Source: Diphasiastrum complanatum (taxonomy: Eukaryota > Streptophyta > Lycopodiopsida > Lycopodiales > Lycopodiaceae). From it: a stretch of DNA of 64,000 bases. Under the pieces are notes generated by a model. That model saw nothing but the letters and a program-made list of their open reading frames with translations, searched no databases and was not told the DNA's origin. Where the stretch lies: the NCBI GenBank assembly GCA_029204225.1, contig CM055109.1:4302299-4366298 (forward strand), written 5' to 3'. The position numbers were made by a program, and so were the translations under genes. Every line of letters starts with the position of its first letter. The first letter of the stretch is position 1. Positions 1-64,000 of this stretch are shown here, piece after piece.

Positions 1-1803
1 CTCTACGGCAACAAAGAAAAATCAAAGAAACAGTTCAAGCCTAAGAGGGAGTCGAATCAGAGGCAGGATCGTGACCAGCAAGCAGAGGGGACCAGCAAAA
101 GCAACTGGAAGACCAAAGGAAGGTCGAAACGACAAGATGCCGACAAGAAGACCTGCACGAGATGCAGAAGAGACGGGCATATAGTAGATACCTGCTGGCT
201 CAATTCCAAGATTGAGTGTATCCATTTCCATAAGAATGGTCATGCAGCCATGGATTGCCGCCAGAACCCAAGAAACAGATCAGCACAGAACAGACATGAG
301 AACGATAATAGTTCTTCCTATGTCGAGGAGCCCGAGAGCTCGAAGATGGGCGAAGAAAGAACGAACAAAAATTGTTCGACCGCCTACATCTGTGAAGATG
401 TGTGTGCAGCATCAACGTCTGACACACACGAGGTGATCCTGGATTCGGGAGCCACCTCGCACTTCGTGACATCAAGACGAATCATGTCTTATTTCAAAAG
501 TGCAGATCCCTCAAAATTCATAGTTCTTGGAGATGGATCCAGACATCAAGTGAACGGCATTGGTTCACTCTGGCTCAACACCAACGGCAGAGATAGACGA
601 CTCGAAGACGTTCTATTCGTGCCAACTCTGCAGCAAGACTTGCTCTCCGTAGCAAGAATAGCAGATGCAGGGATGCGTGTGACGTTTTCTAACGAAGCAT
701 GCAACGTGATTGATGCCAGCACCCGCACACTCATTGCTCAAGGCAGAAGAAAAGAGAACCTATATCATCTGAAGGTACGCCTACTTGCAGATCAGGTGCA
801 TCAGACTCATGACGACTCGCCAGACACTCTGTGGCACAGAAGATTCTGCCACATGAACTCAATGGCACTCTACCAGGCAAGTCATCATAGAGCAATAACA
901 GGGGTCAGCATCTCGAATGCAACCAATTTGGCCACCTGTGATGCATGTTTGAAAGGCAAGATGTCACGCACACCATTCGTCAAAGACTCCTACAAAACAA
1001 CAAAGATTCTGGAGCTGGTGCACTCTGACATCTGCGGTCCATTCAACGTGATCTCAATAGGAGGTTCAAAATATTATATAACCTTCATTGATGATTATAG
1101 CAAGTTTGCCAGAGTGTGATTTATTCAGAATAAATTATAAGCACTCGACAAATTCACAGAATATGTGAATTGGGCTGAGAGATGCACAGGCAGCAAGGTG
1201 AAGCAAATCAGAACAGATCGAGGTGGCGAATATATCTCGAATCGCTTCATTGACTTCTGCAATGATCGTGGCATCATTCACAGAAGAACTGCAGCCTACA
1301 CACCGCAACACAATGGTGTTGCTGAATGAAAGAACAGGACCCTAATGGAAGCAGCCAAATGCATGATGGCCTATTCGAAGGCTCCAAGGGCACTGTGGGC
1401 TGAAGCAGTAGCTACAGCCGCATACATCCAGAACAGGACAGATAAATCTGGTGTTCCTCACACGACACCACATGAGCTATGGTGGGCTAAAAAGCCCAAC
1501 CTGTCTCACGTCAGAATATTTGGCTGTGCAGCATATGCACATAATCCTGATAAGCTTCGCAAGAAGCTTGATGAGAAAGCCGAGCAAGGGTTTCTGGTAG
1601 GTTATGACAATAATTCGTCATACTACAGAATCTACATGCCAGATACAAACACTGTGAAAACAGTGAGGGATGTCAAATTCGACGAGAGCAGGACAATGGC
1701 CAACGAAGACCCTGTTAGCTATGAAGTTATGGAAAGACAGTATTATGACCTGCCGCCAACATCACAGGGAGCAGAGGACGAATACGAAAACGAAGATTTT
1801 TGA
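1..1803 (+). pseudogene. Copia-1 gag (3' end), protease and integrase, decayed
   Basis: This is the 5' part of a Ty1/copia polyprotein already in progress at base 1. Frame 1 is open from base 1 and shows a CCHC zinc knuckle (CTRCRRDGHIVDTC, about 150-195), a second knuckle whose second Cys is His, the aspartic protease motif LDSGATSHF at about 440, and the integrase zinc region and core (LVHSDICGPF, then RTDRGGEY, then TPQHNGVAE). Four in-frame stops interrupt it: TGA 1117-1119, TAA 1138-1140, TGA 1327-1329 and TGA 1801-1803. The third converts the Arg of the usual GVAERKNRT block, consistent with CGA to TGA decay. The frame is otherwise kept to 3.1 kb, so the copy has decayed by point mutation rather than rearrangement. 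Family assignment is certain from the PR-IN-RT order; the copy cannot make a full polyprotein. Confidence 0.95.
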
Positions 1804-3834
1804 GTCGTCTCCCATTCGAGCGACGAATCAGACGAAGAGAGATTCGAGAGGCAGCCTACCGTCGCAGTTCCTGTAAACCAAGATGGTTCCGGACCGAGTA
1901 GAGCAGACAAGGGCAAAGGCATAGCTGTTCCGGGAGGATCTCCCAGAAGGTCGACAAGACCACAAAGAGCGCCAACAAGATTTGTGCCAGGCAGCTCAGC
2001 TTTCACATCAGAAGATTTCTACGGGTTCAGTGGCGAACCACAGACATTCGAGGAGGCGATAGAAGGTCCAAAAAAGGACAAATGGATCCAAGCCATGAAC
2101 GAAGAGATGGAGTCCATGAGGAAGAACCAGGTATGGACGTTGGAGCCATTACCTCATAAGTGCAAGACTATCAATTGCAAATGGGTTTTCAAACTCAAAT
2201 ATGGACCAGACGGGAGTGTGACGAAATACAAGGCAAGACTGGTAGCGAAGGGTTTCTCTCAGAGATACGGTATTGACTACTCTGAAACCTTCTCTCCTGT
2301 CGTCAAACATTCGTCCCTACGACTGTTGTTCGCATATGCAGCAGCTTATGACCTCAGGATCCACATTGTGGACGGGAAGACAGCCTTCTTGCATGGCGAA
2401 TTAGACGAAGAGGTCTACATGGATCAACCCCCAGGATTTGTCTCCAATTCACTTCCTGACTATGTATGCAGAATGCATAGAAGCATCTACAGTCTGAAGC
2501 AATCAGCCCGACAATGGTATAAGAAGAAGGATCAGGCCCTGAAATCATTGGGATTCAAGCCTCTGTTGGCTGACTCCAATGTGTATGTCAGAGTTACAGA
2601 TGGGCAAATCATCATAGCGGCTGTATATGTGGACGGCACTCTGATACTTTGCAGGAGTGAGCAGCTAATTGCTGAAGTAAAGACAGACATCTTGAAACAT
2701 TTTGAGATAGTGGATCTGGGAGAAGCCAGGTGTTACCTAGGCTTACAAATTGAAAGGGACTATGAGGAAGGCAAGTTATACCTTCACCAGTCCAGATACA
2801 CCCAAAAGATCCTAGAGGATTTTGGGATGCTGAACTGCAAAGGAGCGAACACTCCAATGCTCGCAGGAACGGTGCTAACAAATGATGACTGTGCAAAGAC
2901 TGAGGAAGAAAGAGAACAGATGCAGCTCACTCCCTACAGAAGGCTAATAGGTTCACTGATGTACCTTGCAGACAACACACGTCTTGATATTGCTTATGCA
3001 GTATTCAGGATGAGCCAATTTTGCACAAATCCAGGCTCGACTCATTGGAAGATTGCGAAACGAATTTTGCAATATCTTCAATTAACAAGGGATTATGGCT
3101 TGTGTTATTGTCGTGGTGCAGGTCAGGATACTTTCCTACAGCGATGCCAGCTGGGCATCTCTCAGGGACAACTGTAAAAGCGTTTCGGGAGGATGCACCA
3201 TCGCATCAGGAGCAGCAGTTCTTTGGGTCAGCAAGAAGCACACCATTGTAGCCCAGTCGTTCTGCGAAGCAGAGTACGTAGCAGCAGCAAAGATGGCCAA
3301 CAAAATAATTTGGCTAAGGCAGTTCCTGGACGAATTGGGCGAAACAAGGAACGAGCCACTGGTCTTGCAGATGGACAACACCTCTGCAATACACCTCATG
3401 AAGGATCCCGTGTTCCATTCCGAGACGAAGCACATTGCGATCAAGTATCACTTGATCAGGGATCTGATTGAGAAGAAGATGATCACCTTCATCGGAACGA
3501 AAGATATGATTGCTGACATCTTCACAAAGGTGCTGGACAAAGGACTCTTTGAGAGGCAAAGGAGCAGTCTCGGGATCATAAGGCTACCATGCTTTGAGAG
3601 GGAGTTGAAGAAACAAAGTGTTTTTGAATACAAAGCCTTGCTAGCTTGCGGCCCCTCGACTGACGAACATGTTCGTGAAACTCGAACATCTGAAGACACG
3701 AAACACGAAGAGTTTCGCGAACACGAAAGTCAACGAAGACAAAGACCAACATGTTCACAATCAAGACGAAAACTGACAGAAGCTCCGAGAAGACAATTTT
3801 GTCTAGGATCAGAAGATCCGATTGTCCGCTAGTA
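1804..3834 (+). pseudogene. Copia-1 reverse transcriptase and RNase H, decayed
   Basis: Continuation of Copia-1 in the same frame. An Arg/Ser-rich linker is followed by the copia RT start (WIQAMNEEMESM at about 2,090), KWVFKLKYGPDG, KARLVAKGFSQRYG and the first catalytic block KTAFLHGELDEEVYM. The RT active site, normally YVDD, reads YVDG at about 2,625-2,640, so the polymerase would be dead even without stops. At about 3,125 the frame shifts by one; RNase H (YSDASWASL, then AEYVAAAKMANKIIWLR and ADIFTKVLDKGLFE) continues in the frame that ends at 3,834. The C-terminal extension after ADIFTK is unusually long (about 100 codons) and may run into the LTR. Confidence 0.93.
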
Positions 3835-4243
3835 AAGCGAGACTAATATTCGTGAGAGAACCGTGCTTCTCTCACGCCAACGCACTGCGTGGATTCGCAT
3901 GCAGTGCCTTGAAGAAATCAAAGAAAATCAATATAGATTATTTTCCAGTTGTGTCGGATCTTGAATGTCGAATGCTTATGCTGTTTATTTTAATATGTCT
4001 AAGTTTTCTTGTTGAATTCCGAACCTTGGTTGAAATGAAGTCGAATGCTATATTAATTTTAGAACGTAGATCAGTAGTACCTGACTACCCTCTGGAGGAT
4101 TGTAGGAGTGTTTCAGCTGGCAGTGCGCAGCGAACGCATCTGAACTCCATCAGAATCTCGAAAGAGAGTCGCGAATGTCTTCGTGAAATTTTTCTTCTCA
4201 CGATTCTCATCATTCGTATCGGAGCACCGCTCGACTCCCAACA
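3835..4243 (+). mobile_element. Probable LTR downstream of Copia-1
   Basis: About 410 bases without coding sequence separate the RNase H of Copia-1 from an exact primer-binding site. The stretch ends in CCCAACA one base before that site, as an LTR end does. I could not fix the 5' border. It may be the 3' LTR of Copia-1 or the 5' LTR of the element whose gag starts at 4,721. Confidence 0.45.
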
Positions 4244-4244
4244 G

Positions 4245-4256
4245 TGGTATCAGAGC
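4245..4256 (+). other. Primer-binding site, initiator tRNA-Met type
   Basis: TGGTATCAGAGC is the standard plant LTR-retrotransposon primer site, complementary to the 3' end of initiator tRNA-Met. It follows an LTR-like CA end with one spacer base. It points rightwards, so the sequence after it is the internal region of a plus-strand element, not flanking DNA. Confidence 0.8.
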
Positions 4257-4720
4257 GCTGACTCGATTTTCTCATCAGCACCCTATTTCGTGGAAGTGTT
4301 GGTGGCCTTTTTCATCACCCTTCAGTTGCCAAATCTTATGTTACTCGTGAGCAGTTTACCTCATTACTTGGCTTCCTATTTGGTGGTAAATTCTATGATT
4401 ATTGCCTCGTTCATTGCTTGCTAGTTTTGTACACTTATAATGGACAACATTTCATCATCTTTCAAACCTCTAATTTGGTCTTTTTCGGCACCTATTTTTT
4501 GCTTGCTGATTATTTAGAACATTGGATGCAGTTCCTATCCTCTCCGGCAACCACCCACAGGTACTTTCTCGTTTCTATCACCTCTTCCCTTGCTGGTTTT
4601 TTTCATATCTATGATGGTTCTCTTCTACCTATTTGGGTGGTTGGTGTTATTTGAGCATAAAGAGCCCGCTCCCTCACTTATTCGCTCTTTGAATATTCTT
4701 CCCACTTATAGTACTTGAAG

Positions 4721-5148
4721 ATGCCTCGTGTTTCCTCTTCCAGTGGTGATATTTACCCTTCTCTACACAAGACTATTTAGAAGGTTATACAATAGATATC
4801 ACAGTGATAGCTAGATGCCTTTTACCTTTCACAAGATGAGCTCAAGACTCAACTTTCTACAATATAGGATTAAGTTAGTCTTAAGATACTATCCCAAGCT
4901 CTTGCTGCTTCTTTTGCATCTCCAGTGCCACCTCCACTTCTGTGGATACTCCCCATCCTTCAGGTTCCAAGTTTCCATATGCCCGTAACAATCCAAGATC
5001 GAGTCAAGTAGATGGAAATGATCTTGAAAACTGGTTAGCTAAGTTGGGGAGTTACTTTCTTGCGTTTACAAAGATTGATCATCAACATAATCACTTGGTT
5101 GGTTCACATTTGGATAGTCCTGCTGCGATTACACTTGGATTGATTTGA
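4721..5148 (+). pseudogene. Gypsy-2 gag N-terminal fragment
   Basis: A gag start (MPRVSSSSGDIYPS at 4,721) is followed, after in-frame stops, by the open stretch 4,942-5,148 with VDGNDLENWLAKLGSYFLAF. This is the conserved beginning of a Ty3/gypsy gag (FDGxDxxxWLxKxxxYF); the same block (FDGNLLENWFAKLDTYF) is in Gypsy-6 of this window. The leader between the primer site at 4,245 and this ATG would be about 465 bases, a plausible length. Coding similarity stops abruptly near 5,150; nothing of pol follows, so this is a truncated copy. Confidence 0.7.
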
Positions 5149-6902
5149 TTGAATTCTACATATCAAATCTAGCTACCTAGAATGGCAATCGCCTTTGAAC
5201 ACCACAATCAAACTAGCATATACTGATCCTCATGGCCTCTCACACGTGTGGACAATACAGTACTGTTTTCAGGTTCAGATCAATTCAATAGACACAAAAA
5301 AACATACATTCATCAAGCATGAATCCTACTTGCAAGAGCAAAATTGCCAAAATCACCATCAATCTTGACTTTCAAAAAGTGCATATGCAAATGAGCTCCA
5401 AATCCATATCAAGTGAGCTCAGATCTCATATTAGGTCTTAGTGCCCTTAGGGTAGACCTAGCAATTAATGCCTTGGATCAAGCGAATTAGGCTCAAGATG
5501 CCTCGAGTAAAGTGGCTCGTGGCCGACTTCATCCAAATCCCTATAATTTAGGACCATGATTTTTGGCCTTGACATGAACACAATTGATGGCAATGTTATA
5601 ATCTACTCCTAATTATGTACACGTGTGGAGGACACTTGGCTATCCATCATGATGCCATGTGGCATAGATCTACATGCTAGATTTTTAACATTTCCACACT
5701 TTGAATGTTGATAGACATTCTTGATGATAGATGTAAAGTGCATGAGAAGCTCCTAATTTTAAGAAGAAGAAATATATCAAGATCCCCAAGAACTGACACA
5801 AAAAAGTGCAACAATGACAACACTAACGAAAGCAACAAAAGGGCACAAAAGGTAACATGCAATATGTTGAGTTAGTAATGTCCAATCAAGGAGCTATAAA
5901 GTGCTATGAACTCATTGAGAAACAACTGACACACAAACTGAAACAAAAAAATAACATATTCCAATTTGACCTACCTTTGACTTTTCAAAATAGAAGGGCA
6001 AAAAAACCGGATTTCAAAAGATCAAGGAACAATATGAAATAACAAAATATAATCACATATGTAAAAAGAAATGAAAAATAGAAACTGAAAAACAACTACC
6101 TCTTTTAATCAGAACTTGACTTTACAAAATCTTTTACTATGAAATTTCATTGAAGGTGAAACTTTGATCAATAATCTTTCCTCAGCCTAGCCCACCCAAA
6201 CATATGATTATTTCCAACTTTTGGAGCAAAAAAGAATGAAAACGATGAATTCTACCAAAAGTTGAGAATTAGGGTTCCAAAAAAATGGCAACCATAAAAA
6301 TCACTACTTTATGGCGGCCTTGCTTCTAGGAAGCCAATGAAACTGACAAATCTAGATTTTGACAATCTAGAGAGAGGACATTGCTAGAGAGAGAAAATAG
6401 CAAGGGGAAACAACCAGCAAAGAAGAACAACTTTCCAAGAACATATAAAGGCTAGGAAACTAATGCGACTGACAAAACTTAGTTCTTATGAAAAACAGAA
6501 AAGTTACAGCAAAAAATGTCAATAGAGATCTAGAGACAAAAAAAAATAGAAGAAACTAGTGCCTTTTTAATTGCTCAGGAGAGTTGTGAAGATCGCCACC
6601 TGTGGATCCTGTAGAGTTTGCCGCAAAGCACCAAAAGGAGTAACAGTGGAGCCAAATCACCCAACAAAGTAGAAGCTAGAGATCAAACCACAATAGCTTC
6701 ACCCCCAAGCCACAATGTGTGAATGTTGATCAGAAGAGGAAACCGATAACGAACAACTAAAAGCTTGCAGTGCAACAGGGTGAGTTCCTAAAGTGTACAT
6801 ATAGAACCCAAAGCACGTACGCATGTACCATGTATTCCTAACCCAACAAAAATTAGTATTCATACCCCTCACCATACAAATAACCATCAAACAATATGGA
6901 TT
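5149..6902. other. AT-rich stretch, nothing recognised
   Basis: No credible gene, RNA or complete element. ORFs here are short, lack recognisable motifs and are in A-rich sequence. The right part may be LTR of Gypsy-3, whose 3' LTR should start at 7,098 and run leftwards, but no left border was found. Confidence 0.5.
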
Positions 6903-6962
6903 GCTCCACATGTTACTATTGGAGTGCATGGGGCTCCACATGTTACAATTGGAGTGCATGGG
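6903..6962. repeat. Two-copy 30-bp tandem repeat
   Basis: GCTCCACATGTTAC followed by ATTGGAGTGCATGGG occurs twice with a period of 30 bases and one mismatch. It lies in the probable 3' LTR of Gypsy-3. Confidence 0.85.
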
Positions 6963-7098
6963 CTCTCTCTAGGTTATTAATTACAAGTCTGGCCTTGAAT
7001 GGAATTTTGAGGCATAACTAGTAATCTCAACAACTGGAGTGCCAAATACCCATGTCAAGGATTACTCCAAATCCTAGGTACTAAACATGGACACGACA

Positions 7099-7110
7099 CT
7101 CTTCCTCCCC
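7099..7110 (-). other. Polypurine tract of Gypsy-3
   Basis: On the minus strand GGGGAGGAAGAG directly precedes TGTCGTGTCC, a typical LTR start. The tract overlaps the last codons of pol (KQFRGG), as is usual for plant Ty3/gypsy elements. This fixes the beginning of the 3' LTR at 7,098, running leftwards. Confidence 0.7.
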
Positions 7111-8100
7111 TAAACTGCTTCGATCCTCATACGTGGAAATTAGGGGGATTCTTCTTTATGCTTTCAACCTCCTCAAGAATCATCATCCTCTGACCTTTCC
7201 ATCTGATCAAGCACTTCGAGATAAAATGATTTCTCAATTGTTATCTTTGGTTCTGAGTACTTTTTCAGGTTCCAAATATACACTAAACGGTAAATCTTCC
7301 AATTGAGTTAGATCTTCTTCACATACAAGCGTATCACCTCCATGTAAACTAAATTTTAATCAACTTACATCAAATATTGGGTGAGCAGTGGACTTGCTTT
7401 GAAAATTGAGTTTGTAAGCTAAAGAACCATTTTGTTTTTAAATCCGAAATGGTCCACAATACCTCGTAGACAATTTCTAATGCTTCCCTGTAAACTTCTA
7501 GAATCTTTTGGAAAGGTTTAACCAATCATCAATTTTAGAATCTTTGGGAGATCTCTTAAGATTAGCATAATGCTTAGCCTTGTCTTCAACACTGCAAATA
7601 CTCCCATGAGCTAATTGGAGCATTTCTTGCTCCACATTAATTGGAGATCTAGATTGAAGACCGTACATAAGCATAAACGAACTATAACCTATAGCAAATT
7701 GTTCTCTACTATTGTAAGCAAACTCTATCAAAAAAAGGTAACCTTTCCAAGAAATTGCCTGTGAGAAACAGACATCCTCAACATATCCTCCACAATCTAA
7801 TTACTTCTTTCAGTCTGTCCATTTGATTTAGGATGATCAGTAGAACTAAAAGTTAAAGAGGTTCCAAGTTTATGGAAAACTACAAACCAGAAGTGACCTA
7901 TGAACGCCAACAATATACTTGGCAGTCCATTTCTCCTGAATAATCTTTCAACAAAGATTTGGGCCAAGTCCGAAGCCTTTTGCAGTTGGCTTAACCGAAA
8001 TGAATGCGATGTAGTAACTTAGCTAACCTATCCACAACCACCCAAATAGAATCACTTGCATCGGTTCTCACGACGTAAGATAAATTTGGACATACAATCT
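7111..8100 (-). pseudogene. Gypsy-3 integrase to pol C-terminus, decayed
   Basis: Reading the minus strand from 8,100: DSIWVVVDRLAK (integrase core start), then degraded sequence, then WKGYLF and MIEFAYNSREQFAIGYSSFMLMYG at 7,731-7,660, the integrase block that follows the catalytic Glu. Further on, IRWKG and ESIKKN with KQFRGG are remnants of the chromodomain-like tail. Frameshifts and stops are frequent; only the 77-codon stretch 7,731-7,498 is open. RT, RNase H, protease and gag are absent or unrecognisable, so this is an old 5'-truncated or internally deleted copy. Confidence 0.75.
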
Positions 8101-9292
8101 GTAACACGTGAGCCACAAAGGAATAAACTACTTCCAAAATTGCAAGCATTAGTACCTAAAACTTATCTACATAGTCAGCACTTCAAAACATATTGTTGCA
8201 CAAACAAACTCAAGAACTATTATTGGATAGAAATCTTACTGAGATTGATGCAACTAGAGGATCTTCCTTCTCCACATCACTCGAACTTTCGTCGACCTAT
8301 GGAGATAAAATTCTCTGTTGACCTTCCTACAAAGAGATCGAACGGTCAAGCATTCAAGAGAGACCAAGAGTACATAAAACACCAAACATGAAGTGGAGTT
8401 GTAAAATAGCCAAGACATTAGCAGTACTAAAAATCCACCTTCAAATTTGCCACACACAACAAAAAAGTGTCGTTCCAAAGAACCGAAACTTATTCAAGCA
8501 CATTCCAAAAACATCCACAACCACATAAAAAAGGTATAGGATCTACTATTTTCTTCAAAACAAAAATAGATGAGAAAGCATTCAAATAAAGTAGTAATAT
8601 ATACGCACTAGTACCTTGATCTTCTGCAATAAGATTTGATAATTGTCTTGTCCCACATTGACTTCCACATTGCTCATGGGCATTGAAATTCTTCTCCATT
8701 CTTCGGCATGCGCACTTATTTCTATCATCCTATGTCATCACCCTAGGTTGATGTTAAATCTAGGGTAGTACCCAACATGACAAAGGAAACGAGCAATCCT
8801 CAACTTTATGGAATGAACTATCTCTTAGATCATCAACTCTATCATGCATAGCATAAACCAAATGCTATGACATCCCTACTAAGCTTATCACCACCCAATA
8901 ATAGGTTAAGTCACCCAAAATATTTAAGCTTTTCCTACCTTTGTACAAAGACCAATGCGTAATGAAGACCAAATGTTGTTGCATCATGGTAACAAAGAAT
9001 CGTGATTTGAATCCCTCTAAACTGATCTGAATTGATTCAGGATTTATATTAAAAATTTAACTAACTTTTGTTTTTGGTTATTGTGACTGTGACTACATGC
9101 GACATTTCCACTCACTTCATCAACACCCAAAAGTAGTTGCAGGTCAAACAAACATAGATCCACGTTACCCTTAGTATATTTTTTGATGCGGTCTCAGTTT
9201 CTGGAGAATGGGGCCATGACCCTAAGTTATGCCTAGGATCGTCCACAAGCACGGCAGCATGGTGGCTGGGCGTAATGGCAAAATCCTCATCT
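8101..9292. other. No gene recognised; possible old LTR remnant
   Basis: No coding sequence supported. The stretch from about 8,748 (GATGTTAAATCTAGGGTAG) resembles the one from about 16,204 (GATGTTACATCCAGGATAG) over roughly 110 bases, with several shared blocks such as GACAAAGG against AACAAAGG. The pair may be remnants of one LTR family. Confidence 0.35.
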
Positions 9293-9725
9293 ACTGCCCT
9301 ACGTCACTAGGCTAAATTTCATGGCAGAACCTTGCCTGTGTCCAGCTTGGCAGCCTGGCATGTATTGCCAGTTGTCATGAGGCTGAATTCCATAACCACC
9401 CCCCCCCCCCAGCAAGCCTGGCAGGAATTGGGCACAGACTGTCAATTGCCTGTTGAATTCCATGGCAGAACCCTGCCTGTAGTCAGCTTGGCAACCTGTC
9501 ATTTATCCCCGTTCCAAATTGGTTAGCTTGACATCCAAAGCTTCTTTGGTCCCAAGTTCGAGTCTCTCCTTCAAAACCAAGAAGCGTTTATCCCCATTTC
9601 ATAATAGTAACCACCATGGCAGGAACCAGTGCGGCCTATTATTTACTGCCCTGTGTCAGTGGGCTAAATTTCATCCCAAAATCCTGCGGGGTAGCCAGTC
9701 TGGCAGCCTGTCATTTATCGCCATG
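9293..9725. repeat. Degenerate repeat array with CCTGGCA/CCTGTCA units
   Basis: At least three related blocks share the order CTGCCCT..GTCA, GGCTAAATTTCAT, CAGAAC or AAAATC, CCTGC, then CAGCTTGGCAGCCTG (9,293-9,369; 9,440-9,508; 9,650-9,725). A C12 run is at about 9,401. The spacing is irregular and a SINE is inserted in the third block. Nature unknown; it has no long ORF. Confidence 0.55.
9511..9586 (+). mobile_element. Short tRNA-derived SINE, copy 1
   Basis: A 76-bp tRNA-like body carries AATTGGTTAGC (end of box A) and AAGTTCGAGTC (box B of the Pol III promoter). It is flanked on both sides by the 9-bp direct repeat TTTATCCCC (9,502-9,510 and 9,587-9,595), a clear target-site duplication. 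It ends in AAACCAAGAAGCG without a poly(A) or unrelated tail. The body matches the copy at 52,204-52,291. Its 5' end lacks the first part of box A, as expected of a 5'-truncated reverse transcript. It is not a functional tRNA. Confidence 0.85.
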
Positions 9726-10517
9726 TGTCACAAGCCTGACTACAAGCCAGGTTCTGCCAAGGAACCAGGGTAAAGGAAAACACCTATTATGCAACACATT
9801 ATTTTTCCATGAAGAATTAGATGTAATATAGATTCTCTTATTTTTCTGTGAGGAAGTACAGACCTCATTTGATATAGGCTTTGATCTTTAGTGCTAGCTA
9901 TGCTATTTAGTTCGGTTTTGAGAAAGCTGAAGCGATCAAATATAAATTCATCATATTTCTAGGAAGAAGCAAATAAAATGTGAATTTTGTATTTGTCTAT
10001 GAGGAAACTGGAACCTCCTTTGATCTTTAGTGCTAGGCTCTAGCCTTCATCATGACTTACTCTACACTTCACCTACTATAAATTTAGTACGTCAATCTTT
10101 GTTCAAATGTATAGAAGCCTTCAATAAGCTGTCAGTTGGTGAGGACTTCGTCTCCTTTCCCTGAGGTGAGGAGTTCGGCTACAAGCCGCAACACAAATAA
10201 GGACATACTCCATATTTCGGAAACGTCAATCCCCATGAAACACTGAACTATACTATGCCACTTCTACCCACCCTCTGAATGCCCTCTAAAATCCGGAAGT
10301 ATGTAGCAGGTCCCGTTGGTTTTTCCGGACCATGGGAACAGGTTCGATTCCACTAGACTAAACCAAAGTAAATAGCTGGGCAAAATGCAGCACAAAATAT
10401 AGAAAATCTACACCAACCCCCAACTAGCAAGAAAAAAATGAAGAGTAGAAATTGGACACGCTGGCTCTAATTAGTCAAAGTGCATCCAATTGCTGGCATT
10501 TGATGTGTGTATCTCAC
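9726..10517. other. No gene recognised
   Basis: This is the intron and downstream side of the exon at 10,518. I found no second exon here. A box-B-like GGTTCGATTCC is at about 10,332 without a convincing box A at the proper distance. Confidence 0.4.
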
Positions 10518-10773
10518 CTACAATAGCAGCTGCCAGGATGGGCATGGCTACCTTAGCCGCCCCCTCCCTGCTCATGAAGAACTTGGCATTGGCAGCTGAT
10601 TCCCCTCCCCCTCCACTGAAGTAGCAGCATAGAAGTGAGGATGGTTTTGGATTTGTGGGTAATCCACAAGCAATTGCTGAAGGAAATGGCAATGACATTG
10701 AACGCATAGGCGAGGAGAGCAGAAGAAGAGGACTGTAATGTGCTGATAGAGCAGCAGCTGCAAAAGCCGCCAT
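10518..10773 (-). CDS. Candidate first exon with targeting-peptide-like N-terminus
   Basis: On the minus strand ATG at 10,773 opens MAAFAAAALSAHYSPLLLL, rich in Ala, Ser and Leu and poor in acids, followed by a Gly-rich turn and AAKVAMPILAAAIVG, a short hydrophobic segment. The exon ends at a good donor, TAG|GTGAG at 10,518/10,517, in phase 1, so coding must continue leftwards; I could not find the next exon. The composition suggests a plastid or mitochondrial transit peptide with a single membrane span, which is inference. A (CA)18 run four bases upstream of the ATG would be 5' UTR. I do not recognise the protein. It could be a pseudogene remnant or a false ORF. Confidence 0.4.

Positions 10774-10776
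<3 letters not shown>

Positions 10777-10812
<36 letters not shown>
10777..10812. repeat. (GT)18 microsatellite
   Basis: Perfect GT run of 36 bases. On the minus strand it is a CA run just before the candidate start codon at 10,773. Confidence 0.98.
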
Positions 10813-10815
<3 letters not shown>

Positions 10816-10818
10816 CAC

Positions 10819-11143
10819 AAGACTTCTTTTATTCCCTTGTGCTCAAGGTGTCCTTTTTTTTTTCCTTTTTTTATTTTATTTTATTTTGGGACCACCTCCA
10901 CACCATAGTGTCCATCCAATTTTCTCTTTCCTATAGGAATCTGTCATTCTCTTTCCTCTCTCCCCTGGAATTCACTTTCTCTCTCCTCTCTCCCCTGGAA
11001 TGCACGTTCTCTCTCCGATGAAATGCACGTTCTCTCTCTTCTCTCCGATGGAATGTGCATGTGCTATGTGGCAGCCCGTCAGTGGCTGTCCACATCCACA
11101 TTCCACCACAAAGGTAAGAAAATTTGCAAAAAAAAAAAAAAAT
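10819..11143. other. Pyrimidine-rich upstream stretch
   Basis: CT- and T-rich sequence with three short GGAATGCACGTTCTCTCTC-like direct repeats (10,970-11,060). It could be promoter and 5' UTR of the exon at 10,773. No TATA element could be assigned with confidence. Confidence 0.3.
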
Positions 11144-11235
11144 GGTCCACCCAGCCCTTGCCCGAGGGCCCCGCCCTCGGGCATGGGCCCTCCCAGCAAG
11201 GAAGGCCCTCGAACAGGGCCTGCCCCCCCACGTAC
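11144..11235. repeat. GC-rich hairpin repeat, copy 1
   Basis: A strongly GC-rich block in AT-rich surroundings. GCCCTTGCCCGAGGG (11,154-11,168) pairs with CCCTCGGGCATGGGC (11,174-11,188) over 14 of 15 bases with a 5-base loop, followed by CCTCCCAGCAAGGAAGGCCC. A diverged second copy in the same orientation is about 610 bases to the right. Confidence 0.8.
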
Positions 11236-11745
11236 ATGTTTACAAGAGAGCAGTAGCATCTGAGGAGTCCATTAGTTGGTAGGACAAACCATAAGTCACT
11301 GATCATTGGGAGCCATATTGCATTCCATCCAGTGTTACGGGGAAACCTTTTTGAGGTTTCCTTCCAAAAACCGATATGTGAAAGAGTTCTCCGGGCTCTA
11401 TTCAGTGACAAGCTCTTACTCGCTGGTTTTTCCCTATAAAATTCAAGATTTATGACACAAAAAATCCTATACAATTTTTTCCATGCTGGTTTTTGGAAAA
11501 AGATGTCGGTTTCATTCTTGGACTATGCCGGCTTTCCCGAACACTGATTCCCTCCAATGTTTTTCACTTGATCGTAATGCCAAGTCTTCAATTTTCCTTT
11601 GTGTTTTTTATGCACCTCCAGAGGTGGAATTTGATTGCATCATGTGAAAAATGCTCATATTTCCATAATTCTGATTCTTGACTAAACGAATCACCAATTC
11701 TGTGCAGAATCAGGAAAGAAAAAAATTTCAAACAAGTCATTACGC
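11236..11745. other. Spacer between the two hairpin repeats, nothing recognised
   Basis: About 500 bases of mixed composition without a supported gene; short ORFs only. It may belong to one element with the flanking GC-rich blocks. Confidence 0.4.
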
Positions 11746-11866
11746 AGGGGAAGGCCCATGCTCCTCGGGCCTTTCGTGCAGGTCTGGCCCTGCCCTTGGG
11801 CTCTCGCCCTCGGGCAAGGGCCCTCCCAGCACGAAGGCCCTCGGGGCAAGGCCTTCCCCCCCCACA
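11746..11866. repeat. GC-rich hairpin repeat, copy 2
   Basis: GCCCTTGGGCTCTC and GCCCTCGGGCAAGGGC followed by CCTCCCAGCACGAAGGCCC match copy 1 in order and orientation. Both copies end in a run of seven to nine C. Both are preceded by an A-rich tract. The pair may be the recognisable part of a larger repeat. Confidence 0.75.
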
Positions 11867-12654
11867 TTATCACACAACCCCTATGTGATCCTAATTATTA
11901 GATATAAACCCCTATGTCCGTACCCAGGAAGTAGTCGCATTGTTAGAGTTTCAATCCACCATATTGAGTATTTGCCAAGGTAGCATGCTAGCCATCTATT
12001 GCATGTCTATATAGTGGTATGTCACACATGACAACACATTGGGGCTCTTAAGATATTAGGATTTTCCAAAATATCATAAAAAAATTCCGCAAACTTATTA
12101 GATAACTATTATATTTCGACAAAATGTAAAGGGAATGCGTCAAAGCTAAATCTAGTGACCCCTAGCATTAAAGAAGTTAACTTTCTGAAAATCTAGTGCA
12201 GTATGGAGATCACCATAGCTACACACCACACGAAAAGTGTACATATAGGGAACTCAAACTGCATGTGTCCTAAAACTGGCCTACCACCTGCCAACTAGGG
12301 TCAGGCCCAATATGGCCAAATTCGACCAACAAACTCAAGACCTGCCCTTGAGTATAGCAAGTACTATGAATAACACTGTACATGCTAATTTTTCCTACAT
12401 GTGTGTGGCTACTCTGCTAACCCAAGTAGCTAGCTACGGGACAAGTGCCTGACTGATAAGTCAATGATGGGTCACGTCCCGATCACAACTGAATATAGCA
12501 TGTACACTAATTACAGTATCACGTTTGAAGTTTATAAAATATATAGCAGATTAACCCTGATTTCTAACTCTCTTCCTTAAGCTTAAATGTGATGAGTAAA
12601 AAAACTGTAGCAACGTCTGGAGTGTCCAAAAGATGTTATTCATTCCCTGCTACT
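11867..12654. other. AT-rich intergenic stretch, nothing recognised
   Basis: No ORF, motif or repeat that I can support. Confidence 0.5.
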
Positions 12655-12960
12655 CTAGCCTTATGAAATGAAAATGATTCATAACTAAGTAATGTATCAC
12701 AAGTCCTATCACTTTTTGTCTTATTAGCCTGCAAGCAATGCAACAAATTCATTGTGTACTTCAAATCACTCATAATACCATGAACAAAAAAGTGTATATA
12801 AATAAGCGAAGAGGACACTACGAACAAAACACATCCGCTTTAAAGACTTTGAACATCAAGATTCACACCTATAACATGTAATTTAATTTGTTGTTGTTTC
12901 CTACGAGTACGTGGCCATATGACATTCATAATACAATATCTGACAAATGTGCCTTGTTCA
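12655..12960. repeat. Diverged direct duplication, left copy
   Basis: This stretch shares ordered blocks with 13,530-13,800, such as AAATGAAAATGATTCATA, CAAATCACTCATAATACCAT, AAGCGAAGAGGACACTA and GACTTTGAACATCAAGATTC. Several small gaps and substitutions separate the copies. No coding potential. Confidence 0.85.
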
Positions 12961-13529
12961 ATCATACCAATTTATGTTTTAGTAATAATAGTTTTTTTTA
13001 AATCTAGATCAGAATAAAATATTGAATAAAAAGAAAAGTACTCTTGTCACTCTGATTCACTTTTTAGCCAATAAAAAGTAAATTCTTGTTTAACATGCTA
13101 GATAGCTTCATTGCTTTGACATGATCTATAATCAAAATTAACTACTAATTTTTCAAAGAGAATTTTGGCTAGACATACATCCTCAACAAATGTCAATTAA
13201 GAACAATTTTGAGTATATAACAAAATCAATTCAAAAAATGTTCTTACAATTCAAAATCTAGTTGTGATACTTTCCTTCAAAATTAGGTTTTGTTATGATT
13301 TAGATACTACTTATCAACATTGTATGTGCAAAAAGAAAAAGAGTGCAATCAAATTCTTTAAATTAGATCACAACAAAATTCAATGTTCCCTTGCAGAATA
13401 CTATAGCATTGAGTATATAAATTATTCATGATAGATGAAAAACACAACTCAATAGTAGACTCGTGAAATGAAAATGATTCATAAATAAGTAATGTATCCC
13501 AAATCCTATCACTTTCTATCTTATTAACC
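12961..13529. other. AT-rich spacer between duplicated blocks
   Basis: Nothing recognised apart from a further short copy of AAATGAAAATGATTCATA near 13,468. Confidence 0.5.
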
Positions 13530-13800
13530 TTATTAAATGAAAATGATTCATACCTAAGCAATGTACACAACTCCTATCACTTTCTTGTCTCAATGTAGCA
13601 AATTCATTGTGCACTTCAAATCACTCATAATACCATCAACAAGAAAGTGTATATGAATAAGCGAAGAGGACACTAGGAACAAAACACATCCGCATGAAAG
13701 ACTTTGAACATCAAGATTCACACCTATTGCATGTAATTTGATATGATGTTATTTCCTACAAGCACATGGCCATATGACATTCATAAAACAATATCAAACA
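13530..13800. repeat. Diverged direct duplication, right copy
   Basis: Same orientation as 12,655-12,960, period about 850 bases. The beginning is itself locally repeated (the AAATGAAAATGATTCATA block appears at 13,468 and 13,537). Confidence 0.85.
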
Positions 13801-14099
13801 GTTGTGCCCTGGCCTAGTACTTACAAATATACAATGTACTTGAAATCATTGACAACACATTACCATAATGGGACACGAATATCATCCTGCGACCTCACGA
13901 ACATGTCATAATGTTGATTTTAGAATTTGTGTAACATATGCATGTAATGGCATGCAATGTCATGCATTTCTCAACTTTGCAACTTTTTCACCACTTTCTA
14001 TAACTTGATCAGATTTGCAAGTGTTTTTGATGGCATTCATTGAATTTTCAGATTTGCAATTGTTATGCAAGTATAGATTTTTGTAGCAGATTAAAAGCA

Positions 14100-14103
<4 letters not shown>
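13801..14103. other. AT-rich stretch, nothing recognised
   Basis: Contains a short local repeat, CATGTAATGGCATGCAATGT, near 13,945. No gene. Confidence 0.5.

Positions 14104-14170
<67 letters not shown>
14104..14170. repeat. (CT)n microsatellite
   Basis: Uninterrupted CT run of about 67 bases. Confidence 0.98.
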
Positions 14171-14173
<3 letters not shown>

Positions 14174-15351
14174 GTGAGTGAAATGCAATTCGTTACCGTA
14201 CCCATTTAATCAAAAACATTTGTAGGCAAGTACCATACGTAGGCCAATCGTGTAGCTTAATCACCTACCTTTGTGCATGGCATTGCCAATGGCTTGCTTG
14301 GTGATCCTAGCAATTTGATGGTAGACACTTGTCCAAAGTTCAAACCATCAAATTCTCTTGGTCATTTGGCCCTTTGATCCCTCAATTTGGTGGCCTGATA
14401 ATACCACTATTCTACTATAATCAAGAAAGTTTTGACTAATCATCCAACTAATGGAGGTACCCACTTGTGACTCATTCTCCCATCTTCTTCACACATAGAA
14501 CTATAATGACTAATAAATATTGATCAATAAGATTTAGTTACTAGAGCTAACAACACATGCACTGAATGTAGGCCATGCTCAACTCTTCTTGGCCCTAGGA
14601 TAAGTTCAAATTGCATATACCAAGTCATTAGGTTCAAGTAACTATCAAAAGATGCATGTTTTCAAACAAAGTGGAGAACTTTTTAACTCATGAAACAATT
14701 CCACAAAGTCAAGTGTTTTATTGTATGCAATTTCTCCCAATCTATCTAGGTCACTACTTGCACTTGAAAATCGTTGACCATTATGTGAGTTTACCATACG
14801 TGAAAATATACCACAATAGTCACATCACACTCTTGATGGTGTTTAACCTTTTCTATTTATCTCAACAAAGTAATTAGTTATACATAAGAGAGATAACAAA
14901 TGTATAAACACATTGAAGATGATTGACAATACGTTGTTGTCTTTCACATTCCAAGCATGCTTGATATTTTAAATATATATAAGTTAAATTGGTGTATACA
15001 CTAACTAGACATAATCTCAATTACAAAAAACTACAAGGAGATATCACTGACCATTTTCTTTCTTCTCAATCTTTCCAATTTCCAATTAAAAAATATCATA
15101 AAATCTTCAACTCCACTTGAAGTTCCTTTTGTTGTGAGAATCTTTTCTCTCAAAATAACATGGAAATACCTTTGATCATGTTAGATGTACATGGATGAAG
15201 GATATTTTGAGCTAGCAAGTTGTTGTGTAGCGATGGAAATGCCACAGTCATGTATGGGTCGACAAATGTCTTATTTTGTCATAGAATCAATAGTACACCT
15301 CCAAATATATCGGCCAAATATAAAGCTTTCTATACACAATCATAAGCTTTC
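14171..15351. other. 3' flank of the rhomboid gene, nothing else recognised
   Basis: AT-rich sequence downstream of the rhomboid stop codon, so it should contain its 3' UTR and polyadenylation site. No single AATAAA could be assigned as the used signal. ORFs are short and without motifs. Confidence 0.4.
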
Positions 15352-15501
15352 CTAATCATATTTTTTCCTCTTCCTCCCTTGTAGCACATAGGAGATCGGT
15401 GGTCGATCAACCAAAAGCTTTCTCCTTCCTCCTTGCGTTTCAAATGCAAAAGCAGGTCCTACCAACCAAGCTACAACACTGCCTCCAAGCAATCCACCCA
15501 C
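15352..15501 (-). CDS. RBL: Rhomboid, last exon
   Basis: Acceptor TTAG|GTGG at 15,502/15,501. Encodes [18 protein letters not shown], the helix packed after the catalytic His, then a hydrophilic basic tail, [17 protein letters not shown] with a final KRKKYD, and TAG at 15,354-15,352. The 49-codon length fits the family. Confidence 0.92.
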   Translation of the reverse strand: MGGLLGGSVVAWLVGPAFAFETQGGRRKLLVDRPPISYVLQGRKRKKYD

Positions 15502-18500
15502 CTAATTGAAAGATTTGAAGTATACAAGATGATCAAAGAATCTCTTGGACAACATACAAAGTGGCTCAAGCACGTGAAACATAACCATTGGAGAAAAATA
15601 GAATTATAATTTTATTTAATAAAAAATTTCAAGATTCTCAACAATCCAATAAGCCAATAGTGCAAAATATAAGTTTCATGTTACTTTAACCACATCTCTT
15701 AGTTGGAGGTCTCAAATGCTTCAATATGTAGTCCATTTTCATACTCCCATATAGCAATAGTAAAAGCATACTTACATGCCCCCAATTATCAACACCGTCT
15801 GTCACAAGCCCAAATACCTGGATCAACCAACAAGTATAACTAATTAGCAACTATCCCAACATGACTGCATAGTTTTGTGTTCTTAAGAGAATTTTTCTTT
15901 TTAAGGGACTATCTTTAGCGTACACTTGACAATAGTAGAAAATGAGAATGATATTAGGGATATATTCTATATTGGGCAAAAAAGCTTGGATGTGATCAAC
16001 TTGAGTCAAAAAAATTTGTTAAACCCTAAAGTCTTAAACACAATGGAGGCCTAAATGCAAGATTTTACAAAGAGTCTACTAGTTATTGTCAAAATAAAGG
16101 AAGGTTGAAGGACAAAATCCACCACAAAAGATAGCACAAACCAGCTGGCCACAAGATCTCAAATGAAAACTTCATGCTTACTTATATGGTAGAAAATATG
16201 TTGATGTTACATCCAGGATAGTACCAGACATAACAAAGGCTACGTGCAATCAACCTTAAAGAGTCCGCCCACAACGTCTCAAGCCATCAACTTCATCATT
16301 GCACAGACCAGAATTATCAGCAAAATATCATATTATAACACAAATAGAGAGGAGTAATGCAAATATATTGATATAAGTACTAAATGGATCCATACGTATT
16401 TATTGAATCTAAGCTAATAAATTTGACTAAGGTACTTGAGCTACTTGCGGTAACTCAACTTAGAGATACGCATCTCATCTTGCCTAGGCATATTCATGTT
16501 GAAACTAGAGTTAGTGTCTACCTCAAGAGACCCACTGATATCCAAAACATCAGGAAGTGAATTACTAATACAAACTATGTTGTCGCAACAAAGAGATACA
16601 GCGGCAACCGTATCACCAAGTTTCCCAGATAGATATGGTAGTAAATATCACAAGAGAAAAACAAAAAAACTAAGTGAACCTAATATACCAAGATAGGGGT
16701 GACACAAAGTATGCTAACATAACTAAGTAGCAGAGGTGAAGCATGAATGCCAAATAATATTCCAAGCCATCCGCATAGCCCATGATGCCCAAAATGGTAG
16801 ACAATACTCAGCTCAAAGCATCCTATTTTTTGACATCTATCTTCTCCTACTTTTCCTTCTAAAATTCACATGACAATCTTGCTACAATTTCATGCTTGCG
16901 ATGTTGATTTTTAGTAAAATTCAGTTATCCTTCCTACTCTCTTTTATCTAAGATTGTTAGATTGAGGCTTGGACGGCCATGAGCTTCCACTTTGATTAGA
17001 ATTCTTGTTGTTCTTTCAATTGAACATGTTCAAAAGTAAGGTTAGACTGTTGAGGACAGATTCTCACAGAATTCTAGTTAAAAATTTTGAGTGCATGTGT
17101 ATGTCTCTGCCTTTTCTCTATCATGATGATGCTTGGGATGTTACATGCAATCACACATGCATAGGCCTGGCACCCTATATTTCTACTTGCTTATGGATGA
17201 AACCCTATACGCCATGTATGCATATGCGTGATTCCTAGGGTTCCCGCAGGCATACACATGGCAATCATTGGAAACTGCTTACTGTCAAGCGACTGAACAT
17301 GATTTCAGCCCCAATCAATCCAACAGACTGACACAACCATTCCACTGCTTCTTTTGCTAACTTTTGCAAAAGTATTTGCCATTGAAAAACATTTGTACAA
17401 TTTTGCTTTTGATTTGAAAATGTAGATTTAGCAAGTTGCAGCATGCATCTTTCCAATCAAATTTGAAAACAAAATCCAGCCGATAAACTTGCCAAAACTA
17501 CTTATCAATTGCTAGCCAACTCCCTATTTGCACCATCTTTTCTTCGAGTTCCAGCCATTCTTCAACGTGCTATTCACGACCTGCTGTAGTTATGATGCAT
17601 GAACAAGATGAACACACACAGAATCAGGCAACACAAAGCTAATCAATGTCCACATTACAATCTCAAGCTAAGATTGCTATACAATCAACAATAGTGCAGG
17701 CCATCCTACAAAAGGAACACTGCGAGAGCCTCTTCTACAAAAATTCTCACATGCATAAGGGTCTCCTACAAAAAATCTCACAGAACCAGAATCATCAACT
17801 GTGGAATGACTAATAAAGATTTGCTGGAAATATTCCATTCAGGCAGGAGCACGGACTCTAAGGCTACACTACATGTGCCCTATTTGAAGGCCCCATGTGG
17901 CATTAACACTATTATTCAAAATTCAAAGTTAAGGCCCCAAATGACCCAGCTGAGACAATGAACTAATACCTAGGTGAAATGTAAATAATAGGTCCCCAAA
18001 ATGTCTATACTGAACATCCTATTTAAATATGCATGACCAATACTGAAAATTTGTACTTTCTAAAGCAGACTCTAGCTTGAGCTTGTCTTCTTCTGGTTCT
18101 CTCGGCCATTAACTTCTCCTTTCAAACCCAAATCCTCTAAAAACTTCTCTTTGGAGATCGATTTTCTTCATATGTGCTGCCACAAGTCATCTTCCAGCCA
18201 TACATTGTTGTCCTTGGCATCAAATTCCTTTCACAAAATTGCTATAATCATTCCTTTCTAACCAGCAAACCTCAGTCTATTTCCAAATACCTTTTTTTTA
18301 GTGTTTTCTCGGTCTACCATTCTGGTACATCAAAACGCAGACCCTCATGCAACAAAGGATAATTAGCCACTTCTCAATGCTGAAAAGAACTACACCAATG
18401 TAAACAGAGCACAAGTCTGTTGCTAGTGCCATCATCTAGTCAATTGCAAGTCATGACCAAGATAAATGAGGCATCCCCCTTGATCTCACAATTTTCTCTC

Positions 18501-21500
18501 TCAGCACCCTCTTAGCCCAAATTTTTCATGCTCATACATGGAGCATGTAATCATCCCCCAATAAGCCCCATGGGATGACATGCAGGAGCTACTAAACCTT
18601 TGTTGCTCCTGTGTCCACTGATGTGCATGGCATAGACGACATGGCCAATTCGCCAATCAGCTCCTTCTATAAGGTGCATGCAACACTAAAATTGGGACCA
18701 ACCACCCACATGATTACTACAAGGTTCAAGCACATCAACATAGGCAAATGACTTTGCTATTGCTAGTTACCAATTCAGTCTTCTCACATATAGTATGTTA
18801 CAACAACCTACACTTTTACAACTGGTAAGCACCATTGAACAAAGGAAGAATATAAAATGTATAAAACTATCAATCATATGACGCATACATTTTCGAAAGT
18901 ATTGTTTGTTTTACTATCAAGTACTTAATTTTACACCATGAGGTTGGACTAATACTTACATTTGTGCATCCTTTAAGAATTGTGCAAAAGGCAAGAACAG
19001 ATTACTTCTTGAATGGAAACACAAAAAGCAGATGATAAATAGAGGCCTCACACAGATTCCAAAACATTGTCGACTTGTGAGAGTGGATTCAAGCCAAGGG
19101 TACAAAGCAAAGGGGAATAGTAGAAATGTCTTTCATTAAAAAAACTGCTCACCATATTCAACATGATAACCTGTGCAACTTGGGATAGACGATGTTGGCC
19201 CCCAGAAAGCATGTTCTTATGCCTAGCTATAAATACAGCAAAAGCACCAACCTGCAAAATACTTCTAGATCAAAACAGAACAAAAGTATTCCAATCTAGT
19301 AAATAATACCTTGCTTTAGTTCTCTTGGGCCCACTATAAAGGTACTTACGAGTCCAAAAATTGCTCCTGAAGCACCAACAGATGGAGCCTTGCATAGAAA
19401 GTAGCTCAAAGTACTACCTGTTCTCCAAAAATCAATAGAAAATATAGGACCTATCACGTTATTCGTCAACATGATGGAATCAAAAAGCTCTCAGCTTTTA
19501 ATTTTGATTGTGACGTAAGCACGATTATCTTTCTAATAACCAAATAGGAAGTGAGAAGTGAGTGCAACCGAAGTAAAGAAATACTTGCAACAGCAGAAGC
19601 AGCATACACGGCCAGAAATCGTTTTGGTCCTCCCAAAGTTTCAACAGTTGGACCAATGGCGTTCAAAGAATAAGAATTCACCTGCAAGACTATGTCCTTC
19701 CTTCAATTTGGTACAAGCATGCAATGGCTCAACTGTTCAAAGAGGTAACAGAACTCAATGAAGCTGCAGGATCAATAGCCAAGGTTTAAAGTTCACCAGA
19801 AGATGTCCAAGATTAGCATGCAATAGTGCTGGAGTTATTAGCCTCCACATCTGACCTTTCTCAATCAAGCTATTGACCTGTTCAGCAGGCCTAGTCAGAT
19901 TACATTGTACAACCAATTCTAAGGGTTCAAACAAGAAACGTAGGCCAAACCCACGAAGCATAGACAACAGGTTTACAATCAATTCTATGGATTCAGAGAG
20001 GAAATATAGGCAAAACCTTTAACCCACATGCTATAGAAAAATATCTATAGTTTGATCATATTTTATGAAGGCATCTATAGTGATCTGAGCACGTGAGTGT
20101 GGGTCTACGAAAGCATAGAATAGAATGTCTTCATCAAATTAAACAAATTCAAATATTTTGGTAACCAAGCCCTTAAGCCACTTGCCCAGCCTACAAGCTT
20201 GTTTGTGTGAATACTTGGTTAACTTTCGATTTCAAATTGAGATGTTTCTACGATAAAGAAAAATATGCATGCTGAACTTAATAGACTCATTCACGGTAAT
20301 CTTACTAACTCAGTCCCTTCAGACAAATCATTCAAAGGAGAGTATGCAACTGAACAAGATCTTAAGCTTTCATTCCTAAGGCTGCAACAAGTCCATCATT
20401 ATTTTTATTGTTGACAAAAACTTATCCCTAAACTCTTAGATCTGCTTTACTACAACTGCAGGCCACATGTGCAAGGACATCTATAGGACTATGGGCCCTC
20501 ACCTTAGTTGCCCATTCCGGAATGGAACGCGTTCCAGAACGCGTTCCGTTCCGGAACGATGCCCTCAAAAAAAAATACGTTTTTTTACAAAGGATTTAAT
20601 TCATATAAATACAGCTAATTAACTGAAAAACACAAATATCGTTCCGACTAGGAACGTTCCAGAACGTACGGAACGGAACGTTCCGACCCATTTTGGTCGG
20701 AACGGGCTTCTAAGGCCCTCGCTACTATGCTTTTATGATTTCTGGAGTTGTCACTTTGTATTTTTTTGAGGACTTTGGTGGAGCATTTCTATCACCAATC
20801 TTCCTAGAGTAGAGGCTACTCCAAATGGATTTTAAAGATCTTGATCTAACGGCTAGAAGGCTAGCTACTTAGATTCCCAGTAGTTCAAGTATTTGGCACC
20901 TCATCCTTTTCGTACTTTTGGTGTAGTTTTCACAATTTGGTCAGATCATTGCCTTCCTATAGTAGGTGGATTCCATTGCATTTACAGCCCCCCGATCTGA
21001 TGTGCGGAAAATCACTTTATGATACTCAAGTTTTCACTAGTTTTCAGGACTTCATCTTGTTCAAATTTTGTTATTTCGCTTCTCTATAGATCTTTACAGC
21101 ATTCTTCCTACAAAAGGGGCTTCTAGTGCACTTTACAAATTGTTTATCCGCTAGAAATCGAGATAGTTGAATCCATCCTGTAGGTCATTTCTGGTATGAT
21201 TTGGATTTTTTTTGCTTGTACCTTTTCCCAATTTTGGTCTTCCTATGGTAGGATAAACTTCTTTCCTCATTTTCTGGACTTCCTATAGTAAGATGGACTG
21301 CTTTCCCAATTTTTTGATCTTCCTATTGTGAAACATCGGACTTCCTTTATACATAATGCAAAATGACTTCTATAGATCAGGAAGATTGAAATTCCAATTC
21401 TGTTAAGTTTTCTATCACTTCCTCGTTTTTCCTGTTTCTGAGTACATTCTACATATATGGCTCCATGGGAGTACACATATAATTGGCATTGTATGAGGTA

Positions 21501-24500
21501 TATCCTTTACTCTACGATGAGTGAGTTGTTGAGAGAATGAGAGATCTTGGTGAGAAAGCTTCTATGAGGCAGAGAGCTCTTGATCATAAAGCTATTGAGA
21601 GATCAAGAGACCTAGATGAGACGACAGAGCAAAGCTAGATAAAAGTTGAGCGACGGAGATTAGCAGATGCACAGTCGGGAGCATGCACAGTGCCAAGAGT
21701 GGTGGGTGGCTACCATACATGCTCAAGTTCCTAAGTCTGGGGCAGATGCACAGTCGGGAGCATGCACAGTGCCAAGAGTGGTGGGTGGCTACCATACATG
21801 CTCAACTTCCTAAGTCTGGGGCACAGACAGATGGTACAAGCTATTATAGATGAGCAGCGATTCTTCATAAATTTTAAGGTTTTTGTTTATTTGCATTTTA
21901 CTATATTGAGGTTTTGAGTTTCCCAGATATTGTCCACATATCTAACGATCGTAAGCTTACAAGTTTACTATTAACAATCGTACATTGATTCTGAGTAGTT
22001 CACCATGCAATCCTATGTGATTAACTCTACACAATACCATTCATGTGGGACTCATCACTATATTTTTAACTTTAGACTTCAAAGCTAAATTAGTGAATTT
22101 AAATATGCAAGACAGATCCTAGAGATCAACCTTCTGGATCCAGATTCCTAAGACCCACAAGACTTCAAGAACCATTGGTCTACCGTCTTCCTGGATGTCT
22201 CACTTCATGGATGATTCACCACATCAAACCCAATTCTAGCATCTCCAGCTCACAGCCAAGGTCATTCCATTGGTGCACAGAAAATTTTACCCTTTTCAGT
22301 TTGTGTATGGGGCATAATTAGTAGAGCGCAATTTGTTCTTGTTCCCGAGGGACTAAGCCCAAGAAGTTTCAAATTCCTTGCCTCGAGCTTTGTGGGGCCC
22401 GTTGCCACACACTAGCTCCCACTCTTATTCATTCTTGTGGAAAGATTACAGTATCTCTTGGAATCTGGGATAAATGACTAGAATATCTAATCCGTAAGTA
22501 GAATATAGAGTATATGTGTTCAAGAATAGTTTTAGATTGAATAGAGGCTGACTTGCAATAAGGGTGATGAGACCGTTCTCAGAAGTGGTGAGACAGCTTA
22601 ATCTTATATCGGGTTGTGTCATTTCAAAAAAGCCACTGAGTGCTATGCTCAATTTCTAATAAGAAATCAAGCATAAGTTTTCAAGGCAACAAGAACATGT
22701 CTTGATTTCTTGATGGAATGGAAATTTACATTATGTTACCTTTGCTCCTAACAAAAGCAATCGTCCTTGTGATGCAGATTGGGCCACAAATATCCTGTAA
22801 TAAGTTTGTTGCTCAAGTCCAAATCATAAGTGCTTAGAACATAAGATAAGTCTTTCAAAACCAGAACAAACTATTAATTAGCTCTAGAAAAATTTCAAAA
22901 ACCCTAAATCCAAAATCAACTTCGATCCCACAAGAACATGTATCATGTCCACAAATGAAGAATGACAAACCAAGAAAACGATCTGAGATGTTTTGACACA
23001 AACTATTAAGATAAGAATAAGGTATCTTCAAATTTCAAAGAATGCAATTGTCCCTCTATGTCTCTATTCAATCTTAGACTTATAGCTCTCCGAACCAACG
23101 TCTATCCATGTCAATATATGGTAAGAAGCGAGGAAGCAAATGACTTAGAAGATCCACAATCTGAAAATAAAGTATATAGTAGCATAAAAAGAGCAGTCAC
23201 TATTCAGACGACAGTTCATTTGCTTCAGCTCTCAAGTTCACTGTAGGTGACTTATCCACAATAATTCCAAGAATCTGCCACTAGAGACAAATGAATGGAC
23301 TTTCGCAAAGGTTTTGACTCTGTTCCCAGACATCTCCTTTTTCAGAGGTTAGCTTCACTTGGCTTTACAGAGGAGACTATTGCTGCGATCATTACTTTAT
23401 ATGAGCGGGTTTTGGCATGTTTCAGAGATGGTAATGGCTGGTCCCCTCTGATACATAGTACCATTGGAGTGAAGCAGGGCTGTGCTTTATCGCCTACTCT
23501 ATTTGCACTATATATTGATGATCTCAAGCGGGTTATTCGCGAGGAAGGTGGAGAGGACTGCCCTTTAGCGGGCATTATTATACCCATTCTCCTATATGAT
23601 GTGGTTCGTCTCTGTAAATGTAGGACGCGGCGAATGTAAATGGAAATGGACGGCGGATGTGGCGAATGTAATGAGCCGAGTCCATAACTCTCCCTGGCAC
23701 AAAAAAAATAGACCCAACTGCCGAAAAGAAACTGGATCAAATAGCAGCAAGCCCTGGTGCATCAACAACAACATATGATGTAGAGGAATCAACAAGTGCA
23801 GCAAGAGCACGAGCCTGACCCGCAAGTGATGGTGTATGATAAAAGACATCAATAGGCTCCCATGTGGCCTCCTCAATAGGATGACCATCCCACTGGACCA
23901 AAAACTGAATTTGCCGGCGGCGTCGACTATGGTATAGACGAACCTGTAATATAGCAGCATGTAAAAATGGAAATAACTCTAGAGCAGTAGGAAACTCAAT
24001 ATCTCAAGGAGCGTCATCCTCAATAGCAGCACGTAATAAACTGACATGGAATACATCACAGGCACGTGCGGAAGCAGGAAGCTTTAAGCGATATGTAACT
24101 GGACTAAGAACCTCCAAAATGCGATAAGGCCCATAATAACGTGCAAGCTTCTCAGTAGAAGTATGGCCCTAGACAAAATGATGACGTGCAAACCGTAGGC
24201 GTAGATAAACCATATCTCCAAGCTGAAACTCAACATGGCGGCGGTGACGATCAACTGAGGTCTGATAACGTTGTTGAACATGCTGTAAATGAGAACTGGC
24301 TCGGGTAAAAGATGCAAGTGTGACAGGTGTATCCTCAGGAGGGAGAGGAATGCAAGGTAAAAGAGGTGCATAGCCATGAGATAAGAAAAATGGTGAGACA
24401 CCTGTGCTAGTACTAACAGAGAAAAATGGCGTAAATAATCCTCAAGGATCCTGTTAAGGACCTCAGACTGCCCATCAGAAGTAGAATGATCAAGCAGCAA

Positions 24501-27500
24501 CCAGGAATGCCAAGGTATCCGTAATGCCCAAGATAGTAGAGGATCTGCCCAAAAGATAGGGACATCATACCAAGGTATCCAAAAAGCCCGAGAAGGTAGA
24601 ACTGCATCAGCAACAGGAAGCCAATAAGGAAACTGGAAAAGAGATGGACACTCATCGCGAATAGCCGCATCATACACGTAACCATCAACCATATGTGCAA
24701 ACTCAATGATATAGGTGCCACAAGAAAAGATAGCAGCATCGGAAGATTAGCACCAAGGAGTAGGAACATAAGCAGAATGACAGGCACGCTGTAATAGCAT
24801 GGAAAAGCAAGCGATATGCCAGGAAACATGGATCATAAAGAGATCATTCTGACAAAGGATAGCTAAAATGGAGAAACGTGCACCAGCATGGTCAAAAGCC
24901 CAAGGTATCCATAAGGCCCATGAATGAGAAGTAGCAATGGCACACGGTACCTTCAAGGCCCCTATCACGACAAGAGCAGCATGCCAAAAGCTCCAGAAGG
25001 TCCAATAAATCAATGCATCATCTAAAAAAGCATGATGCATAAAAACAATAGCAACAAATCTAAAAACAATAGAGGCCTCAACTGAAAAACTGTAGCCGAA
25101 AAACTCATCCAGAAAGACCTCATATGGACATACCAATCCATCAGAGGATACACCAAAAACAGATGGAGAATCGGATGACCCATCGGAACTGGCCGCAAGT
25201 GTAATCCCAAAGTACACACCAGGCGCACAAGTGAGGAATAGAAGAAATGCACTAGAACGCGGAACAGGATCCCCAACATCAGTAGCAAGCAGCGGATCAA
25301 TATCCACGTGTAGCTGGGGATGAGTATCAAAGCACATATGACCAATACTAAAGTATATGGCGGCAACATCCCCACAAACTATCCAAGAGAGGAGAAGGAA
25401 CTCTCTCAAGGTACTCTGATGGTCTCGGAAAACCAGAACAAAGTGGCAACTCAGATCAGAGACCAAGCGATATGGAGCAACCTGAAATGACGGGGAATCT
25501 AAAGATCACCTGGACAAACAGTAGCTGGAAAGGAGGCAATAACCCAAGCCATCAGGATATGCCAAGCCTGACAATGAGCAACAATCCAAGAAACAGATAG
25601 AGAGCCACATGCATAATCATAGAGATATCCGCACCATAGGCGATCAGTAATATGGAAAAACCAGCACCAATCAACAGGTCCAAATGGAAACCAAGCTATA
25701 CGTAATAACCAGGAATGCCATATATCCACAGCATCGGCATGGACTGCAGCAAATCTATATGTAGAAACACAAGGAGACTGAAGGATGCCCGTATACTCAT
25801 CTAGAAAGTTCCCAGCATATAAATACCCTAGATAAGTAATAGTGACCATCTGGCAAATATCCTCGGATGGAAAATGTGTAACGGTAAGGGCCAAAGGCGC
25901 ATGAATCATGTAAGGAACCGTAGAAATATCATGAGGCGGTTCACAAACCTCAAGCAGAGATCCATGGAGTAAAGCGAAAGAAGATACAACCTGATCACCA
26001 ATAGCGAGGGAACCATCAAACGTGGACCCGTGAAGCACCCCATAGAAATCAGCAGGAACATCGGCCATAACGGACTCAAGAGATGTAGATATAGAGACCA
26101 ATGGAGAAGATACTGCACCAACCACCGAACCAGGAGGGCTATCTGAGGTATGCGCAAAAGCAATAGTAGAAATACCACCAAGGTATACGGCCTGAGGAAG
26201 AGGACCCACGGATGGTGAAAGTGAAGCAGTAACTATGTACTCTGAATGGAAAGAAGAGCTGCATCCTGAGCCTTTGGCAGGCTACGCATAAACTGCTTCC
26301 CGGTAACCAACTGATAGTCACCCTGGGAATCAATACCAGCAAGTAAATGATGCTGACCAGCACGAGTAAAGGAAAGTGTCTGCTAAGAGAGATCCACAGC
26401 AACAGTACCAAGTGAAGAGAACCAGTCGTATGCCATATGGAGATCTACTGGAGTAGCCAAAGCATCTGAAACCGTAGACCCATGAATAATATCGAAATAA
26501 GGAGCATAGGCGACAACATCTATAGCATGGCGCTCAGAAACACGAGTAGCATCAAAGTACTCAACAACAATATCAAAGCATGGAACAGCATCATCAATAG
26601 TACTAATGATAATAAAAGATAGCGTATTTGGGTTTTATCGTGTTAGTTGAAGCCATAAAACCGAATCTAAGAAGAGTTGTCCTCCTTCTGTGGCCTGTAC
26701 CTACATACTTGATGGTATTGAGCAGCTCTCTTGGATTGTTTGGGTTTTATTGCAAGGTGTGAAGGGTTGTTCACACATGGCTGCACCTTTGACCAATCTG
26801 CTATAGAATAATAAGTGGACGAAAGTTCAGCAATGAAGTTTCGACGCTGTAAAACAAGTTGTGGCTGACTTTGTCACATTAAAGATGGTAGACCCTCAAA
26901 AACCAAGTGTCATAGTAACGGATGCAAGTGATGTCATCGTTGGGACAATTCTGATGCAAGAGGGTAGGCCAGTGGCCTTTGTGAGCAAGAAACTCAACCC
27001 TGCTCAGAAGAGTTATATGCCATTGTCCATGCTTTGAAAGTATGGAGGCATTATTTGTGTGGTGCGGGTTTGTATACACCGACCATGACATTATTATGTA
27101 TTTCTGCAATTAGCCAGGTGGGCTAGACTGATGCAGGAATTTCACATGGAAATTCGGTACAGGAAAGGTATCGAAAATCGTGTGCCTGATGCATTATCTT
27201 GTATATTGTATCAGATGTTTTTTGTGGTCATAGAGAATGACCTAATTGCTGAGATCAGATAGATTCAGCAAGAGGATCCTCATTGTTTATTGTAAGGAGG
27301 TTGTGAGAGAGGTAAATCTTGGCCAAGTAGAGTCTCAGAAGGAGAGCTCTGATCTCTTTGCTCACACTTGCCTGAAGTATACCATCGTAGATGGTATAGT
27401 TAAAGGAAATGGAAAACTTCCCATTCCAGTTAGTAACAGGCTGTGTAGGGAGATTTTGCATTCATGTCATGATAGTACTAGTGCTAGTCATCTTAATATG

Positions 27501-28587
27501 GATTGGACCTATGAGATGATCCTATGTAGCTTTTGTTGGCCCAATATGGCTTTAGGCCTACTAGTCTTGTTACAGTGGGAATTCCTCAAAGTGCCTAGTA
27601 CAGCTGATTTCTAACTCAATGGATGAAATGTAATATGTATGGTGTGGCAATAATGTTTTGAATGACGAGTAACAATGATCTTTCTAGTCATGTATGGAAG
27701 TTGTTAGTTACTAGCTAATGTCACAGATGATATCAAATAGATCATAGCTAAAACTGCGGCAACAGATGGATCAAGAACCCTAAACCACAGGTGACAGGTA
27801 TTGTTAGGTAACAAGATGTATTGTCCATTGCTGCCACCCCAATATGTAGCCAACAAGAGAGAGACAAATGGTTAATCCACCACCGCTCCCTCTTTACATG
27901 GAACTAATTGCAAGGGGATGTGCCTCTCCCTCATGCAGTCGTCTTCTTTCACCACCTAGCCTGCTTCCTGGCCAGGAAGGGCTTCACACAAGCAGTTTGG
28001 TGAGGTGGCAGTTTGCTTCAGAGCCACCTAAGCAGCCCATCCACCAAACAGTAGGTGCATAGAACTGCAGACGCAAGCGTGCTTTTGCTTTTTATGGCAA
28101 TTATACAGACATTGTGTCAAAAGATCTTAGCACTATTGCAATAGTTATTTAAAATGCATGTCTTGAATCCAACTAATTTTTTCATAGACTATTCTCAAGC
28201 TAGTATAAAAATCTGCACTTCTCTTTATGCATAAGTATAACATATGACATTGTGACAACTTACTAGCACCAAGAAGTTACAAATGTATGCATTTGAGGAA
28301 ACTTACAACACATTTAAACCAAGAATAACGTTCGTCCAGAAACGACCATTCTTGGTGCCTCCATCATAAAAATTATGTGATCCACCTTGACCAACATCAG
28401 AAACTGAGGCTTTAATCCCATTTGAATCGCCTTGTTTTTCTAAAAAAGGTGATGTGGCAAACCAAAGAGTTGGAGTAGAAAAAAATAAACTGCATCCCCC
28501 AACTGCATATGCTTCACAGACTTTCGACGAAGACAAAAGAAGACATTCATGCTTTATTTTGAACCTTTTGCTTTGTAAAGTTGGCTC
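15352..28587 (-). CDS. RBL: Rhomboid-like intramembrane serine protease, plastid type (eight exons)
   Basis: Rhomboids cut transmembrane segments inside the bilayer with a Ser-His pair. Eight minus-strand exons join in phase: 28,587-28,307; 22,794-22,740; 19,877-19,797; 19,681-19,585; 19,417-19,350; 19,251-19,153; 15,817-15,776; 15,501-15,352. Introns are GT-AG. The product shows [12 protein letters not shown] at the first helix, GQMWRLITP (the WR loop), [10 protein letters not shown] (HxxxHxxxN), [19 protein letters not shown] with the catalytic Ser, NWGH with the catalytic His, VGGLLGG, and a basic tail. The arrangement resembles plant plastid rhomboids of the RBL10/RBL11 kind; this is family knowledge, not a search result. 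No internal stop was met, so the gene looks intact. The N-terminus before 28,587 must come from an upstream exon; the best candidate is 52,949-52,650. The intron between the first two of these exons holds a LINE and two gypsy fragments. Confidence 0.92.
15776..15817 (-). CDS. RBL: Rhomboid micro-exon with catalytic His
   Basis: A 42-nt exon between CAG (15,820-15,818) and the donor GTAAG (from 15,775). It encodes [14 protein letters not shown]; the last codon is the catalytic His, which in the family stands in the GHxGG motif completed by the next exon. Confidence 0.92.
15818..19152 (-). other. Rhomboid intron of 3.3 kb
   Basis: No gene on either strand. An LTR-like remnant may start near 16,200 (see 8,101-9,292). 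The minus-strand ORF at 17,456-17,265 has no motif and no supported splice sites. Confidence 0.6.
19153..19251 (-). CDS. RBL: Rhomboid exon: [11 protein letters not shown] segment
   Basis: Acceptor CAG|GTTGG, donor ATG|GTGAG. Encodes 33 codons beginning [15 protein letters not shown] and ending VAQVIMLNM, the helix after the catalytic Ser and the following loop. Confidence 0.9.
19350..19417 (-). CDS. RBL: Rhomboid exon with catalytic Ser
   Basis: Acceptor ACAG|GTAGT, donor CTC|GTAAGT. Encodes [20 protein letters not shown]; the Ser in GASG is the nucleophile of the family. Confidence 0.93.
19585..19681 (-). CDS. RBL: Rhomboid exon: [13 protein letters not shown] segment
   Basis: Acceptor GCAG|GTGAA, donor GCAA|GTATT. 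Encodes the Asn of HxxxHxxxN, then [20 protein letters not shown]. Confidence 0.92.
19797..19877 (-). CDS. RBL: Rhomboid exon: WR loop and HxxxH
   Basis: Acceptor ACAG|GTCAA, donor TCTG|GTGAA. Encodes [20 protein letters not shown] then ANLGHLLV, with the conserved WR and HxxxH. Confidence 0.92.
20503..20714. mobile_element. 212-bp hAT-like MITE with GGAACG subterminal repeats
   Basis: The ends are imperfect inverted repeats: CTTAGTTGCCCATTCCG on the left and, reversed, CTTAGAAGCCCGTTCCG on the right. The flanks GCCCTCAC (20,495-20,502) and GCCCTCGC (20,715-20,722) make an 8-bp target duplication with one mismatch. Both arms are packed with GGAACG/CGTTCC hexamers in both orientations, while the centre is AT-rich. 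An 8-bp duplication with subterminal motif arrays is typical of hAT elements; the terminal bases are not the classic hAT ones, so the superfamily is tentative. No coding capacity. Confidence 0.8.
21663..21820. repeat. Tandem duplication, 79-bp unit, two copies
   Basis: GCAGATGCACAGTCGGGAGC starts at 21,663 and again at 21,742, and the units differ by one base (G/C near 21,727 and 21,806). A recent local duplication inside the rhomboid intron. Confidence 0.95.
22740..22794 (-). CDS. RBL: Rhomboid exon: first membrane helix end
   Basis: A 55-nt exon between ACAG (to 22,795) and the donor GTAAC (from 22,739). It encodes, with the split Leu codon, [18 protein letters not shown], matching the family segment that leads into NSLIEKG. 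Its phase (2 to 0) joins the neighbours exactly. Confidence 0.9.
22795..23294 (-). other. Rhomboid intron, start of a 5.5-kb TE-filled intron
   Basis: The intron runs from 28,306 to 22,795. This part contains no recognisable feature. Confidence 0.6.
23295..23600 (+). pseudogene. LINE (non-LTR retrotransposon) reverse transcriptase fragment
   Basis: [50 protein letters not shown] and [10 protein letters not shown] are the palm region of a non-LTR RT. The catalytic block that follows (FADD) is cut: ILLYD runs at once into unrelated sequence and then, from about 23,640, into the LTR end of Gypsy-4. Endonuclease and C-terminal parts are missing. I do not assign a clade. Confidence 0.85.
23760..24498 (-). 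pseudogene. Gypsy-4 integrase C-terminal half and chromodomain
   Basis: [20 protein letters not shown] (starting about 24,485) is the integrase segment with the catalytic Glu. After a frameshift the GPY-like region follows, then a chromodomain-like end with [20 protein letters not shown] and [11 protein letters not shown]. It resembles Gypsy-6 closely. The upstream half of the integrase is replaced by the novel sequence, joined in frame at [16 protein letters not shown]. Confidence 0.85.
24499..26209 (-). CDS. Gypsy-4 novel ORFs (unknown protein), Trp/His-rich
   Basis: Three long open stretches on the minus strand (26,209-25,499, 236 codons; 25,466-24,747, 239 codons; 24,692-24,084, running into integrase) have no motif I recognise. 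Composition is unusual: Trp, His, Phe, Leu, Tyr and Asp are abundant, with recurring [13 protein letters not shown] and ALWIPW. One segment, [18 protein letters not shown] then [20 protein letters not shown], is nearly the same in Gypsy-10. The long open frames could reflect coding, or only biased base composition. Not a known retrotransposon domain. Confidence 0.5.
26210..26615 (-). pseudogene. Gypsy-4 protease-linker remnant and flanking novel sequence
   Basis: [34 protein letters not shown] and [13 protein letters not shown] correspond to [32 protein letters not shown] and [13 protein letters not shown] of Gypsy-6, the part just after the aspartic protease. Upstream (26,480-26,610) [12 protein letters not shown] matches the novel ORF of Gypsy-10. 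So the novel region and a genuine pol remnant alternate. Confidence 0.75.
26640..27615 (+). pseudogene. Gypsy-5: RT end, RNase H and integrase zinc region, decayed
   Basis: Plus-strand Ty3/gypsy remnant of a family unlike Gypsy-6. [20 protein letters not shown] then [17 protein letters not shown] is RNase H with its first catalytic Asp; [14 protein letters not shown] follows near 27,165 after frameshifts; [19 protein letters not shown] near 27,420 is the start of the integrase zinc region. Ends are not defined and several stops are present. Confidence 0.8.
27616..28306 (-). other. Rhomboid intron, right end
   Basis: Nothing recognised. The intron donor GTAAGT is at 28,306-28,301. Confidence 0.6.
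28307..28587 (-). CDS. RBL: Rhomboid exon before and at the first helix
   Basis: Acceptor TTTCAG|GAGCC at 28,588/28,587, donor TT|GTAAGT at 28,307/28,306, 281 nt. It encodes [20 protein letters not shown] and later [28 protein letters not shown] is the conserved beginning of the membrane domain in plant plastid rhomboids. No ATG lies in frame before the acceptor, so an upstream exon is required. The Ser-rich middle would be mature N-terminal or transit-peptide sequence. Confidence 0.85.
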
Positions 28588-30723
28588 CTGAAATGACTAC
28601 ATGCAAAACCAAACTTTAGTGGAAAAGGCAAAAAGTTTGTTCAAACATAATTGGACAATTATGACATTTTGCATGTTATGGAGATTTTGAATTATATTGC
28701 AACAGGCTGAGCACTCTTCAATGTTGCATGACTAAAACCGCATATTTTCTACTCATTAACTAATCCAAGATAAAGCCAAATACATCGTATATAAATGTTC
28801 TTTGCATCTGATGTTTGTGAAAACTTTTCTCAAATGGTCATCAAGCTACATGAAAATGAAAACTTCAATAGTTTTGTGAGTCCTAATAGTCATATCACAA
28901 TGAGACTATAAATCCAATCATAATCTTGCCCAACTATACATGTATTCTAAAAAATTGCTTATAAGTTCCAACTTTGTGCAAAATCATGTTCAAATGGCAC
29001 TTTGACATGCACATGCAAAGTACATGTGAGAACAAGACTTGGAACTTAGAGAGACTAACGCCAAACAAAGTCTCGACATCAAGCTTATGAAACAAAAAAT
29101 TAAGTGCAAACAAGCCCAACCAACTTTTAGCTGTTAAAATTTGAAGATAGGACACTTGGCCGATTCAAACCCCGGCTCCCTGCACAAATAGATACTAGCT
29201 CCTTTTCCTTTTCTCTGTCGGTTGAATGATTTTGAGCAGAGCTTTGTACTGGGATGACTAGGAGTAGTAGTTTACAAAAAATTGTAAGAGAATTTCATCA
29301 CTTAGTGTTGCAAGGTCCCTTTGAGAGGCACGTTTATTTTCATAGATGATTACCTTACATTTACAAGGAGACACATAGGACTTTTAGGAGCTAAAGACGG
29401 CATATGATGGGCAATCTTAGGATGGCTGAGCACAAATCTTCATTCTAAAGCTCCCCTGTTAAGGGCTATAAAGGGCCAGCCTTACCTTTGTTTGTGTTTT
29501 GGTCCACAACTTGCTTTTAGCAATCGTTGCTAACTTAATCAGGATTTTCCCTAATTGACTTAGAATGGTTAGCCAAAACTTCAAAGTAAAGTTTTACATC
29601 CCTCATAATCTATTTGAAGGGCCAAATTTGATTATCCTTCCTTTAAGAATTTTTTTTTATACGTTGAGTGTATTAAGAATAAGTTGCTAATTTAAGCAGT
29701 TTGGTAAAGTCTACTACCCATTGTTAGAGTTCCTTTGGATGTTACATTATTTTCCCAAGAATTGTACTTTTGTAAAGCATAATTATTTGTGATTTAGTGA
29801 TAAGATATTACAAAATTTGGACCTTAGCAACATAGGCCATTGCTACAGAATATTGATTAAAAGTACAATAGGCAGTTGCTAGATTTGTCTTCCTAGACTA
29901 GTTGTTTGGGGAATTTTGCCACAATGAAGTTTATAGTTAGTATGCCAAATTGTACTATGAAAGCGGATTTTACTCTATGTAAAACAAAGTACGGTGCACT
30001 TTTCTTGCCTAAATCCATACGCAACATCAAATGTAATGAATTGCTCAAAGGTAATTGGTTTTGCTTCTGAAGGAGCCATAGTAAGTGTTGTGATCATAAA
30101 GTGAAGTACCAAAACAAGAGTTCCCAAACTTTCAGAGCCAAAAGCTTCCATTAATATGGATAGGATCACAGCATGTTATAGATAGAAAGAGAAGTGAAGC
30201 TCGAAAGAATCCATATTAGTTGAATCCGAAAGAAAAGCATGCATGTCCCATTGATGCTCATACAGAGAAATCACGTATAGTAGGTTTTGCACCCACTCAT
30301 CCCTGATCTACCACAACCATTGTGAAAAATCACTAGCAAAAGGAGAACAAGGCATGATGACTCTTCAAGTACTAATAGAGTTCTAAGTATATATACTTGG
30401 AACAAAATTCAACAAATACTTGAGGAAACAACTCTTTTAAGTTTTCGCCACCCCAACAATGCCAAATGTACACACAAACACACTAATATGTGGAAGATCA
30501 ACTTCAAAACAAAAGATCAAAAGAGGTGGACTGAAATATTGGATAGCAAATAAATATCCAAATGTCAGACATGAATGAGCGCTAGTTGATTTAAAATGTT
30601 GTTGTCCACATATGTTGTGAAAAAAAAATCAGCAAAGAAAAAGTGAAAGAAAAGTGGGCTCAAACAATGCCCAAACTGACCATTGCTAGAAAATCTTTGA
30701 AACGTTGAAAAACTTTCGATTTA
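28588..30723. other. AT-rich stretch right of the rhomboid exons, nothing recognised
   Basis: Part of the 24-kb intron if the exon at 52,650-52,949 belongs to the rhomboid. A box-B-like GGTTTGAATCG on the minus strand near 29,170 has no clear box A. No supported ORF. Confidence 0.5.
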
Positions 30724-31174
30724 AGTTATGAACGTAGCCACGGCTGATCTAGATTTAGTCTATGAAAGCATCACATAAGCAAGACTTAACCCTAGAAAGC
30801 AGGAGAGAGAAAGCTTAAAGAGACTAAAGAAGGAGATCATATCATAAGCCAAGTAACAAATGACACAAAATCCCTACTTATAGCCAAGAGGAAGCCCTAA
30901 AAGGAAGCTTCCAGTGGCTAGGGCCAAACTGAGAGGGAAAATAGTGCGCCGTCCAAGAAGGCCCCCACTCTCAGTAATATGACCAAATAACCAATATAGT
31001 GAATCATAGGGCCCAAGGCCAATAATATGGTCTAAATGTCAATAATAGGGCCCAAGGCCAACCATATAGTCTAAATGTCAAATAATGAATAAAAAAGGGC
31101 CCAAAGCCTGCCTATGCATAAAGTAAAGTAAATGTAAATGAACATGGCGAATGTAATGAGCCGAGTCCATAACT
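30724..31174 (-). repeat. Gypsy-6 3' LTR, complete
   Basis: On the minus strand it starts AGTTATGGACTCGG after the polypurine tract and ends CGTTCATAACT; the ends form a short inverted repeat AGTTATG/CATAACT. Length 451 bp. Bases 30,724-31,117 match 36,252-36,645 with one substitution near 30,872. Confidence 0.9.
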
Positions 31175-32535
31175 CTCCCCGACACAAAAATAAGACCCAA
31201 CTGCCATGAAGGACTGGATCAAGTAACAGCAAGCCCTGGAGGATCAACTGGAACAGCATCTGGTGTAGTAACAACTGGAGCAACAGCTGATGTGCGGCAA
31301 GAGCACGAGCCTGATCCGCAAGTGACGGTGTATGATAAAAGACATCAATAGGCTCCCATGTGGCCTCCTCAACAGGACGACCATCCCACTGGACTAGGAA
31401 CTGAATCTGCCGGCGGCGTCGACTATGATGCAAACGCACCTGAAGGATAGCAGCAGGTAATAAAGGAAAGAGATCCGGTGCAGTAGGAAACTCAGCATCA
31501 CGAGGAGCATCATCCTCAATAGCAGTACGTAATAAACTGACATGGAATATATCACAGGCACGTGTGGAAGCAGGAAGCTGAAGACAATATGTAACTGGAC
31601 TAAGAACCTCCAATATACAATAAGGCCCATAATAACGTGGTGCAAGCTTCTCAGTAGAAGCATGGCCCTGAATAAAATGATGACGTGCAAACCGTAGGCA
31701 TAGATATACCATATCACCAACATGAAACTCAACATGACGTCGATGACGATCAACTGAAGCCTGATAACGCTGCTGGACCTGCTGCAAATGGGAACTAGCC
31801 TGGAGAATAAGCTCGCGAGCACCTGATAGAAATGAAGACAGTGTCACAGGTGTATCCTCGGGAGGAAGAGGAATACCAGGTAAAAGAGGTGCATAACCAT
31901 GAGATAATAAAAATGGTGCAACGCCGGTGCTGGTACTAACAGAGCTGTTATAGCTATACTCTGTCAAACATAAGTGCTGATCCCAATCCTTCCCTGAAAG
32001 AGTAACAAAATGGCGCAAATAATCCTCAAGGATCCTGTTAAGGACCTCAGACTCCCCATCAGAAGTAGAATGATAAGCAGACCCCATAAAAAGCTGTACA
32101 TCCAATATACGCATAAGCTCTGTCCAGAACAATGATGTAAACTTACTATCCCGATCAGAAAGGATAGTACGAGGAAACCCATAGAGGCGAAATATCTCTG
32201 AAAGGAACAAGCGTGCACACTACTCTGCTGTGATAGTACTGCAGACGGGTATGAAATGTGCCTGTTTCGAGAACCTGTCAACTACCACCATACATGAATC
32301 GTGACCACGACGGGTGCGGGGAAGGCCAATGATGAAGTCCATAGAAATATCAGTCCACTAGCGGTGAGGAATAGGCCAACTCTGAAGCAAACCAGCGGAC
32401 TTAGCACGAGAGTACTTATTACGTAAGCAGAAAGGACAGGTACGAATAAGTACAACAAGCTCTTTCCTAAGGGATGGCCAATAGAAATGATCCTTAAGAC
32501 GAGCATAAGACTTCTGAAAACCAAAATGACCCCCA
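31071..32535 (-). pseudogene. Gypsy-6 integrase and chromodomain-like tail
   Basis: After the RNase H deletion: GHFGFQKSYARLKDHFYW and TCPFCLRNKYS (zinc region; its first His is lost with the deletion), [18 protein letters not shown] (core start), [32 protein letters not shown] (catalytic Glu), ERELILQASSHL-like GPY region, and at the end [18 protein letters not shown] then [12 protein letters not shown], a chromodomain-like fold. TAG at 32,360-32,358 and 32,222-32,220 interrupt it. The frame is otherwise open to 31,071, running into the LTR. Confidence 0.93.
31175..31183 (-). other. Gypsy-6 polypurine tract
   Basis: GTCGGGGAG on the minus strand directly before the 3' LTR. Confidence 0.65.
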
Positions 32536-34538
32536 ACAAAAGCACTAGACTTCTTCAAAAGGGCATGAAGAGGGGCAGCCACAGTGGCAAAGTGAGGAAC
32601 AGGACGACGAAGGTGAGTAGCGAGACCAAGAAACATACGAACATGGTGGACATCTATGGGAACAGGCCAATCAGCAATTGCCCGAACCTTATGAGGGTCC
32701 AAACGAATACGACCATCACAAATGAGAAATCCTAAAAACTCAATCTCAACAACAGCAAAGGAACACTTAGAAAGTTTAGCAAACAACTGGTGATGAACAA
32801 GCAATTGAAAAACAGATGAAAGATGTAACACATGCTCATCAAGAGTCTTACTAAAAACAAGAATATCATCAAAATAAACTAAAACACAACGACCAAGGAG
32901 AGGACGCATGATGTTATTCATCACATTCTAGAACGTAGGTGGACCATTAGTAACACCAAAAGGAAGAACACGAAACTCATACAAACCAAGATGGGTACGA
33001 AACGCAGTCTTGTGTTCGTCCGAAGGATGCATCCTAATCTGGTGATAGCCGGAACGTAAGTCTATCTTAGAGAAAAGATGAGAGGTGCCTAACTGGTCAA
33101 AGAAATCATCCATGTGAGGAATAGGATACTGGTTACGGATGGTCAACTTATTGAGGGCACGATAATCAATGCAGAGGCGTTTGGAACCATCTTTCTTACT
33201 GACAAGGAGAACAGGGGCACCAAAAGGACTGTGACTAGGAACAATAAGGCCCTGATCTAGTAAAGCAGTAATCTGAAGCTCAACCTCATCACGCTCAGAC
33301 TTAGACATACGGTAAGGAGGTCGGGAGGGAGGAGCAGAACCAGGACGCAAATCAATATGGTGGTTCACATCACGTAATGGTGGTAGCGTCGTAGGTTCTG
33401 AAAAGACAAATGCATACTGATGTAATAAGTCAGAGATCACCTGAGGAACAGCTGCTGGAGGAGAGGTAGTCACTGGAGAATCTGCTGCAGCACGCTGAAC
33501 ACATAATAAAGCTGCACAATGAGCCTTAGGTAGGCTGCGGATAAACTGCTTCCCGCTGATCAGCTGGAAATCTGCCTGAGAATCAATACCAGCAAGTGAG
33601 TGGGTCACTGCATCATGAACAAATGTCAATGTATGCTGAGCCAGGTCCAAAGTCACCGCTCCCAATGAAGCAAACCAATCAGCACCAAGGATAAGGTCAT
33701 AGCGCTCCAGAGGAATGATATAAAGATCTGCCTGTCCAGAAAAATCACCAATGCGGTAGGATAATCCCTGAAACATCTGAGAACTAGGAAATGAGTGAGA
33801 ACTGGCAACCTCGACTGTGAGAGGCTGTGGAGCAAGAATAGGTGAAGCGCGTATCCGGCTGAGAACATAACTGCTGATAAAGGAATGAGTGCTGCCGGTA
33901 TCAACTAAAGCAATATACTCACGACCAGTAATGCGCACACGTAGCCGAATGGAGCGAGGACCGGGGCACCCTGTCCTGGTAGCATAAGCAAGCTGAGCAT
34001 GGCAAGTAGCAGGAAGTAAATCAGTAGAAGGCTCAGGAGATAGATCAGGCTCATCAGATATATGAATGTAGATATCGGACTCATCTGGGGTAGTGCCCTC
34101 ATGGTAGAAAACAGCAGTAGAAGTAGGCAGGGGCTGGCGGCAATCACGGGCAATGTGGTCAGGACTCTTACAACGAAAGCAAAGACGCTTCTGCTGAATG
34201 TCAGCGAACTCTGCAGACGTGTAACGTCGGACAAAAGCAGGACGAGGAGGCGGAGGGCGAGGAGCGGGAGAAGTAAGAGAAGAGGTCGGGACGACAGTGG
34301 ATGGGGCAGATGGGGCCGGAGATGGTAGAGGTGAAAGAGATGGACGGGGTCGGGAAAAGCGAAAGGGAGCAGGATCAGGGTACTTATGCTGTAAAGTACT
34401 AGCAAGGGACATGGCCTCAACAAGTGTGGGTGGACGGAAAGAAGAGACATCGTATCGTAGAGCACCACGAAGTCCAGCAATGTAGCGAGAAATAAGCTCG
34501 GAGGGCTGAAGATCTGTAAAGAGGTAGGAAAGGTCCAT
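32536..34538 (-). pseudogene. Gypsy-6 zinc knuckle, protease and reverse transcriptase
   Basis: In one frame: Pro-rich gag end, zinc knuckle [14 protein letters not shown], protease [27 protein letters not shown] start [46 protein letters not shown], and the active site VLVYFDDILVFS, intact. RNase H should follow AAPLHALLKKSSAFV but instead the integrase zinc region begins (about 32,536). TAG at 32,930-32,928 (in place of the Gln of TFQNVMN) is the only stop here. Confidence 0.95.
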
Positions 34539-35234
34539 AAACTGATCTGTATAGGAAGCAAGATCACCAGTCTGAGTAAGACTACGGAATATATCACGCT
34601 AGCGGCTCAGCCACTGAGGGTCAATCATAGCATGACGAAGATCACGACGAAAGGTAGGCCATAACTGGAGACCGACCCGATCGGGGTCAAGTCGGTAGAC
34701 CCGCCACCAAGTGGCAGCACGTCCATCTAAATGTAAGGCGGCTAACTGGATCTTCTGAGGATCAGTCTTAGGGTAAATCTGAAAATAAGTATCAAGCTTT
34801 GCAAACCAATTCTCTAACAAGTTCCCGTCAAAGGAACCAGAATAGGTGGCAAGTTGTACCCGATCACGAAAATCTCGAGCAAAATGTGGCTCAGGAGCTA
34901 GATGTCCTGGAAAATGTGACTCAGGAGCTGTAGGACGTGGAAAACCGGGTGGTGGGTTAGGTGGAAAATGAGGCCCACCGCCAAAGGAAGTAGACGAGGA
35001 TGGAAGTCCAAATGGAGACCCAAATGATGAATGAACAGGGGCTTTGCCAGGTCCATGTGGCTGTAAGGAATCAATCTCTGACTGCATAGTGGCAAAGCCG
35101 GTCTGTAGAGTGGTAAAACCGGTCATCATTTGGTCGAAACGACTACTGAGGAGAGTAAGAGAGTCACGCATATCAGCAAACTGTTCATCTATAGGTCCGG
35201 AATGACTCGCAGGTGTAGTGGGTGAGCTAGCCAT
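34539..35234 (-). pseudogene. Gypsy-6 gag
   Basis: ATG at 35,234 opens MASSPTTPASHSGPIDEQF; a coiled-coil-like stretch, a Pro/Gly-rich region (PPNPPPGFPRPTAPESHFPG) and the capsid core ATYSGSFDGNLLENWFAKLD with ATWWRVYRLD follow. TAG at 34,601-34,599 breaks it 211 codons in, after which the same frame goes on to 34,538 and pol. Gag assembles the virus-like particle; the stop would cut the capsid domain. Confidence 0.93.
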
Positions 35235-36239
35235 GAGGAAGAAAAAGTAAGCGAGAAAAGAAATGTGCTAAACAATTGGACGAACTGAAGGAGAGGACAT
35301 AAGTCGTCACAACAGGCACGCCAATGAAAAGACACAATAGAACTCGTGATGTAAGATGAACGGAAAGGACAACTAAGTAAGAAATACCTCGTAACCGCAA
35401 CCAGAAGTGAGCTGAAAAATAGCGGCGATATGTCGAGGTACCGGGCAACCTCCAAAAAAGATGCTAAGGGCCCGACAACGTGGAGTAAACGGTGGGTAAA
35501 AGTATGGGAAACAATAATGGACTATGGGGCTGGAAAGGGAGCAGCCAAGGAAAGGAAGTGATAACAAAAAGGAGGTATGGGCAGCGAGGAAACAAGGCTG
35601 AAAAATCAGAGATCGCCCTTCAAGGGTAAAAAAAAGTTTGCGATAAAGACGGGGAGCAATCTCGATGCGCGATGAAGTTGGGTGGGAGTGGCTTTCTAAG
35701 CATCTGGGCGTGTTTGTATTGTCTGGGTTAGGGTTGCGAACACAGACAGCAGTGTGGGAGGGTGACCTGAAATTGAGGCGGATGTAGGGCGCCAGCTATG
35801 GTGGAGTGTGGGCGTCCAAGAGAGGTAGTAAACGGCAAAAAATATTGGATCAAAAAAATGGGTTGGTAGGGCGCTAGGAGTGGCTGATGGAAGGTGGCGA
35901 ATAGGGGCAGCAAAAAGCGAAAATTTTCAGCAAAGGAAGGAGCAGTAGGGCGCTGGTCAGCAAGCATGAGGGCGCCCAATAGGGCAGCAAATAGGAGGCA
36001 GTAGGGCGCCCAAAATAGGGGAGGAAAAAGGCTGAAAATGCAGTAGTAGGCAGCCAGCAAGAGGGCGCTAGAAATGGGCAGCAAGTGGGCGCCTGTCGTC
36101 CTCCGATTTGTCGTGAAAATCTGCAAGACAAGTTTCGAGAAATGCTAAAGATCCGGCTGAAAAATGGTGAAGATCCAAGCTGAAGATGGGCGCCCTCCTG
36201 TGAGAGAAAAATCTGCTCAATGGAGATGCTCAGGAAAGT
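35235..36239 (-). other. Gypsy-6 5' leader
   Basis: About 1 kb between the primer site and the gag ATG without coding sequence; related stretches occur at 51,291-51,520 (opposite strand) and in Gypsy-10. Confidence 0.7.
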
Positions 36240-36251
36240 GCTCTGATACCA
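36240..36251 (-). other. Gypsy-6 primer-binding site
   Basis: TGGTATCAGAGC on the minus strand, directly after the LTR end CATAACT. Complementary to initiator tRNA-Met. Confidence 0.95.
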
Positions 36252-36645
36252 AGTTATGAACGTAGCCACGGCTGATCTAGATTTAGTCTATGAAAGCATC
36301 ACATAAGCAAGACTTAACCCTAGAAAGCAGGAGAGAGAAAGCTTAAAGAGACTAAAGAAGGAGATCATATCATAAGCCAAGTAACAAATGACACAGAATC
36401 CCTACTTATAGCCAAGAGGAAGCCCTAAAAGGAAGCTTCCAGTGGCTAGGGCCAAACTGAGAGGGAAAATAGTGCGCCGTCCAAGAAGGCCCCCACTCTC
36501 AGTAATATGACCAAATAACCAATATAGTGAATCATAGGGCCCAAGGCCAATAATATGGTCTAAATGTCAATAATAGGGCCCAAGGCCAACCATATAGTCT
36601 AAATGTCAAATAATGAATAAAAAAGGGCCCAAAGCCTGCCTATGC
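36252..36645 (-). repeat. Gypsy-6 5' LTR, truncated
   Basis: 394 bp, identical to the 3' LTR except for one base. The outer ~57 bases (from AGTTATGG to the ATGCATAGG region) are missing; Copia-7 begins at 36,646. Confidence 0.92.
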
Positions 36646-38277
36646 GAAACGGGAAAAGTTACAAAATAGATGCACTTTCCAATGGATTCGGTCCTCATTG
36701 GACCACAAACATCACTATGAACCGAATCAAATTTATCAAGAACCCTTATAGTTCCATCAATTGGAAAAGGTTTCCTTTGAAACTTTCCAAGTATGCACCC
36801 CTCTCATACATGCCCTTCCGACTGCTCAATAGTAGGAATGTCTTCTACCATATTAAATGTCTTCAGCTTCTTCAAATTTGCAAAGTTGAGATGCCCAAAT
36901 CTTGCGTGCCACAATTCAGCCAACTCCAATGATTGTGATATAGAAGCAACAAGACATGTAGAGGGAATTCGTCGTTATCTTCTTTGAACTCAACAACTAG
37001 TCCTTGCCTCAACACAGTTGAAACCGAAAGAAGATTCTTCTTGATTCTTGAAACATAAAGCACATTCTTAATGTACTTTTCTTCACCATTAGGCAAAATG
37101 ATGGCTACAATTCCAATTCCATGAATAGAATAAGATGCATCATCCGCACATTATTGTACCTTACTTCCATTTTGCACTTTCACTAATTTAGTGAATGCTT
37201 CTATACGAGAAGTCATATGACGAGTAGCACCACTATCAATCACCGATTCAGTGGGCTGAAAATCAGCAACTTGCAAAACAGAATCTGAATTCCTCATAGA
37301 TGTAGTAGTATTAGTAGAAGCAATATTAGACACAAAAGCATAGTCTTGGTTGAAGAGATCACCACTAGCTTCAAGCTCTTGCTCCAAAGTAGCAAGTGAA
37401 GCACTAGTATCAATTCCTTTACTCTCCTCTTTCGCAAGCTTCTTCTTACAATCCTTGATGAAGTGCCCATACATTTTGCAATAATGGCACTTCCCTTTCT
37501 TCTTTTGAGTGTTGACATTTTGACCTCCAACGGGCTTTTGCTCATCCTTGGAAGGAGAATTCCCCTTTACTTTTGACTTGCCTTTGCCCTTGCCTTTCGT
37601 GAAGAAAGCTTGATCTTGTTGAGTGTTACCCGCAAAGTTTTGCCTCGTTTGCTCCTCTTGAAGAAGCAACCCAACAAGTTCATCAAAAGAGAGTTGTTGT
37701 CCCCTAAGAGAGATACTCAAAGATGAAACAAATGGAAGATAAGATAAAGGTAATGAGTTGAGAGTAATGGAAACAAATTGAGCATCCTCAATTATCTCAT
37801 CAATATTGAGAAGCTCCTCACGAAGATCCTTGATCTTCGTCAAGTGATTGGTCACTTGATCCCCTTCTTGCATCTTCAACAAAGAAAGCTGATTTCTAAG
37901 ATACACCACTCTTGCTGGATTTTTGACTCTATACATAGCATAAAGTGTATCCCACACACTTTTAGATGTCTTACAAGACCTAATATGAGGTAAGATAGAT
38001 CTTTTCACAGCAAGAGCAACCATAGAATGTGCTTGTGCATCCCTTCTATCCCACTTCTTTTGTTCTTCCGAAGATGTAGAAGATGATGTTGATGATGATG
38101 ATCCACGAGGTGTAGTAAGTGCCAAAGACGGAGGCCTTTCCTCATCACCATTGACCAAATCCCACAGCGCTTTTGCTATGAGAAGATTCTTCATCATGTA
38201 ACTCCACAAGGAGTAGCTTGTGCCATCCAACCGATCTTCACTAAACAAAGAACCGATAGCTTCCGATTCTTTAGCCA
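36646..38277 (-). pseudogene. Copia-7 gag, protease and integrase start
   Basis: From about 38,277: MAKESEAIGSLFSEDRLDGT (gag start), SYSLWSYMMKNLLIAKALWD, KDLREELLNIDEII, zinc knuckle CHYCKMYGHFIKDC, protease SVIDSGATRHMTSR, then a TAA at 37,153-37,151, PNGEEKYIKNVLYVSRIKKN, GHV and SVHSDVCGPMRTESIGKC (integrase) at the cut. The upstream ATG at 38,332 gives a 393-codon frame, so gag is intact here and could still be made. Gag of copia elements forms the particle. Confidence 0.92.
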
Positions 38278-38915
38278 TTACCTCCAACAAAATTTCAGCT
38301 TGTAGTAGATAGAAAAGAGAGCCTTTCCACAACCAAATCTATTCAAAAATTTGCAGCAAACAAAGAGCTGAAAGTAGGAGCACAAGATGTCTTTCAATCT
38401 GCAACCAAAGTGCCCAAAAGATAATGGATAGATGGTTGTCTTTCTGCATAAAAAAACCAGCTTCTTGAAAATTAGGTTAGCTTCGATTGAAAATAGTGTG
38501 ATCAACACACACTCCAATAGGGCTGTTGAAAGCGCCCTACTACTTGTTGAGAATCTGCAAATTTCCAACCACAAATTGACCTAACCCTGAATAGGGTTTG
38601 CTGAATTTTGGGCGGCCTCCTACACAAATGCACACCACAACCAAAAATCAGTAGCAGATTTTTGGGCGCCTTCCTCCAAATAAAACTTGCTGAAAACTGG
38701 TTGCATAAAAATCAGATTTGAGATTTTGATTTTTGGGTGCCAAAAATTGCTCTTCCAAGATCTCTAATGGCCGCCCTCCTTCAACCTGAAAAGAGACAAA
38801 AAAGCTGATCCAAACTCCACTTGAAAAGATCAGCAAGATACTGAAATTTCACAACAAAAAGCAGAGCTCCTCTTCTGGTAGGGCGCCAACAAACAAGCTT
38901 GCTGCAGATCCGGTA
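38278..38915 (-). other. Copia-7 leader
   Basis: Untranslated leader between primer site and gag. Carries two copies of TTTTGGGCGCC or similar GGGCGCC blocks, also found in the leaders of Gypsy-6, Gypsy-10 and Copia-9. Confidence 0.6.
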
Positions 38916-38927
38916 GCTCTGATACCA
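38916..38927 (-). other. Copia-7 primer-binding site
   Basis: TGGTATCAGAGC on the minus strand, directly after the LTR end CCTACA. Confidence 0.95.
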
Positions 38928-39014
38928 TGTAGGAAAGCAAGAGTCAAGTCACCAAGATCTAGTTATCAATCAATCTCCACAGAAAACAAGAGAGAAGAGG
39001 CTGGGCGCCTAGCT

Positions 39015-39074
<60 letters not shown>

Positions 39075-39428
39075 AAAAAAAAAAACAGCAACAAGAGCAA
39101 TGGAGAGCAATGCTTAGCCAAACTGTTCAAAATGGAATACACAATGAGCATCTAAGTACTCTACCTGGATGTGACCAAATGCCACCAAACCCTAAGGTAA
39201 ACCACTTACTAAATGTAGGGCACTCCCAAAAGTCAAGATAGGGACCCTAAACAAAATTAGACCTCTAAGGACGCACGAGTCAGTACATGACCAAAATTGG
39301 GTCCAACTGAACTTAAGACAAACTTAAGATGGCCTAAATAACTAAATACCCATGGTTACACAAATCTCGACCTTTTGGGTCAAAGTAACCTATGGGTTAA
39401 CTTTAGCATAGTCATTTATTTCTAACCA
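38928..39428 (-). repeat. Copia-7 5' LTR
   Basis: 501 bp, starts TGGTTAGAAATAAATG and ends TTTCCTACA. Includes a (GA)27 microsatellite plus A16 at 39,017-39,085 (a T/CT run in element orientation), absent from the Copia-9 LTR. Confidence 0.9.
39017..39085. repeat. (GA)n-(A)n microsatellite within the Copia-7 LTR
   Basis: GA run of 54 bases followed by A16. Confidence 0.98.
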
Positions 39429-39686
39429 AATGGGCATCAGACAACAACTTAGAATGAGCATAAATAGTATTGGGAATACAAAGGGAACCATAATGATAAA
39501 GACGATGATCAATTAAACCTGCTGTGGACAAGACGAAGGAAGTGGAGTCGAAATATAAAAAGCACGAAAATCAGGACAAGTAAGATAAGCAGAAGGTAAA
39601 CCATCAAACCAAGGGGGGTATGGTAGCAACAAAACTATGTAACAAAGTGGGAAGATGGGGTAAAGCGTCAACAATGGTGTTGGACC
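39429..39686 (-). pseudogene. Gypsy-8, downstream piece: RNase H-integrase linker
   Basis: On the minus strand RSNTIVDALPHLP, then LIDHRLYHYGSLCIPNTIYA and KLLSDAH, correspond to the SN.VADALSR linker and the integrase zinc-region start of chromovirus pol. It continues Gypsy-8 (45,248-46,545), from which Copia-9 separates it, and is cut on the left by Copia-7. Confidence 0.82.
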
Positions 39687-40186
39687 TGTTGGAATGTAAA
39701 TGGAATTGCTTACATTACCATAGGTTACTTTGACCCAAAAGGTCGAGAGTTGTGTAACCATGGTCATTTATTATATTAGGCCTACTAGACTTAGAGTTAG
39801 CTAAGTTAGTATGAAATTAACTTGGTAGGGACTCATGGGTCCACTAGGCCTAATTGTGACATAAGTACCCCAACTTGACATATTGGAGGTACGTTATTCT
39901 TTCTATGTAACTTATAGAAAGTTGGATAGTCAATAGTCAAGTAGTTGAAAGCCAATAGTCAAGTAGTTGGATAGCCAATAGTCATGAAGTTAGATAGTCA
40001 TCTTGGACTATATATATGTGTGCATCCCATTTGTATGAGACACTTTTGTAAGCAATACTGACTATTCTCCTTGGCTGTCCACGAGTTTCTACAAGAGGGT
40101 TTCTAGCCATCTCTTTCTTTCTTTTGAGAATGCTTTGTGTGATTGAATAGCTAAGATCCTGAATGCTTAGGCTTCTATTTCCTACA
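39687..40186 (+). repeat. Copia-9 5' LTR
   Basis: 500 bp, TGTTGGAATG...TTCCTACA. Contains short direct repeats AGTCAAGTAGTTGAAAGCCA / AGTCAAGTAGTTGGATAGCC near 39,935-39,975 and TATATATATG near 40,009. Confidence 0.96.
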
Positions 40187-40199
40187 TGGTATCAGAGCC
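40187..40199 (+). other. Copia-9 primer-binding site
   Basis: TGGTATCAGAGCC, directly after the LTR; initiator tRNA-Met type. Confidence 0.96.
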
Positions 40200-40783
40200 T
40201 TTAGGTGATCATATTGCTTGCAGGAAGGAGGGTGCCCAATAGAAAGCTATCTTCTTCCCCTTTTGGTTGCAGAAAATCATCAAGCTGCTGATTTTTGCAG
40301 GAGAAGAATTTGTTCATCTTTTTTGCAGGAAATTGCAGGGCACCTTCACCTATTTGAGAGCTAGCAGTAGGGCGCCCATGCTCAAACCACTTGCATGTGA
40401 TCTTGACTCAATTACATGCTGAAAATTTCAAATTTACTTCTTAAATGAAGATACATGTGTTTTGGACACATTTCTTGCTGAAATTTCCCTGTTGGTGAGC
40501 TTGGAGTAGGGCGCTACCATCAGCTCTATATGCACATAGTGTGCACTCTTTTTAGCCACAAATTTCTGGTTTTGGTTTTGGCTTCATTCGAAGTCTACCT
40601 ACTTGTGAGCATTCTGTTTTTTGTGCAGAAATCAGCCACCTATTTCATTACTTATTGAGCAAATTGCATGTGGAGTATTGCAATCTATTTTGCTCATAAT
40701 TTCAGCTTTGAGATTGCTGCCCTTTGAGTAGATTTTGTCTTGGAAAGTCTATTTCCTATCTACTACAAGCTGATTTTTCTGTT
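40200..40783 (+). other. Copia-9 leader
   Basis: Untranslated sequence with several GGGCGCC blocks (40,371, 40,509). Gag coding similarity with Copia-7 begins at MTIELKSIGSLFNEDRLDGT (40,784). Confidence 0.7.
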
Positions 40784-42973
40784 ATGACTATAGAATTGAA
40801 GTCTATTGGATCTTTATTTAATGAAGATAGGCTGGATGGCACAAACTATTCCTTGTGGTGCTACATGATAAAGAACCTTCTACTTGCTAAAGATTTGTGG
40901 GAAGTAGTAAATGGTAACGAAGAGAGGCCGCCTACCTCGGCACCTATAACACCATCTAGAACAACTACTTCTTCAACTACAGAGGTATCTTCCGATGAGC
41001 AAAAGAAGTGGGATTGACGAGATGCACAAGCACATTCCGTCATTGCATTATCAGTGAAAAGATCTATCCTTCCTCATACTAGATCATGCAAGACTTCCAA
41101 GAGTGCTAAGGAGACTCTTGCAAAGATGTTTCAAGTAAAGAATGCGGCAAAAGTGGTATATCTTTGAAATCAACTTTCTATCTTGAAGATGCAAGAAGGT
41201 GATTTGCTTACAAACCACTTGACGAAGATCAAGGATCTTCGAGAGGAGCTTCTTAGTATTGATGAGGTGATTGAGAACTCACAATTTGTATCTATTACTC
41301 TCAACTCTCTTCCTAATTCTTACCTTCCATTTGTGTCATCATTGAGCATTTCTCTTAGGGGTCAGCAAATCCCCTTCGACGAACTTGTTGGCTTACTTCT
41401 TCAAGAAGAGCAAACAAGGATCAACTTTGGTGAACAAGAAGATCAAGCTTTCTTTGCAAAAGGCAAAGGCAAAAGCAAGTGGAAAGGAAAGCCTTCTTTC
41501 AACACTTCCAAAGATGATCAAAAATCTAAGGAAGCTCAAGATAAAGACTCCAAGAAGAAGGGTAAGTGCCACTATTGCAAGAAGTTTGGACATCACATCA
41601 AAGAATGTAGGAAGAGGCTTGCAAAGGAAAAAGAGAAAGGTTACGATACAAGTACCGCAATCATTACTTTGGAACAACAATTTGGAAAGGAGGATAATCT
41701 TTTCAATAATGATTATGCTTTTGTCACTAATAATCTCATCTCTCCTAAAGACGAGATTTCTACCACTTCAAATCTTGCTGGTTTTTCAGCAAAAAATAGT
41801 TCATCTTCAGCTTTACAAGTTGCTGTTTTTTCATCTATTGATTGGGTGATTGATAGCGGTGTCACACACCATATGACTTATCACATAGAGGTCTTCACAA
41901 AGCTTGTGAAAGTGCATGATGGAAACAAAGTTCAAGGTGTTGATAACACCTCTTATCCTATCAAAGGTATTGGAGTGATCCCCATTATCTTACCCAATGG
42001 TGAGGAGAAGTACATTCGTAATGTACTTTATGTTCCAAAAATAAAAAAGAATCTCATTTCGGTATCTACAATTATGAACCAAGGATTGGTTGTGGAATTC
42101 AAAGAAGACAAATGTCTTATCAAAGACCCAAAGAGATCTCTTATGATCATTGCTTCGGGAACATTACGTGGTGGATTGTTCCTTATGGATACCTATGAGC
42201 GAAGACATTCATCATCTTTTTGTCTTGTTGCATCAAGTTCACATTCTTTGGAGTTGGCTGAATTATGGCATGCTAGGTTTGGACATCTCAACTTTGCTAG
42301 CTTGAAGATGTTGGAAAGATTTAATATGGTTGAAGACATTCCTAATATTGAGCATCCTGAAGGACATGTATGCGAAGGATGAATACTTGGAAAATTTCAA
42401 AGACAAGCTTTTCCAATTGATGGAACTATTAGAGTTGATGGCTAATTTGATTTGGTTCATAGTGATGTATGTGGTCCAATGAGGACCGAATCCATTGGCA
42501 GGTGTAAGTACTTTGTTACTTTTATTGATGAGCTTTCAAGATTTACATGGATTTCTCCTATGAAGGCAAAATCTAGAGTTTTTCAACGCTTTAAGGATTT
42601 TCTAGCAAGGATAAAAAACCAGTTTTCGCACTCTTTGAAGATCTTACATACCGACCAAGGAGGGGAATATATAAGGAATACGTTTGGTACTTATCTTCAA
42701 AGCAAAGGTATCCATCATCAAATGACAACCCCTTACACACCTCAACAAAATGGTGTTGCCAAAAGAAAGAATCGCACTATTATGGAGATGGCTCGATGCA
42801 TGCTCAAGGCAAAGGGCCTACCTCACAAGTTTTGGGCTGAAGCGGTTATAACGGCGGCTTACATTAGTAATCGGTGTCCTACTAAAGCCTTGAAGGTATT
42901 AACTCCTTATGAAGCCTACTGTTTCTCACTTACGCATCTTTGGTTGCACGGCTTATGCTTTCATTCCCGATAA
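40784..42973 (+). pseudogene. Copia-9 gag, protease and integrase
   Basis: Gag: MTIELKSIGSLFNEDRLDGT, stop at 41,015-41,017, LKMQEGDLLTNHLTKIKDL, zinc knuckle CHYCKKFGHHIKEC. Protease: WVIDSGVTHHMTY; the usual SGAT is SGVT. Integrase: ELWHARFGHLNFASLKML, stop at 42,380, VHSDVCGPMRTESIG, ILHTDQGGEYIRNTFG, TPYTPQQNGVAKRKNRT. A frameshift near 42,905 ends the long frame; LFIFGCTAYAF-like integrase end continues in another. About five stops or shifts in 2.2 kb. Confidence 0.94.
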
Positions 42974-43566
42974 GCTAAGAACCAAGCTTGATGATAAAGG
43001 AGTTAAAATGCATATTTGTTGGCTATAGTAGCGAAAGCAAGGGCTATAGCTTGTTTAATATGGATACTAATAAAATCATAGTAAGTCGTGATGTTCATTT
43101 TGATGAAAAGGCCTCCTATGATGTTGCGCCCACTCATGTCATGAAAGGGGACTTCCCCCATGATGCATATCTTGAAATATTTCCAGATTTGGTTTTGCCA
43201 TCTAATCATGAAGAGAAGGGACTGCCATCAACTTCTAGTGGACAGCCCACTACTCCTTCAATTTTGCAACCCATAGTTCATCAAGAAGAACCTATTTATG
43301 GTGAAGAGCAGCCTGTTGAAGACATTGGACAGCAAGGACCAAGTTCGGAAAACATTGGACAGCAAGGTCCAAGTTCGGAACACTTTGGACAGCAAAGTGT
43401 TGACAAAGGTAAGGCTGTTGGACAGCCCAAACCAGTCCCTAAATTGTTGTCTACTAAATGGAAAGTGTATCATTTCTATGAAGGGAAGACTCGTGCCTCT
43501 ACTAAATCAGTAAAATTTGCTGATTTTCTGATTTTGCTCTTATTTCTATTGAGGATGGTGCAGTAG
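42974..43566 (+). pseudogene. Copia-9 integrase C-terminus and Gln-rich linker
   Basis: CIFVGYSSESKGYSLF and VSRDVHFDEKASYDV are the integrase end. The linker to RT follows with tandem copies of IGQQGPSSE (43,320-43,400), then TRASTKSVKFADF. A stop ends it at 43,566. Directly after it the RT would begin. Confidence 0.88.
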
Positions 43567-43616
43567 AACCTATTTTTTATGAGCAGGCCAAAGGAGTAAA
43601 ATGTTGAGAGAATGCG

Positions 43617-44633
43617 ATGCAAGAAGAGTGTAACTCACTCATGAAGAACCACACTTGGGTTCTTGTTGATCTTCCACATGGGGCTGGAATCTTCATCTCT
43701 CAACAACGATACATTGAGCAGATGTTGAAACAATCTTCTTTCTTCAAGTCACCGCAAGTTAATCCATATCATGGATGCATTAGTGAAAAGTTTCATGCGA
43801 AACCTTTTCAATTTGATGTTTTAGCAAAGGCTGAAAAATTCAAGCACTCTTTGGAACCTTTTTGTACTAATCGAGGAGGGAGTCAACATGTGTCAATTAG
43901 TACTTTTGTTCAAAGTGTTAAGAGTAAGCATTTGATTGGAGAGAATTTTTCATTACTTGAAAAATCTTCTATGTCATCCCATACCTCTTCGAGGGACAGC
44001 TTTGATGATGCCATCGTTGATGCATCTCTTGATAGTTTGCTAAATTTTGATGATGAAGATGTTGGACAGCAGGTTCAGTCATCTTCTTTTGGTCATTTAC
44101 AGCCCATTTTACATCATGAGCAGTCCATTATGCTTCAGGAACAGCCTGCGGAAGATTATGGACAACATGGTCCATGTTGGGAACACTTTTGGCAGCAAAG
44201 TGTTGAACAGCCGATAACAGTTCCTTGTCGGCTATTGGAGACTTTGCAGGACAACAAAGAAATGTCTTACTACGAAGAGAAGGCACATGCCTCTTTAAAA
44301 TCAGTACCTCTTGCTGATTTTTTTGGTTCCACACTTACTCTTCATCATGATGGTGGTACATTGCCTATTCTATGTGAGCAAGTCATTGATGGTAAGGTTC
44401 GGGAGGATGTGATGTCAAAAGACTTTGGTACTCTTTTTTATTGTCCTTATGCTAAGAAGTATTTTCGAATGATGTGGGAGCCTATGATGGATTACAAGTC
44501 CATGTTTCGACTTATTGCCGAGTCTATGATGATTCCCTACTTCGGATGGAGCATGCAAATCCTCACCCTTCGACTTGACGCTTCATTATTACGCATTCTT
44601 TTCCTTTTATATGTTGGACATGATTGGGGATGA
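43617..44633 (+). CDS. Copia-9 replacement ORF (338 codons) of unknown function
   Basis: Starts as the copia RT N-terminus (MQEECNSLMKNHTWVLVDLP), jumps at HGA|GIFISQQRYIEQMLKQ to a block from the far end of RT, then reads about 290 codons without RT or RNase H motifs. Inside, LQPILHHEQ, EDYGQHGPCWEHFWQQS and KAHASLKSVPLADFF repeat the upstream linker (LQPIVHQEE, GPSSEHFGQQS, RASTKSVKFADF) in diverged form. The rest, for example KDFGTLFYCPYAKKYFRMMW and RLIAESMMIPYFGWSM, is unfamiliar. No transmembrane or zinc motif is evident. It is the longest uninterrupted frame in the element after gag, which may mean selection or chance. Confidence 0.55.
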   Translation: MQEECNSLMKNHTWVLVDLPHGAGIFISQQRYIEQMLKQSSFFKSPQVNPYHGCISEKFHAKPFQFDVLAKAEKFKHSLEPFCTNRGGSQHVSISTFVQSVKSKHLIGENFSLLEKSSMSSHTSSRDSFDDAIVDASLDSLLNFDDEDVGQQVQSSSFGHLQPILHHEQSIMLQEQPAEDYGQHGPCWEHFWQQSVEQPITVPCRLLETLQDNKEMSYYEEKAHASLKSVPLADFFGSTLTLHHDGGTLPILCEQVIDGKVREDVMSKDFGTLFYCPYAKKYFRMMWEPMMDYKSMFRLIAESMMIPYFGWSMQILTLRLDASLLRILFLLYVGHDWG

Positions 44634-44743
44634 GATTTCGACTACTTTGGTGCGAAGTTTATTTGGCGACATGAAGTTCGGACAACAAGTTGCATTTTTC
44701 TCTTTCCAAAAGTTACTTCGTGTTATGTTATGCATTTCCATTT

Positions 44744-44751
44744 AAGGAGGG
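44744..44751 (+). other. Copia-9 polypurine tract
   Basis: AAGGAGGG directly before the 3' LTR start TGTTGG at 44,752. Confidence 0.85.
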
Positions 44752-45247
44752 TGTTGGAATGTAAATGGAATTGCTTACATTACCATAGGTTACTTTGACC
44801 CAAAAGGTCGAGAGTTGTGTAACCATGGTCATTTATTATATTAGGCCTACTAGACTTAGAGTTAGCTAAGTTAGTATGAAATTAACTTGGTAGGGACTCA
44901 TGGGTCCACTAGGCCTAATTGTGACGTACCCCAACTTGACATATTGGAGGTACCTTATTCTTTCTATGTAACTTATAGAAAGTTGGATAGTCAATAGTCA
45001 AGTAGTTGAAAGCCAATAGTCAAGTAGTTGGATAGCCAATTGTCATGAAGTTAGATAGTCATCTTGGACTATATATATGTGTGCATCCCATTTGTATGAG
45101 ACACTTTTGTAAGCAATACTGACTATTCTCCTTGGCTGTCCATGAGTTTCTACAAGAGGGTTTCTAGCCATCTCTCTCTTTCTTTTGAGAATGCTTTGTG
45201 TGATTGAATAGTTAAGATCCTGGATCCTTAGGCTTCTATTTTCTACA
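44752..45247 (+). repeat. Copia-9 3' LTR
   Basis: 496 bp, matches 39,687-40,186. Confidence 0.96.
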
Positions 45248-46545
45248 TGACCGACTAGGCCGATATAAAATATCAAATTGAAAGGACTGTAAAAACTACA
45301 ACCAACGATACTAATGGTCACCAAGGTTCCGCTGTGAAAAAAGATAACGTAGAGATTGATGATCAGTAGCAATGTCAAAAGAAACAACATGACGAAGAGT
45401 ATTAAAAGCTATTTGACAATCAGAAGTCCATAAAAAAGAATGGGATTTCTTCGACAAAGCATGAAGAGGAGCGGCCACAATGGCAAAATGTGGAGCAAGA
45501 CAATGAAGGTGAGTGGCTAAACCAAGAAACATATGGACATGATGAACATCAATAGGCACAGGCCAATCTTGAATAACCTAGACCTTATGAGGGTCAAGTC
45601 GAATACGACCCTCAAAAATAAGAAAACCAAAAAACTCAATCTCAAGAACAACAAAAGAGCACTTAGACAGCTGTTGATTAGACAACCTGATGAGTGACAA
45701 ATAACTGGAAGATAGAAGAAAGATGGGAAACATGCTAGGAAAGAGATGAACTAAAAATGAGAATGTCATCAACATAACTAAAATACAACGACCAAGAAGG
45801 GGATGCATAACATTATTCATGACATTTTGAAATGTGGGTGGTGACACCAAAAGGAAGCATCCTAAACTGATGGTATTCAGTATGGAGGTCAACTTTGGAA
45901 AAGATCTTGGACCGAGCTGATCAAAGAGGTCATCCATATGAGGAATGGGATATTGGTTTCGGGTTGTCAACTTGTTCAAGGCTTGGTAGTCAATGCAAAG
46001 TTGTTTGGTCCAATCTTTATCAACAAGGAGTACAGGGGCACCAAAAGGACTATGTCTAAGACCAATAAAACCATGACGTGAAAGTGCAGAAATTTGGAGC
46101 TGGACCTCATCACGCTCGACTCTAGACATCCAATAAGGAGGATGGAAAGGAGGAGTGGAACCTGGAAGATGAGGACCAAGCCACCCAGCCCAAGTAGCAT
46201 AAGCAAGCTGAGCATGTCATGTAGCAGGGAGGATGTCATCGGTAGGAGCATGATGCGCAGGAACTTGGTCAAGCTCATCAATGATTTGGGTATAAATCAG
46301 ACTCATTAGTAGCAACGCCCTCGTGATAGTAAACAACAGGAGTAGTGGAAGGCGTCTAGCACAATCATGAGCAATGTGGTCTGGGCTCTTACATTGGAAA
46401 CAAAGACGCTTATACTGAATCTCAATGAGCTCTGTAGCAGTATAACGACAAGCATAAGAAGGTCGAGGAACATAAGGCCAAAATGAAGGAGAAGGTGAAG
46501 CAAAAGTCAAAGTCGAAGGAGGAGCAGAAACAGAAGAAGCAGGAG
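45248..46545 (-). pseudogene. Gypsy-8, upstream piece: gag end, RT and RNase H end
   Basis: Minus strand from 46,545: zinc knuckle [14 protein letters not shown], then TCHAQLAYA running straight into PPYWMSRVERDEVQLQI (RT), so the protease is deleted. RT continues with KQLCIDYQALNKLT, IPHMDDLFDQLG and PTFQNVMNNVMHPLLG with frameshifts around the active site; later DVHHVHMFLGLATH, then AFNTLRHVV joined to ATDHQSLRYLFSQRNLGDH, so the RNase H core is deleted too. The right end abuts Gypsy-10 LTR at 46,545/46,546 and the left end is the Copia-9 insertion site. Confidence 0.9.
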
Positions 46546-46926
46546 TAAGCAAGACTTAAGCTATGAAAGCAGAAGACTTAACCCTAGAAAGCAGGAAAGA
46601 GAGAGATTAAGGAGACTAAAGAGAGAGATCAATATCATCAGCTGAATAACAAATGACACAGTTTCCCTACTTATAGCCAAGAGGAAGCCCTAAAAGGAAG
46701 CTTCCGGTGGCTAGGGCCCAACTGAGAGGGATAATAGTGCGCCCTCCAAGAAGGCCCCCACTCTCCAGTAATATGTCCAAATGGCCTAATAATGAATAAT
46801 AAGGCCAAAGGCCAACCATATACTCTAAGTGTCACTAATGAATAAAATCGGCCCAAGGCCTGCTTATGCATAAAGTAAAGTAAATGTAAATGGACGCGAC
46901 GAATGTAATGAGCCAAGTCCATAACT
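46546..46926 (-). repeat. Gypsy-10 3' LTR, truncated
   Basis: Matches 50,580-50,972 with a handful of differences; lacks the terminal ~50 bases that should follow the TTAAGTCTTGCTTA block. Gypsy-8 gag starts at once. Confidence 0.85.
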
Positions 46927-46935
46927 CTCCCCAAC
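46927..46935 (-). other. Gypsy-10 polypurine tract
   Basis: GTTGGGGAG on the minus strand, as in Gypsy-6 (GTCGGGGAG). Confidence 0.6.
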
Positions 46936-46971
46936 ACAAAAAAAAGACCCAACTGCCGAAAAGAAACTGGA

Positions 46972-47592
46972 TCAAACAGCAGCAAGCCCTGGTGCATCAA
47001 CAACTAGAGTAGCATCTGATGTAGAGGAATCAACAAGTGCAGCAAGAGCACGATCCTGATCCGCAAGTGATGGCGTATGATAAAAGACATCAATAGGCTC
47101 CCATGTGACCTCCTCAATAGGACAACCATCCCAATGGATCGAAAACTGAATCTGTCGGCAGCGTCGACTATGGTGAAGGCGAACCTGGTGCATGGCAGCT
47201 GGTAAGAAAGGGAACAGCTCAAGATCAACATCATGGCGACGAAGGAAACATCTCAACCGCGTCATCAGAAACCAAGCAATACCGAACAACCAGGAATGCC
47301 AAGGAACCAGAAGAAGATCAAGCAGCAACCAGGAGTTGCAAGGTATCCGTAATGCCCAAGCTAGTAGAGGATCAGCCCAAAAGATAGGGACATCATACCA
47401 AGGTATCCAAAAAGCCCGAGAAGGTAAAACTGCATCAGCAACAGGAAGCCAATAAGGAAACTGGAAAAGAGATGGACACTCATCGCAAATAGCTGCATGA
47501 TACACGTAACCATCAACCATATGTGCAAGGTGCCCCAAGAAAAGATAGCAGCATCGGAAGACTAGCACCAAGGAGATCATCCTGACAAACAA
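46972..47592 (-). CDS. Gypsy-10 ORF joining novel sequence to the chromodomain
   Basis: A 206-codon frame. The first two thirds ([52 protein letters not shown]) are the novel sequence shared with Gypsy-4; the end (RRCRQIQFSIHWDGCPIEEV then [15 protein letters not shown]) is the chromodomain-like tail. The join is in frame near 47,235. In the intact relative this tail helps target integration to chromatin; here no integrase is attached. Confidence 0.6.
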   Translation of the reverse strand: MFVRMISLVLVFRCCYLFLGHLAHMVDGYVYHAAICDECPSLFQFPYWLPVADAVLPSRAFWIPWYDVPIFWADPLLAWALRIPCNSWLLLDLLLVPWHSWLFGIAWFLMTRLRCFLRRHDVDLELFPFLPAAMHQVRLHHSRRCRQIQFSIHWDGCPIEEVTWEPIDVFYHTPSLADQDRALAALVDSSTSDATLVVDAPGLAAV

Positions 47593-47698
47593 TAGCTAAA
47601 ATGGAGAAATATGCACCAACATGGTCAAAAGCCCCAAGGTATCCATAAGGCCCATGAATGAGAAGTAGCAATGGCATACGGTACCCTCAAGGCCCATA

Positions 47699-48142
47699 TC
47701 ACGAGAAGAGCAGCATGCCAAAGCTCCAGAAGGTCCAAGAAATCAATGCATCATCTAAAAAGACATGATGCATGAAAATAGTAGCAACAAATCTAGAAAT
47801 AGTAGAGGCCCCAACTGACAAACTGTAGCCGAAAAACTCATCCAAAAAGGCCTCATATGGACATACCAATTCATCATTGGATACACCAAAAACGGATAGA
47901 GAATCGAATGACCCATCGGAACTGGCCGCAAGTGTAATCCCAAAGTACACACCAGGCGCACAAGTGAGGAATAGAAGAAATGCACTGGAACGAGGAACAG
48001 GATCCGCAACATCAGTAGCAAGCATTAGAGCAATATCCACGTGTAGCTGGGAATGAGTATCAAAGCACATATGAGCAACACTGACGTATATGGCGGCAAC
48101 ATCCCCAAAAACTATCCAAGAGAGGAGAAGGAATTCTCTCAA
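47699..48142 (-). CDS. Gypsy-10 novel ORF, conserved block
   Basis: 147 codons with [38 protein letters not shown] and FMHHVFLDDALISWTFWSF, nearly the same as 24,880-25,420 of Gypsy-4. Hydrophobic and aromatic; unknown function. It may be continuous with the neighbouring frames through small indels. Confidence 0.5.
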   Translation of the reverse strand: MREFLLLSWIVFGDVAAIYVSVAHMCFDTHSQLHVDIALMLATDVADPVPRSSAFLLFLTCAPGVYFGITLAASSDGSFDSLSVFGVSNDELVCPYEAFLDEFFGYSLSVGASTISRFVATIFMHHVFLDDALISWTFWSFGMLLFS

Positions 48143-48386
48143 GGTACCCTGATGGTCTCGGAGAGGACATAAGTCGTCACAACAGGTACTCCAAAAGTAT
48201 CACACAAACTCCACAAAACATTGTACAGTAACTATAAGCAACTACAAAGCATCAACTATAAGCAACTAATGTAGATGCATAAAGAAAACCAAGCGAGAAG
48301 AAAACTCGCACAAGGTACTCTGATAGCCCAGGATTGCCAAAGAAATATGTCGTAGTGAAGGGCCCCAACAAGTGAAATATCCAAGG

Positions 48387-49663
48387 CTAGCCGAATAGCC
48401 CAAGAAGACCATAGGAAAACTCAATATGCAGGACCCCAACAACTGAGATATCCAAAGCTAGTCGAATAGCCCAAGAATACCATCGGAAAAGCACATCTCG
48501 GCAACCACTCTGGAACAACATCAAACAAAGACCAAGCATGTGCAGCAACCAGGAATGCCAAGGAACCTGAAGTATAAAGAGATCATGCAGCAACCATGAA
48601 TGCCAAGGAAACTTTGGAAGATCACCCTGACAAAGAATAGCTGGAACAGACAACTGTACATCAACCCAAGGTATGTGCAATGCCCAAGAATGTAGAATGT
48701 CGTCATGCCAAGGGATCCATAGTGCCCATGAGTGTAAAGCAACAATACTGTAAGGTATCCTCATGGACCATGAATATACAATGTAATCATGCCAAAGGAC
48801 GCGTAGTAGCCATGAATATAAAACAGCATCTAGATGAGCATGATCCACAAATGTAATAACATCATACTTAGGCATAATAGCAGAAACACCAACTAATAAG
48901 CTTTGGCCTAAATATGCATCTAGAAGATCCGCATATACAATATGAGAAGGAACTATCAACGGAGGGATAGGACACCCAACGTAGGAACCATCATGAAATG
49001 TAGAAGCATGTGACATGTGTAGTGCTACTACTGAATGAGTAGGCAAGTCATCTAAAAGAACAACCATAGACTCATCGTAATAAGCAGCATAGGCTACAAC
49101 ATCTATAGCATGGTACTCAAAAGCAGTGCGATAAGGAACATAGGCTACAATATCTGTAGCATGGCACTCAGGAGCAGCACCAAAGTACTCATCATCAGTA
49201 TCAGCATCAGTATCAAAGCATGTAATAGCATCAGCAGTAGCAAAGGATGCAACATTATCAAAGCAGGCTACAGTAACAAAGCACTCGGGAACTGCACTAA
49301 GGCATGTAGTATCTGTAATATCAGCATCAACCTTTGTAGTATCTGTAAGATCAACTTGTGAAGCATCCGCAATATCAACCTGTGCAACATCAACCTGTAG
49401 ATGTGACTCAAACTCACTATGCGAGACATGAACTAACTCAGGTAACTCAATGACTATCTCAAATAGCTCTATGACTGTCTCAAATGACGCAGGTGACTCA
49501 AATGATTGTGACTCAAGAGCTGGATGACGTGGAAAATGTGGCGCAGGAGCTGACTGACGTGGGAAGCCAGGGGGTGAGTTTGGTGCATAATGAACCCCAC
49601 TGCCAAGCGAAGGAGAAGAGGATAGAATCCAAATGGAGGCCCAAATGAAGGAAAAACAGAAGC
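48387..49663 (-). CDS. Gypsy-10 long ORF: gag Pro-rich segment fused to a novel repeat-rich protein
   Basis: The minus frame is open from just after a TAA (49,665-49,663) to the stop at 48,387, about 425 codons; the first ATG inside is at 49,067. Its start (NSPPGFPRQSAPAPHFPRHP, about 49,590-49,520) is the Pro-rich gag region of Gypsy-6. It then leaves gag and shows Glu/Val-rich IELFEIVIELPEL, repeats of the kind VDIADASQVDLTDTTKVDAD, paired ATDIVAYVPY and [10 protein letters not shown], and finally [21 protein letters not shown] and PWHSWLLHML. No known fold. Local tandem repeats at DNA level explain part of the pattern. Confidence 0.55.
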
Positions 49664-49696
49664 TTTACCAGGACCATGAGGTTGTAAAGAATCAAT

Positions 49697-49834
49697 CTAT
49701 GACTGCTTAGTAGCAAAGCCCGTCATAACGGTATCGAAGCGAAGAACGAGGCCAGAAAGGGTCTCATCCATGCGACGAAACTGATCGGATAAGATTTCTT
49801 GAGAAATCTCACTCGGGGTAGGTGAATGTGCCAT
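49697..49834 (-). pseudogene. Gypsy-10 gag N-terminus
   Basis: MAHSPTPSEISQEILSDQFR then FDTVMTGFATKQS, stop TAG at 49,699-49,697, then IDSLQPHGPGKASVF in the same frame. It parallels FDQMMTGFTTLQT..MQSEIDSLQPHGPGKAPV of Gypsy-6. A frameshift near 49,630 connects it to the long ORF. Confidence 0.85.
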
Positions 49835-50521
49835 AATGATAGTGGAAGGAATAGACGAAAACTTGAGAGAGCGGACTCTTGTCGTCACCCCAAATTAGTC
49901 TATTAAAACCACTATTATCACAACTAAGAAAGGACAGCAATCAGCAAATGAAAAAAGTGAAAATGAAGGCTGTAAAAATGCGTTAGACAGCCAGGAGGAA
50001 AGTGACAAATTGGAGTATCAAACGGAGTCGGAATTTCGTGAAATTTGGTTGAGGATGGGCGATGGACAGCCTGCAAACAAGGTGTGAAACATGGCTGCAA
50101 ACGGAGACAAAAACGGACGAAAGTGACAAGTATGAAGCAACTGGACAGCCTGCAAACAAAAGTGAAAAGAGTGCTAAAAATGGAAGGAGGAACGGACGAA
50201 AGAGATGAGGGAATTGGGCGCTGGAGAGCCTGCAAACAAGCTGGAAATGGGTGATAGAGGGTTGGAACTTGGGCGCCGGAAATAATCTGCCCAAAAAAAA
50301 AAAAAAAAAAAATTCGGCCGCCAAATCTAGCGAAAGTACTTCCGCTAACTATCTGCTAAAGCTCCGCCAAGAAAAATGCTTTGATGGGAGCTGGTCCTCT
50401 AAACTGTGCTGAATGTTGCTGAAGCAAAGAGACGAAAGCCCTCAACAAAGAGAGAAAAATCAGCAAGGAAAATGGGCACCCAATCAGAAAATCAGATTTG
50501 AAATTCAGCAATCAGGAAAGT
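49835..50521 (-). other. Gypsy-10 leader
   Basis: Non-coding leader of about 690 bases, with an A20 run at about 50,294 (T on the element strand) and repeated GGACAGCCTGCAAACAA blocks (50,062; 50,145; 50,223). Confidence 0.7.
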
Positions 50522-50534
50522 GCTTTGATACCAA
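50522..50534 (-). other. Gypsy-10 primer-binding site
   Basis: TTGGTATCAAAGC, one base different from the standard TTGGTATCAGAGC. Confidence 0.85.
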
Positions 50535-50972
50535 GTTAATAGAGCCACAGCTGATCTAGAGCTAAGCTATGAAAGCATCACATAAGCAAGACTTAAGCTA
50601 TGAAAGCAACACATAAGCAAGACTTAACCCTAGAAAGCAGGAAAGAGAGAGATTAAGGAGACTAAAGAGAGAGATCAATATCATCAGCTGAATAACAAAT
50701 GACACAGTTTCCCTACTTATAGCCAAGAGGAAGCCCTAAAAGGAAGCTTCCGGTGGCTAGGGCCCAACTGGGAGGGATAATAGTGCGCCCTCTAAGAAGG
50801 CCCCCACTCTCCAATAATATGTCCAAATGGCCTAATAATGAATAATAAGGCCAAAGGCCAACCATACACTCTAAGTGTCACTAATGAATAAAATCGGCCC
50901 AAGGCCTGCTTATGCATAAAGTAAAGTAAATGTAAATGGACGCGACGAATGTAATGAGCCAAGTCCATAATT
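50535..50972 (-). repeat. Gypsy-10 5' LTR
   Basis: About 438 bp, ending CTCTATTAACT on the minus strand before the primer site; a 26-base block (AAGCATCACATAAGCAAGAC with neighbours) is locally duplicated near 50,570-50,620. Confidence 0.88.
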
Positions 50973-51290
50973 GTATGGACACTAATCTTATAGACACGTG
51001 AAATGCATTTGAACTTTGAACAAGAACAACCATAAAAGGAAGTCACAACACAAAGAAGAATCAAGAAAGAGAGAAACCATACCCTTTTCATGGGATACAT
51101 GGACGCCACCATCTTAACCAGCAAGAGAGTTACATATATGAATCCGTTAAAGGACAAATAATAGTTGAAGGAAAATCTAGTGAGAGAGGCACAAGGAGAT
51201 CTAGCACTTGAACAAGCAACTATAGAACATTTTCCAGCCATATACTCCACTACTTGCTACTTCTTTCTCTCATTATTTTGTTGCTTTTGC
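50973..51290. other. Unassigned stretch right of Gypsy-10
   Basis: No gene or repeat recognised. Confidence 0.5.
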
Positions 51291-51520
51291 AGGCCCCTCT
51301 TATCTCTATTTGGTGGCTACCCGCTATCTCTCCATTTTACTATCGTTTTCAGCACACTTTCGATTGCAGTTGCGAGGCACTACTTACACTATTTGTCATT
51401 TCTCTCTTCTTCTTTTTTTCCTTAGCATCCTTTGTCACGTCTTTTCATTGGCGTACCTGTTGTGACGGCTTATGTCCTCCCCTTCAGTTCGTCCACTTGA
51501 TTAGCGTCTTGCCTGGCTTA
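51291..51520 (+). mobile_element. Fragment of a Gypsy-6-type leader, opposite orientation
   Basis: GTGGCTACCCGCTATCTC, then GTCTTTTCATTGGCGTACCT and TTCAGTTCGTCCAC, are the reverse complement of 35,270-35,460 (Gypsy-6 leader) in the same order. No LTR was found next to it. Confidence 0.7.
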
Positions 51521-51851
51521 ATTTTCTGCCTGTGGCTGTTGTTTTGTTATTTCCATTCCATTTTTGTAGTTTGTCCATCGCATTTTGCATTTTGTCTTTC
51601 GTTATTTGTTATTAGTTTCCATTCCATTTGTGTTTCGATTCCATAATTCATTTTCATCGTCGATTTCGTTTTTCACTTTTTCTTCGTTTTCTACGCTCCA
51701 TTATTAAAAAAATAAAAAATAAAAAAAACCACCCAAATTATTTGGATCATTGGGTTACGTATTTTTTTCCGTTACTTTTAATTTCATTTTTTATCATAAC
51801 TTCTGATTTTCGGTCTCTATCCCCTTTAGATTATCTTTTTGTTTTTAATAG

Positions 51852-51854
<3 letters not shown>
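51521..51854. other. T-rich stretch, nothing recognised
   Basis: T-rich sequence without supported gene; may extend the leader fragment. Confidence 0.4.

Positions 51855-51913
<59 letters not shown>
51855..51913. repeat. (CT)n microsatellite
   Basis: Uninterrupted CT run of 59 bases. Confidence 0.98.
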
Positions 51914-51915
<2 letters not shown>

Positions 51916-52203
51916 AAGTCGCTTATGGACACCGAATAGAAGTTTAACCCCCGCTCTAATGAGTAGGCGCCTCGTGGCAGACGAAATTGTGTGCAGAAAA
52001 TGGTCCCAAAAAAATTTTACACAGCTTGTGCTTTGCAGAGGAGGTTCATACTTGTGCCTGCACACACACACACTATTGGTAAGTTTTCATATATACATAA
52101 TGCGTTGCCAAACTGTGCTTTTATTATGGGATTAAGTAACACTTGGCTTGTTTTTAGGAGTCAAGACTCTTTCACACACGTGGTGATCCATGTATGGTGT
52201 CAG

Positions 52204-52291
52204 CTACCCAACGGGGTTGGCTCAACTGGTTAGCTTGGCATCCAAAGTTTCTTTGGTCCCAGGTTCGAGCCTCCCCTTGGAAACCAAGAAG
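52204..52291 (+). mobile_element. Short tRNA-derived SINE, copy 2
   Basis: An 88-bp tRNA-like body with box A TGGCTCAACTGG and box B GGTTCGAGCC, starting CTACCCAACGGGGTTGG and ending AAACCAAGAAG. It is flanked by a perfect 15-bp target duplication CATGTATGGTGTCAG (52,189-52,203 and 52,292-52,306). No poly(A) or separate 3' tail. The sequence from GGTTAGC to AAACCAAGAAG is shared with the copy at 9,511. It sits on the promoter-distal side of the candidate rhomboid first exon. Confidence 0.92.
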
Positions 52292-52306
52292 CATGTATGG
52301 TGTCAG

Positions 52307-52649
52307 GCATTAGGCTTCATGCCAGTAAGAGACAAGGCTCTCTCCCCCATAGCATTTTAACAAAACAAACCATTTTTAGAATGAATGAAGAATCATAATG
52401 TTCATTGAAAAAGGAACCATTTCTGTTGTAAATAGAACATTGAGATATTCCAAAATCATTGAATTATGTATTGCAATAGAGTGAATTGGTACCTAAAAAA
52501 TCAAATTTTTTATAGATGAAATTTCCAAGAGTGAAATAGTGCCAAGAAAATCAAATTCGTTATAAACAAAATTCAATAAAGATTGAAAAGCTGGAGCAAA
52601 AATAATGATTATAAAGGAGATCCTCTTTTCTGAAAAGAAATCAACTCAC
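52307..52649 (-). other. Left of the candidate first exon, nothing recognised
   Basis: Start of the putative 24-kb intron. AT-rich, with a short imperfect repeat AAAATCAAATTC/T near 52,500 and 52,540. No gene. Confidence 0.5.
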
Positions 52650-52949
52650 TTGATTAAGAAGGGCCGTAATTGAGAAGAGAAAGTGGTGAAACTTTGATTC
52701 AGCTGCAAGCGCCAAGCTCCCGCCCAATTGAAGGCTGCCCCTTACCACGCCAGGCTTGCCCTGTGGATGATCAACAATTGGCCCTGCGGATGAATGGAAC
52801 GACAGTCTTCTTCTTCTCCCCTTGCTGCTGCTGCTGAGTTGCTGCCAATGCGCCTCCAGTGCAGAACGGGCAGCCGCGAGAAGACTGGCTCTGGCAGCAG
52901 CACCTCCATTGCTTGCTCCCAAAGCCTCCACCAGCCTAAAGAACATCAT
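52650..52949 (-). CDS. RBL: Candidate first exon of the rhomboid gene (targeting peptide)
   Basis: ATG at 52,949 (a second at 52,946) opens MMFFRLVEALGASNGGAAAR, with Ala, Ser and Arg-rich sequence (SSSSKGRRRRLSFHSSAG) typical of plastid or mitochondrial transit peptides. It ends LLNQ at the donor CAA|GTGAGT, phase 0, after exactly 100 codons. The rhomboid exon at 28,587 starts in phase 0 and needs an upstream exon on this strand. Joined, the protein would be 390 residues, near the family's usual size. The link across 24 kb of retrotransposons is inference; the exon could belong to another gene or be orphaned. Confidence 0.5.
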
Positions 52950-52950
52950 T

Positions 52951-52958
52951 GTGTGTGT

Positions 52959-52991
<33 letters not shown>
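52951..52991. repeat. (GT)6(CT)14 compound microsatellite
   Basis: On the minus strand a GA/CA run immediately before the ATG at 52,949, a common feature of plant 5' UTRs; the exon at 10,773 has a similar one. Confidence 0.97.
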
Positions 52992-52994
<3 letters not shown>

Positions 52995-54582
52995 TCGCAT
53001 TTATCGCTATGTTTCCTTTCCAAACCTAAAAAACACCTAAACCCTAAATAAATCATAACAATTTTTCCAAAACCTTAAATTAAAAAGCCCTAACATGAAC
53101 AATAGGTACCTCTCAAGGTGTGCAGAAGGGGCCAAAAAAAATGCTCTATACTTTCATCTTTTTGTACCTTGATGGGTTTTCCATGATTTATTAATAACAA
53201 CAAGGATTTCTTTACTAAGTGATAAACAAGTGATGTGGCAAAGCCACAAGGCCCTACCTTTGTGAAATGCTTGTTAAGAAGGTGGTAGAAAATTGTGTTG
53301 TGTTATTTTAGTTTGAGGCATGTAAAGGCCGGTGTTTTGAAAAGAAGGTACATATCTTTTTATTGAGAGGTGTTAAATAAGATGGACTTTCATTATGAAG
53401 GATTTCATTGAATTTGAAAGAAATCAAGTATGATTTTGGCATTTTAGATGCCTAATTTGTAAATAACCTTCATGTGGTTTCTTCAAACATGTAAAATCAT
53501 GCTACTATATAATTTTTAGATGGGTCAAAGTACCAGTGGTCATTTGGATAGAAAAAATAGTTCATTTTTTATGTAGATTAGCAATTTTGGCCAATATAGC
53601 TAGTTTTGGCTAAGTAGTGACTATATTAGAGTAAATGACTCGAGAGAGAAGAGAGAGTTATCAATTTCAGCTATAATATTTATATATCTCATGCTTTGAT
53701 TATTGAAGGGTGGGAAAACCCATCAGTGTATAAATGAGAAAACCAAGCTATAATATTAGGCTCTACGTTGGAAATGTAGAACCATTGTCCATTTCCATTT
53801 GTGGAAGATTTTGGAGCATTAGTGTCATTTAATCTTTGATTCTCTTATACTTGTGTGTAGTAATTGCGTTGAATACTTGATAGATGTGCATATTGGTGAT
53901 TTATTAAATGCTATTTTGCTATTCCACGACCTATTTACAAAGCCTGGGGTTCCGATTTGAGTAGGGATTGTATATATTTTAATTTTATTTGGTAGGTACT
54001 TTGATCAAACTAGCAAGCTAGTGAGTGACTTGTCTAACATTTGTTGTTGGTGCAGTCATTCTTGGCTTAGATCTAACTTTAGCATCAGTTGGATTCTAAT
54101 ATCTGAAAAAACCTAATAATACCAATTGAATGATATCCATATTCAAAGGTCTTTGTTTGTGATAACATGGAAAGGAGTTGATGAAAAAAAAAATGTTTTG
54201 CTATGCTTTCTGTCTTTGACTACCGAATGGAATATAAAATTAAAATAACGCGTTCTTTCTGAGAAGAATCCAAGCTATGGAATATTCTTAAGTCCATCAC
54301 TTTCCTAAGAAAAGAGACTTTAGAATGATTTTTTCCATTTTTTTGAGTTGGATGTATGAACATGCTAATTTTCTACACTTGTGAATGATAGTATAACTAT
54401 ACTTGTGATAGTGGTGAATCAATTTTGTTATCACAGTAACTATCGTTACTATCAACTATTCAGTCAACAATTTACTATCAAATAGTTATTCAACTACTGC
54501 ACAGCTTATTTTCCAACATGGAATTAGAGCTAGTTATTTGCATATCAATGCATATTGCTAGATTTAATATCTGAATTAGATT
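52992..54582. other. Putative upstream region of the exon at 52,949; nothing recognised
   Basis: AT-rich. If the exon at 52,949 is real, the promoter lies here on the minus strand, but no TATA box could be chosen among many. TATTTTCCAACATGGAATTAG near 54,507 resembles a copia primer-site surrounding (CAACATGGTATCAGAG) with changes and probably begins Copia-11. Confidence 0.4.
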
Positions 54583-56054
54583 TTGTTTGTGATGGATGTT
54601 TCAAATTTTATTGAGAAGTTGGATGGCGACAATTATCACTTATGGAGATTCAAAATGAGGGTGATCCTACAAGCAAAAGAGCTTATTATTGAAAGTACTG
54701 AGGTTAAGCTTATTGCAGATCCGGCGGTGTTGTATTGCTTTCACACATATTTCAACAGAACTTTGAAAGAAGCTAGATTTTACTAGTTCTAAGTCTATCT
54801 TTGTTGGATACTCTTTGAATCATAAGGCTTATAGGATTTACAATCCAATGACTCAAAAAATTACAGTAAGTAGAGATATTATCTTTCTCAAAGATCAATG
54901 CATCGATCTCAAGAAAAAGAAGAAAGTTATAGATGTCAAATCCATACCTGATATCATATCAAGTTTGAATCTCAACTCTACTTTAATCAATGATTCAGAA
55001 GTAGACGACTCGACACAACCACAATAGCAAAACTCGGATATGCCAGATCCTCGAAAATCAGATCGACACAGAGTTCATCCAAACAAATTGATGGACCATG
55101 CCATAGCCACTTGTTACTTTGTTGAGGAGCCAGTCGATTATTTTGAGGCAATTTCTAGTCCAGATGCAGATCGATGGAGATCAACAATGGACAAAGAATA
55201 TCAATCTCTCATTAAGAACCAAACATGGACTATTACAGACCTACTAGTTGGTAAAAATATCATTTCTTGAAAATGGATTTATCGGATCAAGTACAATGTT
55301 GATAAATCAGTTGATCGGTATAAGACAAAACTAGTTGCTAGAGGATTTTCTCAAATCTTGAATGTGGATTATTTGAAAACTTTTAGTCTCGTGGTCAAAC
55401 TTTGATCAAACTTTTACTTTCAATTGCAATAGTGGCAGATGTTCAGATTCACCATATGGATGTACAAACAACATTTTTACATGGTATGATCAAAGAAGAC
55501 ATTTATATGTCTCAACTTGAAGGCTATGAGTTGGAGGGAAACACCCACAAATATGCAAGCTTCGAAAAGCCCTCTATGGGCTTAAACAATCGTCTCGTGT
55601 TTGGTTTCATCGAATCTATTGATTCTTTATTCAACAAGGCTTTATACCAGTTTAGTTGATTGTAATGTTATTACAAATTAGTGGATTCATCTTTCATTAT
55701 CATTACATTACATTTTGATGACACATTACTTTTTAGTAATGATGTTCGAATGTTGAAGGATGTCAAAAAGATGTTATTGAAGGAATTTGACGTGACAGAT
55801 TTAGAGGAGGCCCATTTATGTCTTTGTATATAGATTTTTAAGGCCGCAATCACATATTGATTTATATCAGACAACAAACATACATTCATGACTTGCTATT
55901 CAAACATCAAATGGTCGACAACAAACCAACCAAATCTCCAATGGATCTAGGTTTGAAATATTCGAAGGACCAATGTCTCCAGTCTTTTGAAGAAGTCGAG
56001 CAAATGAAATAATATCTATATCTTTCAATTATTGGCTCTCTCATTTATGCCATC
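54583..56054 (+). pseudogene. Copia-11, left part: gag start, integrase end and RT, decayed
   Basis: FIEKLDGDNYHLWRFKMR is a copia gag start. At about 54,785 the sequence jumps to SKSIFVGYSLNHKAYRIYNP (integrase C-terminus), so the rest of gag, protease and most of integrase are deleted. Linker and RT follow: DRWRSTMDKEYQSLIKNQTW, YKTKLVARGFSQILNVDY, IHHMDVQTTFLHGMIKEDIY, then badly frameshifted RT to IIGSLIYAI at 56,040. The usual next codons (M-C/ICTRPD) are found at 63,777, on the other side of TIR-12. Confidence 0.88.
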
Positions 56055-56096
56055 CATTAGGGGATATTAGAACTCAAAATGGGCCCTTTGTCAAGA
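56055..56096 (+). repeat. TIR-12 left terminal inverted repeat
   Basis: CATTAGGGGATATTAG, then CTCAAAATGGGCCCTTT at 56,073-56,089, then GTCAAG. Confidence 0.85.
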
Positions 56097-56510
56097 TGTT
56101 GTTTTTTACTTTGCATGCTTTCAATACTTATGTGCCCCAATGAATGGTGTTCAACTGTGACGAACTATAACAGTGGTTGATGGACGGAAATTGTATTTAA
56201 CTTTCTCGGCCAAATTTTCATGATTTTCAAATCTCCTGCCGGGCAGAACAAGCATTTGTGATTGGACCACAGTTACTGTCCGAATACTCTTATGTTGCCC
56301 ATCATTATACACTCAAGGTTGATTTGACATCAATAGTCGTAAACTGTAGTTAACTAATCCTTGTAGTTTAGGAACTTCTTGTCATTTCAATGGATACCAA
56401 GAATATATTGAAAATATCAATGGATCTTGATGCATCCCTCTGCAAAAGGCTCATTCTGAAAAAGAAAAAGATCGGATAACATATATATAAGCTCTTGGAA
56501 AGGCAGGATA
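56097..56510. other. TIR-12 subterminal stretch
   Basis: No recognisable coding. Contains ORF-poor sequence of mixed composition. Confidence 0.5.
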
Positions 56511-57049
56511 ATGGATTTTAAAGTATCACCTGCCGGTCAATCTATCAGGGAAGTTTTAGTTCAGCATGCTTATCTTCACAATGAGCTCAACATTCATGAT
56601 TTGAATCCAAATGATAAAAGAAAATGCAATTGTAAATTTTCATGTTTAATTTCTTTGAGGTTAGCATTTTCTTTAAATTATATTTTTCTTGTGATATTTT
56701 TGTTGGTTTTGCAAATTTGTATCCATCAAATTTCGTTGAATGGCAAACAATTCAATCGATTGCAAGAATAATCGATGTCATACATTTGGATATCGGTATT
56801 TTACAATATAAACGTCGTTCTCCAAAATCACTTTTAGAGTCAGGAGTTTTCTTTTATGATCACATCTATTTTCCTGATAAAAATGGTTTAGTTGGTAGAT
56901 TAGAGCCATATCCTCTATCGGATTTTTCGAGTGAGGAATGGATTTCTCCTGATGCAGCAATTTCAGAAAGTTTTCGATCTAGGCTATATATTGATATTCA
57001 GAGTATATTAAAATGTAGCACTAGATCAAAGAATAATAGATTAAGTTAG
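56511..57049 (+). pseudogene. TIR-12 exon-like ORFs, unknown protein
   Basis: MDFKVSPAGQSIREVLVQHA, then YLHNELNIHDLNPNDKRKCN, ends at a possible donor (AATT|GTAAAT, 56,632). After about 135 bases a possible acceptor (TTGCAAG, to 56,766) is followed by IIDVIHLDIGILQYKRRSPK, GVFFYDHIYFPDKNGLVGRL and EPYPLSDFSSEEWISPDAAI. These look like coding exons from codon bias and splice sites. I do not recognise the protein. Function unknown. Confidence 0.45.
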
Positions 57050-57068
57050 TATCTACCTTTTAATATTT

Positions 57069-57600
57069 TTGTTGATTTTTTTTTCCAAAGGCAATGTTTG
57101 GAGAACGAAAACAATGTTTATTTGTAAGGACTTGAGTGTTGAAATAATCGTCGAGTTGTTGGATGATGGTTGGAATACAAAAAAAATTCAGCAAGTTGAG
57201 TGCAGAGTATGTTACTCATCCATGACATTTAGATATCACATCAAAAAACAAATGCTCACTTTGCTGCTGTATTATAGAAGATGAATTAAATGCAAAAATG
57301 TTTGGAAGCCACTTGATCAAAATTTTGATATAAACCCTCAAGAGCAACTTCGGATAACACTAAAAAGAAATGACAACATTCTTGCAATGGTTGAGGTCGA
57401 GGAAGGTTGGTGTCTCAATCACATTTGATCAAAACTAGACATGTTGCAATTCGATCTACCTCAGTACTATCAATTTCGATTGTAAAGGCACGTTATGCCA
57501 AATGAAAATATTTCTTTTTTTCTATTTCTAAGTGAATCATTTTCATAAAATATATTAACTAAGACAAATTTCTCTTGTGCAGATAAGAGTAAGGTAGGAA
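57069..57600 (+). pseudogene. TIR-12 exon-like ORFs, continuation
   Basis: A strong acceptor, TTTTTTTTTCCAAAG (57,077-57,091), precedes NVWRTKTMFICKDLSVEIIV, ELLDDGWNTKKIQQVECRVC, YSSMTFRYHIKK. After a shift come NVWKPLDQNFDINPQEQLRI, LKRNDNILAMVEVEEGWCLN and DMLQFDLPQYYQFRL, with stops. Likely the 3' exons of the gene starting at 56,511. Unknown family. Confidence 0.45.
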
Positions 57601-57754
57601 GAGCATATAAAAAACAAAGATATTGGAACATCCATCAAAATTGAAGATCCATAGATTATGAACTATGAAATTTTGTATTATGTAACAATTTTTTGTATAC
57701 ATCATTTTTGAAAATATATGAACTTCTTTTTCTATGAGGCTCTTTCATTTCTAT

Positions 57755-57880
57755 GATCTCCAATTCCATGGTGCAAAACACAATGTAATTGCAACTGGAT
57801 AATATGAGTTTTTGATAACAAGATTCATTGTCCCTTGTAGGAAATGCGTGTCACTTGAACTCCAGCGACCACTACAATAA
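57755..57880 (-). pseudogene. TIR-12 minus-strand exon remnant, copy A
   Basis: GTMNLVIKNSYYPVAITLCF on the minus strand parallels TIKLVIENSYPIAVAECS at 58,310-58,468. Flanking frames are broken. Confidence 0.4.
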
Positions 57881-58309
57881 GATATCAAATCGACGCTTGC
57901 CCTTTTTGTTGTCTCGTATACATAGGTGGAATTTGTCTTCATTGTCTTGGTCTGTATTGTCCTTGTCTTGGGATATTTGGATATGTTCATAAGATGATCT
58001 GATTAAAGCTTTGCTGCAACAAATCTAAGTTTGTCGCATGTTTGGATTGGTTGTGGCAAAGGTTCAATCAGATCAACTTTTTGGACTTATCCAAAAAAAA
58101 ACCATGGTAAAGGCAAGGCAGACCAAGGCTATGAAAAACAAACATGTCAGAAAATCGTAGAAATTGAAAATGAATGAATCATAACCTGAATTAATAACAG
58201 AAAAAAAAAAAAACAAGTAAGAACAACCATAGAAAAAATATAAATATATTTCTATTCAAAAAATTTGTACATGTGTCTCATCCACATCAAGTGAGACGAA
58301 TATTCAGTA

Positions 58310-58468
58310 TCAACTATTTATGATCTCTAAATCCATTTCTCCAGTTGGAAGTAGCTTGGGTGGAGAACACTCGGCCACTGCAATTGGATATGAATTTTCG
58401 ATCACAAGCTTTATGGTCTCCTACTTGAAGTGCATTATCTCCATTGGGGAGACCTTCGGACATTTAAA
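58310..58468 (-). pseudogene. TIR-12 minus-strand exon remnant, copy B (possible last exon)
   Basis: A strong acceptor, T13-CAG (to 58,469), precedes FKCPKVSPMEIMHFK, an in-frame TAG, ETIKLVIENSYPIAVAECSP, PKLLPTGEMDLEIINS and a TGA at 58,312-58,310. It may be the last exon of a minus-strand gene whose upstream exons include 62,022-62,363. The TAG probably replaces a Trp. Confidence 0.45.
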
Positions 58469-58819
58469 CTGAAAAAAAAAAAAACATAAACACAGTTAAA
58501 TGTAATTAATCAAAGATCAGTTAATAGGAATTTGGATATGAAAAAAACAAAAACACAATTAAAAGTTATTAATCGCAGATTACCTCTTTCAGATTTGGAA
58601 GTCCATCTTGTAGTGCAAGCCAATTAAAAAAGTGTTTGACATTACATATGGTATACCAACCACAGCTGACAAAATCAACTTGCTGGTCTCTTCTTTACGG
58701 TGCTTAAATAGGACGAGAGATTGTAATAATTCTCCTCGTACACGTTTTTCAATTATCTCATTTATCATTTGTTTATTATTTGTTTAATGATTATTCAAGG
58801 AGGCTACTAATTGAATATT

Positions 58820-58925
58820 TAATGTATTCCGGCGCAGGTACAGATTCTAAGGTCGGGGCTCATGATGATTCGTTGAATCTAGTGATAGACTAGTTAATGT
58901 ATTCCGGCGTAGGTACAAATTTGTC
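58820..58925. repeat. Short direct repeat, TTAATGTATTCCGGCG
   Basis: TTAATGTATTCCGGCG, then C/T, then AGGTACA, at about 58,819 and 58,893. Period about 74 bases. Confidence 0.8.
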
Positions 58926-59440
58926 TCACTCTTATTGGTGGATAAATATAGGCTATGTTTCTCAATTCATTATTTGACAAATATATGATGTGATCAACAT
59001 GAATTGGCTATAAATATGGGCACCACTTGTCATATTTCGGTTTCGTGATCTTTTATTCTGAACTCACTAGTCTTTTTGTTTTCTTTCTATCTCTCGATAT
59101 TGAATCGACGTGCGCCTTTCCAAACAGTGCATGGTCGGATTTTGTTGTAGGGTTTGCAAATCCCAAGGTAACTTTAACTCTAGTTAATAAGTGAGAGAGA
59201 TTTGGCACCTTGTGTGTGTAAGTCCAACCTGATGATCACATAGTTATTTGATTGATTAGTTAAAAGTTAATAAAGGATTTTAGGCCGTTTTGCGGGACTT
59301 TTAATGTCGCAGGGCCTAAATGTCAAGTTAGTGAATAAAGTTGGGTTTCCCTCCAATTTCGATAGTTCTCACACTTTTTTGAATTTGAATAATAAGAGAG
59401 GCAAGACTGGACCAATAGGATTCAGAGGCCAGGGTCCTCC
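58926..59440. other. TIR-12 interior, nothing recognised
   Basis: No supported gene. It precedes the promoter-like site at 59,448. Confidence 0.4.
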
Positions 59441-59447
59441 TCTCTAC

Positions 59448-59503
59448 TATAAAAAGGGACCAACTCGAGTTGCTCCTCATGTTCATTTTCTCCTTTCAAT
59501 AAA
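59448..59503 (+). promoter_or_regulatory. TATA box followed by a close AATAAA
   Basis: TATAAAAAGGG at 59,448-59,458 and AATAAA at 59,498-59,503, only about 40 bases apart. Such spacing is seen in LTR R regions and pararetroviral promoters; it can also be coincidence in AT-rich DNA. It lies about 580 bases before the ORF at 60,035 and could drive it. Confidence 0.4.
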
Positions 59504-60034
59504 GCAGATTGGTTCTCTTTAGAAATGGATTGATGAATGTCCTTGCTCTTCCTCTCTTCTCCTCCATTTCTCAAGCTTTTTTAGGATTTTGCTAATTGTT
59601 GGATCTGATCATTATTGGGATTGCTATTTCTTATGCTTTTTGTGAGAGAGAAAGGGAGAGAGAGAAAGAGTAAGTTTCTATCATTGTTGTGGATTTAGGG
59701 TTAGTGGATGTAGTGTTAATGCTTAGTGTTAATGGATGTTAGTGTTAGATCCTCCATTCATGTTGAAATCTGAACTATACTATCGCTCTCATGGGAACGA
59801 ACCTCCGCGTGACAACTAACTCCGTCTCTTTGATGCTAGATTGACTAGATCTTGGATTCAGGTTAGGCAAGGAAAGAAATCCACTACATATTCATTCAGG
59901 CGCACTGAATCGATATCAACCACTTCTGATGTGTGCTCGCGAAAAATTTAAATCTCGTCCTAACGAATCGGATCAACGCGCACACTCTTGTTCATTCCTC
60001 TACCGATATCATTCTGTCGCGTTGAACTGATATC

Positions 60035-60691
60035 ATGTTCAATATGACTAGTTCCTCCATGTCCTCAGATAACGAACTTCTGGATTTTTTTAATGCCAGT
60101 GACATTCCATCTGAGAAATTAGAGTATTTTGCTAGTATTTTTTTTGTTCCCTTTGATGTCGATAAGCTAGTTTATGAGAATCGTTATAATTTAATTTCTT
60201 ATCTTGATAATTTTTCTCAGATTATTAGTACCCCTATTTTGGATATAGATAGTTTTTGTTTCATTCATTTTCAGGACCTTGTGCATTCTCAACCATCCTC
60301 TAAGCATAAACACAATAGAAAGTGCTCTAACCTGCATGTCCATTTCAAAAGAAATATATACTATGATATCCACAAAAGAATATGTCGTCTTCTTATCAAA
60401 GGAATGGCATTTGTCTTTTATATATCTGCTGAAATTCCAAATGATGAGTCTGTTGAATCTTCAACTATTCCATTGATCGAAGCATCCGCACCTACTCCAA
60501 TTGATGTAGATGATGCACATACTGATATAGGGGTTAAAGCTGAAGCATCTATGGCTTCAGATTATCAAAAGACTCTCCCTTGTTTTATAATTCTCTCCGA
60601 TTCTCTTCCTTTTGTATCTCCTGTTAATCAATTAACTCTACTCAATGTTCTCTTATATTTTATAAATAATGAAAATTATTTCATTAAATGA
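60035..60691 (+). CDS. TIR-12 ORF 1 of an unrecognised plus-strand gene
   Basis: 218 codons from MFNMTSSSMSSDNELLDFFN, acidic and Ser-rich at first (SEKLEYFASIFFVPFDVDKL, SYLDNFSQIISTPILDIDSF), then basic around QPSSKHKHNRKCSNLHVHF, then an acidic Pro/Ala segment (ASAPTPIDVDDAHTDIG). No known domain. It overlaps the next ORF by 23 bases in another frame. Confidence 0.5.
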   Translation: MFNMTSSSMSSDNELLDFFNASDIPSEKLEYFASIFFVPFDVDKLVYENRYNLISYLDNFSQIISTPILDIDSFCFIHFQDLVHSQPSSKHKHNRKCSNLHVHFKRNIYYDIHKRICRLLIKGMAFVFYISAEIPNDESVESSTIPLIEASAPTPIDVDDAHTDIGVKAEASMASDYQKTLPCFIILSDSLPFVSPVNQLTLLNVLLYFINNENYFIK

Positions 60692-61145
60692 TATAGAAAA
60701 TGTTTTAAATTTGAGAGAGAATGAAATCCTCTCAATTTTTGCTCAAAATTTATCTGAATTTTCTGACATTGTTGATTACTCATATGATGACCTTGAAAGT
60801 GAGATAGATTATGATAAAGATGGCAATTGGAAATCTAGCAGTGAGGCTTTGGAGGCCATAATTGAAAAATCTAAAGCCTATGAAAAAACTTTGCCTACAG
60901 AGGAGAAATTTTTGGAATTTCAAAAAAAATATTCTCCAAGGCCTAGATATATCCCCTCCGAAAATGTAGAGGCCATTGGAGGACATGACACTAGCAGAAC
61001 AAACGTCGTTGATTACGATGATTATGATCTGGTACGTAGATATTATATTGGTATTGATATTGTTCAGTTTTCTTATTGAGTTTGCAGTGTTATGTATAAT
61101 TCTAAATTTATTTTCTTTTCTCGTTTACAGGATGCTATTGAATAA
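60669..61145 (+). CDS. TIR-12 ORF 2, with a 99-nt intron
   Basis: From MKIISLNDIENVLNLRENEI, then an acidic stretch SDIVDYSYDDLESEIDYDKD, EKTLPTEEKFLEFQKKYSPR and DYDDYDL, to the donor CTG|GTACGT (61,032). A 99-base intron with a pyrimidine tract ends at TTTACAG (61,130); the last exon codes DAIE and TAA (61,143-61,145). The clean intron suggests a once real nuclear gene. It may be the C-terminal part of ORF 1, joined by frameshift mutation or programmed slippage. Unknown function. Confidence 0.5.
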
Positions 61146-62021
61146 ATGCCTTTGGTATGAGACATGGAGGCGTCTGTGGTGTATCAACTGGGAGAAAAGA
61201 TGTGACTCTATCTCATTATTTGAAACACTTTTCATTCATCTTTTAATCCATATGCAACCACTGTCATTATGGCCATCAAATCATTATCAGTTTGTTTAGG
61301 AGGCCATAAGTACGCAAGAGGAACATATTAAATAATTTTTGTGAAAAGAGATTTGGCTATTAAGATATTGGGTTATACTCCCAATGAGACTACGAAAAGA
61401 TCATCTACAATGGCCCTTTATTCGGGTTATATTGATATGAGTAAGAGAAAAAACTATATATGAAAGGAGATTATTCCTTCATGACAATACCATCCGTCTG
61501 AATCTTGATGATGACAATTAATAATTCTCTGTAATAGATTTTTGATATATTACAAGGCTTTCTCTTTTGTTATGAATTTGAATGCCTTTCAAAATATCGT
61601 AATACTTGGTGAGTTTTTAACTTGATATCTAAATTGTGCTCTTCTATAAAATCACTGAAAAAGTTGAACTAAATATTTATTTCTTGAATTGTGTCCTCCA
61701 TGATTTGTTGTTCTATGAAATGCTCCCCTTGCTTGCCAATGAGATTTTTCCATGCCTTGTGATGACCAGATACTTAAGCTCTCATATTCCTTTACAAAAT
61801 AAGTTGCATGATGAAGAAGGATGTGCTGCAAACAATAGTTTTGATTAGTTACATCAGTAGAAAAAAATATAAGTCTGGATGAGAAAAGTACCAGATAATG
61901 ATATAGATTAGCACCATGTAAAATATGAATTGTTAATAAAGATATTGTAAATGAAAATTGAAATGTATACATGGAATGCCGCCAACCACCATATGTGATT
62001 TTTCGATTGAACGCTAAATGT
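61146..62021. other. TIR-12 interior, nothing recognised
   Basis: Short ORFs on both strands without motifs. Confidence 0.4.
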
Positions 62022-62363
62022 TCAATCATTTGTATTTGAAATTTTGTTCATCAAAGCGACACTCACTTGTTCCAACTTCTGACCCTTCATAATTTCAGAT
62101 TCATCCAATTTTATTACAATAATGATCTTTCCATTTACTTGATGCTCGTCTAGTTTATAGAATTGAATAATGTATTTTAGAACATTTTCAATATCAAGAA
62201 AAATATTATTGCAATTGTTGTAATTGAACTCACCATATTCTGATTTGTATAATTCAATAATATGAAGTGGTTGGCCAACTACTTTGAACATTCTGTCATT
62301 ATAAAAATTTCTAGCTAATCTTACCTGATATGGACGCGGAAGATAAATTTTTTTCACCATCAC
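62022..62363 (-). pseudogene. TIR-12 minus-strand ORF, unknown protein
   Basis: 113 codons, MVKKIYLPRPYQVRLARNFY, GEFNYNNCNNIFLDIENVLK, YIIQFYKLDEHQVNGKIIIV and IKLDESEIMKGQKLEQVSV. Protein-like composition with alternating hydrophobic pattern; no family recognised. Probably an exon of a minus-strand gene together with 62,880-63,010 (upstream) and 58,310-58,468 (downstream). Confidence 0.45.
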
Positions 62364-62879
62364 TTGAAAAAAAGCTTCTTTAACTATTCTAAAAAAAGTA
62401 GCATTTCTGCAATTCCAAATACATCACATGCACCTTGTATCACATTCGCATCCAAGTATGATTGAACCTTAATCAAAACAGTCTCTACAATTTCATTTTT
62501 TATTTTTTTCAAATCGAACATTTTTTATCATTTCTTTTGTTGACTTTCTTGGTAAAACATGACTTAAAGATGATCCAATGCATGAATGATTTGTTAAATT
62601 GTTCTTTGCCACCAAACATGATCTGCAACAAACATATGAAACTCAAATTATGTTTAATAAATAAATAATCTATGTTATCAAATGCAAATCAAACTTAAAT
62701 GACATATACAAATCAAATAAACAGTTTATATGACAACATACTTGAATGCTCAAATTCTTTTTTTCTGATTGCCGCTATGTGTAGATAAGTCATCAATATT
62801 CTTCATCAATACTCTCTTTCTTTTCCTCTTCATCATTGTCTTATTGATAACTTTTATATCAATAGCAGACTTTAAACTC
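62364..62879. other. TIR-12 interior, nothing recognised
   Basis: AT-rich, no supported coding. Confidence 0.4.
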
Positions 62880-63035
62880 TCGGATCACAACTTTTTCATG
62901 GATTCTAATATTTCTTGGTTTGATCCCCGAAGAGTAGTGACAATAGCATTCAACTCTGACATAGCATTCTTGAGTGCATTGTTTTCAACACTAGTGTGTT
63001 GCACATAATGAAGCAATTGTTGATTTGCACGAGTT
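62880..63035 (-). pseudogene. TIR-12 minus-strand coiled-coil-like remnant
   Basis: NQQLLHYVQHTSVENNALKN then AMSELNAIVTTLRGSNQEIL and ESMKKL, stop at about 62,888. Heptad-like Leu/Ile/Val spacing suggests a coiled coil. The frame is broken just upstream. Confidence 0.4.
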
Positions 63036-63739
63036 GATTAGCAAATTGTAATTGTTGATTAAGACAAGATATGCTATGCATTCTAATATCACGGAACCTT
63101 TGACAATATCCAAATAATCCGCTATTTCCTTCACATACATATCTGAGAAGATGAGTTACGGACTTAAATCTGGACACAAATTGGGAGTTGGATCATTAGG
63201 ATAAATTGATCCATCCACCCACAAATTTATATTCATATGATTACATTCTCAATTCTCTAACTAATGCAGCAGCATTCTCTACAACTTTTGCATTTTTCTT
63301 AATAACTGGAGTGCATTCCATCAGAAGAGCAACATGCAAATGGAACATTGCCATTGTTAAAGCTACAATCATGTAAATGAATCAAACTACAGCAAATCAA
63401 TATGAATAGATCTAGCGTTCCTTACTTTTGTAATGTCTATGTTGCATTCAAAAATCGTCCCGCCTCATATTTCACTATAAGCATACAATTATTTCAAAAA
63501 GTTATGCCTCTGCCGCTTCAGTTTTTGCATTGAGCACACCGAGATTTTCAGTCTTAAAGCTCTAGTCCCGAATTTTGGAATGAGCATAAAGAGAACTTAT
63601 TACATCTCATGCTTAACTAACTATTGTCTGAAGTTAACGATACTAGTTAAACGTCGGGCAAGGCTAGAAACTCAAAAAATGGCAACCAGAAATTATCGAT
63701 TTTCATTCTCTCTTTAGTAACCTCTCTCTAAAGTGAAAT
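63036..63739. other. TIR-12 right interior, nothing recognised
   Basis: No supported feature before the right TIR. Confidence 0.4.
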
Positions 63740-63741
63740 TT

Positions 63742-63779
63742 CTTAAAGGGCCCATTTTGAGCCCATATTTCCCCTAATG
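63742..63779 (-). repeat. TIR-12 right terminal inverted repeat
   Basis: Reversed: CATTAGGGGAAATATGGG, CTCAAAATGGGCCCTTT (63,746-63,762), AAG. Pairs with 56,055-56,096. Confidence 0.85.
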
Positions 63780-64000
63780 ATTTGTACTAGACCTGACATT
63801 GTTTATTCAGTTAGTACACTCAGCCAGGATATGTTGGGTTTCATTCATTGGAAAGCTCTACTTAGAGTTCTTCGATATTTTTTCCACACAACATTATTGC
63901 ATATGTTATGGTGGAAATTCGAATGATGATTCGAATACCTATGTTAATCTTCCTCAATGTTTTACATATGCATATTGGGCTAGAGATGTTGATAAGAGAA
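63780..64000 (+). pseudogene. Copia-11, right part: RT end and RNase H start
   Basis: ICTRPDIVYSVSTLSQDMLG, WKALLRVLRYFFHTT, then a shift and NSNDDSNTYVNLPQCF and YAYWARDVDKR, the RNase H beginning. It continues the RT that stops at 56,054. It runs to the window edge. Confidence 0.88.

Follow-up and report, generated by a model that had tools for sequence, protein, structure and literature searches.

The G10 element, found within a 64,000-nucleotide stretch of Diphasiastrum complanatum DNA (hereafter the window), belongs to a family that probably consists of trans-mobilised, RT-less chromoviruses, likely of clubmosses, whose ORF is coding-derived, recombining and decaying. The RT and integrase of a putative helper would copy these elements in trans. 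The novel segment may have arisen behind gag residue ~126, been enlarged through in-frame tandem duplication and moved by recombination (template switching) onto differing 5' and 3' ends, and it would now be a passenger in decay, with no detectable selection on its amino-acid sequence. With ~2,600 candidate places at first look, this orphan segment, spread across several RT-less architectures, lends itself to studying what cargo a trans-mobilised element retains and by what routes such sequence passes from one lineage to another. A codon-phase signal accompanied by no detectable amino-acid constraint also advises caution when open frames within repeats are annotated as genes.

G10 and its relatives in the window

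Of the features that the earlier note had listed as kept, G10 (46546..50972, minus strand) has the LTRs, the primer site, the polypurine tract, the N-terminal part of gag and the chromodomain tail, the last together with an integrase C-terminus, with the correction that the 3' LTR is truncated at 46,546, where it continues into the gag-NC frame of a different element. The TSD of G10 has gone together with this LTR end. The parts of G10 and of the two related elements discussed below are:

50534..50972, minus strand: 5' LTR of G10, directly abutting the primer binding site
50520..50533, minus strand: primer binding site of G10, TGGTATCAAAGCAC
49850..50530, minus strand: 5' untranslated region of G10
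49510..49834, minus strand: gag N-terminus (gagN) of G10, ~residues 1-126 of the gag of the pol-bearing relative
48387..49664, minus strand: 425-codon open run of G10, ~35 gag codons and then the novel, repeat-rich, coding-like nov1 and nov2
48163..48386, minus strand: nov3 of G10, site of the shared ORF1 stop, after 72-nt (24-codon) repeats, in frame-intact copies
47316..48162, minus strand: nov4 of G10, the second novel segment, 92-95% identical to G4
46980..47265, minus strand: integrase C-terminal/chromodomain tail of G10 (Pfam Chromo 18.9 bits, cut-off 25.1)
46927..46932, minus strand: polypurine tract of G10, GGGGAG, immediately preceding the 3' LTR
46546..46926, minus strand: 3' LTR of G10, outer end truncated and joined to another element
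30723..36645, minus strand: pol-bearing relative, with gag, NC, PR, RT, INT H2C2, INT C-terminus and chromodomain
23633..26610, minus strand: G4 copy, with a nov1 piece, protease half, novel G4mid and nov4, integrase, chromodomain and LTR start

The ends of the 5' LTR were set by the AGTTA...TAACT termini seen in other copies, and the LTR pair differs by 4-5 substitutions over 379 aligned bases. The primer binding site, which presumably resembles initiator tRNA-Met, is one base off that of the pol-bearing relative (TTGGTATCAGAGCAC, from 36,252); the two elements are nearly identical from the polypurine tract to the LTR start, 80-88% identical in the LTR and 80% identical in the chromodomain tail. 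This relative is itself defective, and a scan of four of its frames gave no Pfam match to RNase H or the integrase core, while its Chromo match reaches 25.4 bits (cut-off 25.1). When its capsid, PR, RT and INT-core were compared with G10 by tblastn, no match was obtained within 47,228-49,507, in agreement with the claim that protease, RT and integrase core have been replaced there. Thus, as in non-autonomous LTR retrotransposons, LTRs, primer binding site and polypurine tract are present and RT is absent, with TSDs known from other copies (see below). The in-frame fusion to gag, also claimed earlier, stands in part: ~35 gag codons lie in the open run, but a stop in frame and a shift of one base separate the run from the gag ATG (49,834). 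An intact, contributed gag protein, as in semi-autonomous elements of the Sabrina_SA kind, is therefore not found in G10, which has gagN alone, and that broken.

The earlier note had further placed a second copy of much of the run in G4. The two elements do share sequence, mainly at 48,162-47,316 (~92%), beyond the 425-codon run, but of the run itself ~210 nt are collinear with G4 (74%), besides diverged repeat modules. The 5' side of the G4 copy was not found within the window. A stop common to G4 and G10, at 24,747, was considered as the end of the novel ORF and rejected, being part of the nov4 arrangement, with the shared end of ORF1 lying elsewhere.

Coding-like character of the novel segment

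The minus frame reported as open from 49,663 to 48,387 and starting in gag was recovered as a run of 425 codons at 49,664-48,390 followed by a stop at 48,387-48,389; its first Met is codon 200. It is highly improbable, and already disfavoured, that this is a chance frame in T-rich tandem repeats that was never coding. Such a reading draws on the composition of the G10 minus strand (T 0.39, A 0.18) and the presence of repeats, and on the comparison of nov1 between G10 and G4, where third positions are the most conserved (differences 13/17/5, w 2.68), contrary to protein constraint; moreover, neither in nov1 nor in the modules does the lowest w fall in the ORF frame. Against it, the run exceeds chance: the longest open run was 346 codons in 1000 dinucleotide shuffles of the novel region and 260 codons in a second set of 1000 dinucleotide shuffles of the whole G10 interior. 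Likewise, 13.6 stops are expected in the run by phase composition and 6.1 by codon-position dinucleotides, and none is observed (P of none 1e-6 and 2e-3, respectively). Three-base periodicity was detected in 9/10 novel segments, with a codon-phase signal like that of genuine gag-pol, and in 4/4 known coding segments, and was absent from all seven non-coding controls; within G10, none was seen in the 5' untranslated region (50,500-49,900) or at 48,500-48,163. The best phase holds 12 of the 14 HSW motifs, tandem periods are divisible by 3 in 7/8 rows overlapping the run versus 5/14 outside it, and three junctions as well as the repeats of the novel segment are in frame. Since the codon-phase signal is present in nine of ten segments, the repeats are mostly in frame and the ORF end is shared by most copies (see below), the segment appears to have grown as coding sequence. 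Its coding-derived nature, as opposed to random drift, is thus supported.

The source of this coding sequence was sought in databases. Capture of host DNA, raised by the earlier note, would make the segment a transduplicated plant gene, which would explain why a segment foreign to retroelements is coding-like in composition and has precedents in plants (excerpts of PMC7264820). However, the searches lend it no positive support. The novel part gave no match below an E of 0.02 in Pfam and nothing below 0.021 among PDB sequences, the matches at 0.02 and 0.021 being taken as chance, and IMG/VR scans gave nothing. In a protein database including plants, searched with a length limit and for the best 40 candidates, such that a diverged donor could escape, the 425-aa query had no match and a 251-aa piece had one, a module-integrase fusion that is another copy of the module. 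Host capture is accordingly held to be improbable. AlphaFold models of the novel ORF, one based on 3 sequences and the other on 1, reached a mean pLDDT of 33 and 36, respectively, with no confident fold.

Architectures and frames across the genome

A search of the D. complanatum genome (1.74 Gb) returned 2578 first-look candidates, the best 40 of which were scored; they comprise G10 and 39 others, fetched as the best matches to the G10 run and not as a random sample. In all 40, the match covers 64-100% of the query and its identity is 93-100%, which bears out the view that G10 represents a family and not a single accident. LTR ends, primer binding site and polypurine tract are common to these elements and the pol-bearing relative. 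No RT match was found inside the parts read of the 39 other copies, and 5-bp TSDs were read by eye in at least four (L015, L016, L017 and L022), which makes the trans-mobilised, non-autonomous element proposed earlier the most likely reading.

By a grouping of our own, these 39 best-matching copies present at least four architectures in which the novel segment comes after the gag N-terminus: the G10 type (13/39), a short gagN-nov1-3 form with a diverged LTR behind (13/39), a gagN-nov-PR-G4mid form (3/39) and a B type in which CA-NC-PR is kept (8/39), the remaining two belonging to no class. Besides G4 itself (L048), seven further G4mid-nov4-INT loci were found, and the G4b segment has one in-phase stop among 9 rows (8 distinct) at ~3% divergence. 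Between A and B copies, dS is 0.65 in gagN and 0.034 in the novel segment (0.34 and 0.039 among open-frame copies), a disparity that indicates recombination.

In frame-intact copies, ORF1 (gagN-novel, ~460-540 codons) runs from the gag Met to a shared stop in nov3, before which a 72-nt unit is repeated; within one copy, most differences between diverged units fall at third positions (8/15 and 9/14). The same C-terminal frame end occurs in 26 of the 39 copies, and ORF1 is open from the gag Met to this stop in four and not so in 35. G10 does not represent the frame-intact state, as the frame of such copies ends further on. When copies are read by the frame of G10, 28/39 have at least one in-phase stop, a count that overstates the damage because the G10 frame is broken near its 3' end.

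Selection on ORF1 and known systems

Nonsynonymous and synonymous changes (N/S) were compared with the expectation from their own spectrum, leaving out the near-identical rows L010, L011, L027, L030 and L044. This expectation was preferred because T-rich third positions lower dS; for this reason, and given a w of 1.40 in the gag-protease control, raw NG86 dN/dS was rejected as the sole test. Singleton changes have a corrected N/S of 1.07 and shared ones of 0.85; nonsense changes, at 1.06 and 1.40 times expectation in these two classes, respectively, are not depleted. N/S is 0.65 for changes in at least three copies (p 0.18), 0.61 in at least four (p 0.20), 0.56 in at least three of the A copies alone (p 0.10) and 1.00 in at least six (11 changes). 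The values of 0.56-0.65, which are not significant, make weak older constraint on ORF1 conceivable. The control concerns the genuine gag-protease of young B copies, and since even this gives a dN/dS of 1.40 (1.52 in the novel part of the B copies), young copies cannot decide ORF1 function. At greater depth, w is 0.18 for NC-PR between the pol-bearing relative and a B copy (dS 0.47), 0.84 for paralogous novel modules aligned as DNA (dS 0.61), and 0.55 and 0.81 for modules in protein-based alignments. Amino-acid constraint on the novel ORF is thus undetectable in young copies and shows no clear sign at depth. The protein-based module values, the third-position bias of the 72-nt units, the single in-phase stop of the G4b segment and the four open copies nevertheless speak against a merely decaying passenger.

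These results do not favour the maintained accessory protein that had been suggested: N/S lies close to 1 and the frame is lost in 35/39 copies, by a test that the gag-protease value shows to be weak. They also come near the outcome that the earlier note had associated with drifting sequence (a ratio near 1 and frames broken in most copies), except that the segment is coding-derived. A semi-autonomous variant of the same idea, in which ORF1 is still translated and useful (e.g., as a Gag variant entering shared particles) and a few intact sources gave rise to the sampled copies, most of which would be dead insertions, is unlikely. It could draw on the position of gagN-novel as the 5'-proximal ORF in four architectures, on the common frame end and the four open copies, on the older shared changes, on a B-type copy with an open CA-NC-PR frame separate from ORF1 (Retrotrans_gag 46.7 bits), and on the gag supplied by wheat partners in excerpts of PMC9744471 and PMC11302176; the undepleted nonsense changes, the lack of clear constraint at depth and the low-confidence fold oppose it. 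Quite unlikely, too, is that ORF1 is a translated, sequence-free tail on the Gag N-terminus (in-frame, repeat-grown, poor in lysine and asparagine, rich in W/H/D) with length, disorder or charge as the retained property, and that, as a recombination-borne module among RT-less lineages, it would aid entry into the particles of a helper.

For a family of trans-mobilised elements with a decaying ORF, comparisons can be made with excerpts of several published accounts. In the literature searched, non-autonomous retrotransposons with unrelated coding segments were found from wheat and none from clubmosses. One kind of extra ORF across element lineages recalls the bdelloid rotifer LTR elements with a captured ORF3, whose named types have known homologues in the excerpted account, unlike the G10-family segment, for which none was found (PMC5408684). 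Interior extra ORFs and tandem repeats also occur in the plant gypsy lineage Retand, some members of which are non-autonomous, but those ORFs are described as mainly antisense and between pol and the 3' LTR, whereas the G10-family frame lies in sense orientation immediately after gagN (PMC11963269). The closest precedents would appear to be RLG_Quinta and the RLG_Sabrina variants of wheat. RLG_Quinta, with RLG_Cereba as its partner, is a non-autonomous gypsy derivative with gag and a domain of unknown function that, as far as the excerpt goes, keeps the LTR ends, primer binding site and polypurine tract of the autonomous element and has neither RT nor INT (PMC11302176). In that account its gag ORF is intact, whereas the G10 family fuses the gag N-terminus alone to a novel frame, with a chromodomain tail kept in G10, and retains the full frame in only 4/39 copies. 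RLG_Sabrina_NA2-NA8 are high-copy variants in which unrelated coding segments, some without homologues, stand in for gag-pro; each is reported to carry a unique segment, whereas the G10 family carries one segment, with in-frame tandem repeats, in several architectures (excerpts of PMC9744471).

Structure and reading frame of G10

G10, a gypsy copy in the window, has the following landmarks:

50,972-46,546, minus strand: LTR element G10
50,533: primer site of G10, directly after the 5' LTR
46,932-46,927: polypurine tract (PPT) of G10

The G10 LTRs show 4-5 substitutions across 379 aligned bases, and insertion was therefore fairly recent. Its interior runs from the 5' UTR through the gag N-terminus (gagN) and the novel segments to an integrase/chromodomain tail, and it matches the pol-bearing relative in the window (36,645-30,723) at gag 10-126, the tail, the primer-site region and the LTRs. 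The relative itself looks like a young defective copy, since its LTRs differ at 1 of 395 bases, yet Pfam gave no RNase H or integrase-core match. The 3' LTR of G10 is truncated and continues into the gag-NC of another chromovirus, whose gag-NC and RT fragment (45,400-46,555) abut it.

The 425-codon open frame described in an earlier note was borne out at 49,664-48,390 (minus strand): the longest runs in shuffled sequence reached 346 codons (1000 shuffles, novel region) and 260 codons (1000 shuffles, whole interior). Phase composition predicts 13.6 stops (probability of zero stops 1e-6) and codon-position dinucleotides predict 6.1 (2e-3); codon-phase composition accounts only partly for their absence. 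When a codon-position model was trained on coding pieces of the relative, it detected this phase signal in novel sequence as well. By 3-period power, nine of ten novel segments pass, their observed value being matched by no more than 16 of 500 shuffles; the exception is G10 48,500-48,163 (458 of 500). Known coding controls pass in 4/4 cases and non-coding ones in 0/7. Of 14 motifs with HSW, several spaced 42 nt, 12 fall in the best coding phase, with phases assigned by hand from the codon-position model, and tandem periods are divisible by three in 7/8 rows overlapping the run versus 5/14 elsewhere.

Junctions are in frame between gag and novel sequence and between novel sequence and chromodomain in G10, and between novel sequence and integrase in G4, another minus-strand gypsy copy. 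The proposed in-frame fusion to gag stands at the junction itself. G10 nevertheless lacks an intact frame of its own, since an in-frame stop and a one-base shift separate the gag ATG from the run. In G10, 11 of 425 residues are lysine or arginine; the gag-pol frame of the relative has 53 in 556. In the novel frames at 48,390-49,664 and 24,750-26,281, lysine and asparagine are each at most 0.7%, tryptophan is about 3.6%, and histidine and aspartate are abundant.

Genomic copies and the family ORF

Genome searches gave 2578 first-look candidates with the 425-codon run and 1598 with the G4 segment, 40 of each being scored (the latter at 95-100% identity). From the former, 39 copies other than G10 were fetched, a non-random sample of the best matches to the run. 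By hand-assigned architecture, 13 are G10-type, 13 are short elements (gagN plus novel segments nov1-nov3, with a diverged LTR behind), three combine a protease part with the novel G4 segment (G4mid), eight are B-type, in which CA, NC and PR follow the novel ORF, and two fall in no group. In the B-type copies (L039-L046) the capsid start is partly missing, and neither RT nor RNase H was found; in one, the CA-NC-PR frame is open over 562 codons. Beside G4, seven further loci that were read carry G4mid, nov4 and integrase, the novel segments replacing part of PR, and RT up to the integrase core. No copy has an RT match inside the parts read; in L020, RT matches lie beyond the 3' LTR.

In frame-intact copies, the family frame ORF1 begins at the gag Met, spans the novel segment and ends at a common stop in nov3, past 72-nt (24-codon) repeats of which G10's 71-bp repeat is an out-of-phase version. 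The common C-terminal frame end occurs in 26/39 copies, and ORF1 is open from gag Met to common stop in four of the 39, two of them near-identical; one further copy is open as far as this stop without the gag Met. Pfam recognised no domain in the three ORF1 proteins tried, and a PDB sequence search gave no match for the one tried. Among the candidates scored, the sole protein match to a novel piece is a Diphasiastrum complanatum gene model that carries about 70 novel residues fused to the integrase C-terminus. Another Diphasiastrum gene model, P0050, joins a protease like the relative's to methyltransferase domains.

Selection on the novel sequence

The novel amino-acid sequence is not detectably constrained. 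Deep comparison of its paralogous modules gives dN/dS (w) of 0.84 by DNA alignment (differences by codon position 41/46/43). Constraint is plain in known domains at dS 0.35-0.56, where w is 0.18-0.32. Protein alignment of the modules gives w of 0.55 and 0.81. Differences by codon position are 43/29/38 in the 42-nt units and 13/17/5 in nov1 between G10 and G4; diverged 72-nt units in one copy show the opposite trend, third positions holding 8/15 and 9/14 differences. For nov4 between G10 and G4, w is 0.90 (15 of 54 differences at third positions), and w of 0.3 or less is rejected by binomial tests.

Pooling the copies by group gives w of 0.81 inside group A, 1.33 inside B and 1.07 for A against B. 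Genuine CA-NC-PR gives 1.40 within B, although comparing the NC-PR of one B copy with that of the relative gives 0.18; young copies therefore have little power. With the neutral expectation taken from the observed mutation spectrum (35 of 40 rows, five near-identical ones left out; codons to about 48,530), the corrected N/S ratio is 1.07 for singletons and 0.85, 0.65 (p 0.18) and 0.61 (p 0.20) for changes shared by at least two, three and four copies, and 1.00 for the 11 changes in at least six. Group A alone gives 1.03, 0.74 and 0.56 (p 0.10) in the first three classes, and the gagN control is similar (1.14, 0.68, 0.61). Nonsense changes occur at 1.06, 1.40 and 1.22 times expectation in these three classes and at 0.55 times (one observed, 1.8 expected) in the at-least-four class. 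Weak older constraint may have existed.

Probable exchange and proposed propagation

Between A and B copies, dS is 0.65 in gagN and 0.034 in the novel segment (0.34 and 0.039 for open-frame copies alone), and identity between G10 and G4 is 74% in nov1, 92-95% in nov4 and 88% in the tail. The simplest reading of these sequence comparisons is that the novel segment was swapped between lineages. Template switching is suggested as a mechanism of such exchange in PMC11302176.

A helper with the same LTR ends, primer site and PPT would provide RT and integrase, and RT-less RNAs would be packaged and then inserted. ORF1 would be a passenger, coding while it grew and decaying once inserted; a trickle of intact copies may nonetheless supply a useful protein. 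This mode would match that of the wheat groups Cereba/Quinta and Wilma/Sabrina/WHAM (PMC11302176, PMC9744471). A semi-autonomous element contributes an intact gag, which G10 does not. No report of the G10 family appeared among the matches listed in the open-licence PMC literature.

LTR pairs were present in G10 and 23/39 fetched copies, with divergence of 1.06-6.60%, some values coming from partial LTRs. Where readable, LTRs start with AGTTAT and finish with GTAACT, and the primer site is directly adjacent. Target-site duplications of 5 bp could be made out by eye in L015, L016, L017 and L022. The inverted ends AGTTA...TAACT, seen in copies that include L015, L016 and L017 and in the window at 31,174 and 46,926, are unlike the usual TG...CA.
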